Below, piece by piece: positions 1 through 64,000 of a stretch of DNA of 64,000 nt. The notes beneath the pieces are model-generated. The model saw nothing but the letters and a program-made list of their open reading frames with translations. It was not told where the DNA came from and searched no databases. Each line of letters starts with the position of its first letter. The stretch's first letter is position 1. This DNA comes from Oscillospiraceae bacterium (GTDB taxonomy: Bacteria > Bacillota > Clostridia > Oscillospirales > Oscillospiraceae). Location of the stretch: the NCBI GenBank assembly GCA_021771635.1, contig JAETOQ010000001.1, forward strand, positions 1 through 64,000. Reading direction: 5' to 3'. The position numbers and the translations under genes were made by a program.

Positions 1-358
1 CGGAGCCGAAACCTTGAAATCGCCGGAATTCATTTCCGGCGATTTGAGTGGGATCGAGGGGCCCCCGCTGTGACGTAAGCGAAGCGAGTCACAGTGGGGA
101 GCCTGACCTGCGCGGTGAGCCGCCGGGTGCCCCGGCTGTATATAGAGGGAGGAGCAGTGGTGGAGCGCAGCCTGCGATTGCTTCTGTAACCACAGTACAC
201 TGATACCCTGTCCCGCGCATAGGATAGTACGGGGCAAGGACGCCGGAATTTTGCTTTCCCGGCAGCGTATAAATTCCGAAACTGCGTGGGAGAATGAAAG
301 TGGCCTCACCGAAGAACCTTTCGGTGACGGGTACTTCTTTCGGCGGAGTGTGAACTTT
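1..358. other. Intergenic stretch with two hairpins, no gene recognised
   Basis: No convincing coding region precedes mazF here. Two inverted repeats are visible. One at 17-45 has 12-base arms that pair perfectly (AAATCGCCGGAA with its complement) around a 5-base loop. The other at 62-99 pairs CCCCCGCTGTGAC with GTCACAGTGGGG with one G-T pair. Neither is followed by a T-run, so they are not typical terminators. A ten-codon GTG reading frame with a good GGGAGGAG site starts near 155 and ends at 189; it may be a chance uORF. The antitoxin expected beside mazF is not here, so it may lie left of the window. Confidence 0.5.
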
Positions 359-727
359 GTGGATACGAGTGTCAAGCGCGGCGATATTTACTATGCCGAT
401 CTCTCCCCGGTGGTGGGCAGCGAACAGGGCGGCATCCGGCCCGTTCTGATCATTCAGAACGACACCGGAAACCGTTACAGCCCCACCGTGATCGCGGCGG
501 CCATTACTTCCCAGACGGGCAAGGCACGGCTGCCGACACATATCGACCTGCCTGTGGATCGGAACTGTGGCCTGAGCCGGGACTCCGTAGTTCTGCTGGA
601 GCAGATACGGACTCTGGACAAAAAGCGCCTGCGGGAGCGGATGGGCCATGTGGAGGAATCTGTGATGGGAAAGGTCGACACGGCCATCGCGGTGAGTTTT
701 GGCCTGCCCCATGACCAGTTGGTTTGA
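359..727 (+). CDS. mazF: MazF/PemK-family endoribonuclease toxin
   Basis: Predicted type II toxin-antitoxin mRNA interferase of about 122 aa, close in length to Bacillus NdoA. The N-terminal family signature is clear: [20 protein letters not shown] followed by [10 protein letters not shown]. The arginine in GGIRPV and the threonine in AAITSQ match the catalytic positions of NdoA. A longer frame is open from 251, but GTG 359 follows a GGCGGAG site at about 10 bases and puts the start just before the conserved VKRGD, so it is preferred; GTG 350 is the alternative. No antitoxin gene is seen next to it inside the window. Family assignment is strong; toxicity in this host is inference. Confidence 0.9.
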
Positions 728-791
728 TGGGCGGTTCTCCCGGAAGGGGATCCTTTCCGGGAGAACGACACGAAAGATAACGGAGGTACAT

Positions 792-1292
792 ATGAAAAAG
801 AACAGATGGGTGCTGCGGATGATGGTGCTGCTGGTGATCTGCGGCGCACTGAATATGACGGTGTCGCTGGCGGCGGAGGCCGGTTCCTCCGGGGACCCGC
901 TGGTGACACTGAGCTATCTGAACGATACGTTCATGAGCACGATCATGCAGAATGTGGACCAGAAGATCGCCGCCCGGAACAGTCAGCTGGCACAGAGCGG
1001 CGGACTGCTCCCAAGCGGCGGGACAGGCGCCGTATTCTCCGTGGTGACGCTGTCCAGCGGGCAGACACTTACCGGAGATATCGGCTGTGAGGTGATGCTG
1101 CGGGTCGGGACCGCCGTATGCGCGGCGTCCTCCAGCCCGGGACTGATCGACGAGACCACCGCCGGAACGCTGAACAACGGCGGGGCTTTGGCACAGAACC
1201 ATCTGTATATGATGACCATTGAAAACCGCGGTGTCAGGGCCACCGCCGCCACCACCAAGCTGCTGGTGCGGGGGAGTTATACCATCTCCTGA
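792..1292 (+). CDS. Exported protein of unknown function
   Basis: A 166-aa protein with a typical signal peptide (MKKNR basic start, hydrophobic segment about residues 8-25, probable cleavage after AEA near 30). The mature part has no enzyme motif I recognise. It has a short predicted helical stretch (LSYLNDTFMSTIMQNVDQ) and then a Gly/Thr-rich beta-type region ending TTKLLVRGSYTIS. Similar small exported proteins of this form occur in Oscillospiraceae, from memory, without known function. ATG 792 follows GGAGG with good spacing, about 65 bases after mazF, and a strong terminator follows at 1401. Confidence 0.75.
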   Translation: MKKNRWVLRMMVLLVICGALNMTVSLAAEAGSSGDPLVTLSYLNDTFMSTIMQNVDQKIAARNSQLAQSGGLLPSGGTGAVFSVVTLSSGQTLTGDIGCEVMLRVGTAVCAASSSPGLIDETTAGTLNNGGALAQNHLYMMTIENRGVRATAATTKLLVRGSYTIS

Positions 1293-1395
1293 CCTTGATC
1301 CAGACTTGGATATCCATGCAGAGCCGGCTTGCCTGATGCATGAAGCACAGCGGCTTCCTCCGAAACGCCGGTTCCGGGGAAAACTCATATTACAT

Positions 1396-1440
1396 AAAAA
1401 GCCCCGTCCGCGCATAGTCTTGCGCAGACGGGGCTTTTGT
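1396..1440 (+). terminator. Rho-independent terminator
   Basis: GCCCCGTC and GACGGGGC arms (1401-1434) around a CGCGCA/TGCGC extension, followed by CTTTTGTT. It ends the transcript of the exported protein at 792-1292. An A-run on the left side may let it work in the other direction as well. Confidence 0.85.
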
Positions 1441-1459
1441 TGGGAAGGGGGCCGAGGGC

Positions 1460-1987
1460 ATGGACAAGTTTCCGCTGTTGTGGGATGGCAAGGCGTCGGG
1501 AGAGTTGACGACGGAGCGGGAGGCGCTCTACACCTGGTTTTCCGCCTCATGCCAACTGCCCCAAAAGGGCCTGTGGTGCGCCTGGGTAGTCGGAGAGCGG
1601 GGAGAACTGCGCCTGGGGATCCTGGAGCCTGCCGGAAAGCAGGCGTCCATCCGCCGGCGGTTTTCCGACCGAATGACGATGCCCCTGGGAAAGATCCTGC
1701 GGGGGGAGCTGCGGCGGGCTGATGTTCCGGCCGGGGCAGAGGCCTGGGAGGCGGCCCCGGAGCCGGGCAGGCTGTTCCGGGCCGGATGGCTGCGGCAGCG
1801 CCTGCGGGGAATGACGGGAGCGTTGACCAGGACAGAAAATGGGCGTCGGTATCTGGCACTTTTATATGACAAGGGAAAACCCTTTCCACTGACGACGCTG
1901 TTTTGCTTTGCACGGATCAGGTGTATCCAGGGGAGGACCTATGCGGTGTTCGCCTTTGACGACCGGGAGACGCCGGTGTTTTGGTGA
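1460..1987 (+). CDS. Uncharacterised 175-aa protein
   Basis: An open frame with codon use like its neighbours, preceded by a purine-rich GAAGGGGG stretch about 13 bases before ATG 1460. No signal peptide, membrane segment or known catalytic motif is seen. The product has many Trp and Arg residues (for example LPQKGLWCAWVVGERG) and a C-terminal part rich in aromatic residues (TYAVFAFDDRETPVFW). It may be a small cytoplasmic protein limited to this clade. It stands alone after a terminator and upstream of the nrdR leader. Function unknown. Confidence 0.65.
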   Translation: MDKFPLLWDGKASGELTTEREALYTWFSASCQLPQKGLWCAWVVGERGELRLGILEPAGKQASIRRRFSDRMTMPLGKILRGELRRADVPAGAEAWEAAPEPGRLFRAGWLRQRLRGMTGALTRTENGRRYLALLYDKGKPFPLTTLFCFARIRCIQGRTYAVFAFDDRETPVFW

Positions 1988-2051
1988 GCCGGGACCTTTG
2001 CGGCATGGATCGGAGACCTGAAAAAATTTTGTAAAAATGAGAATCATGTAT

Positions 2052-2103
2052 ACAATATTTTGTGGCGCTATGGTATAATAGCCGCAAAAGCGGCTATTAT
2101 ACC
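2052..2103 (+). promoter_or_regulatory. nrdR leader: possible NrdR box, -10 element and perfect hairpin
   Basis: ACAATATTTTGT at 2052-2063 is a dyad that resembles NrdR-box half-sites. TATAAT at 2074-2079 can serve as a -10 element. The -10 lies inside the left arm of a perfect 14-bp inverted repeat, 2072-2085 with 2090-2103, around an AAAA loop. A box covering the -35 side of the promoter would fit autoregulation by NrdR. The match to the NrdR consensus is my judgement by eye only. Confidence 0.4.
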
Positions 2104-2158
2104 TGCTTTATGTCCTCATCGGCTCCCGGCTCGCGCCGGAACCGCCGAGGGATGACAC

Positions 2159-2191
2159 ATGATACCATTTCACTGTGCTTTATGGTATCAT
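2159..2191. repeat. Perfect 10-bp inverted repeat before nrdR
   Basis: ATGATACCAT at 2159-2168 and its complement ATGGTATCAT at 2182-2191 are separated by 13 bases. There is no T-run. It may be an operator or an mRNA leader hairpin of nrdR, which starts at 2277. Confidence 0.45.
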
Positions 2192-2276
2192 ATCCCCAAT
2201 TCCAGAGAGCGTCTGGAGGTATTGCGCGATACGAGAAAACGCCGGGTGTCCCCGGTGGAATATTGGGAGGTCCCCT

Positions 2277-2732
2277 ATGAAATGTCCGTTTTGCGGTTAC
2301 AGTGAGAGCAAGGTCATCGATTCCCGTCCCGCTGAGGAGGGCGCCAGCATCCGCCGCAGGAGAGAGTGCCTTTCCTGCGCCAAGCGGTTCACCACCTATG
2401 AGACGGTGGAGAGCCTGCCCATGGTGGTGGTGAAAAAGGACGGCAGCCGGCAGAGCTTTGACCGCCGGAAGGTCCTGGGCGGCATGATCCGCGCCTGCGA
2501 GAAACGTCCGGTCCCCCTGGCGGAGCTGGAGCGCATCTCCGAGGAGATCGAACAGGACCTTCAGAACGCCATGGAGCGGGAGATCAAAACGGAGGCCATC
2601 GGCGAAAGAGTGATGGACCGCCTGCGGGCCGTGGACCAGGTGGCCTACGTCCGCTTTGCCTCCGTGTACCGCCAGTTCAAGGACATCGACACCTTTATGG
2701 CGGAGCTGAATAAGCTGCTTGCCGAAAAGTAA
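2277..2732 (+). CDS. nrdR: Transcriptional repressor NrdR
   Basis: NrdR senses ATP/dATP and represses ribonucleotide reductase genes. The 151-aa product has the full family layout: an N-terminal zinc ribbon with Cys3, Cys6, Cys31 and Cys34 (CPFC and CLSC), the RRRRE linker, and an ATP-cone from about residue 49 beginning [13 protein letters not shown]. Length matches the family. ATG 2277 follows GGGAGG and begins directly at the conserved MKCPFC, so an upstream in-frame extension is not used. It appears monocistronic; no nrd genes are in this window. Confidence 0.97.
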
Positions 2733-2740
2733 TTGGGCAT

Positions 2741-3124
2741 TTATAGGATATTCCTGACCGTGAATTGCTCCATTTCCGCCAGCAGGCGCAGCTGATCCCG
2801 CAGGTCGGAGAGCTCCGCCCGGAACTCCGTGATCTCCTGGGTGCCGGCAAAGGCCATGGCACGGTGGTACATGGCCTCCGCGTCATCCACCGCGTCGTGC
2901 TGGGAGACGATGTGGAGGTAGGTTTGACAGGAGGACCAGTCCTCATAGCTGTCCGAGAGGGCGGAGAGGGCACGGGGCCAGTCTTCCGCCTGGGCCAGCT
3001 CATCCGCCTGCTGGAGCTGCGCCCGCCAGCGGTCCGTATGGAACGACATGGTGCCGCTGTTCCAAATGGCAAAGGCCAGAATGACCGACAGCACGGCGAT
3101 GGGGGGCAGATAGGCTTTTTTCAT
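2741..3124 (-). CDS. DUF4363 family protein
   Basis: A 127-aa protein with an N-terminal hydrophobic segment (about residues 5-22) that anchors or exports it, followed by a mostly helical domain (WRAQLQQADELAQAEDWPRALSA type repeats). It matches the DUF4363 style of protein that often follows a DUF421 gene in Clostridia. Its ATG overlaps the stop codon of the DUF421 gene in an ATGA, so the two are probably translated together. Function is not known; the pairing suggests a partner of the DUF421 membrane protein. Confidence 0.8.
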   Translation of the reverse strand: MKKAYLPPIAVLSVILAFAIWNSGTMSFHTDRWRAQLQQADELAQAEDWPRALSALSDSYEDWSSCQTYLHIVSQHDAVDDAEAMYHRAMAFAGTQEITEFRAELSDLRDQLRLLAEMEQFTVRNIL

Positions 3125-3804
3125 GCCGGCTTCTCCTTTTTGACACAGGTCACCTGCCCCTGTTCGTCCAGTGTCAGAAGAAAGACCTCTTTCGGAGAGG
3201 ACAGGTGCTTTTTTTGCAGCTCCTCCTGGAGCCATTGTTCGTCCTTTCCATGGGAGGCGAGATTTTTCCGAAGGACGCGGCCGTCGTTGATCAGGATGAC
3301 CGGCAGCGTCACATCGTCCTCCAATTCCAGCCCCAGCTGGCTGACGGTGGGCGGCTGCTGGCGTGTCCAGGGCAGGACGGACAGCTGGCCGGAGTTTTCC
3401 AGGATGGCGTATTTCACATCGTTGATGCTGGAGATCCCCTGCCCGCGCAATTCCTCCAGCAGTTCATCCAGCGTATAGCGGTTTTTCCGCATGGTCTCCT
3501 GCTGGAGCTTGCCGTTCCGGATCAGGATGGCCGGTGTGCCACAGACCAGCTCCCGGAAGCGCAGGCTGTGCAGCGACAGCTGGCTCATCAGCATGGAGAG
3601 GGCCAGCAGCGTCAGGATCGGGATGACGCCCGCCAGCAGCGGGATGCCGAAATCCTGCATGGGGACGGTGGCCAGATCCGAGATCATCATGGTCAGGACC
3701 AGCTCGCTGGGCTCCAGCTCGCCGATCTGCCGCTTGCCCATCAGCCGCAGGCCGATCATGATGAGAAAATAGAGTATTACGGTGCGCGCGAAGGCGGTCA
3801 TCAT
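3121..3804 (-). CDS. DUF421 (YetF-like) membrane protein
   Basis: A 227-aa protein with three N-terminal membrane helices (about residues 4-22, 37-55 and 60-80) and two YetF-type C-terminal domains. Family signs include LRLMGKRQIGELEPSELVL and GTPAILIRNGKL. In Bacillus, related YetF/YdfS-like proteins are spore or envelope membrane proteins. ATG 3804 follows GGAGGAG; an upstream in-frame ATG at 3852 lacks a site. It is the first gene of a two-gene operon with the DUF4363 gene. Role here is inferred only from family. Confidence 0.9.
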   Translation of the reverse strand: MMTAFARTVILYFLIMIGLRLMGKRQIGELEPSELVLTMMISDLATVPMQDFGIPLLAGVIPILTLLALSMLMSQLSLHSLRFRELVCGTPAILIRNGKLQQETMRKNRYTLDELLEELRGQGISSINDVKYAILENSGQLSVLPWTRQQPPTVSQLGLELEDDVTLPVILINDGRVLRKNLASHGKDEQWLQEELQKKHLSSPKEVFLLTLDEQGQVTCVKKEKPA

Positions 3805-3857
3805 AGGCAGTCTCCTCCATGGAGGAGTATTTGCCGTTTTCCGCGCCTTCATTCCCG

Positions 3858-3885
3858 GATAACGCTCCCGTGGGGGAGTTTTATC
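3858..3885. repeat. Small hairpin in the divergent DUF421/glmS interval
   Basis: GATAA...CTCCC pairs with GGGAG...TTATC around a GTGG turn. It has a short T-run on the plus strand but no upstream plus-strand gene to terminate. It lies about 55 bases upstream of the DUF421 start and may affect that gene. Confidence 0.35.
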
Positions 3886-3923
3886 TATACTATGATCGAA
3901 ATCGCAGAGGTGAAAGGAGGCTT

Positions 3924-3962
3924 ATGGGGCAGGCCCCATCACAAAGCGCCATGTACCTGTAA
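3924..3962 (+). CDS. Possible 12-codon leader ORF
   Basis: ATG 3924 is preceded by a near-ideal AAAGGAGG site at 3913-3920 and encodes a 12-residue peptide (MGQAPSQSAMYL) ending at TAA 3960. The last codons fall in a small hairpin (CCTGTAA pairing with TTACAGG, about 3955-3980). It lies about 415 bases before glmS. It could be a leader peptide, or a chance frame near the edge of a repeat. Coding status is uncertain. Confidence 0.25.
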   Translation: MGQAPSQSAMYL

Positions 3963-4104
3963 TGATATTTCACTTTACAGGATAACGAGGAGAAGAGAGA
4001 ATCGAAAATTCGGCGGATGCTCTTCCGTGCCCGCGGGCATGTGACACAGTCGGCAAATATGCGGGCGACCGCAAAACAGAGAGGCTGTGACCGCGGTAAA
4101 AGTG

Positions 4105-4340
4105 ACAAATGACTGCGCGTTTGTCCTTTTGATACGATTCTTCCACAGAAAATAGATATTTTCTGTGGAAAAGGCGTCGCTAAGCGCGCCGCCCATTTGT
4201 GCCACAGACACAAATACCGTCTCATAAGACTTCAACGCGCCTTCTGCGCTATAAAAAGCATTGGACAGTCGTTGGCGCTTCAGCGCCTTACGAATATCGC
4301 ATCCCCTTTGCGGGGAGACTTTGTCTGCTTTTTCATGAAG
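4105..4340 (+). repeat. Modular hairpin repeat R1, copy 1 (upstream of glmS)
   Basis: The element reads, in order: GATACGATTC; a long A/T-loop hairpin at 4141-4170 (TTCCACAGAAAATA and its complement); the block GGCGTCGCTAAGCGCGCCGCC; a hairpin at 4195-4215 (ATTTGTG/CACAAAT); the word GTCTCATAAGAC; ACGCGCCTTC.GCGCTATA; GTTGGCGCTTCAGCGCCTTACG; and a CCCC-TTTG-CGGGG hairpin near 4302-4315 followed by a T-rich stretch. The same order recurs at 6405-6617 on the other strand; partial copies are at 12060-12137 and 41640-41800. It separates the DUF421 operon from glmS. Confidence 0.75.
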
Positions 4341-4378
4341 TCTAGTATGATGCGAGACATTGATCAGGAGGATCTTCT

Positions 4379-6217
4379 ATGTGCGGAATCATTGGATTTG
4401 TGGGCCGCGAGCAGGCGGCCCCGATTTTGTTGGACGGATTGGCCCGGATGGAGTACCGGGGCTATGACTCCGCCGGCATTGCGGTGCGCTCTGATACCAG
4501 AGGCCTGCAGGTGAAAAAGACAAAGGGCCGGCTGCAGGTCCTGGCGGACCTGACACACGGCGGCGCCGACCTGGAGGGGACGCTGGGCATCGGCCATACC
4601 CGCTGGGCCACCCACGGCGAGCCCAACGACGTCAACGCCCATCCCCATATCAGCGAGAACGGCAGCATCGCCCTGGTCCACAACGGCATCATTGAAAACT
4701 ATCTGGAGATCAAGGAGCATCTGCAGAAGCTGGGGGTGACCTTCACCTCTGACACGGATTCGGAAGTGGTGGCCCAGCTTTTGGAATTCCACTACAACGA
4801 GTGCCACAACATGCTGGAGGCCGTGGGCCGTGTCCTGCGGCGCATCGAGGGTTCCTACGCCTTCGGTATCATCTGCTCCGACTATCCCAACGCCCTCATC
4901 GCCGCCCGGAAGGACAGCCCGCTGATCCTGGGCTTCGGGGAAAACGGCAACTTCATCGCCTCCGATGTGACGGCGGTCATCAAGTACACCCGGGACGTGG
5001 TCTACATGGATGACGGTGAGATCGCCGTGGTCACGTCCGACAGCGTGGATGTGTTTGACGACGAGCTGATCCCGGTGGAAAAACAGCATGCCCTGGTGGA
5101 TTGGGATGTCTCCGCCGCGGAAAAGGGCGGCTATGCCCACTTTATGTTCAAGGAGATCATGGAGCAGCCGGAGGCCATCCGCAAGACGGTGTCCCCCCGC
5201 ATTCGGGAGGGCCGGGTGGTCCTGGACGACGTGAAGCTCACGGCGGAGTATGTGAAAAACATCTCCCGGATCTTTATCATCGCCTGCGGCTCGTCCTACC
5301 ATGTGGGCATGGTCAGCAAATACAACTGGGAGCGGCTGCTGCGCCGCCCGGTGCAGGTGGACCTGGCCTCGGAATTCCGGTACAGTGATCCGCTGGTGGA
5401 TGAAAACACGCTGGTCATCGTCATCAGCCAGTCCGGCGAGACGCTGGACACCATGGCCGCCATGCGGGAGGCCAAGCGCCGGGGCGCCAGGACGCTGGCC
5501 GTGGTCAATGTGGTGGGCAGCTCCGTCGCCCGGGAGGCCGACGACGTGCTGTACACCTGGGCCGGTCCGGAGATCGCCGTGGCCACCACCAAGGCATATT
5601 CCACCCAGCTGGTGCTGATGGATCTGGTGGGGCTGTATCTGGCGGACCTGCTGGGAACTGTGGAGAGGGAGGAATACGACACCATTCTGGCGGAGCTTCA
5701 GCGGCTGCCGGAGAAGATGGAACGGTTCCTGGAACATTTTGAGGATGTGCAGTATTTTGCCTCCCGGTATTTCAACCACAGCTCCATTTTCTTCATTGGG
5801 CGGAATTTGGACTACGCCATGGGCCTGGAAGGCTCTCTGAAGCTGAAGGAGATCAGCTACATCCACTCCGAGGCCTACGCCTCCGGCGAGCTGAAGCACG
5901 GCACCATCTCCCTGATCGAGCCGGGCACCCTGGTGGTGGCCCTGGGGACCTACGCGCCGCTGTTCGACAAGGCCATGAGCAATGTGGTGGAGGTGAAGGC
6001 CCGGGGCGCGGAGGTCCTGGCCGTCACGACGGAGACCTTCCGGGAGAAGATGGAAAAGACCGCCGATTCCACCATCGTGATCCCGGACACCCATGTGATC
6101 CTCCAGCCCTCCCTGGGCGTGGTGCCCCTGCAGCTGTTTGCCTATTACGTGGCGCTGCAGCGGGGCTGCGACATCGACAAGCCCCGGAATCTGGCAAAGT
6201 CCGTCACCGTGGAATGA
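4379..6217 (+). CDS. glmS: Glutamine--fructose-6-phosphate aminotransferase (isomerizing)
   Basis: GlmS makes glucosamine-6-phosphate from fructose-6-phosphate and glutamine, the entry to UDP-GlcNAc and peptidoglycan. The 612-aa product begins MCGIIGFVG, with the Cys2 nucleophile of the class II glutaminase domain. It has HTRWATHGEPND and HNGIIENY in the glutaminase domain (to about residue 220), followed by two SIS sugar-isomerase domains (SQSGETLDT near 345 and LEGSLKLKEISYIHSEAY near 480). The end, DKPRNLAKSVTVE, is the normal family terminus. ATG 4379 follows AGGAGG. No glmS ribozyme was recognised in the leader, which instead holds repeat R1. Confidence 0.98.
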   Translation: MCGIIGFVGREQAAPILLDGLARMEYRGYDSAGIAVRSDTRGLQVKKTKGRLQVLADLTHGGADLEGTLGIGHTRWATHGEPNDVNAHPHISENGSIALVHNGIIENYLEIKEHLQKLGVTFTSDTDSEVVAQLLEFHYNECHNMLEAVGRVLRRIEGSYAFGIICSDYPNALIAARKDSPLILGFGENGNFIASDVTAVIKYTRDVVYMDDGEIAVVTSDSVDVFDDELIPVEKQHALVDWDVSAAEKGGYAHFMFKEIMEQPEAIRKTVSPRIREGRVVLDDVKLTAEYVKNISRIFIIACGSSYHVGMVSKYNWERLLRRPVQVDLASEFRYSDPLVDENTLVIVISQSGETLDTMAAMREAKRRGARTLAVVNVVGSSVAREADDVLYTWAGPEIAVATTKAYSTQLVLMDLVGLYLADLLGTVEREEYDTILAELQRLPEKMERFLEHFEDVQYFASRYFNHSSIFFIGRNLDYAMGLEGSLKLKEISYIHSEAYASGELKHGTISLIEPGTLVVALGTYAPLFDKAMSNVVEVKARGAEVLAVTTETFREKMEKTADSTIVIPDTHVILQPSLGVVPLQLFAYYVALQRGCDIDKPRNLAKSVTVE

Positions 6218-6224
6218 AATGAGG

Positions 6225-6262
6225 ACCAGGCCCGTGCTGTTCAGCGCGGGCCTGGTTTTTTC
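6225..6262 (+). terminator. glmS terminator
   Basis: ACCAGGCCCG (6225-6234) pairs with CGGGCCTGGT (6247-6256), followed by TTTTTTC. It sits eight bases after the glmS stop. Confidence 0.92.
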
Positions 6263-6404
6263 TTGTTTCTCTCACGTTTTTCTCACGGTGTGAGGGATCA
6301 CCACAGTCCCATCAGCAAAGGGACGGATCGAGATCAAAAAAATTGAAATTGCCCCTTGACTCTCCCGTTATGGCAGGGCGTATGCTGTACTTGAGCTCAA
6401 CTAT

Positions 6405-6617
6405 AACTTGTCAAAAAGGTTGAACACCTTTTTCCCCGCAAGGGGGACGCGGCAACCGTAAGCGGCGGAGCCGCCAACGGCTGCCCAGTATAGCGCGAAG
6501 GCGCGTCAAGTTCTTATGAGACGTATTTTGCACTGTTAAGGCGCAAAATGGAAACGCACCAATGCGTTTCCATTCCCGATAAAACTGAATCGTTTTATCG
6601 GGAATTCGTATAAAAAG
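6405..6617 (-). repeat. Modular hairpin repeat R1, copy 2
   Basis: Read on the minus strand it carries the same words as copy 1: TATACGA, then a hairpin (TTCCCGATAAAAC...GTTTTATCGGGAA, 6583-6606), a second hairpin (GGAAACGCA...TGCGTTTCC), CGTCTCATAAGAACTT, ACGCGCCTTCGCGCTATA, CGTTGGCGGCTCCGCCGCTTACGG, CCCCCTTGCGGGG, and finally AAAAAGGTGTTCAACCTTTTT. Hairpin stems differ from copy 1 but remain paired. The 730-base interval 6218-6949 contains this element, the terminator before it and a tandem repeat after it; no gene is seen. Confidence 0.75.
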
Positions 6618-6823
6618 AAAACCACCGGCTGTGCCGTGATTCCAAAAAGCTTTAGCTCTGCCCAGAAAAATATCCGAGCATAAAAAACGGCAGAAAAAAA
6701 GAGACAGAAGTATGGGCAGAGAAGCGGGGATGCCCTACCGCTATGATTTCTCCTGATTGAACAAAAGTTTTGTTTTGTGCATTCGGGCGGATCTGCTCCA
6801 GACGGGCCGGTGCCAGGACCGCG

Positions 6824-6874
6824 CCCTTTACCTTTACCCTTACCTTTACCCTTACCTTTACCCTTACCTTAACC
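6824..6874. repeat. Telomere-like tandem repeat, 12-bp unit
   Basis: Three exact copies of TTTACCCTTACC at 6833-6868, flanked by partial units (CCCTTTACC before, TTAACC after). It lies about 80 bases upstream of the DUF6291 gene. The copy number is likely to vary by slippage. If translated it would give alternating Thr/Phe/Leu, but the downstream gene start at 6950 excludes it. Confidence 0.85.
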
Positions 6875-6949
6875 GGAAAATCTTCCAAGATTGTACGTGA
6901 CCGTGCAACTCTCCGCCGATTTCCGCCTGTATTGAGGGGAGGTGAGCAT

Positions 6950-7333
6950 TTGCCCAATGAGAAGACCGGGTTCCTGATCCACCGGGACGCCTATATGCAC
7001 GTTATGGCGTTGTCCCCGGAACAGCGGGGGGAGCTGTTTGGATGCCTGTTCTGGTTTGCCGAGCGGGTGGCCCAGAGGGGCTATCTGGACGTTACAGTGG
7101 CGGCGGCCCAGTGCACCAACCTGACGCCGGAGGCCAAGATGGCCTTCCGCTTTATGGCGGACAGCATCCAGCGGGACACCATGAAGTGGCGAGACAAGCA
7201 GTCCAGCTATCTGGCGGCGGCGGAGCGGCGCGCGGAAAAGCGGAAAGAGTCCGCCGCTCCCATGCCTTTCAAAGGGAAGGGCGTGGACGTCTATCCCTCG
7301 GAGGAGGAGCACAAGGCCCTGCTGGAGGGCTGA
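6950..7333 (+). CDS. DUF6291 domain protein
   Basis: A 127-aa protein with the features of the DUF6291 family found in phage and mobile regions of Firmicutes: GFLIHRDAYMHVMALSPEQRGELFGCLFWFAE near the start and TPEAKMAFRFMADSIQRDTMKW in the middle. The C-terminal third is charged (AERRAEKRKES) and then ends in a short acidic tail. TTG 6950 follows a very strong GGGGAGGTG site; the longer open frame upstream runs through the tandem repeat and is rejected. Related proteins are often placed near replication genes in phages, but no phage genes accompany it here. Function unknown. Confidence 0.75.
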   Translation: MPNEKTGFLIHRDAYMHVMALSPEQRGELFGCLFWFAERVAQRGYLDVTVAAAQCTNLTPEAKMAFRFMADSIQRDTMKWRDKQSSYLAAAERRAEKRKESAAPMPFKGKGVDVYPSEEEHKALLEG

Positions 7334-7395
7334 CTCTACCGCTGGTCGGTTGCCTTTTGCCGCCTCCGGCGGTACACTGAGGGCGAGGTGATAGT

Positions 7396-8529
7396 GTGAA
7401 CAAGGAACGGCTGGGCGCGTTCATCGCGGAAAACCGGAAGTCCATGGGTCTGACACAGCGGGAGCTGGCGGAGAAGCTCCACATCACGGACAAGGCCGTC
7501 AGCAAGTGGGAGCGGGGGCTGAGCTACCCCGACGTGACGCTGCTGGAACCCCTGGCGGCGGTGTTCGGCCTGCGCATGGAGGAATTGATGGCCTGCCGGA
7601 AGCGGGAGGCAGAGGGGGAGGAGGAACCCATGAAAGCATTGCTGGATATTTCCAGAGACAGTGTAAAGGCGGAGCGGCGGCGGGGCTGGTCCCGGCTCCT
7701 CAGCGTGCTGGCGCTGCTGGCGGTGACGGCGCTGGTCATTCTGTACGCGGTATCGTACCAGTCTGTCCAGAATGACAACAGCGCGGTCCAACTGAAGGAG
7801 ACGGTGGACGGGGAGAACTATATTTTCATCGTGGAGCCGGGAAACGACGACCATCTGCTGCGGCTGAAGTGCGGCGGGGATGTGGACTTCAACGCCGTCC
7901 AGTTGACCAATGAATGGGGAGATCAGAACAACTTCCGGATGTCCTACCGCTGGAACCGCTGGACCCGGCAGGGTACGGTGACAGCCTGCCAGCTTCAGGG
8001 ATACATTCTGGGCCATAAGCGGGGTATGACCTCTGATCGTGGCTGCGAGCCGCTGTTCGGATATCCGGAGGTGTTTTACAGCTTTGAAAACTACTACCAG
8101 GACCCGTACAGCAAATCCGAGGGACGCGTCTTTCTCTTCAACCTCCGCCTTTGGATAGCGAAGGACGGACAGTCTCCGGACAAGGGGGCGCTGGGCACCG
8201 TGGTGGATGGCGGCTCCCCCTATCCGGAGGACATCAAAGAGACCATTTTGCTGGTGGAGGACTGCCTGATGGCGGCGCCCTGGGATTGGGACGGCGACGG
8301 AGAGAATGAGCTGGTGGTCCGCACCCGCTGGGTGGAGAAGCCCTACACCGTCTATGACATGGCGGACGGGGAGATCGTGACGGCCTGGCCGGACACGGTG
8401 CCGGAGGACCTGACGGAGGCGCTGATGACCGACGAGGAACGGGCGGAGCAGTACCGGCAGATGGTCCTGGCCGCACAGGGCGGCGCCTCCGGTGAACCGG
8501 GACCGCAGGAGGGAGATCTGGTCCTGTGA
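7396..8529 (+). CDS. Membrane-anchored XRE-family regulator
   Basis: A 377-aa protein with an N-terminal XRE helix-turn-helix (about residues 6-60; TQRELAEKLHITDKAVSKWERG), a linker, one membrane helix at about 98-118 (LLSVLALLAVTALVILYAV) preceded by RRR, and a large outer domain of about 250 residues. The outer part contains WDWDGDGENELVVRT near 296-306, a DxDxDG calcium-loop-like motif as in FG-GAP/VCBS repeats. The layout suggests a one-component sensor that reads an outside signal and regulates DNA at the membrane. GTG 7396 follows GAGGTG. A small gene follows closely. Confidence 0.82.
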   Translation: MNKERLGAFIAENRKSMGLTQRELAEKLHITDKAVSKWERGLSYPDVTLLEPLAAVFGLRMEELMACRKREAEGEEEPMKALLDISRDSVKAERRRGWSRLLSVLALLAVTALVILYAVSYQSVQNDNSAVQLKETVDGENYIFIVEPGNDDHLLRLKCGGDVDFNAVQLTNEWGDQNNFRMSYRWNRWTRQGTVTACQLQGYILGHKRGMTSDRGCEPLFGYPEVFYSFENYYQDPYSKSEGRVFLFNLRLWIAKDGQSPDKGALGTVVDGGSPYPEDIKETILLVEDCLMAAPWDWDGDGENELVVRTRWVEKPYTVYDMADGEIVTAWPDTVPEDLTEALMTDEERAEQYRQMVLAAQGGASGEPGPQEGDLVL

Positions 8530-8549
8530 GCCGGGCGAAAGAGGGAACG

Positions 8550-8720
8550 ATGCCAGCAAAGCCGAAGAGCGGCGGCCCGTGGCGCGTCTGGGTGGATACC
8601 CAAAACCGTGTGATCTCCTTCCACGAGGCCGAGGGCTGTGAACTTCTGGAATTCCACAGCCGGGAGCTGTTCCTGAACTGCGTGGACCAATACACGAAGC
8701 AGCAGTACCGCTATATGTAG
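8550..8720 (+). CDS. Small uncharacterised protein (56 aa)
   Basis: A short frame starting at ATG 8550 after AGAGGGA at 5 bases; an in-frame GTG at 8526 overlapping the regulator stop is the alternative. The product reads WRVWVDTQNRVISFHEAEGCELLEF and ends QYTKQQYRYM. It looks like a small soluble beta/alpha protein without recognised motifs. It is most likely co-transcribed with the membrane-anchored regulator upstream. Function unknown. Confidence 0.6.
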   Translation: MPAKPKSGGPWRVWVDTQNRVISFHEAEGCELLEFHSRELFLNCVDQYTKQQYRYM

Positions 8721-8812
8721 GGCGGGCCGCCCGCGCTCAGAATGGGGGACGCCCAACCCGACCGGTCCGCCGGTGAGAGGGGGGAATCCGCCTGCCCCAC
8801 CGGATCAGATCA

Positions 8813-8847
8813 GAAAAGCCCCGGTCTCGTGTTCCGAGACCGGGGCC
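8813..8847 (-). terminator. rnpB terminator
   Basis: GCCCCGGTCTCG (8818-8829) pairs perfectly with CGAGACCGGGGC (8835-8846). On the minus strand the hairpin is followed by TTTTCTG, placing it just beyond the 3' end of the RNase P RNA. Confidence 0.88.
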
Positions 8848-8855
8848 ATATCATG

Positions 8856-9220
8856 GCGCGAGCAAAACTGTAAGCCGGGTTCTGTATTTGACAGTCATCT
8901 ATCTAGGCGTACCGTTGCCGGCACGCTCAAGCCACCCCGGGAGCGGCCGGGCCAGCCTTGGAGTTGCCTCCTGCTCCCATACCGGTGTTGCTCCGGATAG
9001 AGTTTACAGCGACGGACAGTTCCCAGCCGTCGGGTGCGCTCTTACCGCACCTTTCCACCCTTACCTGTGCGGCCAAGCCGCACAGGCGGTATATCTCTGT
9101 TGCACTTTTCCTGAAGTCGCCTTCGGCGGGCGTTACCCGTTATCCTTGCCCTGTGGAGCCCGGACTTTCCTCATGGACGGCCTTTCGGCCTGCCCACGCG
9201 ACTGTCTGTTTTCCTCGCGC
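8856..9220 (-). ncRNA. rnpB: RNase P RNA (class A)
   Basis: The catalytic RNA of RNase P, which matures tRNA 5' ends. On the minus strand the hallmark GAGGAAAGTCCGGGCTCC is seen near 9160-9177, followed by CAGGGCAAGGATAACGGGTAA, and the 3' end has ACAGAACCCGGCTTAC. The outermost helix P1 can be drawn from GCGCGAGGAAAAC at 9208-9220 and GTTTTGCTCGCGC at 8856-8868, which pair at 12 of 13 positions. These ends give about 365 nt, normal for the class. A terminator follows at 8813-8847. Confidence 0.95.
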
Positions 9221-9285
9221 GTCTATTGTACAGGAAGGACGGGAGATTGTCAACCCGGCGATGCCTGAAACCGTACTGGCCGTGT

Positions 9286-9628
9286 TCAGTCTCCCGCCCG
9301 TTCCAGCAGATCTTTCACCAGCTCCATCGCCCGGATGGTGGGGGAGAAGCGTTTGTACGCCGGGGAGTCCGCAGGGTGCTTCCTTCGCCTCCGTCTTGCG
9401 GAGGATGGAGGCGAAGGGCGGCAGGGCCGCTTCCAGTTCCTCCTTCGGAATGCCTCCGGCTTCACCGGAGAGAAGCCTCTGCGCGGTGCGGAGGGCGCGG
9501 AGCCGGTTTTTCAGCAGGGCGTGCTGGGCGGTCCCCGGCTGGAACTTGGGCTGGATCTTCTCACAGCGGCTGATGGCGCTCTCCACCACCCGCATGGCAT
9601 CGTCCAGCTCCTGTTGGGTGTGCGGCAC
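9286..9628 (-). pseudogene. Small helical protein gene with an apparent frameshift
   Basis: A minus-strand frame starting at GTG 9628 after GAGGAGGG reads PHTQQELDDAMRVVE...CEKIQPKFQPGTAQHALLKNRL and continues to ASILRKTEAKE. It then loses sense, while the neighbouring frame reads HPADSPAYKRFSPTIRAMELVKDLLE and stops at 9286. Joining the two gives a coherent helical protein of about 113 aa. The break lies near 9380 and a single-base length change explains it. It could be a real mutation or a sequencing error. Function unknown; it lies divergently upstream of murD. Confidence 0.6.
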
Positions 9629-9784
9629 AGATGATCCCTCCTCTCCGGACCTGATGATACCACGGTCCCGCAGCCGGGACAAGGGAAAAGTTTTCCTCCC
9701 GCATTGTAATTTTCCGCCATTTGCGGTATAATGCTTCAGTACGCAATTTTCCGCCTCCGGCGGAGGACATAAGGAGCGATCCCC

Positions 9785-11164
9785 ATGACATTTGAAGCAT
9801 ATCTGCATGCCCTGCAAAGTAAGACCGTGGCCGTCATCGGCATCGGCGTTTCCAACCGGCCCCTCATTGAATTGCTGCTCTCCCGCGGCATCTCTGTCAC
9901 CGCCTGTGACAAAAAGGACCGGGCGGCGCTGGGAGCCATCAGCGGGGAGCTAGAGGCCAGGGGCGCCGTCCTGCGCCTGGGGCCGGACTACCTGAAGGAC
10001 CTGGACCAGGACGTGATCTTCCGCACCCCCGGCATGCGGCCCGATCTGCCGGAGCTGACCGCCGCCGTGGAGCGGGGGAGCCTGCTGACCAGCGAGATGG
10101 AGGTCTTTTTTGAAGTCTGCCCCTGCACCAGGATCGCCGTCACCGGAAGCGACGGCAAGACGACCACGACCACCATCATCGCGGAGCTTTTGAAGCGGGC
10201 GGGGCGGACCGTCCATCTGGGGGGCAACATCGGCCGCCCGCTGCTGGCGGAGACCGGGGAGATGAGGCCGGAGGACATCGCGGTGCTGGAGCTGTCCAGC
10301 TTCCAGCTGATGACCATGACGCACAGCCCCCACATCGCCGTCATCACCAACCTGGCCCCCAACCATCTGGATGTCCACAAGGACTTCGCGGAGTATATTG
10401 CCGCAAAGGAAAATATCTTTACACATCAGACGGCGGAGGATATTGCCGTTTTCAATGCCGACAATGACCTGACGGCGGAGGAGGCCGCGCGGGCTGTGGG
10501 CCGGGCGCGGCTGTTCTCCCGGAAGCGGGAGCTGGCGGACGGCGTGTTCCTCCGTGGAGAGGCCGTCATCGCCCGGCACGGAGACACGGAGCGGGAGGTC
10601 ATGCGGACCTCCGACATCCGGCTTCCCGGCGTCCACAACATCGAAAATTATCTGGCGGCCATCGCCGCCGTGGACGGCCTGGTGCCGGATGACATCGTGC
10701 GGGACTTTGCCCGGGAATTCGGCGGCGTGGAGCACCGCATCGAGCTGATCCGCACCCGGAGGGGCGTCCGGTGGTACAACGACTCCATCGCCTCCAGCCC
10801 CAGCCGCACCATCGCGGGCTTGAACTCCTTCAGCCAAAAGGTCATCCTCATCGCCGGGGGCAAGGACAAGGGCATCTCCTACGACAGCCTGGGCCCGGTG
10901 GTCAACGACCATGTAAAGCTTCTGATCCTCTGCGGCGCCACGGCGGACGTCATCCGCCAGTCCACGGAGCAGGCCCCCAACTACGCGGGGCTGGAGATCG
11001 TGGATGTGGAGGACTACCATCAGGCCGTAGCCCTGGCGGACAGCCGGGCGGAGGCGGGCGACGTGGTGATCCTGTCTCCCGCCAGCACCTCCTTCGACCG
11101 CTTTGCCAACTTCATGGAGCGGGGAAAAGCCTTCAAGGAGATCGTCAACCAATTGGAGAGCTGA
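9785..11164 (+). CDS. murD: UDP-N-acetylmuramoyl-L-alanine--D-glutamate ligase
   Basis: MurD adds D-glutamate to UDP-MurNAc-L-Ala in the cytoplasm during peptidoglycan precursor synthesis. The 459-aa protein has an N-terminal Rossmann-like domain (VAVIGIGVSNRPL, about residues 14-26), the ATP-binding loop GSDGKTTTTT near 121, LELSSFQL, NLAPNHLDVH, the central-domain GVHNIENYLAA, and C-terminal YNDSIASSPSRT and SPASTSFDRF. All are standard Mur ligase signatures. ATG 9785 follows AAGGAG. It is followed directly by the sporulation gene yunB rather than by other mur genes, so it stands apart from a dcw cluster. Confidence 0.97.
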   Translation: MTFEAYLHALQSKTVAVIGIGVSNRPLIELLLSRGISVTACDKKDRAALGAISGELEARGAVLRLGPDYLKDLDQDVIFRTPGMRPDLPELTAAVERGSLLTSEMEVFFEVCPCTRIAVTGSDGKTTTTTIIAELLKRAGRTVHLGGNIGRPLLAETGEMRPEDIAVLELSSFQLMTMTHSPHIAVITNLAPNHLDVHKDFAEYIAAKENIFTHQTAEDIAVFNADNDLTAEEAARAVGRARLFSRKRELADGVFLRGEAVIARHGDTEREVMRTSDIRLPGVHNIENYLAAIAAVDGLVPDDIVRDFAREFGGVEHRIELIRTRRGVRWYNDSIASSPSRTIAGLNSFSQKVILIAGGKDKGISYDSLGPVVNDHVKLLILCGATADVIRQSTEQAPNYAGLEIVDVEDYHQAVALADSRAEAGDVVILSPASTSFDRFANFMERGKAFKEIVNQLES

Positions 11165-11247
11165 GGCCATATTTTTGATTTCCAGGTTCTCTTTCTCATA
11201 GAGTCAAGCCGCGCCCGCATAGGATGCCGGGAGGGGAGGCGGCGCAC

Positions 11248-11952
11248 ATGAGACCTGGCTTTTTCCACTACCGGCGGCGGATGGACCGCCGTTTCCTGGC
11301 GCGGGCGGTCCTTTTCGCACTGACGGCGCTGGCCCTGACGCTGGTGATCTTCGCCACGTCACAGCTCCGCCCGCTGCTGGAGAGCCTTGCCACCACCAGG
11401 GTGAGCAACACTGTGAACCGCATCGTCTCCGAGGCGGTGGACGAGGCCATTGCAAACGGCGAGATCAGCTATGAACAGCTGATCTCCTTTGAAAAGGACA
11501 ACGAGGGCAAGATCACCGCCGTCCACAGCAACATGGCGGCCTGCAACCGCCTGCAGTCGGAGATCCTGGACATCATTCTGGCCCGCATCGACCAGGTGTC
11601 CGCCCGGGAGCTGTCCATCCCCATCGGGACGCTCTCCGGCTCCTCGCTGCTGGCGGGCCGGGGGCCGCGGATCTCGGTGCGGATGGAGTCCGTCGGCTCC
11701 TCCACCGCCAGGTTTCAAAATGAGTTCATCGACGCGGGCATCAACCAGACCAAGCACCAGATCGTGCTGAACATCGACGTATACGTCAGCATCCTGCTGC
11801 CGGGCTTCACCACGGTCACCCAGGTCTCCAACGCCGTCACCGTGGCGGAGACCGTCATCGTCGGCTCCGTGCCGGACACCTACACCTATTTTTCCACCAC
11901 CCCCGCCGACTACGCAGGGGATGCGAAGGACTATATCCTGAATGGAAATTAA
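11248..11952 (+). CDS. yunB: Sporulation protein YunB
   Basis: A 234-aa sporulation membrane protein. It has a basic N-terminus, one membrane helix (about residues 20-40, LARAVLFALTALALTLVIF), then the YunB domain with VSNTVNRIVSEAVDEAI, IPIGTLSGSSLLAGRGP and the late IVLNIDVYVSILLPGF. These last two segments are typical of YunB, a protein needed for normal sporulation in Bacillus. ATG 11248 follows GGGAGGGGAGG; an earlier in-frame ATG at 11224 has no site. The stop codon TAA is the first bases of repeat R2 copy 1, so the repeat abuts the gene. Confidence 0.9.
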   Translation: MRPGFFHYRRRMDRRFLARAVLFALTALALTLVIFATSQLRPLLESLATTRVSNTVNRIVSEAVDEAIANGEISYEQLISFEKDNEGKITAVHSNMAACNRLQSEILDIILARIDQVSARELSIPIGTLSGSSLLAGRGPRISVRMESVGSSTARFQNEFIDAGINQTKHQIVLNIDVYVSILLPGFTTVTQVSNAVTVAETVIVGSVPDTYTYFSTTPADYAGDAKDYILNGN

Positions 11953-12066
11953 GAACCTGTATTCATAACCGGGGAATGCCGGATGGACGAGGATTTTTCT
12001 CGTCAGACAAGGAGATTTCCCTTGCCATACTGACGTATGGCAAGGGAAAGCGACGCCGTATGGCCG
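11950..12066 (+). repeat. Dispersed repeat R2, copy 1
   Basis: About 117 bp starting with the yunB stop codon (TAAGAACCTGTATTCATAAC) and running to GTATGGCCG. It matches 16089-16206 at about 90 percent by eye, with one single-base gap. It contains a perfect 12-bp hairpin, CCCTTGCCATAC/GTATGGCAAGGG around TGAC (12019-12046). It runs directly into R1 copy 3. Both copies of R2 start at the stop codon of the upstream gene. Confidence 0.85.
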
Positions 12067-12137
12067 CTGAAGGGCGGCGCGCTTAGCGACGCCTTCTTCC
12101 GCAGAAAATATCTATTTTCTGTGGAAGAATCGTATTA
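12060..12137 (-). repeat. Modular hairpin repeat R1, copy 3 (partial)
   Basis: On the minus strand it reads AATACGATTCTTCCACAG, a long A/T-loop hairpin, AAGGCGTCGCTAAGCGCGCC and GCC. This is nearly identical over about 60 bases to copy 1 at 4131-4194. Only the left part of the full element is present, joined to repeat R2. Confidence 0.8.
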
Positions 12138-12142
12138 AACCC

Positions 12143-12292
12143 AAAATTGATAATTCATAATTGACAATGAACGTGCGCTGGTGGGGAAAGCCCTCTTCGA
12201 TGTGGGCCTTTCCCCCCTCCCTGACACCAGGGCCGCCAGCGCCCGCCAAGCTCCATAATTCTCAATGATCCATGATCAATTATGAATGACTG
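12143..12292. repeat. Nested fold-back element before ligA
   Basis: Three nested inverted pairs are visible: TTCATAATTGA (12153-12163) with TCAATTATGAA (12276-12286); GCGCTGG (about 12175-12181) with CCAGCGC (about 12236-12242); and GGGGAAAG with CTTTCCCC (12182-12215). The whole can fold back on itself like a small MITE. It ends just before the GGAGG of ligA, so it forms part of that leader. Confidence 0.6.
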
Positions 12293-12302
12293 GAGGTACA
12301 AG

Positions 12303-14279
12303 ATGGACTACCGCGAGGAAATGAAGCAGCTGCGGGACACCCTGAACGAAAACGGCTACCGTTATTACGTGCTGGACGCCCCCACCATGAGCGACTATGA
12401 ATACGACATGCTCAACCGCCGTCTGGAGGAGCTGGAGGCGGCGCACCCGGAGGAGGTCACCCCGGATTCACCCACCCAGCGCATCGGCGGCAAGATCCTG
12501 CAAGGCTTTTCCCCTTACACCCATGAGGTGCCGCTGGAGAGCCTGCAGGACGTGTTCAACGCCGGAGAGGTGGCGGAGTTCTGTGACCGCATGGACGAGG
12601 CATTGGGCGCGCCTGTGGAGTACTCCGTGGAGCCGAAGGTGGACGGCCTGTCCGTGGCCCTGGAGTACCGGGACGGCGTGTTCGTCCGGGGCGCCACCCG
12701 GGGCGACGGCCGGGTGGGGGAGGACGTGACGGAGAATCTGAAGACTGTCCGCTCCATCCCCATGACCCTGCCGGAAAAGCTGCCCCGGCTCATCGTCCGG
12801 GGCGAGGTCTACATGTCCCGGGCGGTGTTTGAGGAGATCAACGCCATGCGGGAATTACAGGGAAAGCCCCTCATGGCCAATCCCCGCAATGCCGCCGCCG
12901 GTTCCCTGCGGCAGCTGGACTCCAAGATCTGCGCCGAGCGGAAATTGGACATCCAGGTCTTCAACCTGCAGCTGGCGGAGGGCCGGGAATTCGCCTCCCA
13001 CGCGGAGACGCTGGACTACCTGGCCTCCCAGCGGTTCAAGGTCATCCCCCACAAGTCCCTTGCCGGGACCTCCGCCGTTCAGGCGGAGATTGACCGCATC
13101 AACGACCAGCGGATGGACTACCCCTTTGACATTGACGGTGCTGTTGTTAAGGTAAACTCCTTGTCGGACCGCACTGTTCTTGGCTCCACCGCCAAATTCC
13201 CCAAGTGGGCGGTGGCCTTCAAGTACCCGCCGGAGAAGAAGCCCTCCAAGGTGCTGGACATCGTGGTCCAGGTGGGCCGCACCGGCGTGCTGACGCCCAA
13301 GGCGGTGCTGGAGCCTGTCCGGCTGGCGGGCACCACCGTCACCAACGCCACCCTCCACAACCAGGACTATATCACGGAGAAAGATATTCGGGTGGGGGAC
13401 ACCGTGATCGTCCAGAAGGCGGGGGAGATCATTCCGGAGATTTTGGAGGTGGTCCCGGACCTGCGTCCGGAGGGCACGGTCCCGTACACCCTGCCGGAGG
13501 TCTGTCCGGTCTGCGGCGCGCCCGTCCGGCGGGACGAGGACGGCGCGGCCCTCCGCTGCACCGGCGCGGAGTGCCCGGCCCAGCTCCTGCGGAACATCAC
13601 CCACTTCGCCAGCCGCAATGCCATGGACATCGACGGCTGCGGCCCCGCCGTGGTCCAGCAGCTGGTGGAGAGCGGGCTGATCTCCAACGCCGCCGACCTT
13701 TACAGCATTCACGCCGGGGACGTTGCCAAGCTGGACCGCATGGGCGCCAAATCCGCGGAGAACCTGATCCGGGCCATTGAGAAGTCCAAGGCCAACGATT
13801 TGAGCAAGCTCATCTACGGACTGGGCATCCGGCAGGTGGGGGAGAAGGCCGCCAAGGTCCTGGCCTCCCATTTCAAGACCTTTGACGCCCTGGCCGCCGC
13901 CACGGCGGAGGAGCTGACGGAGATTGACGATGTGGGCGCCGTCACCGCCCAGTGCATCGTGGACTATCTGGCCCAGCCCCAGTCCAAAGACCTGATCCGC
14001 CGGCTCAGGGAGGCGGGCGTCAACATGGAGAGCACCCAGCAGCTGGTGGACGAGCGCTTTGCAGGCATGACCTTCGTCCTCACCGGCACCCTGACCAGGT
14101 TTGACCGCAAGACCGCCCAGGGCCTCATCGAGGAGCGGGGCGGCAAGGCGGCGGGCTCCGTCTCCAAGCGCACCACCTATGTGGTGGCGGGAGAGGCCGC
14201 CGGCAGCAAACTCAAAAAGGCCCAGGAGCTGAATATCCCCATCCTGACGGAGGACGACTTCGCCAAAATGCTGGAGTGA
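12303..14279 (+). CDS. ligA: NAD-dependent DNA ligase
   Basis: LigA seals nicks in DNA during replication and repair using NAD+. The 658-aa product has the adenylation domain with the active lysine at about residue 112 (EPKVDGLSVALEY), RGDGRVGEDVT, the OB fold, the four-Cys zinc finger (CPVCGAPV ... CTGAECPAQ), helix-hairpin-helix repeats and a C-terminal BRCT domain (GMTFVLTGTLTRFDRKTAQ to about residue 650). Length is normal. ATG 12303 follows GGAGG; an upstream in-frame ATG at 12282 precedes the ribosome site and is not used. The gene is not part of an obvious pcrA operon. Confidence 0.98.
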   Translation: MDYREEMKQLRDTLNENGYRYYVLDAPTMSDYEYDMLNRRLEELEAAHPEEVTPDSPTQRIGGKILQGFSPYTHEVPLESLQDVFNAGEVAEFCDRMDEALGAPVEYSVEPKVDGLSVALEYRDGVFVRGATRGDGRVGEDVTENLKTVRSIPMTLPEKLPRLIVRGEVYMSRAVFEEINAMRELQGKPLMANPRNAAAGSLRQLDSKICAERKLDIQVFNLQLAEGREFASHAETLDYLASQRFKVIPHKSLAGTSAVQAEIDRINDQRMDYPFDIDGAVVKVNSLSDRTVLGSTAKFPKWAVAFKYPPEKKPSKVLDIVVQVGRTGVLTPKAVLEPVRLAGTTVTNATLHNQDYITEKDIRVGDTVIVQKAGEIIPEILEVVPDLRPEGTVPYTLPEVCPVCGAPVRRDEDGAALRCTGAECPAQLLRNITHFASRNAMDIDGCGPAVVQQLVESGLISNAADLYSIHAGDVAKLDRMGAKSAENLIRAIEKSKANDLSKLIYGLGIRQVGEKAAKVLASHFKTFDALAAATAEELTEIDDVGAVTAQCIVDYLAQPQSKDLIRRLREAGVNMESTQQLVDERFAGMTFVLTGTLTRFDRKTAQGLIEERGGKAAGSVSKRTTYVVAGEAAGSKLKKAQELNIPILTEDDFAKMLE

Positions 14280-14429
14280 GGTCACGCTCGCCCCGGTGCT
14301 TCCGAGGCGGGCGTTTTGACGGTCTGTCCGCGGGCGCCTGCCCGGAGCAGAAGTGTCAGGCGCAGCGGAGAGCGAGGCGGTTGAACAGCCGCCACGCTTC
14401 AGAGAACACACCAGAGAGAGGACAAGCCT

Positions 14430-14987
14430 ATGCCGGAGAGATATATCGCCTTTGACGTGGAGACGCCCAACGCCGCCAACGACCGCATGAGCGCCATCGG
14501 CGTGGCGGTGGTGGAGGGCGGCGCCGTTGTGGAGGAATTTTCCACCCTGGTAAACCCCGAGACCTATTTCAACGCCTTCAATGTCCAGCTCACCGGCATC
14601 ACCCCGGGCATGGCGGCGGAGGCCCCAACGTTTCCGGAGCTGTGGCCCATTCTGGCGCCCATTTTGGAAAGCGGCCTGCTGGTGGCCCACAATGCGCCCT
14701 TTGACATGAGCGTGCTGTCCAAGTGCCTGCGGGCCTATGGCATTCCATGGCGGCCCGTTGTGGACTACGCCTGCACCTGCCGCATGGGGCGGCGGTGCTT
14801 CCCGGAGCTGGCAAACCACCGGCTGGACACCCTGTGTACATACCTGGATATCCCCCTGGACCACCACCGGGCGGGGAGCGACAGCCGGGCCTGCGGCGAG
14901 CTATTGCTGCGGTGCCTGGACCACGGTGCGGATATCGAGCGGTTCCGCCGCCATTACGACCTGCTCCGCGCCCGCACCATCTCGTAA
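14430..14987 (+). CDS. DnaQ-like 3'-5' exonuclease
   Basis: A 185-aa DEDDh exonuclease. The three motifs are present: FDVET (Exo I, about residue 8), VAHNAPFDMSVL (Exo II, about 88-99) and HHRAGSDSRACGEL (Exo III). The size is that of a stand-alone epsilon-like exonuclease, and no other domain is attached. In Firmicutes such proteins take part in DNA repair or proofreading, but the specific role is not set by sequence. It lies 150 bases after ligA and may share its transcript. Confidence 0.9.
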   Translation: MPERYIAFDVETPNAANDRMSAIGVAVVEGGAVVEEFSTLVNPETYFNAFNVQLTGITPGMAAEAPTFPELWPILAPILESGLLVAHNAPFDMSVLSKCLRAYGIPWRPVVDYACTCRMGRRCFPELANHRLDTLCTYLDIPLDHHRAGSDSRACGELLLRCLDHGADIERFRRHYDLLRARTIS

Positions 14988-15008
14988 CATCTGACTTTGG
15001 AGAACACG

Positions 15009-16091
15009 ATGAAAGAAACTGCTTTTCAAATCGGCCAAGTCCCTGCCATTCTGTACGGCGAGAAGGCAGATCGGATATTTCTCTTCGTCCATGGCAAGCA
15101 TGGCTGCAAGGAAGGGGCAAAGCCCTTTGCGGAGGCCGTCTGTCCCAAGGGGTGGCAGGTGCTGGCGATGGACCTGCCGGAGCACGGCGCACGCCAGGGC
15201 GGAGCGGAGACACTGGACCCCTGGCATGTGGTGCCGGAGCTGGAAGCCGTCCGGGCGTACATCCTAGCGCACTGGACCTCCATGGCCCTGCGGGCCGACA
15301 GCATCGGCGCCTGGTTCAGTATGCTGGCTTTTGGAGACACGCCCCTGGAGCAGTGCCTGTTCGTCTCACCCGTCCTGGACATGGCGGCCTTGATCCGGAG
15401 GATGATGGCCTGGGCTGGGGTGACGGAGGCGGAGCTGGAGGCCCGGGGGACCATTCCCACGGACTTCGGGGAGACGCTGTCCTGGGCGTATTACCAGTAC
15501 GCTATGTCCCACCCCATTGCGCGCTGGGACAGCCCCACCGCCATTCTGTACGCCGGACAGGATCACCTGACGCGCCGCCAGGAGGCGGAGGCCTTTGCCT
15601 CCCGGTTCCGCTGCGGCCTGACGGTGATGGAGGAGGGGGAGCACTGGTTCCACACGCCGGAGCAACTGGATTTTCTAGCCCGGTGGACCGACGCCCAGAC
15701 CACACCGCCTGAGGCTGCGATCCCGCAGCTGACGGCGGAGGAGTGCCTGTTTTTTGCCGGGAGGCCGGAGGCGCTGACACTCTACGAGACCTTGCGCGGC
15801 TCCATTCTGGCGGAATTTCCCCAGGTCCGGGTGAAGGTCCAGAAGACGCAGATCACCTTCGCGGAGCGGTACGGCTTCGCCTTTGTGTCCCGCCCCCGGC
15901 GGAAAGGGGACCGGGGAATTTTGCTGTCCTTTGGCCTGTCCCACCGGCAGGAGTCCCCCCGCATCCAGTACGCCTCGGAGCCGTATCCCGGCCGCTGGAC
16001 ACACCACGCGCCGGTCCGGGCGGCGGACGAGATCGATGAAGAGCTGCTGGGCTGGCTCCGGGAGGCCCATTGGTTCGCCGGACAGAAGTAA
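15009..16091 (+). CDS. Alpha/beta hydrolase fused to a DUF5655 domain
   Basis: A 360-aa two-part protein. Residues 1 to about 215 form an alpha/beta hydrolase: IFLFVHGKHGCKEGA for the oxyanion region, a nucleophile elbow RADSIGAW with Ser98, an acid at YAGQDHL and a histidine at EGEHWFH. From about residue 235 there is a DUF5655-like domain with KVQKTQITFAERYGFAFVS and a C-terminal LGWLREAHWFA. DUF5655 is usually separate and poorly understood. ATG 15009 follows GGAG; a TTG at 14997 is the alternative. The stop codon is the first base of repeat R2 copy 2. Substrate unknown. Confidence 0.8.
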   Translation: MKETAFQIGQVPAILYGEKADRIFLFVHGKHGCKEGAKPFAEAVCPKGWQVLAMDLPEHGARQGGAETLDPWHVVPELEAVRAYILAHWTSMALRADSIGAWFSMLAFGDTPLEQCLFVSPVLDMAALIRRMMAWAGVTEAELEARGTIPTDFGETLSWAYYQYAMSHPIARWDSPTAILYAGQDHLTRRQEAEAFASRFRCGLTVMEEGEHWFHTPEQLDFLARWTDAQTTPPEAAIPQLTAEECLFFAGRPEALTLYETLRGSILAEFPQVRVKVQKTQITFAERYGFAFVSRPRRKGDRGILLSFGLSHRQESPRIQYASEPYPGRWTHHAPVRAADEIDEELLGWLREAHWFAGQK

Positions 16092-16206
16092 GAACCTGTA
16101 TTCATAACCGGGGAATGCTGGAGGGGCGAGGATTTTTCCCGCCAGACAAGGAGATTTTTCGCAGCCATACTGACGTATGGCAAGGGAAAGCGACGCAGTA
16201 TGGCCG
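16089..16206 (+). repeat. Dispersed repeat R2, copy 2
   Basis: The counterpart of 11950-12066. It begins at the stop codon of the hydrolase gene and ends at GTATGGCCG, which contains the ATG used by the alkylation repair gene. The hairpin arms are partly degraded here (GCCATAC/GTATGGC remains). Confidence 0.85.
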
Positions 16207-16808
16207 GCATCCGGACGCCGGAGCTGCGGAAATACGCGAAAACGTTCTCGAAAACCCCGGAGGCGGCGGAATTTTTAAAAATCTTGCCCCACCGATATTA
16301 TGAGGAAAACAATCTCCACGGCTTCCTGATCGAATCCATGAGGGACTACGGCCAGGTGATCGCCGCCCTGGACGCCTTTCTCCCTTACGTGGACAACTGG
16401 GCCACCTGCGACCTGATGCGCCCCAAGGTCTTTCAAAAGCACCTGCCGGAGCTGCTGGAGGAGATCCGGCGCTGGATGGCGTCGGACCGCACCTATACCA
16501 TCCGCTTCGGCATGGAGATGCTGATGACCTTCTATCTGGACGAGGCGTTCCGCCCGGAATATCTGGACTGGGTGGCGGAGGTGCGAAGCCAGGAATACTA
16601 TGTGAACATGATGATCGCCTGGTACTTCGCCACGGCCCTGGCCAAGCAGTACGGGGCTGCCCTGCCATACATCGAAAACCACCGCCTGGAACCGTGGACG
16701 CACAACAAGGCCATTCAGAAGGCCATTGAGAGCTATCGCATCACGGAGGAGCAAAAGATGTACCTGCGCACTTTAAAGGTAAAAATTTCTAAGGAACAGC
16801 AGGCGTGA
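16200..16808 (+). CDS. DNA alkylation repair protein (AlkD-like), N-terminally shortened
   Basis: A 202-aa protein of the AlkD/AlkC HEAT-repeat family that removes alkylated bases. The conserved core is intact: GIRTPELRKYAK, LPHRYYEENNLHGFLIE, FLPYVDNWATCD, EYYVNMMIAWYFATALAKQY and WTHNKAIQKAIESYRIT. Family members of this type are, from memory, about 230 aa and carry about 30 residues before the GIRTP segment. Here that part is absent: the frame upstream of the ATG is repeat R2 sequence, unrelated to the family. The start codon itself lies in the repeat. Whether a shortened protein is made or active is open. Confidence 0.8.
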   Translation: MAGIRTPELRKYAKTFSKTPEAAEFLKILPHRYYEENNLHGFLIESMRDYGQVIAALDAFLPYVDNWATCDLMRPKVFQKHLPELLEEIRRWMASDRTYTIRFGMEMLMTFYLDEAFRPEYLDWVAEVRSQEYYVNMMIAWYFATALAKQYGAALPYIENHRLEPWTHNKAIQKAIESYRITEEQKMYLRTLKVKISKEQQA

Positions 16809-16841
16809 GACCTCACAAACGTGACACTCTGCAAATGAGGC

Positions 16842-16872
16842 GCGGCGGCCACATGGCCGCCGCGTCTTTTGT
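16842..16872. terminator. Terminator between alkylation repair gene and cotJC
   Basis: GCGGCGGCC (16842-16850) pairs with GGCCGCCGC (16855-16863) around ACAT, followed by GTCTTTTG on the plus strand. It ends the plus-strand transcript and may also end the convergent cotJ operon. Confidence 0.8.
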
Positions 16873-16880
16873 TTCCGCGC

Positions 16881-17477
16881 TTATTTGTCGAAAGCGGGGT
16901 TCATATAGTAGACATTCTTCTCGTTCAGTTTGTCCTTCGCCAGCCGCAGGCCCTCGCCGAAGCGCTGGAAGTGGACGATCTCCCTGGCCCGCAGGAACCG
17001 GATGGCGTCGTTGACGTCCGGATCGTCAGACAGGCGCAGGATGTTGTCATACGTAAGGCGGGCTTTCTGCTCCGCCGCCAGGTCCTCCGTCAGGTCGGCG
17101 ATGACGTCGCCGGTGACCTGCATGGTGGAGGCGGACCAGGGATAGCCGGAGGCGAACTGGGGATACACGCCGGTGGTGTGGTCCACGAAGTAGGTGTCGA
17201 ACCCAGCGGTGCGGATCTGCTCCTCCGTCAGGTTCCGCGTCAGCTGGTGGACGATGGTCCCCACCATCTCCAGATGGCCCAACTCCTCGGTGCCGATGTC
17301 CGTCAGCAGGCCCTTCAGCTCCGCGTAGGGCATGGAATACCGCTGGCTCAGATAGCGCAGGGAAGCGCCCAGCTCACCGTCCGGGCCGCCGTATTGGCTG
17401 ATGATCACTGCCGCCAGCTTGGGGTTGCTGTTTTTGATCTTGATGGGGTATTGCAGCTTCTTCTCATAGACAAACAT
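16881..17477 (-). CDS. cotJC: Spore coat protein CotJC (manganese catalase family)
   Basis: A 198-aa ferritin-like di-metal protein of the CotJC/manganese catalase family. Metal ligands are visible in ELGASLRYLSQRY, GTEELGHLEMVGTIVHQL (E-E-x-x-H type) and LAAEQKARLTY, with AREIVHFQRFGEGL near the end. In Bacillus CotJC belongs to the spore coat. Its start overlaps the stop of the CotJA-JB gene, so translation is probably coupled. Confidence 0.95.
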   Translation of the reverse strand: MFVYEKKLQYPIKIKNSNPKLAAVIISQYGGPDGELGASLRYLSQRYSMPYAELKGLLTDIGTEELGHLEMVGTIVHQLTRNLTEEQIRTAGFDTYFVDHTTGVYPQFASGYPWSASTMQVTGDVIADLTEDLAAEQKARLTYDNILRLSDDPDVNDAIRFLRAREIVHFQRFGEGLRLAKDKLNEKNVYYMNPAFDK

Positions 17478-17935
17478 CAGTCGTTCCCTCCTAATTCCCA
17501 GGGCCAGGGGTCCTTCAGCCAGGCGTAGCCGTCCTCCGGAGTCAGGTCGGTCTGCAGCAGGGGGCCGTACATTTTCTGGTATTTCTCACGGCCCTCCTTT
17601 GCCATCTTGATATAGGACCAGTACAGCTGCAGGACCTCCTGGTCCTGGGCGTGGGTGGTCAGATACAGGCCCAGCTCGTCAATGGCAAAGTCCAGGGCCA
17701 TCAGCTCCACCAGAGCGGTATTGGCCATCTTGGTCTTTGCCTGGATCGCCGCCTTGAAGGGCAGGTTCAAGCCGGGGAAAAGGGTGCCGGTCTCCAGGGC
17801 CTCCATCCGGCTGTACCGGACCGGATTGGAGTCCTGCATGGGGATATAGGGAAACGCCAGCGGCGCGCAGCTGCCGGGCAGGGAACCCTTATCGACACCG
17901 CAGGGGGTGGATACCGCTTGATCGGGTTTCTCCAT
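17477..17935 (-). CDS. CotJA-CotJB fusion spore coat protein
   Basis: A 152-aa protein that joins two coat proteins normally made from separate genes. Residues about 20-62 match CotJA: PLAFPYIPMQ, then Y..MEALETGTLFPGLNLPF. Residues about 72-152 match CotJB: ELMALDFAIDELGLYLTTHAQDQEVLQLYW and the terminal DPWPWELG, where the PWPWE tail is a CotJB mark. No stop or start codon separates the parts. ATG 17935 follows a strong AAAGGAGG. It heads the operon with cotJC and is divergent from cwlD. The three proteins probably assemble together in the coat. Confidence 0.88.
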   Translation of the reverse strand: MEKPDQAVSTPCGVDKGSLPGSCAPLAFPYIPMQDSNPVRYSRMEALETGTLFPGLNLPFKAAIQAKTKMANTALVELMALDFAIDELGLYLTTHAQDQEVLQLYWSYIKMAKEGREKYQKMYGPLLQTDLTPEDGYAWLKDPWPWELGGND

Positions 17936-18105
17936 TGAAAGATCCTCCTTTGGAAAGGATGGCGCACAGCGTGCGCTATGCGCTGAACCATTCTATGCGG
18001 AGGGCTTTCACTTGGAGCCTGCCCTTGATTTCGGCGGACAAAACCGCTATAATCGGGAATATGGGATAAGCAGGCGGACATACGCTCCATAGGGGGTGTT
18101 TGTCT

Positions 18106-18843
18106 GTGATCATTTTGATTCGGAAGCGTTTGCTTTGGGGAAGTGCCTTGTTCTGCTGTTTTCTGCTGTGCCTCAGCGGCATCCTGTGGGCGGGACACAA
18201 GAGCCCGCGTGTGCCGGCCTTTTCCGCCCGGGAGGACGTCCCGGTGACGGTGGTCATCGATCCCGGCCACGGCGGGGAGGACGGCGGGGCCGTGTCCTCC
18301 GGCGGAGTGGAGGAGAGCCAGCTCAATCTGGCGGTCTCTCTGCGCCTGAACGATCTGCTGCGGTTTGCGGGACAGCGGACCGTCATGACGCGCACAGAGG
18401 ACGTGACCATCTGCGACGAGGGCCTTTCCACCGTTCGGCAGCGAAAGGCCTCCGACCTGAAAAACCGTGTGGCTCTGGTGAACGGAACGGAAAACGCCGT
18501 GCTGTTGAGCGTCCACCAGAACAGTTTGCCATCCTCTCCCGTGACACACGGCGCCCAGGTCTTTTGGAACCGGCAGGAGGGAGGGGAAGTGCTGGCGAAG
18601 ATCGTCCAGGATTCTCTGAACACGGGCATCAACGCGGGAAATGAGAAGCATGCCAAGCAGATCCCGCCCACCATCTATCTGATGAAAAACGTGACGGCTC
18701 CGGGGATCATCGTGGAGTGCGGTTTCCTCTCCAACGGGGCGGAGACCGAACGTCTGCAGGAACCGTCCTATCAACTGAAGCTGGCCGCCGCCATTGCCGC
18801 CGGGTATCTGCGCTGCGCCGCCGGAGAGGAAATGCCATCATGA
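18106..18843 (+). CDS. cwlD: N-acetylmuramoyl-L-alanine amidase CwlD
   Basis: A 245-aa zinc amidase (Amidase_3). It has an N-terminal signal anchor (about residues 8-28), then VIDPGHGGEDGGAV with the first zinc histidine, VEES with a zinc glutamate, LLSVHQNS with a second histidine, and the catalytic glutamate region GIIVECGFLSN. CwlD removes the stem peptide to form muramic-delta-lactam in the spore cortex, which marks it for germination enzymes. GTG 18106 follows AGGGGG at about 9 bases; TTG 18100 is an alternative. The stop overlaps the radA start. Spore role is by family and by the cotJ neighbour. Confidence 0.9.
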   Translation: MIILIRKRLLWGSALFCCFLLCLSGILWAGHKSPRVPAFSAREDVPVTVVIDPGHGGEDGGAVSSGGVEESQLNLAVSLRLNDLLRFAGQRTVMTRTEDVTICDEGLSTVRQRKASDLKNRVALVNGTENAVLLSVHQNSLPSSPVTHGAQVFWNRQEGGEVLAKIVQDSLNTGINAGNEKHAKQIPPTIYLMKNVTAPGIIVECGFLSNGAETERLQEPSYQLKLAAAIAAGYLRCAAGEEMPS

Positions 18844-20216
18844 AGCAAAAGACCATGTTTTACTGCACGGAATGCGGCAACGAGACGCCGAAGTGGGCGG
18901 GGAAGTGCCCCGCCTGCGGCGCCTGGAACACCATCGTGGAACAGCCGGAGCGGCCGAAAGCCGCTGCCAAGGGCGGCAAAGCGGTGCGCTCCGCCATGCC
19001 TGTCAGGAGGGCCTGTCCGGTGACGGAGCTGAAGGCCGACGAGGAGATCCGGTTTCCCACCGGCATGGGAGAGCTGGACCGTGTCCTGGGCGGCGGCGCG
19101 GTGAAAGGCTCTCTGGTGCTGGTGGGCGGCGCTCCCGGCATTGGAAAGTCCACCCTGATGCTGCAAATCTGCAGTAAGCTGTGCGAATTTTCCAAGGTCC
19201 TATATGTATCCGGCGAGGAGTCCGAGCACCAGCTGAAGCTGCGGGCTAAACGTTTACGTGTCGAGAGCGGCAGTTTGTACGTCATCTCCGAGACCAGCTT
19301 GGGCGATGTGCTGGAATCCGTCGCGGCGGAGCAGCCGGATATTCTCATTGTGGACTCCATTCAGACGCTCTACAACGACGCCCTGGATTCCCCGGCGGGC
19401 AGCGTCAGTCAGGTGAAGGACTGCACCATGGCCCTGATGCAGCTGGCAAAAGGGCAGGGGATCACGGTTTTTGTCATTGGCCACGTCAACAAGGAGGGCT
19501 CCATTGCCGGTCCCAAGGTGCTGGAGCACATGGTGGACTGTGTGCTGTATTTTGAGGGAGACCAGCACACGTCCTACCGTATCCTGCGGGCGGCGAAAAA
19601 CCGCTTCGGCGCCACCAACGAGATCGGCGTGTTTGAAATGCGGGACGAGGGCCTTGCTGAGGTGGAAAATCCCTCGGAAATGCTGCTGTCCGGCCGCCCG
19701 GATGACGCGCCGGGCACCTGCGTCACCTGTGTGATGGAGGGCATGCGGCCAGTGCTGGCGGAGATCCAGGCGCTGGTGGTGACCTCTGCCGGAGGGAATC
19801 CCCGGCGGACCAGCAACGGCTTTGACTACAACCGGGCGGCTATGCTGCTGGCGGTTCTGGAAAAACGGGGCGGGCTGAAAATGTCCGCCTGTGACGCATA
19901 TATCAACATCATCGGCGGACTGTGGCTGGACGAGCCTGCCGCGGATCTGGCGGCGGTGGTGGCGCTGGCATCCAGCTATCTGGACCGCCCGGTGCCTGGC
20001 GACCTGGTGGCCGTTGGGGAAGTGGGCCTGACCGGGGAGCTGCGCAGCGTCAACCATCTGGCCCAGCGCATTTCCGAGGTCCAGCGCCTGGGCTTCAAGA
20101 AGTGTGTGGTCCCGGCCCACCGGGCGGGCAGTCTGGGGGAGTTTCCAGGTCTCCGGCTGATCCCGGCCCGCAATATCGGTGAGGCGATCCGAGCCGCTTT
20201 GCGTCCGTCGGAATAA
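18840..20216 (+). CDS. radA: DNA repair protein RadA
   Basis: RadA (Sms) is a RecA-like ATPase that promotes branch migration during recombination. The 458-aa protein has the N-terminal C4 zinc finger (C9, C12, C23, C26; CTEC and CPAC), Walker A GGAPGIGKST near residue 100, Walker B ILIVDSIQ, the RadA-specific KNRFGAT motif, and the C-terminal Lon-like domain with GDLVAVGEVGLTGELRSV. ATG 18840 overlaps the cwlD stop in an ATGA. Longer upstream in-frame readings run inside cwlD and are rejected. Confidence 0.97.
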   Translation: MKQKTMFYCTECGNETPKWAGKCPACGAWNTIVEQPERPKAAAKGGKAVRSAMPVRRACPVTELKADEEIRFPTGMGELDRVLGGGAVKGSLVLVGGAPGIGKSTLMLQICSKLCEFSKVLYVSGEESEHQLKLRAKRLRVESGSLYVISETSLGDVLESVAAEQPDILIVDSIQTLYNDALDSPAGSVSQVKDCTMALMQLAKGQGITVFVIGHVNKEGSIAGPKVLEHMVDCVLYFEGDQHTSYRILRAAKNRFGATNEIGVFEMRDEGLAEVENPSEMLLSGRPDDAPGTCVTCVMEGMRPVLAEIQALVVTSAGGNPRRTSNGFDYNRAAMLLAVLEKRGGLKMSACDAYINIIGGLWLDEPAADLAAVVALASSYLDRPVPGDLVAVGEVGLTGELRSVNHLAQRISEVQRLGFKKCVVPAHRAGSLGEFPGLRLIPARNIGEAIRAALRPSE

Positions 20217-20337
20217 AGTGTACACACGCGCCGCCTAAGGCCGGCATTCCGGCGGCCGCCGCGCTGTCCAGCGTGCAGATGCCGTCGCTCTGATAAACGC
20301 ATTTGCTGGTGCATGGGATCAAACTCATAGCGATCAT
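20095..20337 (-). CDS. Possible small Cys-rich protein
   Basis: The first 45 residues have the look of a known type of small clostridial protein: CTSKCVYQSDGICTLD, then GGACVHFIP. Such proteins normally end soon after the last Cys. Here the frame continues about 35 residues into the 3' end of radA on the opposite strand, ending at 20095, so the natural stop seems lost or the tail is not conserved. Start may be ATG 20337 or 20328; no clear ribosome site. It could be a small metal-binding protein. Confidence is limited. Confidence 0.45.
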   Translation of the reverse strand: MIAMSLIPCTSKCVYQSDGICTLDSAAAAGMPALGGACVHFIPTDAKRLGSPHRYCGPGSAGDLETPPDCPPGGPGPHTS

Positions 20338-20408
20338 CCGTTCTGTTGTTTGATTGTGGGACTAGCTTGTGCAGACCGCCGGATTTTATGAGCGCGTTGA
20401 AAACGATC

Positions 20409-20469
20409 TTGCGAGGGGAGGTTTTGGAGGTATACTCATAATTGAACAAAATAAAAATTTTGTTCAATT
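20409..20469 (+). promoter_or_regulatory. Promoter with overlapping perfect palindrome, recombinase leader
   Basis: TTGCGA at 20409-20414 and TATACT at 20431-20436, spaced 16 bases, form a plausible SigA-type promoter. Just past the -10 lies a perfect 13-bp inverted repeat, AATTGAACAAAAT (20440-20452) with its complement at 20457-20469 around AAAA. The position over the likely start site suggests an operator. A GGGGAGGG site follows at 20472 but no obvious start is near it. The rest of 20470-20551 holds no gene. Confidence 0.5.
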
Positions 20470-20551
20470 TAGGGGAGGGAAAAACGGCCAGTTTCCCTAA
20501 TAGCCCCACTGGTTCCGCAGCGCCTCTGGCGGCGCTGCTCCATGCTTTTTC

Positions 20552-21607
20552 ATGGGACAGGTTTCCAGCGGTTTTGTGTATGCCTGCATCCATCATATGT
20601 CTGACTACCGTACGGAAGCGCCGCAGATCCTGCGGGACTTTCTTTCTTACCATGAGACCATCAAAGCGCATTCCAGGCGCACGGTCGACGAATACTTCCT
20701 GGACCTTCGGAATTTCTTCCGCTATCTGAAACAGATCCGAGATCCGGCGCTCTCCGGCAAAGCGCTGGATGAGATCGATATCATGGACGTGGATCTGGAG
20801 TTTGTAGCCAGTGTCACGCTGACGGATATCTATGGCTACATGACCTATCTCAGTCGCGACCGCGTCCGCTGTCAGAACAGCCGCAATTCCGACTATGGCT
20901 TGAACGCCGCTTCACGCGCCAGGAAAATCGCCACCATCCGGTCGTTTTACAACTACCTGACCAATAAGATGCACCTACTTCGTGAAAATCCTGTCAAAGA
21001 TATCGATTCTCCAAAATTGAAAAAAAATCTGCCAAAATACCTGACTTTGGACGAAAGTTTACAGCTTTTGGGTTCTGTTGATGGAAAAAACCAGGAGCGC
21101 GACTACTGCATCCTGACACTGTTCCTCAACTGCGGCCTGCGGATCTCCGAGCTGGTGGGCCTGAATCTCAGTGATATTCAGGAAGATGCCCTGCGTGTCC
21201 TGGGCAAAGGCAACAAAGTCCGCATCATCTATTTAAACGACGCCTGTCAGGACGCGCTGAACCGCTATCTGGCGGTCCGCCGGCCTATCACGGGCCGGGA
21301 CCAAAATGCACTCTTTCTCTCCGCCCAGAATGAGCGCATCAGCCGTTCCACCGTCCACGCCATGGTGAAAAAGCGGCTGTCGGAGGCTGGGATCGACAGT
21401 ACCCAGTATTCCTCCCATAAGCTGCGGCACACCGCCGCCACGCTGATGCTGCAAAACGGCGTGGACATCCGCGCCGTCCAGGAGGTCCTGGGCCACGATC
21501 ATCTGAATACCACGGAGATCTACACCCATATCGACAACGAGTCCCTTCGGGTAGCTGCAAAGGCAAATCCCTTGTCAAAGGTTAAAAAGCCTAAGAAAAC
21601 GCAATAG
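20552..21607 (+). CDS. XerC/XerD-like tyrosine recombinase
   Basis: A site-specific recombinase of up to 351 aa. The N-terminal SAM-like core-binding domain spans about residues 20-145 (FLSYHETIKAHSRRTVDEYFLDL). The catalytic domain has Arg in NCGLRISELVGL, Lys in LGKGNKVRIIYL, HKLRHTAATLML (His-x-x-Arg), GHDHLNTTEIYTH (His and the Tyr nucleophile). All catalytic residues are present. The start is uncertain: ATG 20552 and ATG 20597 (MSDYRTEAPQ) both lack a clear site. No integrated element or partner is seen next to it, so it may be a chromosomal Xer or a stand-alone recombinase. Confidence 0.9.
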   Translation: MGQVSSGFVYACIHHMSDYRTEAPQILRDFLSYHETIKAHSRRTVDEYFLDLRNFFRYLKQIRDPALSGKALDEIDIMDVDLEFVASVTLTDIYGYMTYLSRDRVRCQNSRNSDYGLNAASRARKIATIRSFYNYLTNKMHLLRENPVKDIDSPKLKKNLPKYLTLDESLQLLGSVDGKNQERDYCILTLFLNCGLRISELVGLNLSDIQEDALRVLGKGNKVRIIYLNDACQDALNRYLAVRRPITGRDQNALFLSAQNERISRSTVHAMVKKRLSEAGIDSTQYSSHKLRHTAATLMLQNGVDIRAVQEVLGHDHLNTTEIYTHIDNESLRVAAKANPLSKVKKPKKTQ

Positions 21608-21628
21608 AAACCCCCTTTCAATGTTAAA

Positions 21629-21660
21629 AAGAGCGAACGGAAAACCGTTCGCTCTCTTTT
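21629..21660 (+). terminator. Recombinase gene terminator
   Basis: GAGCGAACGG (21631-21640) pairs with CCGTTCGCTC (21645-21654) around AAAA, followed by TCTTTT. Confidence 0.9.
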
Positions 21661-21725
21661 ATGTAATCAGTTCTTATGTGAGCAGCGCGGCCGCCTGACG
21701 GCGGAGATCCGCGGCTCCTCCCTGC

Positions 21726-23387
21726 TCACTTTTTCAAAATGCTTGTCCAGTTCCAGTCGCTGTAAGACGGGATCGTGCCCAGCCGCCAGACGGAAACGCC
21801 TGTGATGCCCAGCAGCTTGGCGGCGTTCACCTTGGCCTGGACGCTGCGGTCATCCTCGTACAGCACATACCAGCGCTCTCCATCCTCCGTGGTGTAAATG
21901 GCGTAGCGGTTGTGATAGGTGCCGGACCAGCCGTGGACCGTGTCCGCCTGGTTCAGGCGGCGGTATACCGTCTCGTTTGTGGGATACACGGGGGTGCCGG
22001 AAAGCAGTTTTCCGTTGGCGTCCACCCGCCAGGCGATGTTCTTGCAGCTGAATCCCAGGGCGATTTTGGAGAGGTCCCGGACGCCGGTGCTTTTGTCCGT
22101 GATGGCCTGCATGGACATGAATACCTGTCCCAGGGGCGCCGAAGAGGTGGTCTTTTGATAGTCCGAGCCCTCGAAGCCGGACAGGTTCCGGGCGTCGTAA
22201 TCGTGGGCCATCAGAATGACCTTGTCCGCCAGATCGCCGATGGCCCGGTAATCGTAGCCGTCATAGTAGGCGCCGGTGGTCAGCACCGGGGCCACGCAGA
22301 CATACAGCGTCTTTCCCCGCTGGTGGACGCTTGCGGCCAGCTCCTGCAAAAATGCGGTGAAGTCCTCCCGCTGGGCGGCCCGCAGCCCCTCAAAGTCCAC
22401 GGTCACACCGCTGTACGGATTGCGGCCGATGGCGTTGTAAGAGACCGTCAGTTCTTCCATGATCTGCTCCACCGCCTGGCTCCGGCCCTCGGCGGAGGCC
22501 AGCATCTCCCGCAGACCGCCGGAGGTGTCCATATACACCTCCAGATTCAGTGCCGTGCCGCGGCTCTGCAAACGGTCCGTGACCTCCTGGTAGCCGCTGG
22601 GCACATAGTACTCATTCTGATTGGCGGAGGTGGTGGACAGCTTCGCCGCGGAGCCGTCCCAGGTCATCCGGCTCCATCCGGCGCTGACGGCATCCATGGA
22701 ATCCGCCAGAGACAGCTGGCTGTAAGACGAGATGGCATAGAACCCGTGTACCCACTGCGTTTTCCGGTTCAGCTTCTCATAGATGCGCACCAGCATGGCC
22801 GCCGCCTGGGCCCGGGTGGCGTAATTATTGGGCGCGAATGCGGTGGCGGAAATGCCGTTGGTCATGCCGATGGTGTAGGCGACGGAGATGTATCCCCTTC
22901 CGGTGGTCACGTCCTGAAACGGCAGGGTATTCTGCTTTTCAGCGATTGCGGCGGCTTCTTTCAGCCCCAGTGCCCGCACCAGCATCTCGGACATCTCGCC
23001 TCGGGTGATGGGATCGTTGGGCCGGAAGGGCCGGTCGGTATCCACCACATCGTATTCCACCGCGAAATTGATGGCGTCCATATAGGTGCCGGACATGCTC
23101 GCCGGCACCTGCATGGCCGGTGTGATCTGAGACACCGTGCTGTGCACGCCCTCAAACCACCCCAGCATCCGGCCCACCACCGTCACGAACTGGACCCGGG
23201 TCATGGAGTCGGCATAGCCGAACCTGCCGGCGCTGTATCCGTTCATCAGGCCGTAATTGGAGGCCTTCTGCACCTCGGACGCCAAAGAGCTGCCAGCGGG
23301 AACATCCGAATACGCCGCGGAAGCCATGGGCGCGGTCAGGGCCGCCGTCAGCGCCAAGGTCAGTAAGCAGGACAAAACCTTTTTCAT
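21726..23387 (-). CDS. SLH-domain exported GH18-type glycosidase
   Basis: A 553-aa exported protein. A signal peptide (MKKVLSCLLTLALTAALTAP, cleavage after ASA) is followed by three SLH repeats (about residues 25-210; FGYADSMTRVQFVTVVGRML, FRPNDPITRGEMSEMLVRAL, FAPNNYATRAQAAAMLVRIY) that bind the wall. The C-terminal part resembles the GH18 fold of YaaH/SleL spore enzymes, with GVTVDFEGLRAAQREDF holding the acid motif DFE, and VILMAHDYD. It may cleave cortex or wall glycan. The ATG at 23387 (MKKVL) has GGAGG 11 bases upstream; ATG 23396 is too close. It is monocistronic. Confidence 0.87.
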   Translation of the reverse strand: MKKVLSCLLTLALTAALTAPMASAAYSDVPAGSSLASEVQKASNYGLMNGYSAGRFGYADSMTRVQFVTVVGRMLGWFEGVHSTVSQITPAMQVPASMSGTYMDAINFAVEYDVVDTDRPFRPNDPITRGEMSEMLVRALGLKEAAAIAEKQNTLPFQDVTTGRGYISVAYTIGMTNGISATAFAPNNYATRAQAAAMLVRIYEKLNRKTQWVHGFYAISSYSQLSLADSMDAVSAGWSRMTWDGSAAKLSTTSANQNEYYVPSGYQEVTDRLQSRGTALNLEVYMDTSGGLREMLASAEGRSQAVEQIMEELTVSYNAIGRNPYSGVTVDFEGLRAAQREDFTAFLQELAASVHQRGKTLYVCVAPVLTTGAYYDGYDYRAIGDLADKVILMAHDYDARNLSGFEGSDYQKTTSSAPLGQVFMSMQAITDKSTGVRDLSKIALGFSCKNIAWRVDANGKLLSGTPVYPTNETVYRRLNQADTVHGWSGTYHNRYAIYTTEDGERWYVLYEDDRSVQAKVNAAKLLGITGVSVWRLGTIPSYSDWNWTSILKK

Positions 23388-23521
23388 GGAAGTCATTTCC
23401 TCCTCTTTTGTGTAAGCCGCATGATAGACCGTTTCTGCATCATATCTGCATCCAAACGGAGACCATTCGGCAAAATGGCTTATTTTTCTATGATAACATC
23501 GTGAGTTGGAAAGTTGTGAAC

Positions 23522-23548
23522 AAATTATAAAATTATAAAATTATAAAA
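23522..23548. repeat. Short A/T tandem repeat
   Basis: Three units of about 9 bases (AAATTATAA type) in a row in the 180-base gap between the two minus-strand genes. Otherwise the gap shows no gene. Confidence 0.6.
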
Positions 23549-23569
23549 AGTGGCTTTCAGGAGAGCGGC

Positions 23570-24073
23570 TCAGGGCCGCATGGTGCCTGTGATGTGCAGG
23601 AAGCGGCTCTGCCGGAATTCATAGGTGGACAGCGGCCGGTTGTCGGCATCGTAGCTGTGGGCCGCCACCAGCACGTTTTCCGGTGTGATGGGAAAGCCCA
23701 CGGAGACGACGATGGGCGAATGCTGGAACTCCTCCCCCTTGAAGGACAGCTGGATCAAGTCCCCGGGCCGCAGGTCCTCCAGGGCGCAGGACTCACCCAC
23801 AGGTCCCACAGAGGGGCCTCTCCGTGTCAGGAAATTCCAGAGGTACGGCACCCCCGTCCAGGCGGGGGCCTTTTGATTGGCGTCGATGTAGTACCAGCCG
23901 AAGGTGGGCGTGAAATTCATGACACCACTGCCCGCGAAGATGCACTGGGAGGCGAAATTCGTACAGTCGCCGCCTAAGTTTTCATAGTCGTAAAAGGCCG
24001 GATTCCTGCCGAAGGCCCATTGGTGGGCGTACAGCACCGCCGCCTTCCGGTCGTAGTCCTGGGTAAAGCGCAT
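23570..24073 (-). CDS. Amidase_6 family protein (putative amidase domain)
   Basis: A 167-aa protein matching the putative amidase domain family (PF12671 type). It starts YDRKAAVLYAHQWAFGRNP, has NLGGDCTNFASQCIFAGSG with the likely catalytic Cys, LRPGDLIQLSF, and HSPIVVSV with the likely catalytic His, followed by AHSYDADNRPLSTY. No signal peptide is seen, so a sporulation-stage or cytoplasmic role is possible. ATG 24073 follows GAGGGGAGA; a longer open frame upstream overlaps the HTH remnant and is rejected. Substrate unknown, presumably a peptide or wall fragment. Confidence 0.87.
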   Translation of the reverse strand: MRFTQDYDRKAAVLYAHQWAFGRNPAFYDYENLGGDCTNFASQCIFAGSGVMNFTPTFGWYYIDANQKAPAWTGVPYLWNFLTRRGPSVGPVGESCALEDLRPGDLIQLSFKGEEFQHSPIVVSVGFPITPENVLVAAHSYDADNRPLSTYEFRQSRFLHITGTMRP

Positions 24074-24143
24074 GGTCTCCCCTCCTCTTCTCTTCCCAGT
24101 GTATGCGGAGGGGCGGCGGCAAGTGCCCGTGGAGAGAAGTGAG

Positions 24144-24413
24144 CTATTTACCCTTCTCCCAGGATAGACCATAGTGAAGCCGTAAGTCTGGATGCTTTTC
24201 ACCAGCGGGACTACGGCGGCTAGCTGCCCCAGGAGAACGCCCCACCTGCCAGCGAGGTCCTCCAGCAGGTACGGCAGGAAAAACACGCAGGCAAAGCTCT
24301 CCCAGTTCCCAGCGGGAGATGGCCTGTCGGGTGACACCTAAACTGGCAGCCAGCGCTTCTTGACTCATTTCCCCTTCTTTCCGCAGTCGGTATAGCTTTT
24401 CGCCAAACGTCAA
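24144..24413 (-). pseudogene. XRE-family regulator remnant
   Basis: The first 40 residues are a clean XRE helix-turn-helix start (MTFGEKLYRLRKEGEMSQEA, then VTRQAISRWELGE). After that the frame turns to Pro/Gly/Arg-rich nonsense and stops at 24144. The neighbouring frame reads a hydrophobic stretch (VLLGQLAAVVPLVKSIQ), as if parts of the original gene remain out of frame. Intact relatives normally continue with a helix bundle after ELGE. Best read as a decayed gene. Confidence 0.6.
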
Positions 24414-24523
24414 TGGGCTGTTCCCCTTTCTTTATTATGGGTCTATTCTAGCACAGCGGCCGGAATCGCGCCACCGCATCTGTGCGGAACCTCCGCAACC
24501 AGAAGTGGAAGGTATAAAAGGTA

Positions 24524-24556
24524 TAAAAAGAAGAGGCGCGGAAGCGCCTCTTCTCG
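24524..24556 (-). terminator. fba terminator
   Basis: On the minus strand GAAGAGGCGC, TTCC, GCGCCTCTTC is followed by TTTTTATACC. It sits about 20 bases past the fba stop. Confidence 0.9.
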
Positions 24557-24576
24557 AAAAGATCCAGCTCGTATTT

Positions 24577-25545
24577 TTAGAAAGCCTTGTGGTCGCAGCC
24601 CAGAACGTCCACGATCTTGTGGGCCACCATGTCCTTGATGGCCTGACGGGCGGGCTTCAGGTACTGACGGGGATCGAAGTGGTCGGGATGCTCCGCCATG
24701 TACTTGCGGATGCAGGCGGTCATGGCCAGACGCAGGTCGGAGTCGATGTTGATCTTGCAGACGGACATGGTAGCGGCCTTGCGCAGCTGCTCCTCGGGAA
24801 TGCCCACGGCATCGGGCATATTGCCGCCGTTCTCGTTGATGATCTTCACGAACTCCTGAGGCACGGAGGAAGAGCCGTGCAGGACGATGGGGAAGCCGGG
24901 CAGGCGCTTGGAGACCTCCTCCAGCACGTCAAAGCGCAGCGGGGGCGGGACCAGAATGCCCTTCTCATTGCGGGTGCACTGGGCGGCGGTGAACTTGTAA
25001 GCGCCGTGGCTGGTGCCGATGGCGATGGCCAGGGAGTCGCAGCCGGTCTTGGAGACGAATTCCTCGACCTCCTCGGGGCGGGTATAGGAGGAATCCTCAG
25101 CGGAGACCTTCACCTCGTCCTCCACGCCGGCCAGGGTGCCCAGCTCGGCCTCGACCACCACGCCGTGGTCGTGAGCGTACTCGACGACCTTCTTGGTGAT
25201 CTCAATGTTCTCGGCGAAGGGCTTGCTGGAGGCGTCGATCATGACGGAGGTAAAGCCGCCGTCGATGCAGCTCTTGCAGGTCTCAAAGCTGTCGCCGTGG
25301 TCCAGATGCAGGCAGATGGGCAGGCCGGTCTCGATGACGGCGGCCTCCACCAGCTTCATCAGATAGGTGTGGTTGGCATAGGCGCGGGCGCCCTTGGACA
25401 CCTGCAGGATCAGGGGAGCCTCCAGGTCCTTGGCGGCCTCGGTGATACCCTGCACGATCTCCATGTTGTTGACGTTGAAAGCACCAATGGCATAGCCGCC
25501 GTTGTAGGCTTTCTTAAACATCTCGGTAGAAGTAACCAATGGCAT
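24577..25545 (-). CDS. fba: Class II fructose-1,6-bisphosphate aldolase
   Basis: Zinc-dependent aldolase that splits fructose-1,6-bisphosphate in glycolysis. The 322-aa protein shows YAIGAFNVNNMEIVQ, the zinc and catalytic region CLHLDHGDSFETCKSCIDGGF, VEAELGTLAGVEDE, AIAIGTSHGAYK (second zinc His) and VLHGSSSVP, with NIDSDLRLAMT near the end. All active-site blocks are present. ATG 25545 (MPLVTS) has AGGAG at 9 bases; the in-frame ATG at 25554 is too close to it. It is divergent from the phosphofructokinase gene, giving a paired glycolytic unit. Confidence 0.97.
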   Translation of the reverse strand: MPLVTSTEMFKKAYNGGYAIGAFNVNNMEIVQGITEAAKDLEAPLILQVSKGARAYANHTYLMKLVEAAVIETGLPICLHLDHGDSFETCKSCIDGGFTSVMIDASSKPFAENIEITKKVVEYAHDHGVVVEAELGTLAGVEDEVKVSAEDSSYTRPEEVEEFVSKTGCDSLAIAIGTSHGAYKFTAAQCTRNEKGILVPPPLRFDVLEEVSKRLPGFPIVLHGSSSVPQEFVKIINENGGNMPDAVGIPEEQLRKAATMSVCKINIDSDLRLAMTACIRKYMAEHPDHFDPRQYLKPARQAIKDMVAHKIVDVLGCDHKAF

Positions 25546-25669
25546 AATGATCATCTCCTGTTTTATTTTGTCCCGCCTGCCGCTCCCACGCTTTCCCAGA
25601 TGGAAAAGCGCTCGTTAACGGATTGTCAAATCCGGGGAATCAAACAGACGAAAACGATTTTCTTTTATG

Positions 25670-25729
25670 ATAATATCACAAAAAAATTAAAATGCAAGTA
25701 TTTACAATTCTTTTTTTCAATGATATGAT
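25670..25729. promoter_or_regulatory. Divergent fba/pfk promoters
   Basis: For pfk (+): TTTACA at 25701-25706 and TATGAT at 25724-25729, spaced 17. For fba (-): TTGCAT at 25692-25697 and TATTAT at 25670-25675 (read on the minus strand), spaced 16. The two promoters lie back to back within 60 bases, so a shared regulator could act on both. The rest of the 240-base gap shows no gene. Confidence 0.65.
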
Positions 25730-25785
25730 AAGTACGCTAATTTTCCCGTGAGAGATCAACATATTTTTTGAGGAGGCTTTTTCCC

Positions 25786-27024
25786 ATGAGTGAGCTGAAA
25801 GGCGCATGCATCGTCGGCCAGTCCGGCGGTCCCACTTCCGTCATCAACGCCAGCGTGTACGGCGTCATCGACACCGCTTTGAAAAACCCCAACATCACCC
25901 GGGTTCTGGGCGCGGAGCACGGCATCAAGGGCGTTCTGAACGACCGCCTGTTCGATATGGGCCAGGAGGATCCCGCCGAACTGGAGCTGCTGAAGTACAC
26001 CCCCTCTTCCGCCCTGGGCTCCTGCCGCTATAAGATGGCCGATCCCGATGTGGACGACACCGACTACAAGCGTATCCTGGAGATCTTCAAGAAGTACGAT
26101 GTCCGCTACTTCTTCTACAACGGCGGCAACGACTCCATGGATACCTGCAACAAGATCTCCAAGTATATGCAGAAGGTTGGCTATGAGTGCCGCGTGATGG
26201 GTGTGCCCAAGACCATCGACAACGACCTGTACGGCACCGACCACTGCCCCGGCTTTGCCTCTGCCGCCAAGTATATCGCCACCAGCTGCATGGAGGTCTA
26301 TCAGGACGCCCGCGTGTATGACACCGGCATGGTCTGCATCATCGAGATCATGGGCCGCCACGCCGGCTGGCTGGCCGGCGCCGCCGCCCTGGCCACCGCC
26401 TACGGCGCGGGCCCCGACCTGGTGTACCTCCCCGAGGTGGACTTTGACATGGACGCCTTCCTGGCGGATGTGGAGCGCATCTACAAGGAGAAGGGCAACT
26501 GCATGGTGGCTGTCTCCGAGGGCATCCACTACGCCGACGGCTCCTTCGTCTCCGAGGCCAAGACCTCTGCCACCGATGGCTTCGGCCACGCCCAGCTGGG
26601 CGGTCTGGCCGCCACCCTGGCCCAGATCGTCAAGGAGAGGACCGGCGCCAAGGTCCGGGGCATCGAGCTGAGCCTGCTGCAGCGCTGCGGCGCCCACCTG
26701 GCCTCTGAGACCGACATCGAGGAGTCCTACATGTCCGGCAAGGCCGCCGTGGAGAACGCCGTCAACGGCATCACCGACAAGATGGTGGGCTTTGAGCGTT
26801 CCTATGAGGACGGCAAGTACGTCTGCAAGACCAAGCTGCTGGGCCTGACCGATGTGGCCAACACCGAGAAGAAGGTTCCCATGGAGTGGATCAACGCCGC
26901 CCACAACGGCGTGGAGAAGCCCTTTATCGACTACGTGCTGCCCCTGATCCAGGGCGAGCCCAAGCTGCCCAAGCAGGATTCCCTGCCCCGCTTCGCCAAG
27001 CTGAAGAAGGTCCTAGCGAAATAA
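25786..27024 (+). CDS. 6-phosphofructokinase, probably pyrophosphate-dependent
   Basis: A 412-aa PFK-family enzyme that phosphorylates fructose-6-phosphate. The phosphate-donor loop reads YNGGNDSMDT, where ATP enzymes have GGDGS: the second Asp position blocks ATP. The next signature is GVPKTIDNDL with Lys instead of the Gly found in ATP enzymes. These two changes are the known marks of PPi-dependent PFK. MGRHAGWLAG supports the family. ATG 25786 follows GAGGAGG. If PPi is used, the step is reversible. The donor is inferred from residues only. Confidence 0.9.
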   Translation: MSELKGACIVGQSGGPTSVINASVYGVIDTALKNPNITRVLGAEHGIKGVLNDRLFDMGQEDPAELELLKYTPSSALGSCRYKMADPDVDDTDYKRILEIFKKYDVRYFFYNGGNDSMDTCNKISKYMQKVGYECRVMGVPKTIDNDLYGTDHCPGFASAAKYIATSCMEVYQDARVYDTGMVCIIEIMGRHAGWLAGAAALATAYGAGPDLVYLPEVDFDMDAFLADVERIYKEKGNCMVAVSEGIHYADGSFVSEAKTSATDGFGHAQLGGLAATLAQIVKERTGAKVRGIELSLLQRCGAHLASETDIEESYMSGKAAVENAVNGITDKMVGFERSYEDGKYVCKTKLLGLTDVANTEKKVPMEWINAAHNGVEKPFIDYVLPLIQGEPKLPKQDSLPRFAKLKKVLAK

Positions 27025-27054
27025 GAAAAACCAGTCTCCTGGTCAAAGACAGCC

Positions 27055-27092
27055 AAGCGGCACATGGACATGCGTCCATGTGCCGCTTTTTG
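27055..27092 (+). terminator. pfk terminator
   Basis: AAGCGGCACATGGAC (27055-27069) pairs perfectly with GTCCATGTGCCGCTT (27074-27088), then TTTGG. Confidence 0.9.
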
Positions 27093-27126
27093 GTATTTTC
27101 TGTTTTTCCGGAAAATCCCTTGTTTT

Positions 27127-27154
27127 TTCGACAGGAAATGTATTATGATATAAT
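27127..27154 (+). promoter_or_regulatory. Promoter of the SLH-deacetylase gene
   Basis: TTCGAC at 27127-27132 and a consensus TATAAT at 27149-27154, spaced 16. The -10 overlaps the first bases of the following dyad. Confidence 0.5.
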
Positions 27155-27240
27155 ACCATCGATTAACAAGGGGAAACACGCCTGCCAGCATTTGTTTTAG
27201 CCCCGAAAAACCGTATTTCCCCTTGTCAATTGATGGTATT
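27152..27240. repeat. Long imperfect inverted repeat in the leader
   Basis: Arms of 29 bases, 27152-27180 and 27212-27240, match at about 26 positions (AATACCATC.ATT.ACAAGGGGAAA). The 31-base centre has no notable content. It lies in the transcribed leader of the deacetylase gene at 27302. It may be a small mobile fold-back element or a regulatory hairpin. Confidence 0.7.
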
Positions 27241-27301
27241 GTCGATGTAAGGCGGCGTGTGCCGCCTTTTCCCGCGGATCACGGAAAGGAAAGGAGTTCT
27301 T

Positions 27302-28657
27302 ATGAAACTGTGCCGAAGGGCCGTGCCTCTTCTGCTGGCGCTGGCCCTGATCTTTGGCGTGCTGTCCCCTGCTGCGTCGGCGGCGGGATATACGGATGTG
27401 CCATGCACCCATTGGGCCTATGCCGATATCATGGAGCTGCAAAAGCGGGGCTTGATCCAGGGAAGCGGCGGGAAGTTCCATCCCGGCGAGGCCATCAGCC
27501 AGCAGGCTTTTTTATCCATGGTATGCCGGGCGGCGGGGCTGGATGACCGGAAGCTGCAAAGCGGCGCCAACTGGGCGGACCCCGCCATCGCCTATGCCAT
27601 CTATCAGGGCTGGTGTGACGAGGAGGAGATCACCGCCACCAGCCGCACCACGGCCATCTCCCGAGAGATGGCCGCAAAGCTTCTGGTGGGTGCCCTGTTC
27701 CCGGAGGCGCTGGACCGGAAGCGGACAGAGACCGGCTTTTCCGACCAGGCGCGCATCAGCCCGGACCGGCGGCCCTATGTGGGAGCCGCAGCGGCCCTTG
27801 GCCTGATCGGCGGCTATGAGGATGGCCGCTTCGATCCTCAGGGCAGCCTGACCCGTGCCTCGGCGGCGGCGCTGCTGTGCCGCGCCCTGCGGCTGCTGGA
27901 GCGGGATGCCGCTCCAGTGGGTGCCTCCGTCCAGGTGCCGGTGCTCATGTATCACGACGTCTCCTACCTGGGGTACGGCTATTCCAAGACGCCGGAGGTC
28001 TTCAAAGCACAGATGCAGGAGCTGAAAGACGCCGGTTTCCACACGGTCTTTTTCTCCCAGCTGGTGGACTACGTGGAAAATGGAACACCACTCCCCTCCA
28101 AGCCCATCGTCATCACCCTGGACGACGGCTACCGGACCAATTATCAGTACGTCTACCCCATTTTGCAGGAGTTGGACATGAAGGCGGAGATCTCCCTCAT
28201 CGGCGGAGCCATGCAGTACGCCCGCTGGGGCCTGAAATGGGACGAGGTCCAGGAGATGGCGGACAGCGGCCTGGTGTGCTTCCAGGCCCACACCCATGAG
28301 ATGCACAGCGACCTGTCCGACAGCGGCGGCAGATTGGGCGTTTTGAAAAGCCCCAACGAAAGCTGGCAGGCCTATGTAGAGGCTCTTGGGGCGGATACCA
28401 TCAAGATCCTGGACACCATCGAGACCAGGATCGGCGTACGTCCCATCGTGTACACCTATCCCCGGGGCAAGTGGAACACCATGGCGGAGGCGGTCTCCGC
28501 CAGCCTTGGCTGCAAGGTCAGCCTGACCACCAAGGATGGTGTGGCGGTGGTCAGGCAGGGCGATCCCTCCTCCCTGCGGCTGATGGACCGCGTCGGTATG
28601 GACTTTCTCAACGGCAGCGTGGTCAGCGTCCTGAAAAAATACGGCTACAAGGGATAA
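27302..28657 (+). CDS. SLH-domain exported polysaccharide deacetylase
   Basis: A 451-aa exported enzyme. It has a signal peptide (to ASAAG near 28), SLH repeats (about residues 28-205; FHPGEAISQQAFLSMVCRAAG, FDPQGSLTRASAAALLCRAL), and a NodB domain from about 215. NodB motifs: VLMYHDVS, ITLDDGYRTNY (metal Asp pair) and QAHTHEMHSD (His-x-x-x-His), and TYPRGKWNTMAEAV. It probably deacetylates a wall or capsule glycan at the cell surface. ATG 27302 follows AAAGGAG. A long inverted repeat lies in its leader. It shares the SLH layout with the GH18 gene at 21726. Confidence 0.9.
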   Translation: MKLCRRAVPLLLALALIFGVLSPAASAAGYTDVPCTHWAYADIMELQKRGLIQGSGGKFHPGEAISQQAFLSMVCRAAGLDDRKLQSGANWADPAIAYAIYQGWCDEEEITATSRTTAISREMAAKLLVGALFPEALDRKRTETGFSDQARISPDRRPYVGAAAALGLIGGYEDGRFDPQGSLTRASAAALLCRALRLLERDAAPVGASVQVPVLMYHDVSYLGYGYSKTPEVFKAQMQELKDAGFHTVFFSQLVDYVENGTPLPSKPIVITLDDGYRTNYQYVYPILQELDMKAEISLIGGAMQYARWGLKWDEVQEMADSGLVCFQAHTHEMHSDLSDSGGRLGVLKSPNESWQAYVEALGADTIKILDTIETRIGVRPIVYTYPRGKWNTMAEAVSASLGCKVSLTTKDGVAVVRQGDPSSLRLMDRVGMDFLNGSVVSVLKKYGYKG

Positions 28658-28692
28658 ACAACAGCGCGGGAACTTCCCGCGCTGTTGTTTTC
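28657..28692. terminator. Bidirectional terminator between deacetylase and coaX
   Basis: AACAACAGCGCGGG pairs with CCCGCGCTGTTGTT (28676-28689) around AACTT, with TTTTC on the plus side. It separates the two convergent genes. Confidence 0.9.
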
Positions 28693-28707
28693 TAAACTTA
28701 CCGATAT

Positions 28708-29478
28708 TTACCGGTTCTTCTGATAGATGCTCCAAAGTCCCTCCATCAGGAGGTACTTGTCGTAGACGATCCTGTTCCGGCAGTAGCGCACGATGACCGG
28801 CGCGTTGCCGCCCGTGGCCACCACGCTGACCTCCTTCCCGGGGAATTCCTGCCGGATGCGGTCGATGATGCCGTCCAGCATTCCGGCGGTGCCGTAGACG
28901 ATGCCGGAGCGCATGCAGTCCTCCGTATTCTTGCCGATCAGGGCCTTTGGGTGCTGGAGGGAGATGTCCGGCAGCTGAGCCGCCCGGCGGCTGAGGGCCT
29001 CCAGAGACACATTGACTCCTGGCAGCAGCAGTCCGCCCTCGTAGGTCCGCCCCTCCGAGATCACGCCGATGGTGGTGGCGGTGCCCATGTCGATGGTGAT
29101 GATGGGCGGCTGGAATTTTTCCAGCGCCGCCACCGCGTCTGCCACAATGTCCGCGCCCACCTGTGTCTGGACCGTCAGGCGGATGTTCAGTCCCGTTCTG
29201 ACACCGGGTCCCACCACCATGGGCGGCTTGCCCAGAAGCCGTGTCAGGGCCTTTTCCATCATGAAGTTCAGCGGCGGCACCACACTGCACAAAATCGCGC
29301 CGGTGACATCTGTGTATTGAAAGTGATACAGCGTGAACAGATTCATCAGATCAATGCTGATCTGATCGGCGGTCTTGCGGCTGTCCGTGTCCAGGGAGGC
29401 CAGAAACCGCAGGTTTTTCTCCCTGTCGAACAGCCCTACGGAGGTATTGGAGTTCCCCACATCAATTGCCAGAAGCAT
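28708..29478 (-). CDS. coaX: Type III pantothenate kinase
   Basis: CoaX phosphorylates pantothenate, the first step to coenzyme A. The 256-aa protein has the ASKHA phosphate loops: MLLAIDVGNSNTSVG at the start and TIDMGTATTIGVIS at about residue 128, along with GADIVADAVAA, GGLLLPGVN and GTAGMLDGIID. Length and order match the type III family. ATG 29478 follows GGAGG; an upstream frame extension is not supported. It stands alone. Confidence 0.96.
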   Translation of the reverse strand: MLLAIDVGNSNTSVGLFDREKNLRFLASLDTDSRKTADQISIDLMNLFTLYHFQYTDVTGAILCSVVPPLNFMMEKALTRLLGKPPMVVGPGVRTGLNIRLTVQTQVGADIVADAVAALEKFQPPIITIDMGTATTIGVISEGRTYEGGLLLPGVNVSLEALSRRAAQLPDISLQHPKALIGKNTEDCMRSGIVYGTAGMLDGIIDRIRQEFPGKEVSVVATGGNAPVIVRYCRNRIVYDKYLLMEGLWSIYQKNR

Positions 29479-29600
29479 AAGATCCTCCTCGCTTGTAAGC
29501 ATCCTGTTTTTTCTCTATGGTATCACGACTTTCAGCCGCTTGCAAGTGTCCATGCTTCCGTAAAATCGAAAAGCCATTGCCCCTCCGCCGCCGATCGTGG

Positions 29601-29825
29601 ATCTAGGGCAACCCCGCACAAATGCATTGGCGGCGCTCTGTGGAAATTTTGCGCCATCCATGCGTTACAATTTTTTGAAATACGCCAGCCTCGGCCCAAA
29701 GGAACAGGCCTCGGCAGACCTCACGGTATGATGTGAGGCCAGTATTCCTGCAAAATTGCGCCCTTGTCTGACGCAAAATTTGCTCGCAAACCGCTCTTGC
29801 TGCATGATGCGGTGTTGCCCTAGAT
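29601..29825. mobile_element. Possible MITE with 18-bp inverted ends
   Basis: The ends ATCTAGGGCAACCCCGCA (29601-29618) and the complement of 29808-29825 match at 17 of 18 positions, with looser pairing continuing inward (ATGCATTGGCGG with CCGCTCTTGCTGCAT). The 225-bp interior has no gene and contains a GACCTCAC/GTGAGGC hairpin. No clear target duplication is seen beyond a 2-base AT. It fills the gap between coaX and ogt. Confidence 0.65.
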
Positions 29826-29859
29826 AGCAGAGCGTGCTCTCCATGTCGAAAAAAATCAG

Positions 29860-29888
29860 TTGAAATCGTACGTTTGTTCTGGTATCAT
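29860..29888 (+). promoter_or_regulatory. ogt promoter
   Basis: TTGAAA at 29860-29865 and TATCAT at 29883-29888, spaced 17, followed by A/T-rich sequence and the AAAGGAG of ogt. Confidence 0.55.
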
Positions 29889-29935
29889 ATAGAATATAAA
29901 ACAGACAAGCATTGCGGAGAAAGGAGTCCGACACC

Positions 29936-30466
29936 ATGACCTATTTGACCACGATCTCCTCCCCGGTGGGACCGCTGCATCTGGCTTCCGACGGTTCCTC
30001 CATCACCGGCCTGTGGATGGAAGGGCAAAAATATTTTGCCGCCACTCTGACGGGTGAGACACAGAAGGCACCAGAGCTGCCGGTATTCCGGCAGGCGGCT
30101 GCGTGGCTGGATGCCTACTTCTCCGGGGAGGTCCCCCCTGCTCTGCCGCCCCTGGCTCCCCAGGGCAGCCCCTTCCGCCAGGCGGTATGGAAGCTGCTTC
30201 TGGAGATCCCACGGGGGCAGACCACCACCTATGGCGCCCTGGCGCAAAAACTGCGGAATCAGGGCATTTCCGCCGCGCCCCAGGCGGTGGGCGGCGCCGT
30301 GGGACACAACCCCATTTCCATCCTGATCCCCTGCCACCGGGTGGTGGGCGCCGGCGGCAGCCTGACGGGCTACGCCGGTGGCATCGCCGCCAAGCAACAG
30401 CTGCTGGAATTGGAGGGTGTGGATCTCAACGGTTTCTTCGTGCCAAAGAAAGGGACGGCGCTGTGA
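29936..30466 (+). CDS. ogt: Methylated-DNA--protein-cysteine methyltransferase
   Basis: A 176-aa suicide enzyme that takes the methyl group from O6-methylguanine. The active site PCHRVVGAGGSLTGYAGG is near residue 131, with the helix-turn-helix region QAVWKLLLEIPRGQTTTYGALA before it and QAVGGAVGHNPI. The arginine finger region is normal. ATG 29936 follows AAAGGAG at 9 bases. Its stop overlaps the start of the next gene. Confidence 0.96.
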   Translation: MTYLTTISSPVGPLHLASDGSSITGLWMEGQKYFAATLTGETQKAPELPVFRQAAAWLDAYFSGEVPPALPPLAPQGSPFRQAVWKLLLEIPRGQTTTYGALAQKLRNQGISAAPQAVGGAVGHNPISILIPCHRVVGAGGSLTGYAGGIAAKQQLLELEGVDLNGFFVPKKGTAL

Positions 30467-30807
30467 GCGAGGAAAAGCGTTTGAAGAAGATGATCCTTCC
30501 AAACATTTTCTCCGGCGGCTCCTCTTCCCTGTACCGAAAGACGGATAACGATCCTGCTCCCGGTCAGTACCCATGCCCCTGCTGCGGCTGCAAAACCTTC
30601 TCGATTCCTGCGGCTGAGGCCGTGGCCTACATCTGTCCGGTCTGTATGTGGGAGAACGACGTGTTCACCACCTCTGATGACGAACCCAGTGACGAAAATC
30701 ACGGCTTGACATTGAACCAAGGACGGGCGGCCTATAAAAAGTTTGGGGCCGTCCGGCCTGAGCTTCTCCCCTATGCCAGGAAACCCTTGCCGGAGGAACT
30801 GAAGTGA
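30463..30807 (+). CDS. CPCC-type cysteine-rich protein
   Basis: A 114-aa protein with a zinc-ribbon-like core: PCPCCGCKTFS followed by YICPVCMWENDVFTT. This pattern, two Cys clusters around an aromatic WEND, is the CPCC family mark. The GTG start at 30463 overlaps the ogt stop, so the two are an operon. It ends with PEELK. CPCC proteins are of unknown function; the link to ogt suggests only shared regulation. Confidence 0.8.
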   Translation: MSEEKRLKKMILPNIFSGGSSSLYRKTDNDPAPGQYPCPCCGCKTFSIPAAEAVAYICPVCMWENDVFTTSDDEPSDENHGLTLNQGRAAYKKFGAVRPELLPYARKPLPEELK

Positions 30808-30813
30808 TAGCAA

Positions 30814-30853
30814 AAGCAGGCATTGGCGCTTTGCCAATGCCTGCTCAATTTTT
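30814..30853 (+). terminator. ogt operon terminator
   Basis: GCAGGCATTGGC (30816-30827) pairs with GCCAATGCCTGC (30833-30844), followed by TCAATTTTT. The tail touches the 3' end of spoIVA on the other strand. Confidence 0.88.
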
Positions 30854-32327
30854 ACAGAATGATGCAGATCAGTCCCCCGCTGCCCTCGTTGATGATGCGA
30901 GTCAGTGTCTCCTGAAGCTTTTTCCGGGCGTCCTCCGGCATCCGCTTCAACTTGGTCTGGAGGTCGTCGTTCACCAGCTCGTGGAAGCTGCGGCCGAAGA
31001 TGTTGGACTGCCAGATCTTGCTGGTGTCCCCCTCAAACTCTTGGAGCAGATAGTTCACCATGTCCTCGGACTGCTTCTCGTTGCCCACGATGGGGCTGAC
31101 GGCGGTCTCGATGTCCGCCCGGATCATGTGGATGCTGGGGGCGCTGGCCTTCAGCCGGACGCCGTAGCGCCCGCCCTGCTTCATGATCTCCGGCTCCTCC
31201 AGCTTCAGCTCGTCGATGCCTGGGACCACGATGCCGTAGCCCGTCTCCCGCACGTCCCGCAGGGCGCCCGCCACCTTGTCATACTCCGCCTTGACCTCCG
31301 CCAGGCGTGTCAGCAGACTCATCAGGTCACCGTCGTCCGCCACCTCGAAGCCGGACTGCTCCGACAGGGTGTGGTAGAACAGCTCCCTGGGCAGGCACAG
31401 GTTTGCGGTAGCCACACCTGTGCCCAGGTCGATGCCGGTGATCTTGGCCTCACTGATATTCTCGCAGCTGCCCAGGGCGGCGATGACGCCGTCCACCTCC
31501 CGGATGTGGCGCAGCTCCGCCGTTCCCTGGCGCACCGCGTCATACAGGCCCGCCTTGATGGGGTGATCCGCCGGGAGGGCGTCCACCCAGGGGGGTAGGA
31601 AGAGGTCCAGCTCCTGCATGGGGAACTCGTAGAGGACGGCCTTCAAAATGTCCGCCACATCTTCCTCCCCCAGCTCCAGGCAGTTCACAGGTATACAATT
31701 GACCTCATACCGGGAGGCGATGTCCCGGCTGATAGCCTCCGCCCGGTCGGACCTGGGGTCCGCGGAGTTCAGCAGGACGATGAAGGGCTTTCCCAGCTCC
31801 TGAAGCTCCCGGATCACCCGCTCCTCCGCCTCCAAGTAATCCTCCCGGGGGATATCCGCCACTGTGCCGTCGGTGGTGATAACGATGCCGATGGTGGAGT
31901 GCTCGGCGATGACCTTCCGGGTTCCGATCTCCGCCGCCTCGGTCATGGGGATCTCGTGGTCGTACCAGGGGGTGGTGACCATGCGGGGCGCGTCGTCCTC
32001 GAACTGGCCGATGGCGCCCTTCACCATGTAGCCCACGCAGTCGATGAGGCGCACAGAGAAGGCCGCGCCGCCCTCCAGCTGGATCTGGGCCGCCTCCTCG
32101 GGGACGAATTTCGGCTCCGCCGTCATGATGGTCCGTCCGGAGCCGCTCTGAGGCAGTTCGTCCCTGGCCCGCTCCTTGCGGTAGACATTTTCGATGTTGG
32201 GGATCACCTGTGTCTCCATGAACCGCTTGATAAAGGTGGACTTGCCGGTCCGCACCGGTCCCACCACGCCGATGTAAATATCTCCCGCTGTGCGGGTGGC
32301 GATATTCTGATAGATACTGGTATTCAT
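30852..32327 (-). CDS. spoIVA: Stage IV sporulation protein A
   Basis: SpoIVA is an ATPase that polymerises on the outer forespore membrane to form the coat base. The 491-aa protein has Walker A GPVRTGKSTFIKRF near residue 24, ELPQSGSGRTIMTAEPKFVP, VRLIDCVGYMVKGAIG, TTPWYDHEIP, and the NSADPRS nucleotide loop. The C-terminus (GRSFHELVNDDL ... GSGGLICIIL) is the SpoVM-binding end in Bacillus. ATG 32327 begins the conserved MNTSIYQNIATRT. It is divergent from the ABC transporter. Its partner SpoVM lies at 36547-36621. Confidence 0.98.
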   Translation of the reverse strand: MNTSIYQNIATRTAGDIYIGVVGPVRTGKSTFIKRFMETQVIPNIENVYRKERARDELPQSGSGRTIMTAEPKFVPEEAAQIQLEGGAAFSVRLIDCVGYMVKGAIGQFEDDAPRMVTTPWYDHEIPMTEAAEIGTRKVIAEHSTIGIVITTDGTVADIPREDYLEAEERVIRELQELGKPFIVLLNSADPRSDRAEAISRDIASRYEVNCIPVNCLELGEEDVADILKAVLYEFPMQELDLFLPPWVDALPADHPIKAGLYDAVRQGTAELRHIREVDGVIAALGSCENISEAKITGIDLGTGVATANLCLPRELFYHTLSEQSGFEVADDGDLMSLLTRLAEVKAEYDKVAGALRDVRETGYGIVVPGIDELKLEEPEIMKQGGRYGVRLKASAPSIHMIRADIETAVSPIVGNEKQSEDMVNYLLQEFEGDTSKIWQSNIFGRSFHELVNDDLQTKLKRMPEDARKKLQETLTRIINEGSGGLICIIL

Positions 32328-32467
32328 AGCATCCCGTCCTTTTTCCGCTCCATATTCATGTTCCCACTCTATGTCCGCCGTCCCAAAAGTATGACAGCCC
32401 GTCTTTCTTTGGAGGATTTGCACAAAAAGATGCCTGCTTCTTTCTCTTACTTCCGTCAATTTCTGTA

Positions 32468-32496
32468 TTTACACAATTAATTTAGCATGGTAAACT
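32468..32496 (+). promoter_or_regulatory. ABC transporter operon promoter
   Basis: TTTACA at 32468-32473 and TAAACT at 32491-32496 with 17-base spacing, upstream of the substrate-binding protein. Confidence 0.5.
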
Positions 32497-32548
32497 ACTA
32501 ATGAATTAAACGAGCGGTGTCTCCGCCCGGAAATTTGGAGGATTGAAG

Positions 32549-33403
32549 ATGAAAAACATGAAGAAGATTTGGGCCATGCTGCTGGCCCTGGCAATGGTCC
32601 TGTCTCTGGCCGCCTGCGGCGGTAAGGACGATGCCCCCGCTGATACGCAGGAACCCGCCAACGCGGAAGAGCCTTCCAACGAGCCCGCCGCTGACAGCGA
32701 TGTCGCCTACGTGCAGGGCAAGGGCACTCTGGTGGTTGGCATCACCGATTTCAACCCCATGGATTACAAGGAGGACGGCAGTGATGAGTGGATCGGCTTT
32801 GACGCCGATATGGCGAAGGCCTTTGCCGAGTCTCTGGGTGTGACCGCCGAATTCATTGAGATCAACTGGGACAACAAGGCCATGGAGCTGGAGACCAAGG
32901 GCATCGACGCCGTTTGGAATGGCATGACTCTGACAGAAGAAGTCATCAGCCTGATGGGCACCTCTGAACCTTACTGCCTCAACGGCCAGGTGGTGGTCGT
33001 TCCCGCTGATAAAGCAGACCAGTATCAGACTGTGGAGAGCCTCTCCGAGTTGAAGTTTGCTGTGGAAAACGGCTCCGCCGGCGCCGAACAGCTGGATGAA
33101 CTGGGCATCCCCTACACCGCTTTGCAGACGCAGGCCAACGCCCTGATGGAAGTTGCCTCCGGCGCTTCCGACGCCTGTGTCATCGACTTGCTGATGGCCG
33201 GTGCCATGATCGGCGAAGGCACCAGCTATCCCGACCTGACCTACACCGTCCAGCTGAACAGCGAGGAATACGGCGTTGGGTTCCGGAAGGGTTCCGACTT
33301 GGCGGACGCGTTCAACACCTTCTGGAAGGAAGCCTATGACGCCGGCACTGTCATGGAAGTCGCTACTACTTATGGTGTGCAGGAGTCTGTTATCGAGAAA
33401 TAA
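32549..33403 (+). CDS. Amino acid ABC transporter, substrate-binding lipoprotein
   Basis: A 284-aa lipoprotein that captures a polar amino acid outside the cell. It has a lipoprotein signal with lipobox LAACGG (Cys about residue 25), an acidic linker (residues 30-52), then the SBP_bac_3 fold: GTLVVGITDFNPMDYKEDG, IGFDADMAKAFAESLGV, WDNKAMELETKGIDAVWNGMT and AFNTFWKEAYDAGTV. ATG 32549 follows GGAGG. It is first in a three-gene operon with the permease and ATPase. The ligand is not set by sequence. Confidence 0.94.
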   Translation: MKNMKKIWAMLLALAMVLSLAACGGKDDAPADTQEPANAEEPSNEPAADSDVAYVQGKGTLVVGITDFNPMDYKEDGSDEWIGFDADMAKAFAESLGVTAEFIEINWDNKAMELETKGIDAVWNGMTLTEEVISLMGTSEPYCLNGQVVVVPADKADQYQTVESLSELKFAVENGSAGAEQLDELGIPYTALQTQANALMEVASGASDACVIDLLMAGAMIGEGTSYPDLTYTVQLNSEEYGVGFRKGSDLADAFNTFWKEAYDAGTVMEVATTYGVQESVIEK

Positions 33404-33479
33404 AGATGATCCGGAACGGATATAGGCAGAGGGTCGGAAGGTCCTCTGCCTTTCCCCGGTTTTTAAGAGAGGAAACCAT

Positions 33480-34118
33480 ATGCTGCTGAATGTAACATTG
33501 TCTCTGCTGGAAGGCTTCGGCACCACCCTTAAACTCTTTTTCCTGACACTGGTCTTCTCCCTCCCGCTGGGCCTGCTGATCAGCTTTGGCACGATGAGCC
33601 GGATCACACCCCTGCGTGGACTGATCAAAACGGTGGTTTGGGTCGTTCGAGGGTCTCCCCTGCTTTTGCAGATCCTGATTATTTTCTACGGTCCCGGGCT
33701 GTTGTTCGATCTGCCGCTGCTGCCTCGTTTCACGGCGGCCCTGCTGTCTTTTGTCATCAACTACTCCTGCTATTTCTCTGAAATTTACCGTGGCGGCATT
33801 CAGTCTGTTCCCAAGGGACAATCAGAGGCAGGCGAGGTTCTGGGCATGACCAAAAGCCAAATCTTCTTCAAGGTCACCCTTTTGCAGGTCATCAAACGCA
33901 TTGTTCCTCCCATGGGCAATGAGTTCATCACTCTGGTGAAAGACACCGCTCTGGTGCGGGTCATCGCTGTGTATGAAATCATCTGGATGGGCGAATCGTA
34001 CATCAAAAAGGGCATGATCTGGCCCCTGTTCTATACCGCAGTCTTCTATCTGGCATTCAACGGCATCCTGACGCTTCTGTTTGGCTGGCTGGAAAAGAAA
34101 CTGAACTATTTCCGTTGA
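33480..34118 (+). CDS. Amino acid ABC transporter, permease
   Basis: A 212-aa membrane protein of the HisM family with about five helices (for example residues 14-36, 52-74, 84-103). The EAA coupling motif is EAGEVLGMTKSQIFFKVTLLQ near residues 117-140. VVRGSPLLLQILIIFYG and NYSCYFSEIYRGGIQS are typical for polar amino acid permeases. A homodimer is likely because only one permease gene is present. It follows the binding protein by 76 bases. Confidence 0.94.
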   Translation: MLLNVTLSLLEGFGTTLKLFFLTLVFSLPLGLLISFGTMSRITPLRGLIKTVVWVVRGSPLLLQILIIFYGPGLLFDLPLLPRFTAALLSFVINYSCYFSEIYRGGIQSVPKGQSEAGEVLGMTKSQIFFKVTLLQVIKRIVPPMGNEFITLVKDTALVRVIAVYEIIWMGESYIKKGMIWPLFYTAVFYLAFNGILTLLFGWLEKKLNYFR

Positions 34119-34130
34119 GGAGGTGCAGAT

Positions 34131-34898
34131 ATGTCTATTTTGGAAGTCAATCACATCGAAAAGCATTTCGGCGCCACTCAGGTCCTGAATGACATCAGCT
34201 TTTCTCTGGAGAAGGGACAGGCCCTGTCCATCATCGGCTCTTCCGGCAGCGGCAAGACCACCCTGCTGCGGTGCCTGAATTTCCTGGAAAAACCCAATGG
34301 CGGCACCATTTCCGTCAACGGGAACGTCATCTTCGACGCCGCTGATCCCGCCACCCAGAATGAGAAAGAAATTCGGAAAAAGCGCCTCCACTTCGGCCTG
34401 GTGTTCCAGAACTTCAACCTCTTCCCCCAGTACACGGCCCTGCAAAACGTCACCCTGGCCCGGGAACTGCTGGCCAAGGAGCGTGACAGCGAGAGCCGGG
34501 AGGCCATCGAGGCCGCAGGCCGGGAGCTTCTGGCGCAGATGGGCCTGGCCGACCGGGCGGGCCACTATCCCCACCAGCTCTCCGGCGGCCAGCAGCAGCG
34601 GGTGGCCATCGCCCGTGCCCTGGCCCTGCACCCGGATATCCTCTGCTTCGACGAGCCCACCTCCGCCTTGGACCCGGAGCTGACCGGAGAGGTCCTGCGG
34701 GTCATCCGGGAGCTGGCGGAGCAGAACACCACCATGATCATCGTCACCCACGAGATGGCCTTCGCCCGGGATGTGGCGGACCAGGTGATCTTCATGGACG
34801 GCGGCGTCATCGTGGAGCAGGGCGATCCCCGGGACGTCATCGACCACCCCAGGGAGGAACGCACCCGCCAATTCCTGGCCCGGTATTCGGAAAACTGA
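34131..34898 (+). CDS. Amino acid ABC transporter, ATP-binding protein
   Basis: A 255-aa ATPase that powers the permease. Walker A is GSSGSGKTTLLRCLNFLE near residue 36, the Q-loop LVFQNFNLFPQYTAL, signature LSGGQQQRVAIARAL, Walker B ILCFDEPTSALDPE and the switch histidine in IVTHEMAFARDVAD. This is the GlnQ/HisP subgroup. It starts 12 bases after the permease stop. Confidence 0.97.
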   Translation: MSILEVNHIEKHFGATQVLNDISFSLEKGQALSIIGSSGSGKTTLLRCLNFLEKPNGGTISVNGNVIFDAADPATQNEKEIRKKRLHFGLVFQNFNLFPQYTALQNVTLARELLAKERDSESREAIEAAGRELLAQMGLADRAGHYPHQLSGGQQQRVAIARALALHPDILCFDEPTSALDPELTGEVLRVIRELAEQNTTMIIVTHEMAFARDVADQVIFMDGGVIVEQGDPRDVIDHPREERTRQFLARYSEN

Positions 34899-34902
34899 CA
34901 GC

Positions 34903-34943
34903 AAAACTCCCGTTCGGATTTTGTTCCGAACGGGAGTTTTTTT
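34903..34943 (+). terminator. ABC operon terminator
   Basis: AAAACTCCCGTTCGGA (34903-34918) pairs perfectly with TCCGAACGGGAGTTTT (34925-34940), then more T. It can also end the convergent DUF3794 gene. Confidence 0.93.
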
Positions 34944-34950
34944 GAATGTA

Positions 34951-36489
34951 CTATGCCCGCTTTCTGGGGATCAGCAGCAGCTTATCCCGGGGGATCTCCC
35001 CCTCGGATTCCAGCTGATTTGCCGCCAGGATGGTTCCGATGGTGGTGTTGTATCGCTTCGCCAGGTCCCAGGCATTCTCCTGCCGGCCCAGACACCGCAG
35101 CACCAGGGACGGCGCGCCCGCCATGTCCTTGGCCGACTCGGCATCCAGCTTGGCGGCGGAGATGCAGACCTTCTTCACCTTGGAGACCGCCTCCGCCCGG
35201 AAGTCCACCGGAAAGCGCACCTCAATGCCCCGGTCTCCCAGGCTGCCCTGGGCCTCCTCCGGACATACCGCCCGGGCGGTGATCTTGCAGTGTTCCGGCA
35301 GCTCCAGCTGGCAGCTGACATCGATGGACCGCTCGGCCACCAGCGGCACGCCGCCCTCGTCCAGGTACAGCGCCCGGACCGCCGCGGCGGTGCGCAGTGT
35401 CGCCGTCTCTCCCTCCCGGCTGACAGACACCGCCCCACAGCGGACGGACAGCGCCAGGATGGATTCCGCCACCACGCCAATCTCCAGCACCTCCCGGACT
35501 GTCTGGCGGCGGGTGACGGTCTCACAGAAGCTGGTGAGGGACAGCGGCGCGGCCTCATAGTTCATGTCATAAGCCGTGGAGTACAGGTCGTTCAGCAGCG
35601 TCAGTTCCTGCTCCTCCCGCAGCAGCGCTGTGGCGTGAAAATACAGCGTCACCGCGATCTGACGGCCCTCGGCGTCATCTCCGTCGATCTGCAGGTCCGT
35701 TCCCGTCAATTGCAGCTGCACCGACGCGGCCGCTCCCTCCGCGGCGCCCTCCACCTCCATGATCTGGGAGAAGGGCAGCTCCGCCGTGGTGGAGCCGCAC
35801 TTGCCGTCATTGGCCCGGTAGAGCACCTCCACCAGAAACATGCCCTTGAAGATCAGCTTGCTCCCCACGATCTTGGTCTCCGTGACGGTGCCGCAGACAC
35901 GGCTGGTCAGCAGCTCCGCCGCGCCCTCCCGGCCCGGGGAGAGGTTCATCTCCTCGGAAAATGTAAAGTCCTTTTCAGCAATGTGTGTCAGCACAATGGC
36001 GTGCTGCTGCTCCTGCCGCTTCTCCACGCAGAGCTTTTCGTCCGTTTCCGCATCGGTGCAGAAGCACAGCGGAGCCTTTTGATATCCGGTGATATGTGTG
36101 ACCAGCTTGCAGTGTGTGAAGACCTTTCGCGGGTTCAGCATCCGTGTCTCCAGAAGCTCCGGCTCCGTCTCTGCCGTCAGATACACGCAGCCCGGCAGAC
36201 TGCGGCTTTCACTCTCCACGGTAAAGGGCATGGCGAATTCCAGGGTGCGGATGCCCCCCTCTCCCTCCGGCGTGTACAGCACCGTCACCCGGACTGTGCC
36301 GGAGACCTCCGCTTTTCCGTCCCGCAGCTCCCGGCTGTGGAGATAGACCTTTCCGTCCGTTTCAATGATCCGCGCGATGTCCGGGCAGTAATCCGGCACG
36401 ATGGTCTCCGCCGTCTCCTCCTGTGTCAGCGCCAGCTCTCCCCCCGTCTCATAGGCGTCCAGGCTTGTTTTTTTCAATTCCAGTTCCAT
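34951..36489 (-). CDS. DUF3794/SPOCS and LysM sporulation protein
   Basis: A 512-aa protein with repeated DUF3794 (SPOCS) domains, the first at about residues 30-150 (ETIVPDYCPDIARIIETDGKVYLHS) and others at about 170-300 and 320-450, then a short LysM domain near 460-510 (ENAWDLAKRYNTTIGTILAANQLESE). LysM-ended SPOCS proteins belong to the spore coat region in Clostridia. ATG 36489 follows GGAAGG. It sits just downstream of spoVM on the same strand, with a 12-bp hairpin between them. A coat or spore surface role is inferred. Confidence 0.88.
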   Translation of the reverse strand: MELELKKTSLDAYETGGELALTQEETAETIVPDYCPDIARIIETDGKVYLHSRELRDGKAEVSGTVRVTVLYTPEGEGGIRTLEFAMPFTVESESRSLPGCVYLTAETEPELLETRMLNPRKVFTHCKLVTHITGYQKAPLCFCTDAETDEKLCVEKRQEQQHAIVLTHIAEKDFTFSEEMNLSPGREGAAELLTSRVCGTVTETKIVGSKLIFKGMFLVEVLYRANDGKCGSTTAELPFSQIMEVEGAAEGAAASVQLQLTGTDLQIDGDDAEGRQIAVTLYFHATALLREEQELTLLNDLYSTAYDMNYEAAPLSLTSFCETVTRRQTVREVLEIGVVAESILALSVRCGAVSVSREGETATLRTAAAVRALYLDEGGVPLVAERSIDVSCQLELPEHCKITARAVCPEEAQGSLGDRGIEVRFPVDFRAEAVSKVKKVCISAAKLDAESAKDMAGAPSLVLRCLGRQENAWDLAKRYNTTIGTILAANQLESEGEIPRDKLLLIPRKRA

Positions 36490-36506
36490 ACAGAACCCTT
36501 CCTTTC

Positions 36507-36540
36507 CCGGCTGTTCATGTCCCACTTTATGAACAGCCGG
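36507..36540. repeat. Perfect 12-bp hairpin between spoVM and the DUF3794 gene
   Basis: CCGGCTGTTCAT (36507-36518) pairs with ATGAACAGCCGG (36529-36540). No T-run, so an mRNA processing or stability element, or a weak attenuator, is more likely than a terminator. Confidence 0.55.
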
Positions 36541-36546
36541 AGGCGG

Positions 36547-36621
36547 TTATGCCTTGACGTGGAATAATTTTCGCAGGATGCCTCTGAGAGCCTTTGGTGA
36601 TTTCCAGACCACGATGTTCAT
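36547..36621 (-). CDS. spoVM: Stage V sporulation protein M (24 aa)
   Basis: A 24-residue protein, MNIVVWKSPKALRGILRKLF plus HVKA. Aligned without gaps to Bacillus SpoVM as I recall it, eight positions are the same: M1, K7, P9, K10, L12, G14, I15 and R17, including the helix-breaking Pro9 needed for function there. SpoVM is an amphipathic helix that marks the curved forespore membrane and anchors SpoIVA. ATG 36621 has a perfect AAAGGAG at 7 bases. The place also fits: in Bacillus spoVM follows the prpC-prkC-rsgA cluster, the order seen here. It is too short for ordinary gene finders. Confidence 0.85.
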   Translation of the reverse strand: MNIVVWKSPKALRGILRKLFHVKA

Positions 36622-36669
36622 AAAAATGCTCCTTTCTTATGCGAGCCGCCCTTTTTCAGACGTTTCTCG

Positions 36670-36828
36670 TCAGCGCCGGCAGCAGGCGCAGCCGCACGCG
36701 ATCAGTAGAAACGCCACCAGGAACAGCAGCGCCCCCACGGGAAAGATCGCCGCGATCAGGATCCCCGCTCCCAGGGCCACGGCGCAGATGCCTAAGATCA
36801 GACAGCCGTTCCTACCGCCTCGAAACAT
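36670..36828 (-). CDS. Small two-helix membrane protein with Cys-rich tail
   Basis: A 52-aa frame: MFRGGRNGCLILGICAVALG, a hydrophobic pair of helices (about residues 8-26 and 28-44), and a tail CGCACCRR. It lies between the rsgA terminator and spoVM on the same strand. Small proteins of this form are common in the group but unnamed. Its place next to spoVM suggests expression with sporulation genes, which is inference. Ribosome site not strong. Confidence 0.5.
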   Translation of the reverse strand: MFRGGRNGCLILGICAVALGAGILIAAIFPVGALLFLVAFLLIACGCACCRR

Positions 36829-36883
36829 GCGTCACGCCTCCCCTCTTTGGTCCAGTATATACAGCTCTGGTTGTCCAGGGTGC

Positions 36884-36925
36884 AAAAAGGCCGCCGGAAG
36901 CCATTGGCTCCGGCGGCCTTCTTTT
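36884..36925 (-). terminator. rsgA terminator
   Basis: GGCCGCCGGAAGCC pairs with GGCTCCGGCGGCC (36889-36918) around ATT, with a T-run on either side. It ends the kinase-rsgA operon before the spoVM group. Confidence 0.85.
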
Positions 36926-36952
36926 ACACACTCTTTTAAGGCGATGCGGCGT

Positions 36953-37840
36953 TTACCGCCTTGTCTCCTGCCAATCCCGCAGAGGCTTCAATTCCTCATA
37001 GAGCCGCAGATAGCTCTCATGGCGGCTCTTCTGGATCTCCCCCCGGCGGAGGGCCTCCAGCACGGCGCAGCCCTTCTCCTTGGTGTGGCTGCATCCCACA
37101 AAGCGGCAGCCGTCCAGATACGGCACGAATTCCCGGAAGGTCTCCGGCAGGCGGCGCTTCCACTCCAGGTTCAGCTCGTCCGTCTCAAAGGAGGAAAAGC
37201 CTGGGGAATCCACCACTTCCGCCCCGCAGCTCAGCTTGAACAGCTCCACATGGCGGGTGGTGTGCCGTCCGCGGCCCAGGGCCTGGCTCACCTCGCCCAC
37301 CTGAAGGTCAAAAGCCGGGTCCAGTGCGTTCAAAATGCTGGATTTTCCGACGCCGGAGTTCCCTGTAAAGGCAGATAACTTTCCAGATATCAAAGGTTTC
37401 AATTCTTCCAGCCCCTCGCCGGTCTCCGCGCTGACACGGAGAGTCTGGAACCCGGCGGCCCGGTAGATGTCGTACAGTTCATCAGCCCGGTCCAGGTCGC
37501 ACTTATTCAGCAGAACGATGGCATCGCATCCTTTCAGCGCCGCGATGCCCGCCACCCGGTCAATGAGGAACGGGTCGGTCCGGGGGATGGCGCCGGAGGC
37601 GATGATGACCAGTTGGTCAATGTTGGCCACGGCGGGCCGGGCAAAGGCGTTCTTCCGGGGACAGACACGCTCCACGAACCCCTCGCCATTGCCCAGCTCC
37701 CGGACCTCCACCCGGTCGCCCACCAGAGGGGAAACGCCCTCCTTCCGGAACTTCCCCCGGGCGCGGCAGGTCAGTATCTCACTGCCGGTATCCACATAAT
37801 AGAAGCCGCTGAGGGCCTTTTGGATCCTGCCCTCAACCAT
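36953..37840 (-). CDS. rsgA: Ribosome small-subunit GTPase RsgA
   Basis: RsgA helps mature the 30S subunit. The 295-aa protein has the circularly permuted GTPase order that marks the family: NKCD (G4) at about 115, then GNSGVGKSSILNAL (G1), RHTTRHVELF (G2) and DSPGFSSFE (G3), after an N-terminal OB fold. The C-terminal zinc site is CRFVGCSHTKEKGCAV. ATG 37840 overlaps the end of the kinase gene by 8 bases; TTG 37852 is the alternative. It is last in a prpC-prkC-rsgA operon. Confidence 0.96.
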   Translation of the reverse strand: MVEGRIQKALSGFYYVDTGSEILTCRARGKFRKEGVSPLVGDRVEVRELGNGEGFVERVCPRKNAFARPAVANIDQLVIIASGAIPRTDPFLIDRVAGIAALKGCDAIVLLNKCDLDRADELYDIYRAAGFQTLRVSAETGEGLEELKPLISGKLSAFTGNSGVGKSSILNALDPAFDLQVGEVSQALGRGRHTTRHVELFKLSCGAEVVDSPGFSSFETDELNLEWKRRLPETFREFVPYLDGCRFVGCSHTKEKGCAVLEALRRGEIQKSRHESYLRLYEELKPLRDWQETRR

Positions 37841-39824
37841 TGTACACGTCAACGGTGATCCGTTTGTCCATATATACCTCTCCGTCGATCTCCACTTTGA
37901 TATGAGTTTCTCCGCTTCCGTAGATGGTCACGGGGAAAGTGCCCTGAGCGCAGTCCACGATCTGGTCCACAAGCAGTTCGCCGTCCTGCCACACCACCAC
38001 GCGGACGCTCTCCCGGTCCTCGGGCAGGGGGATCATCAAATCATCCTGCCCGATGGGCATTCCCCCCACGCCGCTGTCCGGTCCAGCGCTGACCACGAGG
38101 TCCACCTTGCTGCCCGGCGCCACCTCCGTGGTGGCCTCCGGATTCTGGCGGATGATGACGCCCTCCGGCTGGTCGCTGGTTTCATAGGTAGGCTCACCTG
38201 GCTCCAGGCCCATTTGCGTAAGCTGATCCTTGGCGATATCCAGCTGCACCCCCACAAAGGAGATCAGCGGCACCAGCTGGGGGCCCCTGCTGATGACCAC
38301 TTTGATGCTGTCGCCCTTTTCCAGAGCCTCCCCCTCGACGGGGTCCGTGGAGATGATCACGCCCTTCTCCACGTCGCTGTTGTACACCCAGTCCTCCTCG
38401 GGAGGCTCCTCAAAGGTCAGCTCATACTTGTCAATCAGGCTTTTCATCGTCTGCTTTGCCTGTGAGAAGGTGTAGCCCGTCACGTCCAGCATCTTTCCGG
38501 TATCCTTACCGGCGCTGATCCAAACGGTGATAACGCGGTTGGACCCTTTTCGGTAATCACCGGCCGCCGGCTCCTGTTCGGCGATCAAGCCTGCCGCGTA
38601 GTCGCTGAAGACCGTCTTTTCGCTGACCTCCAGCTGGAAGCTGCCGTCCTGGATATCCTCCAGCAGTCCCGCTTCCTCCAGACTTTTCCCGACGACATTG
38701 GGCACCACGTAGGACTCCGACGTGTCCTCAAAGGATCCCATGATGCTCTTGAACAGCACTCCCGCCAGGGCGATGGCCAGCACCACCGCGATGCCGATGA
38801 GCACCGCCTGCTTTTTATTGCCCCGGGGCGGCTCATCATATTCCTCGTATTCCCGGCGGCGCTCCCGCTCCCGAATCGGCCCTGTCCGGTGAGACGGGGA
38901 TGTGCTCTGGTTCAGGATCGATCCGCCCGGGATGGGCTGGGTGGGCTCGTCCTCTTCCTCCGGCCGCAGGTCCTCCATCTCAAAATCCAAGCTGACGCCG
39001 GGGTTCTTACGGAAGGCCTCCAGGTCGGCGATCATGGCGTCGGCGGAGAAATAGCGCTTTTCCAGATCCGGCGCCATGGCCTTCATGCAGATCAGCTCCA
39101 GCTGCTCCGGGATCTCCGGATTGATCTCCCTGGGTGCCAGGGGGATGGAGCTGAGGTGCTGGATCGCCACGGATACGGCGGAATCCCCCTCAAAGGGCAG
39201 GCGGCCTGCCAGCATCTCGTACAGCACCACACCGGCGGAGTAGATATCGCTGCGGGCGTCGGTCCGGTCGCCCCGGGCCTGCTCCGGCGAGATATAGTGG
39301 ACGGAGCCAAGGGCCTCCTGCGTCAGTGTCTGGGCGGAGTTTTCCAGGCAGGCGATGCCGAAATCAGCCACCTTCACACTGCCGTCCCGCAGGACCATGA
39401 TGTTCTGGGGCTTGATGTCCCGGTGGACGATGCCCCGGCTGTGGGCATGGCTGAGGCCCCGCATGATCTGGGTGATGAAGTGCAGGGATTCCCGCCAGTT
39501 CAGCTGGCCCCGCTTCTCCATGTACTGCTTCAGCGTGATGCCGTCGATCAGCTCCATGACGATATACTCAATATCGCCGCCCTTGGACACATCGTAAACC
39601 GACACGATGTTGGGGTGGGACAGCTGGGCAACGGCCTGGGACTCCGCGTTGAAGCGGCGGCGGAAATCCGCGTCCTGAGCCAGGTCGCTCTTCAGGACCT
39701 TGATGGCCACCAGACGGTTGAGACGGTGGCATTTTGCCTTATAGACCACCGCCATGCCGCCTGTGCCGATGCGCTCCAGGATCTCATAGCGGTTGTCCAG
39801 CATTTTTCCGATGTACTGATCCAT
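37833..39824 (-). CDS. prkC: Ser/Thr kinase with PASTA domains (PrkC/PknB)
   Basis: A 663-aa membrane kinase that senses muropeptides and controls growth, wall synthesis and germination. The kinase domain covers residues 12-275: GTGGMAVVYKA, AIKVLK (Lys), HRDIKPQN, DFGIA, SPEQARG. A juxtamembrane acidic linker follows, then one membrane helix near 345-365 (AVLIGIAVVLAIALAGVLF). The outside part has three PASTA repeats (VPNVVGKSLEEAGL, LDVTGYTFSQAKQTM, VPLISFVGVQLDIAKDQL) and a further beta domain. Start at ATG 39824 after GGGGAG. Confidence 0.97.
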   Translation of the reverse strand: MDQYIGKMLDNRYEILERIGTGGMAVVYKAKCHRLNRLVAIKVLKSDLAQDADFRRRFNAESQAVAQLSHPNIVSVYDVSKGGDIEYIVMELIDGITLKQYMEKRGQLNWRESLHFITQIMRGLSHAHSRGIVHRDIKPQNIMVLRDGSVKVADFGIACLENSAQTLTQEALGSVHYISPEQARGDRTDARSDIYSAGVVLYEMLAGRLPFEGDSAVSVAIQHLSSIPLAPREINPEIPEQLELICMKAMAPDLEKRYFSADAMIADLEAFRKNPGVSLDFEMEDLRPEEEDEPTQPIPGGSILNQSTSPSHRTGPIRERERRREYEEYDEPPRGNKKQAVLIGIAVVLAIALAGVLFKSIMGSFEDTSESYVVPNVVGKSLEEAGLLEDIQDGSFQLEVSEKTVFSDYAAGLIAEQEPAAGDYRKGSNRVITVWISAGKDTGKMLDVTGYTFSQAKQTMKSLIDKYELTFEEPPEEDWVYNSDVEKGVIISTDPVEGEALEKGDSIKVVISRGPQLVPLISFVGVQLDIAKDQLTQMGLEPGEPTYETSDQPEGVIIRQNPEATTEVAPGSKVDLVVSAGPDSGVGGMPIGQDDLMIPLPEDRESVRVVVWQDGELLVDQIVDCAQGTFPVTIYGSGETHIKVEIDGEVYMDKRITVDVYNG

Positions 39825-39839
39825 ACGTCTCCCCCTTTC

Positions 39840-40580
39840 TTACAGCTTCCGCATCAGGACCGCCGTCACATTGTCCGGCGCGCCCTGGCTTTTGGCGATG
39901 GCAAGCAGGCGGTCCAGACAGGTGTCCGGCTCACCGCCGTGAATGATCTCAAACAGCATCTGCTGGTCTGTGACCGTTTCCACCATGCCGTCGGTGCACA
40001 GCAGCAGGAAATCTCCTGCCGTCATGGGACAGATGTACCCGTCACACTGGACCACGGCGTCCGGCCCCAAGGCCCGGGTGATCAGATTGCGGTTGGGATG
40101 GCGGCGGGCCTCCTCGGCGGTGATGTCGCCCCGGTCCACCATGCTCTCCACCAGAGAGTGGTCCTTGGTCACCCGGACGATGCCCATCTCGCCGATGTGA
40201 TAGGCCCGGCTGTCGCCCACGTTAGTGATCACCGCACCGCCGTCATAGGAGACGGCGGACACCAGCGTCGTGCCCATGCCCAGGTACTCCTCCGCCCGGG
40301 CGGCGGCCTCCCGGATGGCCCTGTTGGCCAGAGACGCCGCGTAAGAGGACGCCTCCCGCAGCTGTTCCGGCTGCATGTCGGGCGACAGGATCTTTTCCAG
40401 CTCCGATGTAAAGGTCTCCACGGCGATTCGGCTCGCCAGCTGACCGCCGGCGGCGCCGCCCATGCCGTCGCAGACCACACAGATGGTGTGTCCGGAGGCG
40501 GTATGCTCCGTCATCGCATAGGCGTCCTGGTTGTCCTTGCGGACCAGGCCCACATCGGTCATGCCCCATGTGTTCATCAT
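39840..40580 (-). CDS. prpC: PP2C-type protein phosphatase PrpC/Stp
   Basis: A 246-aa PPM phosphatase that reverses the kinase. Metal-binding motifs: RKDNQDAYAM, VCDGMGGAAGGQLAS, TNVGDSRAYHI, LLLCTDGMVETVTD and GAPDNVTAVL. All metal aspartates are present. Start ATG 40580 overlaps the rlmN stop in ATGA and follows GGGGAGG; a second ATG is next to it. Confidence 0.97.
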   Translation of the reverse strand: MMNTWGMTDVGLVRKDNQDAYAMTEHTASGHTICVVCDGMGGAAGGQLASRIAVETFTSELEKILSPDMQPEQLREASSYAASLANRAIREAAARAEEYLGMGTTLVSAVSYDGGAVITNVGDSRAYHIGEMGIVRVTKDHSLVESMVDRGDITAEEARRHPNRNLITRALGPDAVVQCDGYICPMTAGDFLLLCTDGMVETVTDQQMLFEIIHGGEPDTCLDRLLAIAKSQGAPDNVTAVLMRKL

Positions 40581-41620
40581 TGGGAATCCTCCCCTTTCCT
40601 TGCTTCTTCCATGGCTTTCCGGCGGAGCTGTCCGCAGGAGGCGTCAATATCGCCGCCCAGGCTTCGCCGCACCGTGGCGGTGACGCCGTGGGACTCCAGA
40701 CGCCGCTGGAACGCCGCCACGCGCCTGGAGGGCTTGAAGGGACTCTCCGCCACGTCGTTCAGCGGGATCAGATTCACATGTCCCGGCATTCCTTTCAGCT
40801 TTCTGGCGATCAGGTCCGCCTGCCAGTCGTGGTCGTTAACGCCGTCGATCATGGCGTACTCGAAAGAGATACGGCGTCCCGTCTTTTTGAAATAGGCGTG
40901 GCAGGCCGCAAACAGTTCCTCCACATCGTAGGCCCGGTTCACCGGCATGATCTTTGAGCGTGTCTCACTGTCCGGCGCGTGAAGGGATACGGACAGCGTT
41001 AATTGCAGTCCCAGCTCCGCCAGGCGCTGGATGCCTGGGATCAGTCCGCAGGTGGACAGAGAGATGTGCCGCATCCCGATGTTCAGGCCGTCGGGATGGT
41101 TCACCAGTTCCAGAAAGCGCAGCACCGTGTCCAGGTTGTCCAGCGGCTCTCCGATGCCCATCAGAACGATGTTGGAGACCTCCATGCCGGAATCTATCTG
41201 GGTAAAGAGCACCTGGTCCACCATTTCAGCAGGTGTTAAGTCCCTCACCTTGCCGGCAATTGTGGACGCGCAGAAGGCACAGCCCATGCGGCATCCCACC
41301 TGGGAGGAGATGCAGACCGTGTTGCCGTGGTGGTACTGCATCAGCACAGACTCCACGCAGTTGCCGTCCGCCAGCTCCCACAGGTATTTGATGGTGCCGT
41401 CCAGCTTCGAGACCTGCTTCCGGGCCACCTTGGGCACCGTGAGGGTGCAGGTCTCCTTCAGTTTTTCACGCAGGGCTTTGGGGAGATTCGTCATCTCGTC
41501 AAAACTCCCGGCTCCCTTGTGGAGCCAGGTGAACACCTGCCTGCCCCGGAAAGCCGGCTCCCCCATGGCTTTCAGGGTATCCGTCACTTCCTGGAGCGTC
41601 TGCGATTTCAAATCGATCAT
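40577..41620 (-). CDS. rlmN: 23S rRNA A2503 methyltransferase RlmN
   Basis: Radical SAM enzyme that methylates A2503 of 23S rRNA and also tRNA. The 347-aa protein has the cluster motif GCRMGCAFCAST (C-x3-C-x2-C), GIGEPLDN, HISLSTCGLIPGI, SLHAPD and the C-terminal cysteine in DASCGQLR. Length and motifs match RlmN rather than Cfr. It starts at ATG 41620. Repeat R1 copy 4 lies upstream, between it and rsmB. Confidence 0.97.
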   Translation of the reverse strand: MIDLKSQTLQEVTDTLKAMGEPAFRGRQVFTWLHKGAGSFDEMTNLPKALREKLKETCTLTVPKVARKQVSKLDGTIKYLWELADGNCVESVLMQYHHGNTVCISSQVGCRMGCAFCASTIAGKVRDLTPAEMVDQVLFTQIDSGMEVSNIVLMGIGEPLDNLDTVLRFLELVNHPDGLNIGMRHISLSTCGLIPGIQRLAELGLQLTLSVSLHAPDSETRSKIMPVNRAYDVEELFAACHAYFKKTGRRISFEYAMIDGVNDHDWQADLIARKLKGMPGHVNLIPLNDVAESPFKPSRRVAAFQRRLESHGVTATVRRSLGGDIDASCGQLRRKAMEEARKGEDSQ

Positions 41621-41635
41621 AGCTGCCTCTTATTC

Positions 41636-41800
41636 TCAAATGACTGCAAAAGAAACGTTTTTATGAGACGTGGCGGTGCACGCACCGTGCGCCGCCAGTG
41701 TGCGCAGCACGCGGGATCTCAAATAAAACATTTTGAGATCCGTATCACACGCCAACAGGCTCTGCCCACCTGAAAACAGGTATTTTCAGGTGGACGATAC
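41636..41800 (-). repeat. Modular hairpin repeat R1, copy 4 (rlmN-rsmB gap)
   Basis: On the minus strand it reads GTATCG, hairpin (CCACCTGAAAA/TTTTCAGGTGG, 41766-41793), GTGTGATACG, hairpin (GGATCTCAAAAT/ATTTGAGATCC, 41714-41741), a GC-rich hairpin (TGGCGG.GCAC/GTGC.CCGCCA, 41671-41697), and CGTCTCATAA. It overlaps the last codons of rsmB. Flanking words agree with the other copies; stems differ but stay paired. Its left edge AAATGACTGC is also found at copy 1. Confidence 0.75.
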
Positions 41801-43135
41801 TTGCCGCCTCATGCGGCAGATGTAAAATCCGTCGGTGCCGTGGCGCTGGGGCCACAGTGTCACCTGGCCGCCCGTCTCCCCCACCGGCTCCGGGAGAGAG
41901 AAAGCTTCCCTGGAAAAATCAGGGTGCTCCGTCAAAAACGCGTCCGTCACCTGCTGGTTCTCCTCTGGCAGAATGGTGCAGGTGGAGTAGACCAGCGTCC
42001 CGCCGGGACGGACATAACCGGCGGCATTGTCCAGGATCGCCGCCTGGACCACCGGCAGGGTGAACAGATCGTCGGCCTTTTTATACCGGGCGTCCGGCTT
42101 CTTCCGGATAATGCCCAGGCCCGAGCAGGGTGCGTCCACCAGCACCACGTCGAACGCTCCCGCCCATTCGGCGCGGGAGACACGCCCGTCGGCGGCAGCG
42201 GTCTCGATGCAGGCGAGGCCCAGGCGCTGGGCGCCCTCCCGAATGCGCTTCAATTTATTTTCGTGGAGGTCGCAGGCCAGAATGGTCCCCCGGTCCTCCA
42301 TGGCAAAGGCCGCGCTGAAGGACTTGCCGCCGGGAGCGGCACAGACGTCCAGCACCCTTTGCCCCGGCTCCGCGCCGGCGATCAGGGACACCAGCCGGGC
42401 GGCTGGATCCTGGACCAGAAACTTCCCTTCCCGGAAGGGAACCAGCGCCGTCAGATCGCCGGTGCCGGACAGCTCCAGGCATCCGGGCACCCAGCCGTGG
42501 GGCCTCGCGGTGACGCCGGACGCCGCCAGCTGGGCGGTCAGCGCCTCCTCGGTGGTCCGCAGAGGGTTGACCTGAACAGTCAGCGGAGCCACGCCGTTGT
42601 CGGCGGCAAGAAAAGCCTCCGTCTCCTCCCGGCCCAGCAGCGCCAGCAGGCGCTTCACCAGCCACTTGGGATGGCTGTACCGAATAGAGAGATACCGCTC
42701 CGCGTCCCGGTCCGGGACGGCGGGAAGCGCATGCTTGTTCTGAGAGACCTTACGGAGCACGGCGTTGACAAGGCCGGATGCCTGTCCCCGTTTAAACAGC
42801 TTGGCAAGCTCCACTGAGGTGTTGACCGCGGCGCTGTCCGGCACCTTGTCCAAAAACAGGATCTGATACGCGCCCATGCGGAGGATCTCCAGCAGAGGCG
42901 GCTGCAAGTGGTCCGGCTTCTGGGAACAGTAAGCGCCGATATAGAAGTCCAGCAGCATCCGGTTCTGCGTCACGCCGTAGACGATGCGGCTGCAAAGGGC
43001 CGCGTCGGGACCGGACAGGCCGTCCCGGCTGATCTGCGCCTTCAGGGCCGCGTCGGCCCAGGCGCCGTTGATCCGGCAGCTCACCAGCACCCGCAAAGCC
43101 GTCTCACGGGCGTTCTTGGAAGAAGCTGGCATCAT
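41786..43135 (-). CDS. rsmB: 16S rRNA C967 methyltransferase RsmB
   Basis: A 449-aa enzyme with an N-terminal NusB-like RNA-binding domain (about residues 5-135; RETALRVLVSCRINGAWADA) and a C-terminal SAM domain: VLDVCAAPGGKSF, DAPCSGLGIIRKKPD with one catalytic Cys, and YSTCTILPEEN with the other. The last five or six codons (QVSST) and the stop come from repeat R1, so the natural end has probably been replaced. Start ATG 43135 overlaps the yugP stop. Confidence 0.95.
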   Translation of the reverse strand: MMPASSKNARETALRVLVSCRINGAWADAALKAQISRDGLSGPDAALCSRIVYGVTQNRMLLDFYIGAYCSQKPDHLQPPLLEILRMGAYQILFLDKVPDSAAVNTSVELAKLFKRGQASGLVNAVLRKVSQNKHALPAVPDRDAERYLSIRYSHPKWLVKRLLALLGREETEAFLAADNGVAPLTVQVNPLRTTEEALTAQLAASGVTARPHGWVPGCLELSGTGDLTALVPFREGKFLVQDPAARLVSLIAGAEPGQRVLDVCAAPGGKSFSAAFAMEDRGTILACDLHENKLKRIREGAQRLGLACIETAAADGRVSRAEWAGAFDVVLVDAPCSGLGIIRKKPDARYKKADDLFTLPVVQAAILDNAAGYVRPGGTLVYSTCTILPEENQQVTDAFLTEHPDFSREAFSLPEPVGETGGQVTLWPQRHGTDGFYICRMRRQVSST

Positions 43136-43872
43136 CTCCGTCCCCCTCCCCGCCGGCCATTGCCGCCGTTCCGGCCCAGGAAGATCAGCACGAACCGCAG
43201 CAGCTGCAGCATGCTCATCAGCAGGGCCGCCACATAGGTCATGGCCGCCGCCCGCAGGACCTTTTTCGCTCCGGAGATCTCGTCATCATCCAGCAGAAGC
43301 TGGCCTTCAATGGTCTCGATGGCCCGGTGGGAGGCGTTGAACTCCACCGGCAGAGTCACCAGCTGGAAGATCGTCGTCAGGGAGAACAGCAGAATGCCCA
43401 CAAAGAACAGGCTCTGGCTATACAGCACCATGCCGGCCAGCAGCAGGATGAAGGAGAGCTTGGAGCCGATCTGGGTGGCTGGAATGATGGCACTGCGCAG
43501 GCGCACCGGGCCGTAGCCCACGGCGTACTGCACCGCATGGCCCGCCTCATGGCAGGCTACGCCCACCGCCGCGATGGTGGGCGCATTGTACACATCCTCC
43601 GACAGGTAGATGGTGTTGTCCCGGGGATCATAGTGGTCCGTCAGGCTGCCCCGGCAGGGCCGGATGCCCACATCATAGACACCGTGGGCCCGCAGCACCG
43701 CCTCCGCCGCCTGGGCGCCGGTCAGATGCCTGCGGTTATTGACGGCGCTGTACCTCCGAAAGTTCCCGCTGACCTGGAGCTGCGCCCAGAGAGACAGCAG
43801 AAATATCGGAATCAGCAGGATGCAGTAGATGTTGTTGGCAAGAAAATCGCCGTAACCGTAATAATAAGGCAT
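43132..43872 (-). CDS. Zinc metallopeptidase YugP family
   Basis: A 246-aa membrane protein with the zinc motif VACHEAGHAVQYA (HEAGH) at about residue 107, two to four membrane helices (residues 12-30, 140-175, 210-230) and the family start YYYGYGDFLANN. YugP-like proteins are common beside fmt and rsmB in Clostridia. Substrate unknown. It overlaps rsmB, forming an fmt-yugP-rsmB run. Confidence 0.92.
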   Translation of the reverse strand: MPYYYGYGDFLANNIYCILLIPIFLLSLWAQLQVSGNFRRYSAVNNRRHLTGAQAAEAVLRAHGVYDVGIRPCRGSLTDHYDPRDNTIYLSEDVYNAPTIAAVGVACHEAGHAVQYAVGYGPVRLRSAIIPATQIGSKLSFILLLAGMVLYSQSLFFVGILLFSLTTIFQLVTLPVEFNASHRAIETIEGQLLLDDDEISGAKKVLRAAAMTYVAALLMSMLQLLRFVLIFLGRNGGNGRRGGGRR

Positions 43873-43885
43873 AATATTCCTCGTT

Positions 43886-44806
43886 TCAGCGTTGGATGGG
43901 ATGTCCCAGCAGGTAGGCGCCAGCGGTCATCCGCTTGCTCCCCTGGGCCTGAAGCTCTGTGACGCGCAGGACCTTGCCGTCGCCGCAGGCGATGTCGATG
44001 CCGTCTTTCCCCGCCGCCACGATGACACCGGGATGGGCCCTCGTCTCCTCCCCGGTCTCCGTCACGGCGTACAGCTTGATGGCATCACCGCTGATAACAT
44101 CGGTGGTGGCGCAGGGCCAGGGAATCAGACCCCGGACCTGACAGCTGATGGCGTGGGCGGATCGGGTCCAGTCGATGGGGGACATCTCTTTGGACAGCAT
44201 GGAGGCATAGGTCTGTTTTCCCTCGTCCTGGGGCGTCCGGGCGGCGGTGCCGTTCTGGAGAGCCGTCACCGTCTCGGACAGTGCTTCCGCACCAAGCTCC
44301 GCCAGCCGCGCCGTCAGCTCCTGGGCGTTCTCCTCCGGGCCGATGGGAGTGGTCTTTTGCAAGATCACGTCCCCGGCGTCCAGCTCCTTTGCCATATACA
44401 TGATGGACACGCCGGTCTCCGCCTCGCCGTCCAGAATGGCCCAGTTGATGGGCGCCGCGCCCCGGTATTTGGGCAGCAGAGACGAGTGAACGTTGATGGA
44501 GCCGTACCGCGGGGCGTTCAGGATCTCCTCCGGCAGGATCTTGCCGTAGGCTGCCACCACGATCAGCTCCGGCGCCAAGGACTCCACGATGCCCAGCGCC
44601 TCTCCGTCCCGCATCTTCAGCGGCTGGTAGACCTCCAGCCCCTGGGTGAGGGCATACTCCTTCACCGGGGAAAAGGCCAGCTTGTGGCCCCGGTTTTTTG
44701 GTTTGTCCGGCTGGGTGAAGACGCCGCAGACCTCATGGCCGTTCTCTACCAGGCGTTTCAGGGACGCCACGGCAAATTCCGGCGTCCCCATGAACAGGAT
44801 ACGCAT
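43886..44806 (-). CDS. fmt: Methionyl-tRNA formyltransferase
   Basis: Formylates initiator Met-tRNA. The 306-aa protein has MRILFMGTPEFAVASLKRLVE, INVHSSLLPKYRGAAPINWAIL with the active SLLPKYRG loop, DAGDVILQ, and a C-terminal OB domain (from about 205). It follows def by a few bases, the usual def-fmt pair. Confidence 0.97.
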   Translation of the reverse strand: MRILFMGTPEFAVASLKRLVENGHEVCGVFTQPDKPKNRGHKLAFSPVKEYALTQGLEVYQPLKMRDGEALGIVESLAPELIVVAAYGKILPEEILNAPRYGSINVHSSLLPKYRGAAPINWAILDGEAETGVSIMYMAKELDAGDVILQKTTPIGPEENAQELTARLAELGAEALSETVTALQNGTAARTPQDEGKQTYASMLSKEMSPIDWTRSAHAISCQVRGLIPWPCATTDVISGDAIKLYAVTETGEETRAHPGVIVAAGKDGIDIACGDGKVLRVTELQAQGSKRMTAGAYLLGHPIQR

Positions 44807-44811
44807 GGACT

Positions 44812-45309
44812 TTACTCCCCTTCCTCTTCCTCCAGATATGCCCGCAGCTCATCCTCGGACAGGAAGTGGTCGATGTGCTCGGTGTACAGGTGGCCGTCCA
44901 GGTGCTCGATCTCATGGCAGAATGCCCGGGCGGTCAGCCCCTCGCCCTCCACCTCAAACCAGCCGCCGTCCCGGTCCTGGGCACGGACCTTGACCACGTT
45001 GGGCCGGGTGACGATGCCCCACTTGCCCGGCACGCTGAGGCAGCCCTCCAGCCCGGTCTGCTCGCCGCTGCTCTCCACGATCTCCGGATTGATCAGCTCG
45101 ATATACTCCCCGGCATCCTCGTCCAGGACCAGACATGCCCGGCGCAGCACACCCACCTGGGGCGCGGCAAGACCCGCGCCGTTGGCGTCCACCAGCGTCT
45201 CCAGCATGTCGTCCAGCAGCTCATGCAGGTGTGCGTTGAATGCGGTGACGGGGCGGCAGACCTTTGTCAGGCACTCCTCGCCCTGCTCCACGATCTTTCG
45301 TAATGCCAT
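44812..45309 (-). CDS. def: Peptide deformylase
   Basis: Removes the formyl group from new proteins. The 165-aa protein has the three motifs GAGLAAPQVG, EGCLSVPG (metal Cys) and FCHEIEHLDG (HExxH). An acidic tail EEEEGE ends it. ATG 45309 (MALRKIV) is chosen because of the family start; an upstream GTG at 45333 is possible. Operon order is priA-def-fmt as in Bacillus. Confidence 0.97.
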   Translation of the reverse strand: MALRKIVEQGEECLTKVCRPVTAFNAHLHELLDDMLETLVDANGAGLAAPQVGVLRRACLVLDEDAGEYIELINPEIVESSGEQTGLEGCLSVPGKWGIVTRPNVVKVRAQDRDGGWFEVEGEGLTARAFCHEIEHLDGHLYTEHIDHFLSEDELRAYLEEEEGE

Positions 45310-45370
45310 TTTTTTGACCTCCTCGACGCGCAAAACGGGACCGGAAGATCAGCCCCATATGATATGCGCC

Positions 45371-47836
45371 CTATTCCATAGTATTGCAGTCTGCAAACAT
45401 ATTCAATCCGCGGTTGGCGCGGTCGTTTGCGAATTCTTTCAGCACCCAGCTCACACGCTCCCGGGTGGCCCTGTCGTTCTTTCCGACCAGGATACAGCGG
45501 TAGCGGTAGCGGTTGTTCACCTTTAAAACCGGCGCGGGAGCAGGCCCCAGCACTTCCGGCTGGCTCTCCCGCAGCTCCGGAGCCATGCACAGGCGCCGCA
45601 GCGTCTCCCGCAGGCTGACCGCGGCCCGCAGGACGCTGCCCTCCTCAGTTCCGGAGACTGTAAAGGTAAAGATGTCCGCAAAAGGCGGACAGCGGCGCAG
45701 CCGCCGCATCCGGATCTCGCTCTGGTAAAAGGACTCGTAGTCCTGCCGGGCGGCGCATTGGATCACGTCGTTCTCCGGCGTGTAGGTCTGGATAACGGCC
45801 CGGCCGTCCCGGCCGCCGCGGCCCGCCCGGCCCACCACCTGCGTCAGCAGGCTGAAGGTCCGCTCGGCGGCACGATAGTTGTCCACATACAGGGACAGGT
45901 CGGCGGCCAGCACGCCCACCAGTGTCACATTTTCAAAATCCAGGCCCTTGGCCACCATCTGAGTACCCAGCAGAATGGGCACCTTCTCCTGCTCGAATTG
46001 CCGCAGGATCTTTTCGTGGCCATTGGCGGCGGTGTCCGCGTCCATCCGCAGGATACCGGCCTCCGGAAACAGCTCCCGCAGCTCCTCCTCCACCTTCTGA
46101 GTGCCGGTGCCCACGTGTTTCATGATGCCGCCGCACACCGGACAGGTCTCATGAACACGTTCCGAGTGGCCGCAGTAATGGCACATCAGCCGCCCGTTGG
46201 CGGAGTGGTAGGTCAGTGCCGCGCTGCACCGGGGACACTCCGGCACATGGCCGCACTCTCCGCACAGCACATAGCGGCTGTTTCCCCGGCGGTTCAAAAA
46301 CAGGATGCTCTGCTCGCCCCGGGAGAGGTTCTGTTCCAGTTCCGCCCGAAGAACGCCGCTGATCAGCCCCGGGTTTCCCTCCCGAATCTCCTGCCGGAGG
46401 TCCGCCGGGATCACGCGGGGCAGGCTGCGGTCATTGTACCGCCGCCGCAGAAGCGCCCGGTGGTAGATGCCCTCCTCCGCCGCCCAGGCGGTCTCCACCG
46501 CGGGGGTGGCGGATCCCAGGACCAGCGTGGCCCCGTCCCGTGCGCAGAGATATTTGGCGATATCCCTGGTGTGATACCGGGGAGGATTCTCGGACTGGTA
46601 GCTGCTCTCCTGTTCCTCGTCCAGGATCACGAGACCAAGGTCCCGCAGCGGCGCGAAAATCGCGGAGCGAGTCCCCAGTACCACCCGCACCTCCCCCCGG
46701 CGGATGCGCTTCCACTGGTCATAGCGCTCCGTCATGCGGAGAGAGCTGTGAAGCATTACAACTTTACTGCCAAAGTAAGAGGCGAATTTTCGCATCATCT
46801 GGGGCGTCAGCACGATCTCCGGCACCAGGACGATGGCGGTCTTTCCCCGCGCCAGGACCTCCTGAACCAGACGCAGATAGACCTGTGTCTTTCCGCTGCC
46901 GGTGACGCCCTGCAGGAGCACTGCTTCCGCCCGCTCTTCCCTTGTCAGCGCCAGGATCAAGTCAAAAGCCGCCTGTTGCTCCTCGTTTAAGACGATAGGA
47001 GGCCCCGGCTCGGTCTCCGCGCCCTGGGGGACACGCAGCTCCTCTTCCTCCGAAAATGCCACGATCCCGGTCTTTTCCAGTCCCCGCAGCGTCTGCATGG
47101 AGGCGCCGGTAAAATAGCAGATATCGGAGGCAGAGGCCCTTCCGGCAGCCGCCAGCAGGCGCACCACCTCATACCGCTGGGGCGCGGTCCGCTTTTTTGC
47201 TTCCGCTGCCGCCAGGGCATCCTCGGCGCTGACGGCCAGCTCCACCATCCGGCGGGTCTTGTCGCTGATCTTTCGCTTGGCGGCAGTCTCACAGACTGCC
47301 ACGCCCGCCTTTTGGAGGGCTTTCAGCGTCGTCCCCACGTCCTCGCCGCAGGCGTCCCGCAGGGTGTCCAGGCCGGCGCTCCCGCCGTTTGCGAACAGCA
47401 CATCCAGCACCGCCGGGGCCTTTTTGATCTTGGCGCAGGCCTCATCGGCGGCAATGCGGTCCATGCCCGCCGCCAGATGCCAGACCTCCCGGAACTGATA
47501 CCACAGTCCGGCGGGCAGGATGGTCTTGACCGCCTCGAACAGTGTGCAGAAATACCTCTGCCGCATCCAGAGGGCCAACTCGATCCCAGACCGGTCCAGC
47601 ACCGGCTCCCGGTCCAAAACCGCTTTCAGCGGTTTCAGTCCCGGCAGCTTTTCTCCGGTGGTCCGGGCAAGAATGATCCCCTCGCTGTTCCGGTTTCCCC
47701 GGCCAAAGGGCACCGTCACCCGGACGCCGGGGACCGCCGTCTCCAGCAGCTCCTCCGGCACCAGATAGTCATAGGGTTTATCAATGGAATAGGGCGCGGC
47801 GCTGACCGCGACTTTCGTGATCACAGCGGTCTCCAT
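45371..47836 (-). CDS. priA: Primosomal helicase PriA
   Basis: PriA restarts stalled replication forks. The 821-aa protein has the N-terminal DNA-binding region (ITKVAVSAAPYSIDKPYDYLVPEE), Walker A LLQGVTGSGKTQVYLRL near 315, Walker B ILDEEQESSYQSENPPRYHTRD (DEEQ in place of the usual DEEH), the paired zinc binding region CGECGHVPECPRCS ... CHYCGHSERVHETCPVCGG, and LLGTQMVAKGLDFENVTLVGVL. Length is normal. It is upstream of def. Confidence 0.97.
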   Translation of the reverse strand: METAVITKVAVSAAPYSIDKPYDYLVPEELLETAVPGVRVTVPFGRGNRNSEGIILARTTGEKLPGLKPLKAVLDREPVLDRSGIELALWMRQRYFCTLFEAVKTILPAGLWYQFREVWHLAAGMDRIAADEACAKIKKAPAVLDVLFANGGSAGLDTLRDACGEDVGTTLKALQKAGVAVCETAAKRKISDKTRRMVELAVSAEDALAAAEAKKRTAPQRYEVVRLLAAAGRASASDICYFTGASMQTLRGLEKTGIVAFSEEEELRVPQGAETEPGPPIVLNEEQQAAFDLILALTREERAEAVLLQGVTGSGKTQVYLRLVQEVLARGKTAIVLVPEIVLTPQMMRKFASYFGSKVVMLHSSLRMTERYDQWKRIRRGEVRVVLGTRSAIFAPLRDLGLVILDEEQESSYQSENPPRYHTRDIAKYLCARDGATLVLGSATPAVETAWAAEEGIYHRALLRRRYNDRSLPRVIPADLRQEIREGNPGLISGVLRAELEQNLSRGEQSILFLNRRGNSRYVLCGECGHVPECPRCSAALTYHSANGRLMCHYCGHSERVHETCPVCGGIMKHVGTGTQKVEEELRELFPEAGILRMDADTAANGHEKILRQFEQEKVPILLGTQMVAKGLDFENVTLVGVLAADLSLYVDNYRAAERTFSLLTQVVGRAGRGGRDGRAVIQTYTPENDVIQCAARQDYESFYQSEIRMRRLRRCPPFADIFTFTVSGTEEGSVLRAAVSLRETLRRLCMAPELRESQPEVLGPAPAPVLKVNNRYRYRCILVGKNDRATRERVSWVLKEFANDRANRGLNMFADCNTME

Positions 47837-47870
47837 GCCTCGCCCCTCCTCTGCGGTGTCTTACGCGGTT

Positions 47871-48095
47871 TTATGCGTTCTCTTCCTCGATGGTCAGATC
47901 CATATGGCTGGCGTCCAGCTTGCCGTCCGCCACCTCATGGATGGCCAGCGTCACAGGCTTCTCCTCCAGATGCTCGCCGGTCTCCTCGGCATTTTCAGCG
48001 ATCTGGCGGGCACGGCGGGCCACCACGTTCACCAGCATGTAGCGGTTCGGCACGTAAGCGTTCAGCTTGTTCATTGCGGGATACAGCATTGACAT
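47871..48095 (-). CDS. rpoZ: RNA polymerase omega subunit
   Basis: A 74-aa protein with MLYPAMNKLNAYVPNRYMLV and VARRARQIAE, the omega signature, and an acidic end. Omega helps assemble the polymerase. Two starts are possible, ATG 48095 and ATG 48089; the family start fits the second, the GGAAG spacing fits the first. It follows gmk, the usual gmk-rpoZ pair. Confidence 0.92.
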   Translation of the reverse strand: MSMLYPAMNKLNAYVPNRYMLVNVVARRARQIAENAEETGEHLEEKPVTLAIHEVADGKLDASHMDLTIEEENA

Positions 48096-48216
48096 AAATA
48101 TCTACTTCCATTCTGCCTGATCTCGGCTAAATTTTTATCATTTGATATCCACATCCGCCTTTCGCGGACATGGGTGAATGAACGGTCTGCCCAGAAGCGC
48201 AGATGTGCATCAGCGC

Positions 48217-48813
48217 TTATTTGCCGCTGATGATCTCCATCCGATCCTTGGGCTTGCAGTGTTCCGCCGTCATGATGGCGTCCAGCTCATTCACGGCATT
48301 TTCCACCGTGTCGTTGATGACGAAGTAGTCATAGGTGTGGGCCGTCTGGAACTCCACCTTGGCCCGGAGCAGCCGCTTCTGGATCTTATCCTGGCTGTCG
48401 GTGCCCCGCTCTGTGAGCCGGCGCTCCAGCTCCGCCCAACTGGGAGGCGCGATGAAAATGCGCACGGTCTCCGGCCGCTTGCTGGTGACCTGGATAGCGC
48501 CCTGGACCTCAATGTCCAGGATCACGTCCTTGCCCTGCTCCATGGCCTCGTCCACGTAGCGCTTAGGGGTGCCGTAGAAGTTGCCCACATACTCGGCGTA
48601 CTCCAAAAACTGTTCCATGGCGATCCACTTGCGGAAGGACTCCACGTTCATGAAATGGTAGTGGATGCCGTCCAGCTCACCGGGGCGGGGGGCCCGGGTG
48701 GTGGCGGAAACGGAAAAATACACATTTTTCCGCTTTTCCAGCAGTGCTTTGAGCACCGTGCTCTTTCCCACTCCGGAAGGGCCGGAGATGATAAAGGTCT
48801 TCCCTTTCCTCAT
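48217..48813 (-). CDS. gmk: Guanylate kinase
   Basis: Makes GDP from GMP. The 198-aa protein has P-loop [31 protein letters not shown], the YxF-type GMP site [23 protein letters not shown] and IFIAPPSW. Start ATG 48813 overlaps the end of remA. Confidence 0.97.
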
Positions 48814-49064
48814 GCCTGTTCTCTCTCCTCTGTATGTTCCGTCCGAACGCCGAACTTCTCCGGCGGCAGGGCGGACAGGATCACATGGTCGCTGTCCATG
48901 ATGAAGATGGACGCAGTCTTGCGGCCATAGGTGGCGTCGATGAGCATCCCACGCTCCCGGCTCTCCTGGACCATGCGCTTGATAGGCGCCGAGTCCGGGC
49001 TGACAATGGCCACCAGACGCTCCTCGGACACCATGCTCCCAAATCCGATGTTGATGAGCTTCAT
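48810..49064 (-). CDS. remA: RemA-family regulator (DUF370)
   Basis: An 84-aa protein beginning [20 protein letters not shown] with the [13 protein letters not shown] and [20 protein letters not shown] segments of RemA/YlzA. In Bacillus RemA is a DNA-binding ring that controls matrix genes. The position between yicC and gmk is the same as in Bacillus. The C-terminal tail EHTEEREQA is acidic. Confidence 0.93.
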
Positions 49065-49068
49065 ACCG

Positions 49069-49950
49069 TCACTCCACGTTCTGGACCTGCTCGCGCATCT
49101 TCTCCACCTCGGCCTTCAAGCCCACGACCACCTGGGCGATGGCCACGTCGTTGCACTTGGAGCCAATGGTGTTGGACTCCCGGTTGACCTCCTGGATCAG
49201 GAAGTCCATCTTCCGGCCCATAGGCTCGTCGGAGACGATCATGGTCCGCAGCTGGGACACATGGCTCCGCAGGCGGACGGTCTCCTCGTCCACAGCCACC
49301 TTGTCGGCGTAGATGGCGGCCTCGGTCAGGATGCGCTGCTGGTCAATGGTGGTGCTTTGCAGCACCTCCTGCATCCGGGCGGTCAGCTTCTGGCGGTACT
49401 CCGCCACCGTCTCCGGGGACCGGGCCTCCACCTGGCTGGTGTACTGCTCGATGTTGGTCAGGCGGTTTCCGATGTCCTCCGCCAGCTTCCCTCCCTCCAC
49501 GGCCCGCATGGCATTGTACGCCGCGAGAGCCTCGTCCAAGACCGTGCAGAGGTCGGCGCTGACGGTCTCCAGGTCCTCGTCCGCCTTGGTCACGGTCAGA
49601 ACGTCCGGGAACCGGGCCAGCTGGTCCGGCGTCACCTTGTATGCCGTGGGGCCGCAGACCTCCGCCAGCTCGTTCAGGGCGGCGGCGTACTGCGCCGCCA
49701 GCTCCCGGTTCACCGCCACCTTCGCCACATCGGCGGCGGAGGCGTCCACGGTGATGAACACGTCCACCTTGCCCCGGGAGATGGCCTTCTGCACGCGGCT
49801 CTTCACCGCGTCCTCGGCAAAGGCGTACATCCGGGGCATCTTCACGGTGCAGTCCAGGTAGCGGTTGTTGACGGAGCGCACCTCCACGGTGATATCCCGC
49901 TTATTCAATGTCTCTCTGGCCCGGCCGTAGCCGGTCATACTCTTGATCAC
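49069..49950 (-). CDS. YicC-family endoribonuclease
   Basis: A 293-aa protein with the family start [38 protein letters not shown], and the C-terminal [20 protein letters not shown]. YicC proteins (YloC in Bacillus) are endoribonucleases. GTG 49950 has GGGAGG at 8 bases and fits the family start (V-IKSMTGYG); a longer open frame upstream runs over the DnaJ gene end. It is followed by remA at 5 bases. Confidence 0.95.
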
Positions 49951-49973
49951 GATCGTTTCCTCCCTATCATCTG

Positions 49974-50600
49974 TCAGCAGCAGAACCAGCCGCCGGGGCA
50001 AAGCCACCAGAGGCAGCACAGCGGCAGACACAGGTTGCCGCCGCACAGCTCCGTACTGAACTGTCCGCCGCCGGGACGGTAGGCCTGCTGCGTACCGTTT
50101 TCCATGAAGTTCAGCGCCTGCCGGTACTCCGGGTTGCCGGGGTCCATCTGGCAGGCGGTCTGATAGTACCGCTTCGCCTCATCCATCCAGCCCCGGCGGT
50201 AGCACACCGCGCCCCGCAGAAAATTCCACTCGGCATTGTGGTCACTGTAATTGGCCAGCAGCGCCTCCGCCCGGCTGATGTCACCGCTGTTGATGGCGAT
50301 GCGCACCTGCTGAAGGACAGAGCTGCCGGAGGACGACTGCTGCCCATACTGCTGATAAGCGCCGCCTCTCTGATAGCCGCCATACCCGCCGGAGGAACCT
50401 CCCCGGCCGCCGCTGCGCATCTTGGTGATCTCCTCATAGGCGGCGTTGATCTCCTTCATCTTCTCCTGGGCCAGATCCGCCAGGGGATTGTCGTGGTAAT
50501 TATCCGGGTGGTACTTTCTCGCCAGTTCCCGATATGCCCGCTTGACTTCTTCATCTGTGGCGCTTTCCGATACGCCCAGGACCTGATAAGGATCGTTCAT
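49974..50600 (-). CDS. J-domain protein with TPR-like part and Cys/Trp-rich tail
   Basis: A 208-aa protein. Residues 1-65 are a J-domain: [20 protein letters not shown], the HPD motif in KYHPDNYHD, and a helix IV ([13 protein letters not shown]). A Gly/Gln/Ser-rich linker follows, then about 75 residues of TPR-like helices ([39 protein letters not shown]). The end is unusual: [18 protein letters not shown], Cys and Trp rich, perhaps a membrane or metal contact. Its ATG overlaps the stop of the DUF5685 gene. Probably a specific co-chaperone; target unknown. Confidence 0.88.
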
Positions 50601-51502
50601 GTAGTCCCCTCAACATTCGTGCTTTTCTTTCTGTCTTCACCCCGCCAAGCTGCCTGGAAGGTGCCGTCCAGCACCGCCTTGCCAACCCGGAAAAGGCCGT
50701 TATAGAGCGTCGTCTCCAAAATCGGTGTCCAGACGCCGAAGTCCCACAGCTCAAAGGCCGTGGTCATCATGTGGATCGAGTGGTCCAGGGTGGCGGCGAA
50801 TTCCCGCCGGGCCTCCGGCGTCCAGGCGCCGTCTGTCAGGCCGAACCGCAGGGCCACGGGATTATAGTTCCCGGAGGCGGTGTCTTTTTTCAGATCATCC
50901 GCCGCGTCCACCAGATACACCCAGCGGCCAAGATGGTAGAGCAGCTGCTCCAGCACCCGCCGCCGGACGGGCTCGTCCACCTCTTGGGCGGCGCCGCTCA
51001 GCAGCGCCGCGAAGGCGTCCGCCGCCCTGTCCAGAGAATCACAATTCTCCGCCTCCAGCTCCGCCAGCAGCCGCAGCTGCCGCCGGGTGCTCTCATCGAA
51101 CCCGGGCCGGGCCGCCGCCGCTCTGCGGTAGGCCGGCTCCAGCAGATCAGAGAGGCCCCGGTACTTCAGGCTGTGAAACCAGTCGTGGTCCGCCACGCCG
51201 TCCCGCAGCTGCCAGTAGGCCAGGATAACGCTCTCGTCCGCCGCCGTCTCCATGGCCGCGTCGGACTCCAGGTACGTCCTGCCATGGACAGGATGAGCAA
51301 TGCACCGGGCCGTGTGCCGGGCGCCCTCCCGCCCCGCGGACAGGAGGATCGCCAGATAGGTGAAATCGTAATTCAAAATAAACCGTGCCGCCGTGCCGCA
51401 GCGCTGTCCCAGTGTGTGGCACAGTCCGCAGTAGATGCGCCGGAACCGCTCCGTCTCCTCCTGGGGGAGGTCCTGAAGCGGCGGTCTCACATAGCCGAAC
51501 AC
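50597..51502 (-). CDS. DUF5685 family protein
   Basis: A 301-aa protein starting [20 protein letters not shown] with [15 protein letters not shown], then a mostly helical body containing [25 protein letters not shown], a D-D-x-x-x-D motif reminiscent of the metal site of isoprenoid synthase-like folds. The family is of unknown function and is often joined to a DnaJ gene in Clostridia. It overlaps the DnaJ gene, so the two probably work together. Confidence 0.85.
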
Positions 51503-51508
51503 CCGCGC

Positions 51509-51919
51509 TCAGAACAGCCGGACGATGGTGAAGGACAGCCCGCCTCTGTCCCGCAGACGGCGGTCATAGGCGATGGCCGCCGCGATCCCCACGGCAAAGC
51601 CCAGGATGGCGGCCAGATACTGCAATCCCACCACAGAGGTCAGAGCGGCGGTGATCAGGTAGCCCGCCAGAAACAGCACCACCGGGATCAGATAGACCAG
51701 TACCACAATATACAGCATTTTCCTGGTACTGCTCTCCACCACCACCTTCTGGCCGGGCCTGGCCCCGATGGGGTTGGCTGCCTTGGCGTGGACCGCCGCG
51801 CCGGAGACGCCGCAGCCGGCGCACTCCTCGCAGTCGTGGCCGCAGGCGGACTTCCGGGGGACTGAGATCTCAGCGTGGTCTGCGTCGATGATACGTTCAA
51901 CCGTTGCAATTTGGGTCAT
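51509..51919 (-). CDS. RseC/MucC-family membrane protein
   Basis: A 136-aa protein with an N-terminal Cys motif (CGHDCEECAGCG, about residues 26-37), a short beta domain (ANPIGARPGQKVVVES) and two membrane helices (about 70-90 and 96-116). It matches the RseC/SoxR-reducing family (PF04246 type). In other bacteria RseC forms are tied to Rnf electron transport. No rnf genes are in the window. Role unknown here. Confidence 0.85.
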   Translation of the reverse strand: MTQIATVERIIDADHAEISVPRKSACGHDCEECAGCGVSGAAVHAKAANPIGARPGQKVVVESSTRKMLYIVVLVYLIPVVLFLAGYLITAALTSVVGLQYLAAILGFAVGIAAAIAYDRRLRDRGGLSFTIVRLF

Positions 51920-51934
51920 AGTGATTCTCCTGTA

Positions 51935-53215
51935 TTACTCCTCGGGTGCTTCTGGTTCCTCTGGTTCCTGTTCCAGCTCCCGAATGGTGATCTGGATCTG
52001 ATAGCTGCCGGAGACGCCGACATCGCCGCCGGAGGTGACTCTGACCGTGGCCGGGACCGTATAGCCGCCGGACACCGCGCTGTAATCGCTCAGGTCCGCC
52101 ACCAGGGTGATGTCCTCTCCGGTGACCGCCGCCACATCCTCGGCCGTGCCGAAGATCTTCACGGTCATCTCTCTGGTCAGCACATGCACCGTCTTGCCCG
52201 CCGGGACATTCTCACACCGGAACTGCTCCGTGGTGACCTCGGCACTTGCCATATCCTTGTAGGAGATCTTCAGCGTTGCCCTGGTCACGCCGCTGAGGTT
52301 CTGGCAGCCCTCCGGCACCGTGATGGCAAAGTTATATGTGCCGGTGCCCTCGTTCAGGGACAGCAGGTCCAGCTCTCCCACCGTGATGGCGTTCACGTTT
52401 TTCAGCTTGGCGGCGTCACCGGAGACCACGATGGTCTTTGGGCTGATCTCCCAATTCACGCTCTCTGCCCGCGCGCCGGGGTATTCGACGAGGCTGACCT
52501 TCAGCGGCAGCTCCTTGCGCACAGAGACCGGCAGCGTTGCCTGGATGGTCTGCACAGTGGCATGGATGCGGCCGCTGCTGTTGTCGATGACCTGGCCGTC
52601 CTTATCGTAAAACTGGTAAGCCAGTTCCGCCGACACGGTGCCTCCCGCGTCCTTGCCCAGATCCAGCGTCGTCTTGACGTAGCTGACCGGATCAATGTCC
52701 TCTTTCTGGCCCCGGATCTCAATGGAGGTATGGGACAGCTGAAGCTGTCCGGCGGTATAGCCCTCCGCCACATTGCCGATCAGCTCGCACCGGACGTCCA
52801 CCGTTTTCCTGTACAGCTCGGCGATGTTGATCGTCGCCGCCAGGGCAGTTCTGCCGAATTTGCCGCTGTTTGGAAATGTGATGACCGGCGTTGTCTTCTG
52901 GGAGCCGGTCGCTATGATGTTCCCCAGGTCCACCTTCACCGAGATATCCTCCCGGTCAACATTGGCAATATCCCACCGTGTCCCCTCCAGCGTCAGGTCC
53001 AGTGTGGTGTCGGTGCCGTCCGGCAGGAGCATCAGCCCCTGGTCCGCCAGCTCATCCTCGCCCTCAAAGACGATGGGCAGATCCTCAAATATCTTTTCCT
53101 TCATAAAGGGACCGCCGTTGTTTCCCGTCAGGTCCACAAATACCCAGATGACCACGGCCACCAGGATGGAGAGGGCGATATAAAACACTTTTCTGGTCTT
53201 CAGCTTATTCTCCAT
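51935..53215 (-). CDS. cdaR: CdaR (YbbR-domain) regulator of CdaA
   Basis: A 426-aa protein with one N-terminal membrane helix (residues 10-28, FYIALSILVAVVIWVFVDL) and a row of YbbR repeats outside (blocks near 45-125, 135-215, 225-305 and 320-405). It ends in an acidic tail (EPEEPEAPEE). YbbR/CdaR binds and regulates the diadenylate cyclase CdaA. Its start overlaps the end of cdaA, so they are co-translated. Confidence 0.93.
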   Translation of the reverse strand: MENKLKTRKVFYIALSILVAVVIWVFVDLTGNNGGPFMKEKIFEDLPIVFEGEDELADQGLMLLPDGTDTTLDLTLEGTRWDIANVDREDISVKVDLGNIIATGSQKTTPVITFPNSGKFGRTALAATINIAELYRKTVDVRCELIGNVAEGYTAGQLQLSHTSIEIRGQKEDIDPVSYVKTTLDLGKDAGGTVSAELAYQFYDKDGQVIDNSSGRIHATVQTIQATLPVSVRKELPLKVSLVEYPGARAESVNWEISPKTIVVSGDAAKLKNVNAITVGELDLLSLNEGTGTYNFAITVPEGCQNLSGVTRATLKISYKDMASAEVTTEQFRCENVPAGKTVHVLTREMTVKIFGTAEDVAAVTGEDITLVADLSDYSAVSGGYTVPATVRVTSGGDVGVSGSYQIQITIRELEQEPEEPEAPEE

Positions 53216-54095
53216 CGTCGTCGCCTCCCATCTTTCCGGCGCGCAGCAGCAGCTTCAGGGGATGGAGTTTCTGCTTGTCCGACTCTGAGTCCTCCTGCGG
53301 GAGCAGCTCGTTCCGCAGGAGATTTTCCAGTGTCTCCGGCTTCAGGTGGCGCTTCAGCATGCCGCCGATAGCCACGGAGATGGAGCCGGTCTCCTCCGAT
53401 ACGATGACCACCACCGCGTCGGAGTTCTCGCTCATGCCGATGCCGGCCCGGTGCCGCATGCCCAGGTCCCGGCTGAGGTTCACGTTCTTGCTCAGGGGCA
53501 GCATGCAGCCGGCGCCAAGCACGCGTCCGTGGCGGACAATGACGGCGCCGTCATGCATGGGTGCCTTCACGAAAAAGATGTTTTTCAGCAGCTCGCTGGA
53601 CACCGCGGCGTCCAGCACGGTTCCGCTGCGCACCATGTCATCCAGCAGGATCTCCCGCTCAAAGACGATCAGCGCGCCGGTCCGGGACTGGGACATCTCC
53701 GTGCAGGCCAGCACCGTCTGCCCGATCATCTGCTCCATGACGCTGCCGGCCTCCGTATGGGTGAAAAAGGCGATGAAACGCCTACTGCCCATCTGCTCAA
53801 GAATGCGCCGGATCTCCGGCTGGAACAGGATGATCAGCGCCAGAACGCCCCAATCCACCAAACGGCTCATGATATAGTTGATCCCGTGGAGCTGGAACAC
53901 GGAGGACAGCATCAGCGCCGCGAAAAAGACCAGCAGGCCCTTCAGCAGGCTGGCCGCCTTGGTGCTCCGCACCAGGGTCAGGACCTTGTAGAGCACGAAT
54001 ACCATGATGGCAATATCCAAAAGATCGGTGACCTGGACCGTCAGCAGATACCGCGCGATGATGGCAGGCAGCTCCGCAACACTCAATCCCCTCAT
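53205..54095 (-). CDS. cdaA: Diadenylate cyclase CdaA
   Basis: Makes c-di-AMP from two ATP. The 296-aa protein has three N-terminal membrane helices (about residues 8-40, 50-66, 74-92) and the DAC domain with APMHDGAVIVRHGRVLGAGCMLPL (DGA motif) and LGMRHRAGIGMSE (RHR motif). c-di-AMP controls potassium and wall stress. The usual cdaA-cdaR pair is present; glmM is not adjacent. Confidence 0.96.
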   Translation of the reverse strand: MRGLSVAELPAIIARYLLTVQVTDLLDIAIMVFVLYKVLTLVRSTKAASLLKGLLVFFAALMLSSVFQLHGINYIMSRLVDWGVLALIILFQPEIRRILEQMGSRRFIAFFTHTEAGSVMEQMIGQTVLACTEMSQSRTGALIVFEREILLDDMVRSGTVLDAAVSSELLKNIFFVKAPMHDGAVIVRHGRVLGAGCMLPLSKNVNLSRDLGMRHRAGIGMSENSDAVVVIVSEETGSISVAIGGMLKRHLKPETLENLLRNELLPQEDSESDKQKLHPLKLLLRAGKMGGDDDGE

Positions 54096-54200
54096 TTTGA
54101 CGTCATCATCCCTTTCAGGCCATGAATACTTTGATTATATAAAATATACCAGTAGAATGCAAGGTTAACCGGGCGAAAATTCACGGACTGTTCAGAAAAA

Positions 54201-55325
54201 TCAGCGCAGTTTCCGCTTCAGCGCCGTCAGGAACCGGTAGACCTCCTCCGGCGTGTTGAAATCCGAGAAGCTCAGCCGGACAGTGCCGCTGTCCAGCGTC
54301 CCGGCGCTGCGGTGGGCCAGAGGCGCGCAATGGAGCCCCGTCCGGACGGCGATGTCCCGTTCGGCCAGCGCCATGCCGATCTCCTCCACGTCCCGCTCCT
54401 TCGCGGTAAAGGACAGGACGCCCGCCTGGTTCCGCAGGCCCGGCATGGCGTAGACCTCCACTCCCGGAATGGTCCGCAGGCCCTCTGCCGCCAGCAGCGT
54501 CAAGCGCCGCTCCCGCTGGCAGATCTTCTCCACGCCGCGGCGGCGGATGAACCGGACGCCTGCCAGCAGCCCCGCGATGCCCGGCATGTTATGGGTGCCG
54601 GCCTCCAGACGGTCCGGCAGGAAATCCGGCATCTCCTGCTGGATGGAAAGGCTGCCGGTCCCACCCTCCAGCAGGGTGCGGACCTGGACCTCACCGCCGC
54701 ACAGCAGAACGCCGGTGCCCTGGGGCCCATACAGTCCCTTGTGGCCGGGCATGGCGATGAAGGCCGCGCCCAGCTCCGTCATGTCCAGAGGCAGGATGCC
54801 CGCTGACTGGGACGCGTCGATGATCAGGGGCACTTTCCGGCTCCGGCAGATAGCGGCGATCTCCTCCACCGGCTGGATAAATCCGAAGACATTGGAGACA
54901 TGGTTGCAGATCACCGCGCGGGTCTCCGGCGTGATCTGGTGACGAAACGCCTCCAGGACCTCCTCCGGCCGGAAAAGCGGCCCATCCGCCACGGCGATCT
55001 CCGCACCCAGCGCCGCCAGGGGGCGGGTGACGGCATTGTGCTCATAGCCGGAGATCACCACCCGGTCCCCCGGTCTCACCAGGCTCTTGATGGCAATGTT
55101 CAGGGCATGGGTGGCATTGAGGGTGAAGACCACACACTCCGGATTCGGCATGCCGTACAGCTCCGCCAGCTCGCTCCGGCAGGTGAAGGCCGTCTCGGCG
55201 GCCCGCATGGCGGCGTGGTGGCCGCCCCGGCCCGGGGAGCTCATGGTCCGCATGGCATTCTGCATGGCAGCGGCCACGGCGGCCGGCTTTTGGAACGTCG
55301 TTGCCGCGCTGTCAAAGTATATCAT
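54201..55325 (-). CDS. Class V aminotransferase / cysteine desulfurase family protein
   Basis: A 374-aa PLP enzyme of the cysteine desulfurase group. It has YFDSAATTFQKPAAVAAAM, NATHALNIAIKSLV, the Asp pocket IIDASQSAG, the PLP lysine in MPGHKGLYGPQGTG and a Cys-containing loop TGLHCAPLAHRSAG near the end. It resembles the subgroup found beside DUF3343 genes. ATG 55325 overlaps the DUF3343 stop. A longer frame reaching into ispF is rejected as non-coding. Whether it delivers sulfur or selenium is open. Confidence 0.88.
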   Translation of the reverse strand: MIYFDSAATTFQKPAAVAAAMQNAMRTMSSPGRGGHHAAMRAAETAFTCRSELAELYGMPNPECVVFTLNATHALNIAIKSLVRPGDRVVISGYEHNAVTRPLAALGAEIAVADGPLFRPEEVLEAFRHQITPETRAVICNHVSNVFGFIQPVEEIAAICRSRKVPLIIDASQSAGILPLDMTELGAAFIAMPGHKGLYGPQGTGVLLCGGEVQVRTLLEGGTGSLSIQQEMPDFLPDRLEAGTHNMPGIAGLLAGVRFIRRRGVEKICQRERRLTLLAAEGLRTIPGVEVYAMPGLRNQAGVLSFTAKERDVEEIGMALAERDIAVRTGLHCAPLAHRSAGTLDSGTVRLSFSDFNTPEEVYRFLTALKRKLR

Positions 55326-55573
55326 GCCTTCACCTCCTGGTACAGGCCGCGCTGGTACAAAAATATCTGAACAGGGTCCAGGGACTCCCTGCGAAGCGTC
55401 ATCAAAGCCGGTGCCAGATCTGAAACAGCGATCCGCACGACATAAGCGCAGCCCAGGTCCGTCAGTTCTCTGGGCGCGCGGAAAATTTGGCAGCGAATGC
55501 CCGTCCTGCCCAGCGCTCTCTGCATCCGCTGGGCAAAGGTGACGGAGCGGGCAATGATCAAATAGTGCTCCAT
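55322..55573 (-). CDS. DUF3343 putative Se/S carrier-like protein
   Basis: An 83-aa protein, MEHYLIIARSVTFAQRMQRAL, with a C-terminal beta-alpha part ending LYQRGLYQEVKA. It fits the DUF3343 family, thought to carry selenium or sulfur. The Cys in GCAYVVRIA and in IRCQIFRAP may be the carrier sites. ATG 55573 follows GGAGGAG; a GTG at 55579 is an alternative. It pairs with the class V aminotransferase by a 4-base overlap. No selD is in the window. Confidence 0.8.
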   Translation of the reverse strand: MEHYLIIARSVTFAQRMQRALGRTGIRCQIFRAPRELTDLGCAYVVRIAVSDLAPALMTLRRESLDPVQIFLYQRGLYQEVKA

Positions 55574-55623
55574 AGACACTCCTCCTCTCTACCCATCCTA
55601 TGGTCCTTTTCCCAACGGGTGCA

Positions 55624-55656
55624 GAAAAAGGACGCGCCCAGGCGCGTCCTCTTTTC
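55624..55656 (-). terminator. ispF terminator
   Basis: On the minus strand GGACGCGCC, TG, GGCGCGTCC then TTTTTC. It ends the carD-ispD-ispF transcript before the DUF3343 gene. Confidence 0.88.
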
Positions 55657-55657
55657 G

Positions 55658-56143
55658 TCATTCGGTTTTTTCCAGCAGGACCACCGCGTGGGCCGCCATG
55701 CCGGCTCCCACGCCGGTAAAGCCAAGCCCCTCTTCCGTGGTGGCCTTGATATTGACCTGTTCCGGGCCGATGCCCAGCGCGGCGGCCATGTTCTCCGCCA
55801 TCTTCTGTCTGTGAGGCCCCACCTTCGGCGCCTGGGCCAGGAGCGTTGCGTCGATGTTCACCACCCCGTAGCCCCGTTCCCGCAGAAGGCGCCCCACCTC
55901 CGCCAGCAGCTTCAGGCTGGAGATGCCCGCATAGGCCGGGTCCGTATCCGGGAACAATCTGCCGATGTCCCCCAGCCGGGCCGCTCCGCTCAAGGCATCC
56001 ATCACCGCATGTGTCAGCACGTCGGCATCCGAGTGGCCCAGAAGTCCCCGCTCCCACGGGATCTCCACACCGCCCAGGATCAGCTTCCGGCCCTCCACCA
56101 GGCGGTGGACGTCATATCCGTGTCCAATGCGCAGGTTCGTCAT
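55658..56143 (-). CDS. ispF: 2-C-methyl-D-erythritol 2,4-cyclodiphosphate synthase
   Basis: Fifth step of the MEP isoprenoid pathway. The 161-aa protein begins [15 protein letters not shown] with the zinc Asp and His, has [19 protein letters not shown] and [13 protein letters not shown], and ends with the [24 protein letters not shown] motif. Overlaps ispD. Confidence 0.97.
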
Positions 56144-56871
56144 GAGCCTCCCTCCCTCGCCTGCAGAATGGCCTCCGCCAAGATCAGGTCCACAGGCGTG
56201 GTGATCTTCAGATTCTCCTCGTCCCCTTCCACCAGAAAGACCACCTTGCCCAGCCGTTCCACGGCGGAGCAGTCATCAGTGACGGGGATCCCGCCCTCCA
56301 GGGCGGCCTGTAAGGCGGCCTTCAAAAGGTCCGCCTCAAACACCTGGGGCGTCTGGACCGCCCGAAGAGCACTCCGCTCCAGCGTCCGCTCCACCGCGCC
56401 GTCCTCCCGAACGGCCTTGACGGTGTCCTTCACCGGAACGGCCGGAGCGGCGGCGCCGCATCTGGCGGCGGCTGTGATGACCTGATCGATCAGCTCCGGC
56501 GTCACCAGCGGACGGGCGCCGTCCTGCACCGCCAGCAGCTCTGCATCGCCCGACGCCTCCAGCGCCGCCAGCAGGACGGAGTGGGCGCGGCTCTCGCCGC
56601 CGCGGACCACCTTGGTGCACTTGCTGATCCCGTATGTATGGCACAGGCGGGAGATCTCCACCAGATCCTCCTCCCGTGCGGCGATGACGATCTCGTCCAC
56701 CTGCGCGGCCTGCTGAAGGGCTGTCAGCGTCCGGATCAGGACCGGCACGCCGTCCAGCGGCTCCAGCAGCTTGTTGACGCCGCCCATCCGGCTGGAGCTG
56801 CCGGCGGCCGCCACCAGGGCGGCGCAGCGGGGACGGCGTGCCTCCCGCATTTTTTTTAAAAATGGAAACAT
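56140..56871 (-). CDS. ispD: 2-C-methyl-D-erythritol 4-phosphate cytidylyltransferase
   Basis: Third step of the MEP pathway. The 243-aa protein has [22 protein letters not shown], the CTP loop, [25 protein letters not shown] and [14 protein letters not shown], and [13 protein letters not shown] 56871 starts [12 protein letters not shown], an extra basic start before the conserved part, after GAGAGG. It follows carD closely, and ispF overlaps it. Confidence 0.96.
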
Positions 56872-56894
56872 GGCAAAAAATCCTCTCCTGGAAA

Positions 56895-57392
56895 TCACCC
56901 CTGCGGGGCGGAGCGCTGCAGCATGGCCCGGTCCAGCCGTTCCTCCACATGTTTGTGGTCTGTTTTTCCGGCCATCACGAGTTCGGAGATCATGATCTGT
57001 TTGGCGTTATGGAGCATTTTTCGCTCCCCGGTGGACAATCCGCGGCGGCTCTCCCGGCCCATCAGGGATTTGACGACACGGGCCACTTCGTAGAGGTTGC
57101 CGCTTTTCAGCCGCAGCATATTCTCCTGGTACCGCTTGTTCCAGTTGCTGTTGGCCTGTATTTCCAAAGTCGGGATCGCGCAGAAAAGTGCCTCCGCCTC
57201 CGCCTCGGAAATGATCTTCCGGATCCCGATGACATCGCTGTTGGCCACCGGGATCTTCAGTACCAAACCGCCCATGGGCATCTTGAACACGTAGTATTCT
57301 TTTGTGGTCCCCGCAACCTTTTCCTGCACGATGTCGTCGATCACACCTGCTCCGTGCATGGGATGCACCACCAGATCTCCAATGCTGAACAT
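56895..57392 (-). CDS. CarD-family transcription regulator
   Basis: A 165-aa protein with the RNA polymerase-binding N-terminal domain (FSIGDLVVHPMHGAGVIDDI) and a C-terminal helical part (NLYEVARVVKSLMGRESRRGL, LSTGERKMLHNAKQIMISELV). CarD/CdnL stabilises the promoter complex, often for rRNA. The position before ispD-ispF is common in Firmicutes. Likely operon with ispD and ispF. Confidence 0.95.
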   Translation of the reverse strand: MFSIGDLVVHPMHGAGVIDDIVQEKVAGTTKEYYVFKMPMGGLVLKIPVANSDVIGIRKIISEAEAEALFCAIPTLEIQANSNWNKRYQENMLRLKSGNLYEVARVVKSLMGRESRRGLSTGERKMLHNAKQIMISELVMAGKTDHKHVEERLDRAMLQRSAPQG

Positions 57393-57547
57393 GGCAAACC
57401 CCTTCCCTTTCCGGTCCGCGCGGTGCCTGGTTCCCGCCTTCTCTGGTCTCCTTTTTAGAATTTTAATACAAATTTATTATAATCGCTTCCTTTTGTGTTT
57501 ACAAGCATTTTTCGGAAGTTTTGCAACCATTTCATGAAAAAGTTCAG

Positions 57548-57590
57548 AAAAAATGCGGCGAACAGCCCAAAAGCCGTCCGCCGCGAGTAA
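57548..57590 (-). terminator. CoA-transferase terminator
   Basis: On the minus strand GCGGCG...GACGGC pairs loosely with GGGCTGTTCGCCGC, then ATTTTTTC. The stem has mismatches but the T-run is clear. Confidence 0.65.
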
Positions 57591-57601
57591 AAACCGGATA
57601 T

Positions 57602-58945
57602 TTATTTCTTGTTGGAGCGGCGCCAGATGTGCATCTTTTCCGCCTCCGCGATCAGTTCCTCCCGGAACTGGGGATGGGCGATGCCGATCAGCGCCTCCGC
57701 CCGCTGCCAAGTGGACAGGCCCTTCATGTTCACCATGCCGTATTCCGTGACCACATAGTGGACGCAGGAACGGGGGTCTGTGGCGATGGAGCCGGGTGTC
57801 AGCGTGGGCAGGATGCGGCTCTTCACGTTGCCCTGCTTGTCGGTCATGGTGGAGGACATGCAGATGAAGCTCTTGCCGCCCTTGGACAGATAAGCACCCA
57901 TGGCGAAGTCCAGCTGGCCGCCGGTGCCGGAGATGTGCTTGATGCCGGCGGACTCGGCGTTGATCTGGCCGAACAGGTCCATGTCAACGGCGTTGTTGAT
58001 GGAGATGAAGTTGTCGATCTGGCTGATGGCGAAGACGTCGTTGGTGTAGTCCACGGGGGCTGCCATGACCTCGGGATTGCGGTTGACATAGTCATACAGC
58101 TTCTCGGAGCCGGAGGCGAAGGCGAACACCTGACGGCCCTGATCCAGCGCCTTGTGACGGCCGCTGATCTTGCCGGCGGCGGCCATGTCCACGAAAGCGT
58201 CCACATACATCTCGGTATGGACGGACAGGTCCTTCAGGTCGGACTCGGCGATCATCTTGCCGATGGCGTTGGGCATACCGCCGATGCCCAGCTGCAGGCA
58301 GGCGCCGTTGGGGATCTGGGGCACCACCAGGTTGGCCACGGCCATATCCACCTCGCTGGGGGCGCCGGCGGCAGCCATGGCGGCAATGGGAGGATTGCTG
58401 CCCTCCACGATCATGGCAACATCCTTGATGTTCACTTCTGTGCCCCTGAGGCCGTTGACCCAGGGCATGTTCTTGTTCACTTCCACGATGACGCACTTGG
58501 CCCGGGCGATCACATCCGCCAGGTGAGAGCAGTTCAGGCCGAAGTTGAAGTTGCCGAAGGCATCCATGGGGGTGGTCTGCAGCATCACCACATCCACCGG
58601 ATCCAGCTCTTCACGGTAGAAACGGGGCAGCTCGGAATAGCGCATGGGCATGAAGTAACCCATTCCCTTGCCGATGATCTTGCGGTCGATGCCGCTGCAG
58701 TGCCAGGAGTGCCAGGTGAAGTGCTCGCCGGCATCCTCCGCCTTGCAGATCTCGGGCATCCACATGGAGATGCCGCCGCGGACCTTCACATCGGTCAGCT
58801 CGTCTTTACGGGCGGCCAGGGCCTTGTCCAGCTCCACAGGCTGGCTGGTGGCCCAGGTATAATCCACCCAGTCACCGGATTTTACGACCTTGACAGCCTC
58901 CTCGGCAGTGGTCAGCTTCTGCTGATATTCTTCCAGATAGCTCAT
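57602..58945 (-). CDS. Butyryl-CoA:acetate CoA-transferase-like enzyme
   Basis: A 447-aa CoA-transferase of the acetyl-CoA hydrolase/transferase family. It has [20 protein letters not shown], the likely catalytic glutamate in [15 protein letters not shown] (about residue 245), and the motif [20 protein letters not shown] followed by FICMSST, close to the known butyryl-CoA:acetate transferase of gut butyrate makers as I recall it. The ending [21 protein letters not shown] type is shared. The substrate could be butyryl-, propionyl- or 4-hydroxybutyryl-CoA; sequence alone does not settle it. ATG 58945 (MSYLEEYQQ) is chosen; the longer upstream frame runs through the promoter. Confidence 0.85.
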
Positions 58946-59008
58946 GTTTCTTCCTCCCGTTATGTTAAATGATATGCAAACTATGTGGTCAAGGCTCACT
59001 TTGTCAAG

Positions 59009-59037
59009 ATTATAACAGATACAGAGGAAGAATGCAA
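59009..59037 (-). promoter_or_regulatory. Strong promoter of the CoA-transferase gene
   Basis: On the minus strand TTGCAT (59032-59037) and a perfect TATAAT (59009-59014) with a 17-base spacer. It supports high expression of the CoA-transferase. Confidence 0.7.
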
Positions 59038-59068
59038 TGTAAAACGTGAAAAAAATCACAAATTTTCT

Positions 59069-59104
59069 CAAAAAAAGAGGCAGACCAAACCGGTCTGCCT
59101 CTTC
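59069..59104 (-). terminator. ispH-rpsA terminator
   Basis: On the minus strand GAGGCAGACC, GGTTT, GGTCTGCCTC, then seven T. It follows the ispH-rpsA stop directly. Confidence 0.92.
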
Positions 59105-59114
59105 GCGGCGGAAA

Positions 59115-61082
59115 TTACTCCTCGACAGGAACTTCCTCTTCGGCTTCCTCAGCGGCGGGAGCCAGCAGAGCGCGGATGGACAGGGAGATCTTTTTCTTCT
59201 CCTCGTCGATAGCGGTGATCTTCACGTCGACCATCTGTCCCTCGGACAGGACGTCCTCGGGCTTCTCGATGCGGCGGTCCGCGATCTGGGAGATGTGGAT
59301 CAGGCCGTCCACGCCGGGAACGACCTCGGCAAAGGCGCCGAAGGTCATCAGCTTGACAATGCGGACATTGGCCACGTCGCCCACGCTGTACTTATCCATG
59401 AACACCTGCCAGGGCTCCACGCTGTGGTCCTTCACACCCAGGGAGATCTTGCGCTTCTCGGCGTCAAAGCCGATGACATACACCTCCATGGTGTCGCCGA
59501 CCTTGCAGACCTCGGCGGGAGTCTTGATACGGCTCCAGCTCAGCTCGGAGATATGTACCATGCCGTCCACGCCGCCGATGTCCACGAACACGCCGTAGCT
59601 GGTCATGGACTTCACGGTGCCGGTGTAGTGCTTGCCCACCTCGATGTTGTTCCAGACTTCCTCCTGGGCGGCCTTGCGGGCCTCGTCAGCGACGGAACGG
59701 ATGGAACCCACCACACGGCGGCGGGCACGGTTGACCTCGGTGATGCGCAGCTGGACCTTCTGGCCCTTCATGGCGGACAGGTCCGCGCCGCGGGGCTGGC
59801 CGCTCTGGGAAGCGGGCACGAACACGCGCACGCCCTTGACAGAGACCACAATGCCGCCCTTGTTCTCCTCGGTGACGGTGCCTTCCAGCACGGTCTTCTC
59901 CTCCACGGCGGTCTCGATGTTCTCCCACACCTTGACGGCGTCCAGACGCTTCTTGCTCAGCTCCGCGTAACCCTCCACGTCGTTCACGCGGACGATGTAG
60001 GTCTCGATCTCGTCGCCAATCTTGACAATATCCTCGGGCTTTGCGCTGGGATCGTCGCTCAGCTCGCTCAGCTTGATATAAGCGGCCTGCTTGGCGCCCA
60101 CGTCCACCTGCACCTCAGTCGGGGTGATGGCGGTGACAACGCCGGTGACCTTCTCTCCTGTATTTAAAGTTTTAAAAGACTGATTCAGTAATTCCTCGAA
60201 GGACTCCTCTTTGCCCTCGGCCGCTTTGATTTCTTCGCTCATCGTTGCATATACCTCCTTAATGATGCCCGCAGGTGTGGAGGCGCCGGCCGTAAGGCCC
60301 GCAACAGAGCAACCATTGAAAAAATCCGGCGAGAGCTCGTCCGCGTTCTCGATCTGGAGGACACGGCGGCATCTCCTCAGGCAAATTTCCGTCAAATGTT
60401 TGGTGTTGGCGCTTTTACGGTCTCCCACCACGACCATCACGTCCACCTTGCCGGCGATCTCCGCCGCCTCAGTCTGACGCTTATGCGTAGCATTGCATAT
60501 TGTATCAAATATTTTTACGTTTGTACACTCTTTTTTTAGGATTTTCCAAGAAGTTTCAAAAAGTTCACGAATACAGGTGGTCTGAGCCACCACCGTTACA
60601 GGGGTTTCCCGGTTTTTGGGATCTTCAGCAAGCCACATTTTTACTGCTTCCGGCCCGTCAAAAACCAGCGGATGGGCGCACCAGCTGGCAAGTCCCCGGA
60701 CCTCCGGGTGGTGCGGCTCCCCGATGATGACGGGCTGCCGCCCGTCCTGCTCCGCCTGGGCCACCAGCTTCTGGATGCGGCACACGTTGGGACAGGTGGC
60801 GTTGACACAGGCCGCGCCCTGCTCCTCCAGTGCGTCCAGGACCTCTTTCAGTTCCCCGTGGGACCGGATGATGACCGTGTCCCCCGCTCCCAGTGCACCG
60901 GCCTCCGCCGTCTTCCGGATGCCCCGCCGGGCCAGATCCTCCACCACATGGGCGTTGTGGATCAGGTCTCCCAGCATCCAGCAGCCGCCCGTCTCCTCCG
61001 CGGTCCTTTGGGCAAGCTCCACCGCCCGCCGGACGCCGTAGCAAAAACCGGCGCTCTCCGCCAGGATCACACGTCCACTCAC
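59115..61082 (-). CDS. IspH fused to ribosomal protein S1
   Basis: A 655-aa two-part protein. Residues 1 to about 285 are IspH, the iron-sulfur enzyme for the last MEP step: cysteines at FCYGVRRAV (C14), NATCPNV (about 97) and [13 protein letters not shown] (about 195), with EPHHPEV and VVAQTTC. Residues about 310-640 hold four S1 domains ([51 protein letters not shown]), as in RpsA, with an acidic end. This fusion is known in Clostridia. No start codon or gap lies between the parts. The gene follows plsC by a 4-base overlap. Confidence 0.95.
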
Positions 61083-61714
61083 AGCGGCTTCCCTCCCACG
61101 GCCTGGCCGCCCAGGGCATAGGCAGCCGCCAGGAGATCGTCCGCGATCTTCTGCATCTCCTCCGACGTGCCGTGGCGGCCGGTGTAGACCGGCTGGTAGG
61201 GCTCGCCGAAGATGATGCGCGTCCGGCGGAACAGCTTCTTTTCGCCGTCCATGAACACCGGGATCAGTGTCGCCCCGGTCCGCACGCCGATCATGGCCGC
61301 CCCCGCCTTGGCGTGGGCGGGCAGGCCGTCCACATAGCCAACGCCGTTGCGGACCACAGTTCCCTCAGGGAAGATCAGCAGATTGTCGCCGTCCTTGATG
61401 GCCTGGATGGAGGTCCGCACGGTGCTGATGTCGTTGCTGCCCCGGCTGACGGGAAATGCCCCCAGCTTTCGGATGATCCAGCCCAGGACCGGATTTCGGA
61501 ACAGCTCCTCCTTCGCCATGACGTGGAGCCGGTAGTTTACCGGCAGCTTCGTGCCGATCAAAACCGGATCCCAGTTACTGGAGTGGTTGGGGCACAGCAG
61601 TACGCCGCTTTTCGGCAGCTTCTCCATGCCGATGACCTCGGTGGGGTGCAGGATGCCGACGATAAAACCCACCACATAATACACAAATGTAAAAAATCCG
61701 TTCAGAGGTCTCAT
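61079..61714 (-). CDS. plsC: 1-acyl-glycerol-3-phosphate acyltransferase
   Basis: A 211-aa membrane enzyme for phosphatidic acid. It has one or two N-terminal helices (FFTFVYYVVGFIVGIL), the catalytic CPNHSSNWDPVLI (H-x4-D), RGSNDISTVR, and FPEGTVVRNGVG. It overlaps cmk and ispH-rpsA, the usual cmk-plsC-ispH order. Confidence 0.95.
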   Translation of the reverse strand: MRPLNGFFTFVYYVVGFIVGILHPTEVIGMEKLPKSGVLLCPNHSSNWDPVLIGTKLPVNYRLHVMAKEELFRNPVLGWIIRKLGAFPVSRGSNDISTVRTSIQAIKDGDNLLIFPEGTVVRNGVGYVDGLPAHAKAGAAMIGVRTGATLIPVFMDGEKKLFRRTRIIFGEPYQPVYTGRHGTSEEMQKIADDLLAAAYALGGQAVGGKPL

Positions 61715-62388
61715 AGGCCCGTCCTTTCCCGGATGATGCGCAGGAGGGCCGCCTCGCTCTCCTGAAAATCCAGCTCTGAAGTGTCCAGCAGCACGGCATC
61801 CGCCGCCTGCCGCAGAGGCGCGGCGGCCCGGTGGGAGTCGTTCCAGTCCCGCTCCTCGATCTCCTTCAGGATCTTCTCAAAGGGCTCCGGAGTTCCCCGC
61901 TGCTCCAATTCCAACATCCGCCGCTTGGCCCGGACTTCAGCGGAGGCCGTGAGGAACACCTTCACATCCGCGTCCGGCAGCACCACGGTGCCGATGTCCC
62001 GGCCATCCATGATGACATTGTGGGTGCGGGCCAGCTCCCGCTGCATCTCCAGCAGAAACGCCCGCACGCTGGGATGGGCGGAGACGGCGGATGCACAGAG
62101 GGAGATCTCCGGCAGGCGGATCTCCTTCGTCACGTCCTGGCCGTTGAGCAGCATGTGCTGAAGGCCGTCCTCTCCATAGGTCAGACCCACATGGATCTGG
62201 GGCAGCTCGGCTTTTACCGCTGGTTCGTCCTTGGGATCGATGCCCTTTCGGTGGGCATAGCAGCCGATGGTGCGGTAAATGGCGCCGGTGTCTACATATA
62301 AATATCCCAGCTTCGCGGCCGCGCTGCGGGCCAGGGTGCTCTTCCCGGCGCCGGATGGGCCGTCGATGGCGATACTGATCGGTTTCAT
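61711..62388 (-). CDS. cmk: Cytidylate kinase
   Basis: Makes CDP and dCDP. The 225-aa protein has IAIDGPSGAGKSTLARSAAA, YVDTGAIYRTIG, IMDGRDIGTVVLPDADVKVFLTA, and RAKRRMLELEQRG. ATG 62388 (MKPISIAIDG) is chosen because upstream frame is Pro/Arg-rich non-coding. It follows the YhiN-like gene by 16 bases. Confidence 0.97.
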   Translation of the reverse strand: MKPISIAIDGPSGAGKSTLARSAAAKLGYLYVDTGAIYRTIGCYAHRKGIDPKDEPAVKAELPQIHVGLTYGEDGLQHMLLNGQDVTKEIRLPEISLCASAVSAHPSVRAFLLEMQRELARTHNVIMDGRDIGTVVLPDADVKVFLTASAEVRAKRRMLELEQRGTPEPFEKILKEIEERDWNDSHRAAAPLRQAADAVLLDTSELDFQESEAALLRIIRERTGL

Positions 62389-62404
62389 AAGGTCCTCTCT
62401 CCTG

Positions 62405-63649
62405 TCACAGTTCTTCTCGCGCCGCCGTGATCCCGGCGGTCCGCCCGGTCGCCCAGGCGATCTGCAGGTTGAATCCGCCGGTGTAGGCATCTACATCGAT
62501 CAGTTCACCCGCAAAGTATAATCCCTTTACAAGCTTTGACTCCATAGTAGTTGGGTTGATCTCTGCCACCTTGACGCCGCCGGAGGTCACAATGGCGTCG
62601 GACACCGGGCAGGGCGCTGATATCTCCACGGAAAAATGCTTCAGCAGGTGCAGCAGATCCCGCCGCTGTTCCCGGGTGATCTCGTGGACCTTCCGGTGGG
62701 ACGGAATGCCGCTTCCCGCCACGATGACAGGGATCAGCTTCTGGGGAAGCAGATCATCCAGCGCGTTGCAGAAATCGCTGTTGGCGTGCTTTTCAAAATC
62801 CGAAAGCAGCCGTCTGTCCAGCGTCTGCTCGTCCAGGGCGGGCTTGAGGTCGATCTCCAAGCGGTAGGTCTTTTTGTCAAAGTGCCGCATATGGGCCGAG
62901 GCGGACAGCACCAGCGGACCGCTGACGCCGAAGTGCGTGAACAGCAGTTCGCCGAAATCCGTATAGATCTTCTTATTGTTCTCAAAGACCGTCAGTCCAA
63001 TGTTCCGCAGGCTCAATCCCTGCAGCCGGACGCAGGGGCCTCCCTTTTCCAGCACGCCTTGCAGCGGCACCAGGGAACCCCGCAGAGGCGTCACCGTGTG
63101 CCCGGCCTCCGCCGCCATGCGGTGGCCCTCGCCGGTGGAGCCGGTGGCGGGATAGGAGACGCCGCCGGTGGCTAAAATCACCGCCTCCGCCGGGTAGCTC
63201 CGCCGCTCTCCCGCGACGCCTCCGACCATGCCGTCCACGATGTCCAGAGACAGCGCCCGGTCCCGGACCAGCGTCACTTTCAGAGCTTTCAGCCGCCGCT
63301 CCAGGGCGGCGCTGATGTCGAAGGCACGGTCGGACACGGGGAACACCCGGTTCCCCCGCTCCGTTTTCAGCGGCACGCCCAGACGCTCAAAAAACGCCAT
63401 GGCGTCCCGGCCGTCAAAGCGGGAAAAGGCGCTGTAAAGGAATTTTCCATTCCGGGGCGTATTAGCAAGCAGCGTCTCCAGATCCGCGTTGTTGGTCACA
63501 TTGCACCGGCCCTTGCCGGTGATATTCAATTTTTTCCCCAGCCGTTCATTCGGCTCCAGCAGAGTGACAGACGCCCCCTGCTCCGCCGCGCAGATAGCTG
63601 CCATCATGCCGGCGGCCCCGCCGCCGACCACCACGATCCGTTTACTCAT
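62405..63649 (-). CDS. YhiN/HI0933-family flavoprotein
   Basis: A 414-aa FAD protein. The FAD fold is at the start (RIVVVGGGAAGMMAAICAAEQG), with GKGRCNVTNNADL, ATGGVSYPATGSTGEGHRMA, and the end GLYFAGELIDVDAYTGGFNLQ, where the second FAD motif lies. Members are common next to cmk in Firmicutes; reaction unknown. Start ATG 63649 or 63652, overlapping the end of the RpiR gene. Confidence 0.92.
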   Translation of the reverse strand: MSKRIVVVGGGAAGMMAAICAAEQGASVTLLEPNERLGKKLNITGKGRCNVTNNADLETLLANTPRNGKFLYSAFSRFDGRDAMAFFERLGVPLKTERGNRVFPVSDRAFDISAALERRLKALKVTLVRDRALSLDIVDGMVGGVAGERRSYPAEAVILATGGVSYPATGSTGEGHRMAAEAGHTVTPLRGSLVPLQGVLEKGGPCVRLQGLSLRNIGLTVFENNKKIYTDFGELLFTHFGVSGPLVLSASAHMRHFDKKTYRLEIDLKPALDEQTLDRRLLSDFEKHANSDFCNALDDLLPQKLIPVIVAGSGIPSHRKVHEITREQRRDLLHLLKHFSVEISAPCPVSDAIVTSGGVKVAEINPTTMESKLVKGLYFAGELIDVDAYTGGFNLQIAWATGRTAGITAAREEL

Positions 63650-64000
63650 CATCCATCTTCCCAAATACGCCGAATTCGTTCCAGATGCCCTCCAGCTCCG
63701 CAAAGGTGGCGGACACATCCGTCCCCATCCGGCAGGCCAGCGCCACCAGCAGGGCGTTGATCAGGGACAGGGGCGCCACCATGGAGTCCACAAAGGAGAT
63801 CATCTCGCAGGGCGCCAGCAGCGCCGCGTCGGACATCTGATAGACCGGAGACAGCTCGTTGTCCGTGATGGCCACGATGGTGGCCCCGCGGCCCTGGGCA
63901 AATTTCACCGTGTTCATGGTGACCTTGGAATACCTGGGAAAGCTGATGGCGATCATCACATCACCGGGCCCGATGCGGAAGAGCTGCTCCAGGATCTCTC
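63642..64000 (-). CDS. MurR/RpiR-family regulator (partial)
   Basis: Only the C-terminal part (about 118 residues) is in the window; the 5' end lies beyond 64000. The visible part is a SIS sugar-phosphate domain: IGPGDVMIAISFPRYSKVTM, AQGRGATIVAITDNELSP, and the VDSMVAPLSLINALLVALAC helix. The HTH_6 domain should lie to the right. The stop overlaps the flavoprotein start. Effector unknown. Confidence 0.85.
   Translation of the reverse strand, partial: EILEQLFRIGPGDVMIAISFPRYSKVTMNTVKFAQGRGATIVAITDNELSPVYQMSDAALLAPCEMISFVDSMVAPLSLINALLVALACRMGTDVSATFAELEGIWNEFGVFGKMDDE

Follow-up and report, generated by a model that had tools for sequence, protein, structure and literature searches.

A folded MITE-like repeat family of Oscillospiraceae that duplicates TNA and favours stop codons

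In an Oscillospiraceae bacterium, a hairpin-rich sequence separates the glmS ribozyme (3934-4099) from the glmS gene (ORF 4379-6217), and similar sequences recur nearby. What kind of element are they, and what keeps their hairpins intact? The window, the whole stretch of 64,000 nucleotides that we analysed (contig JAETOQ010000001.1), contains four copies of this repeat, here named R1. A preliminary description had listed four copies of one modular family with paired changes in its stems, and had proposed gathering further genomic copies, testing for covariation, and comparing copy positions between strains. Its four copies are real, all four are recovered by our covariance model, and the flanking words that it gave as shared are present at all four places that it named. 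Its bounds needed correction (to 4130-4350, 6397-6613, about 12073-12137, and about 41657-41747), and only two of the copies run from end to end, the other two being truncated. The features are as follows.

4130-4350, plus strand: complete R1 copy with the optional module, between the glmS ribozyme and glmS; TGA at 4130-4132 and TGA at 4348-4350
4141-4170, plus strand: hairpin P1, adjoining the left end of R1 (from the fold and from covariation of P1)
4173-4215, plus strand: hairpins P2 and P3 of R1 (from the fold; outside the covariation counts)
4218-4227, plus strand: core CGTCTCATAA of R1 (from a word search)
4228-4342, plus strand: P4-closed domain of R1 (P4 being 4228-4234 paired with 4336-4342), holding P5, the module, and P6
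about 4261-4314, plus strand: optional module in the first R1 copy (from its likeness to the module elsewhere)
6397-6613, minus strand: second R1 copy, with the module; right end worn, outer triplets TTA and TGA, unequal
about 12073-12137, minus strand: truncated R1, from the left end to P2, fused to another repeat
about 41657-41747, minus strand: truncated R1, from the left end to just past the core; outer triplet TGA at 41745-41747

The plan of R1 can be written as TNA-[TAC ... three hairpins ... CGTCTCATAA ... closed multi-hairpin domain ... GTA]-TNA. Complete copies open with TNA-TAC(T/G), continue through P1 to P3, the core, and the domain closed by P4, and end in TAGTA-TNA. Inside the P4-closed domain lie P5, P6, and, in only some of the copies, an extra module. 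The element measures roughly 110-230 bp and encodes no protein of its own. Hairpin sequences diverge widely among subfamilies while the plan stays constant. The earlier claim of hairpins that differ among copies and remain complementary is confirmed, both by alignment and by covariation. One hairpin, CCACCTGAAAA, had been assigned to the fourth copy in error; it lies at about 41766-41793, outside that copy. Our main alignment, A1, was built from 56 of 60 R1 copies 135-176 bp long, with the two copies of L028, L097, and L102 (the site of L061) dropped; a further 20 longer and 3 shorter copies of the 83 are likewise omitted. The inverted ends TACTA and TAGTA emerge from A1, and their longer likeness is imperfect, extending by eye over about 18-20 bp. 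The core is invariant in A1, although the copies in A1 were themselves gathered by that word. Folding is strong (z = -5.8 and -10.3). At gathering score, the only Rfam families in the window are the glmS ribozyme and RNase P (8855-9217, minus strand); none covers an R1 copy, in keeping with the earlier statement that no named element has this build. With E values up to 1 allowed, a single match falls within an R1 copy, CRISPR-DR57 at 6419-6456 (E 0.34).

R1 is a multicopy family well beyond the window. The core occurs 38 times in the 2.80-Mb source genome, three of these in the window, compared with one occurrence for a reversed-pattern control, and by eye 36 of the 38 places lie inside R1 (the exceptions being L022 and L029). 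A covariance model trained on 56 R1 copies and searched with the stricter filters of Infernal returns 45 matches in the source genome, which supplies the further copies that had been called for. Among 61 genomes of the genus, 19 have any match, source included, and 42 have none reported; other genomes yield 24, 20, 16, 14, 13, and 10 matches, and part of what is counted for G296, G297, and G264 is not true R1, since the weaker model matches include members of the related R2 repeats (L188-L191, L193). Agreement of coordinates suggests that G255 and G273 are the MAGs labelled Oscillibacter and Dysosmobacter from which L108 and L088 come. The strict core is found in 7 of 250 family genomes, again including the source. 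Scanning named genomes with a sequence pattern yielded 78 stretches, labelled nearly exclusively as Oscillibacter, Dysosmobacter, Oscillospiraceae, Clostridiales, Clostridia, Butyricicoccus, or Flavonifractor, with one Oscillibacter valericigenes isolate among them. Matches in Treponema (L043) and Dictyobacter (L086) proved to be chance occurrences of the core in which the element is absent by eye. Two of three stretches from viral contigs carry R1, the third (L134) being a chance core match; a plasmid search returned no R1, and a phage search found the module only and no R1. Some copies stand back to back or nested (L019, L026). One insertion, by eye, is common to two genomes (L061, L102), so not all R1 insertions are recent.

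The flanks of R1 carry the signature of a target duplication. We scored the ends, leaving out the outer triplet, at 122 core places (two more lay too near a locus end), and both ends passed in 81. The outer triplets are identical in 66 of these 81 and are always TNA (TGA 35, TAA 21, TCA 6, TTA 4), where about 26 would be expected by chance as reckoned from the observed frequencies. The 15 unequal cases include the chance match L043 and plainly mispicked ends, as well as copies with clear ends (L020, L052, L069, L097, L107, L109). Comparison with relatives revealed empty sites at two loci. At the L011 site, where the source genome reads TAA-element-TAA, all 11 congener loci fetched are empty: their sequence runs through without a break, and the stop triplet is present once (TAA in 10; TGA in one, L155). 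At the glmS site, R1 is absent from 18 of the 19 congener loci fetched, which have no insert of any kind there. Each empty-site search covered 61 genomes and had matches in 55 (L011) and 56 (glmS), the junctions being read in the fetched loci only. The nineteenth glmS locus (L261, congener G296) carries an insert that is also rich in hairpins but is not R1, close to the position that R1 occupies in the window (1700-1950 of that locus, between the ribozyme and glmS), which makes the place a possible insertion hot spot. At about 1134-1146 of L015, a second CTAGTATAA directly follows R1, apparently left over from an element that had inserted earlier at this stop codon.

R1 shows several general traits of bacterial MITEs: it is short, multicopy, and without its own protein, and it has terminal inverted repeats and a target duplication. 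We conclude that R1 is very probably a non-autonomous, MITE-like mobile element whose ends are recognized in trans, which duplicates TNA and prefers the exact stop codon. The preliminary description had missed this mobile character, with its TNA duplication, empty sites, and stop-codon preference.

Which enzyme would move it? TNA targets are a trait of some IS5 subgroups. One locus (L179) has a transposase ORF (Pfam DDE_Tnp_1 and DUF772) between the two P1 arms of an R1 copy, as would be expected if an IS5-type element inside the P1 loop were the autonomous parent of R1. That parentage is hardly credible. Inverted ends of its own (GGCAACACCGC...) bound the L179 insert, as does, by our reading, an ATAG duplication of its own, and relatives at 69-78% identity bear similar ends outside R1; we rejected L179 as an autonomous R1 because these ends mark the insert as a separate IS, unrelated to R1, that is nested within the loop of P1. 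The IS5-type elements examined have ends unlike those of R1. Searches with PF01609, PF13586, and PF13359 found no match in the source genome; of nine congeners searched, seven have PF13586 and two PF13359. No paired ends 450-4000 bp apart turned up in the set of loci searched for them. The end pattern TNATACKNNTTCTTGATAAAA occurs in 10 of 400 family genomes, source included, and the 20 end-pattern stretches fetched consist of short or fragmentary elements, ends of contigs, and matches that stand alone; none has a paired copy as long as an IS within 3 kb. The relatives found by this pattern mostly do not have the core, and we name them R2 and R3.

The sites of R1 were compared with the positions of genes. 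Our test set comprised 75 copies with identical triplets, less one shared insertion, and genes were called with a rough, home-made codon-score caller. By this caller, 34 of the 74 distinct insertions sit exactly on a stop codon; of the rest, 4 lie 1-30 bp after a stop, 8 lie 31-100 bp after, 22 lie farther away, 2 have no gene end in reach, and 4 are in coding sequence. Control TNA sites from the same loci number 334 on stops, 311 at 1-30 bp, 512 at 31-100 bp, 1602 farther, 87 with no gene end in reach, and 11185 in coding sequence. The stop-codon excess corresponds to an odds ratio of 7.1 against other non-coding TNA sites (Fisher p about 1e-13) and of 7.9 against TNA sites 1-30 bp downstream (Fisher p about 2e-6). 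With the home-made caller, the excess exactly at the stop goes beyond what would follow if R1 simply avoided coding sequence or were drawn to gene ends in general. A simpler ORF test, which requires a start codon 60 or more codons ahead of the triplet and no stop in between, places 45 of 83 insertions on stops in a set chosen for TNA on both sides; the codon-score caller assigns the same 83 as 36 on stops, 42 intergenic, and 5 coding. A first gene caller (18 of 83 on stops, 39 of 83 coding) was dropped as too greedy, with many spurious frames. Read from the left end, the triplet is TRA in 63 of the 74 insertions and TYA in 11, and in the set of 83 the bias holds both for insertions on stops (33 versus 3) and for intergenic ones (33 versus 9). 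Stop insertions are mostly in sense orientation, downstream of genes. Since the three-base duplication rebuilds the stop codon, the protein-coding part should stay intact.

The excess on stops could instead be survivorship, with no target preference beyond TNA and with stop-codon insertions persisting as the least harmful ones. Purging is evidently strong, as only 4 of 74 insertions are coding compared with about 80% of control sites, and the ends of GTAG REPs are reported to provide neighbouring ORFs with their stop codons (PMC3733652). We consider this account a possible but distinctly less favoured one. A TNA site 1-30 bp past a stop should be about as harmless, yet 4 insertions are found there against 34 on stops, the controls being nearly equal (311 and 334). 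The surplus of TRA over TYA, moreover, extends to intergenic insertions away from stops, and in both classes the base two places ahead of the triplet is often T (raw shares, 58% of 31 insertions and 67% of 33). A further reading is that integration is steered to stop codons as such, for example by a factor or nucleic-acid state at termination and not by DNA sequence alone. We hold this to be quite unlikely; if true, it would amount to a "safe harbour" strategy in which the three-base duplication always restores the stop.

Conservation of the hairpins was assessed in A1 over 31 pairs in P1, P4, P5, and P6. P2 and P3 remain outside the counts because they do not align across subfamilies. Of all cells, 95.8% are paired, and 22 of the 31 pairs have changed on both sides; none of 500 shuffles scored as high as A1 on any measure except the count of pair types (44 of 500), and sliding the partner strand as a control lowered pairing to 36-55%. 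In a tree-aware test (FastTree tree, Fitch reconstruction), we counted 40 concerted, pair-keeping branch changes against a mean of 2.4 and a maximum of 9 in 200 simulations under a simple null of our own, not that of R-scape. The earlier view of one modular family with paired stem changes is thus borne out. By helix, the changes number 19 in P1, 13 in P4, 2 in P5, and 6 in P6, and the evidence is carried by P1 and P4, since for P5 and P6 the largest simulated value is the same as the count seen.

Paired changes could also arise in the absence of selection, by template switching that perfects imperfect hairpin arms. Near-perfect short-loop hairpins are the usual substrate of quasipalindrome correction, and P1 and P3 are of just this form. 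Wobble pairs point the same way in being free of skew toward G-U: after each copy was re-paired (P1, P3, P4, P5), there were 37 distinct G-U and 56 distinct A-C wobbles (p 0.06). By eye G-U had appeared the commoner of the two, an appearance caused by one subfamily out of register, and re-pairing removed it. P4, however, pairs across other hairpins and still has its 13 concerted changes where 0.7 were expected (maximum 3), and we judge template switching unlikely as the explanation.

The same wobble counts bear on whether R1 is chiefly a host RNA element, a 3'-UTR or leader regulator kept and spread for the control that its fold exerts over the genes beside it, a role that has been suggested for certain ERIC and Correia copies. 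Such a role would accord with the strong folds, the covariation, the mostly sense orientation of downstream copies (the 33 TRA against 3 TYA on stops), the copy in the glmS leader, and the insertion common to L061 and L102. It seems very unlikely to us nonetheless, as single copies have no excess of G-U over A-C (37 against 56), almost every relative fetched is empty at the two sites studied, and copy number is erratic among genomes. Because G-U wobbles do not exceed A-C in single copies, folding of resident copies as sense RNA is not supported. We infer that the wobble pattern reflects selection on spreading lineages together with decay of resident copies. The earlier suggestion that folding is what matters therefore stands for the lineages of the family and finds no support in single resident copies.

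Returning to R1 as a mobile element, we propose the following course of events. A putative transposase acting in trans would recognize the short, imperfect ends TACTA and TAGTA and would make a 3-base staggered cut at TNA, leading to the TNA duplication seen in the flanks and empty sites. The target triplet, read from the left end, is mostly TRA, that is, TGA or TAA, and where it is a stop codon, duplication would rebuild the stop at the end of the gene. R1 placed on a stop, mostly in sense orientation, would then be transcribed as 3' sequence. Its hairpins and P4 were presumably kept by selection on spreading lineages, probably because folding is important to mobility or helps the host to tolerate R1. 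Landing exactly on stop codons, with self-repair through the three-base duplication, would be a clean example of low-harm multiplication in a gene-dense genome. R1 makes target choice by a small repeat directly testable, and it adds structured 3' ends and leaders to host genes, in one case at a glmS ribozyme.

Although the MITE-like kind is known, the build and targeting habit of R1 are not described in the literature searched. No R1-like family in Oscillospiraceae appears among the matches listed, from literature mainly outside subscription journals, and no element favouring stop codons through its duplication appears among the literature matches listed (including PMC2267715 and PMC5896051, as far as their available text goes). 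A review describes mobile repeats of this small, folded sort in enterobacteria, Neisseria, and streptococci (PMC2229807). The enterobacterial ERIC/RU-1, which is 127 bp long, is presented there as an intergenic repeat with short terminal inverted repeats, target duplication, and a folded transcript, with no matching IS ends reported (PMC2229807). R1 resembles it in being intergenic and folded, with short terminal inverted repeats and a target duplication. ERIC inserts at TA, whereas R1 uses TNA, has several hairpins and a closed domain, and prefers stops; the two are set apart here by description and not by sequence. YPAL/RU-2 of Yersinia is about 168 bp, folded, and co-expressed with upstream genes, with empty and filled sites known, duplications of 3 to 26 bp, and termini without the usual inverted ends (PMC2229807, available text). 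R1 shares the folding and the empty and filled sites, but its 3-bp duplication and inverted ends separate it from YPAL.

BOX of Streptococcus is modular with folded transcripts (PMC3049150); R1 is like it in modular composition, but the modules differ, and the available text on BOX describes no exact stop-codon preference (PMC3049150). RUP is small, inserts at TA, is thought to be moved in trans by IS630-Spn1 through shared ends, and is, in the available text of that review, the only bacterial repeat with ends matching an autonomous IS (PMC2229807). R1 differs in its use of TNA, and no partner IS was found in the places searched. The GTAG/CGTC REPs are hairpin repeats of 20-40 bp lying mainly downstream of genes, and GTAG REP ends often supply the stop codon (PMC3733652, available text). 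In R1 the stop is instead rebuilt by duplication, and no target duplication is described for REPs in the available text of the same source (PMC3733652). A RAYT-moved REP is a single 20-40 bp palindrome with GTAG or CGTC at one end, unlike the several hairpins, TAC/GTA ends, and duplication of R1; CGTC does occur at the start of the inner core of R1.

The optional module is not confined to R1. The motif GTTGGCG...CCCC-TTGC-GGGG, earlier taken as a mark of the family, is this module; it does belong to R1 copies but also occurs inside hairpin repeats that are not R1. Four gut phage records match it (three were read), in each case read inside non-R1 hairpin repeats. It is present in all 14 congener stretches fetched for it, one of them from genome G261, which has no R1 model match. 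The module is thus a separate building block, given its occurrence in other repeats, in phage records, and in a genome free of R1, and the earlier term "modular" was apt. TTGGATAGCCGTTGGCGCTTCAGCGCCTTACGGATATCGCATACCCCTTGCGGG or a variant is seen on different closing stems in other repeats and gut phage contigs (L265-L278; L142-L144), and the module TTGGATAGCCGTTGGCGCTTCAGCGCCTTACGGATATCGCATACCCCTTGCGGG may be a repeat family of its own.

R2 and R3 (L113, L120-L123, L125-L127, L129, L188-L191, L193, and several of L225-L244) have ends like those of R1 and a different interior; matches to the end pattern number 45 in genome G372 and 30 in G333. In 19 listed places, some of which are a single copy seen from either strand, the R2 triplets are TAA or TTA, and 6 of these places satisfy a stop test set at 50 codons; TCA or TGA flanks further R2 copies (L189). 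In L188, positions 1-152 on the minus strand give a T-box-like match of 64.7 bits, below the family cut-off of 93 and interrupted by the locus end. Another repeat, with the end AGAACCTGTATTCATAACCG, lies in the window at 11952 and 16091 and adjoins or sits inside R1 copies in the source genome (L026, L027, L031, L114, L130); by eye it seems to use TNA as well. The window also holds an inverted-repeat stretch at 12143-12290 (arms 12153-12169 and 12271-12287), just before a DNA ligase gene, and a tandem array of TTACCTTTACCC at 6825-6874, with about four copies of 12 bases.
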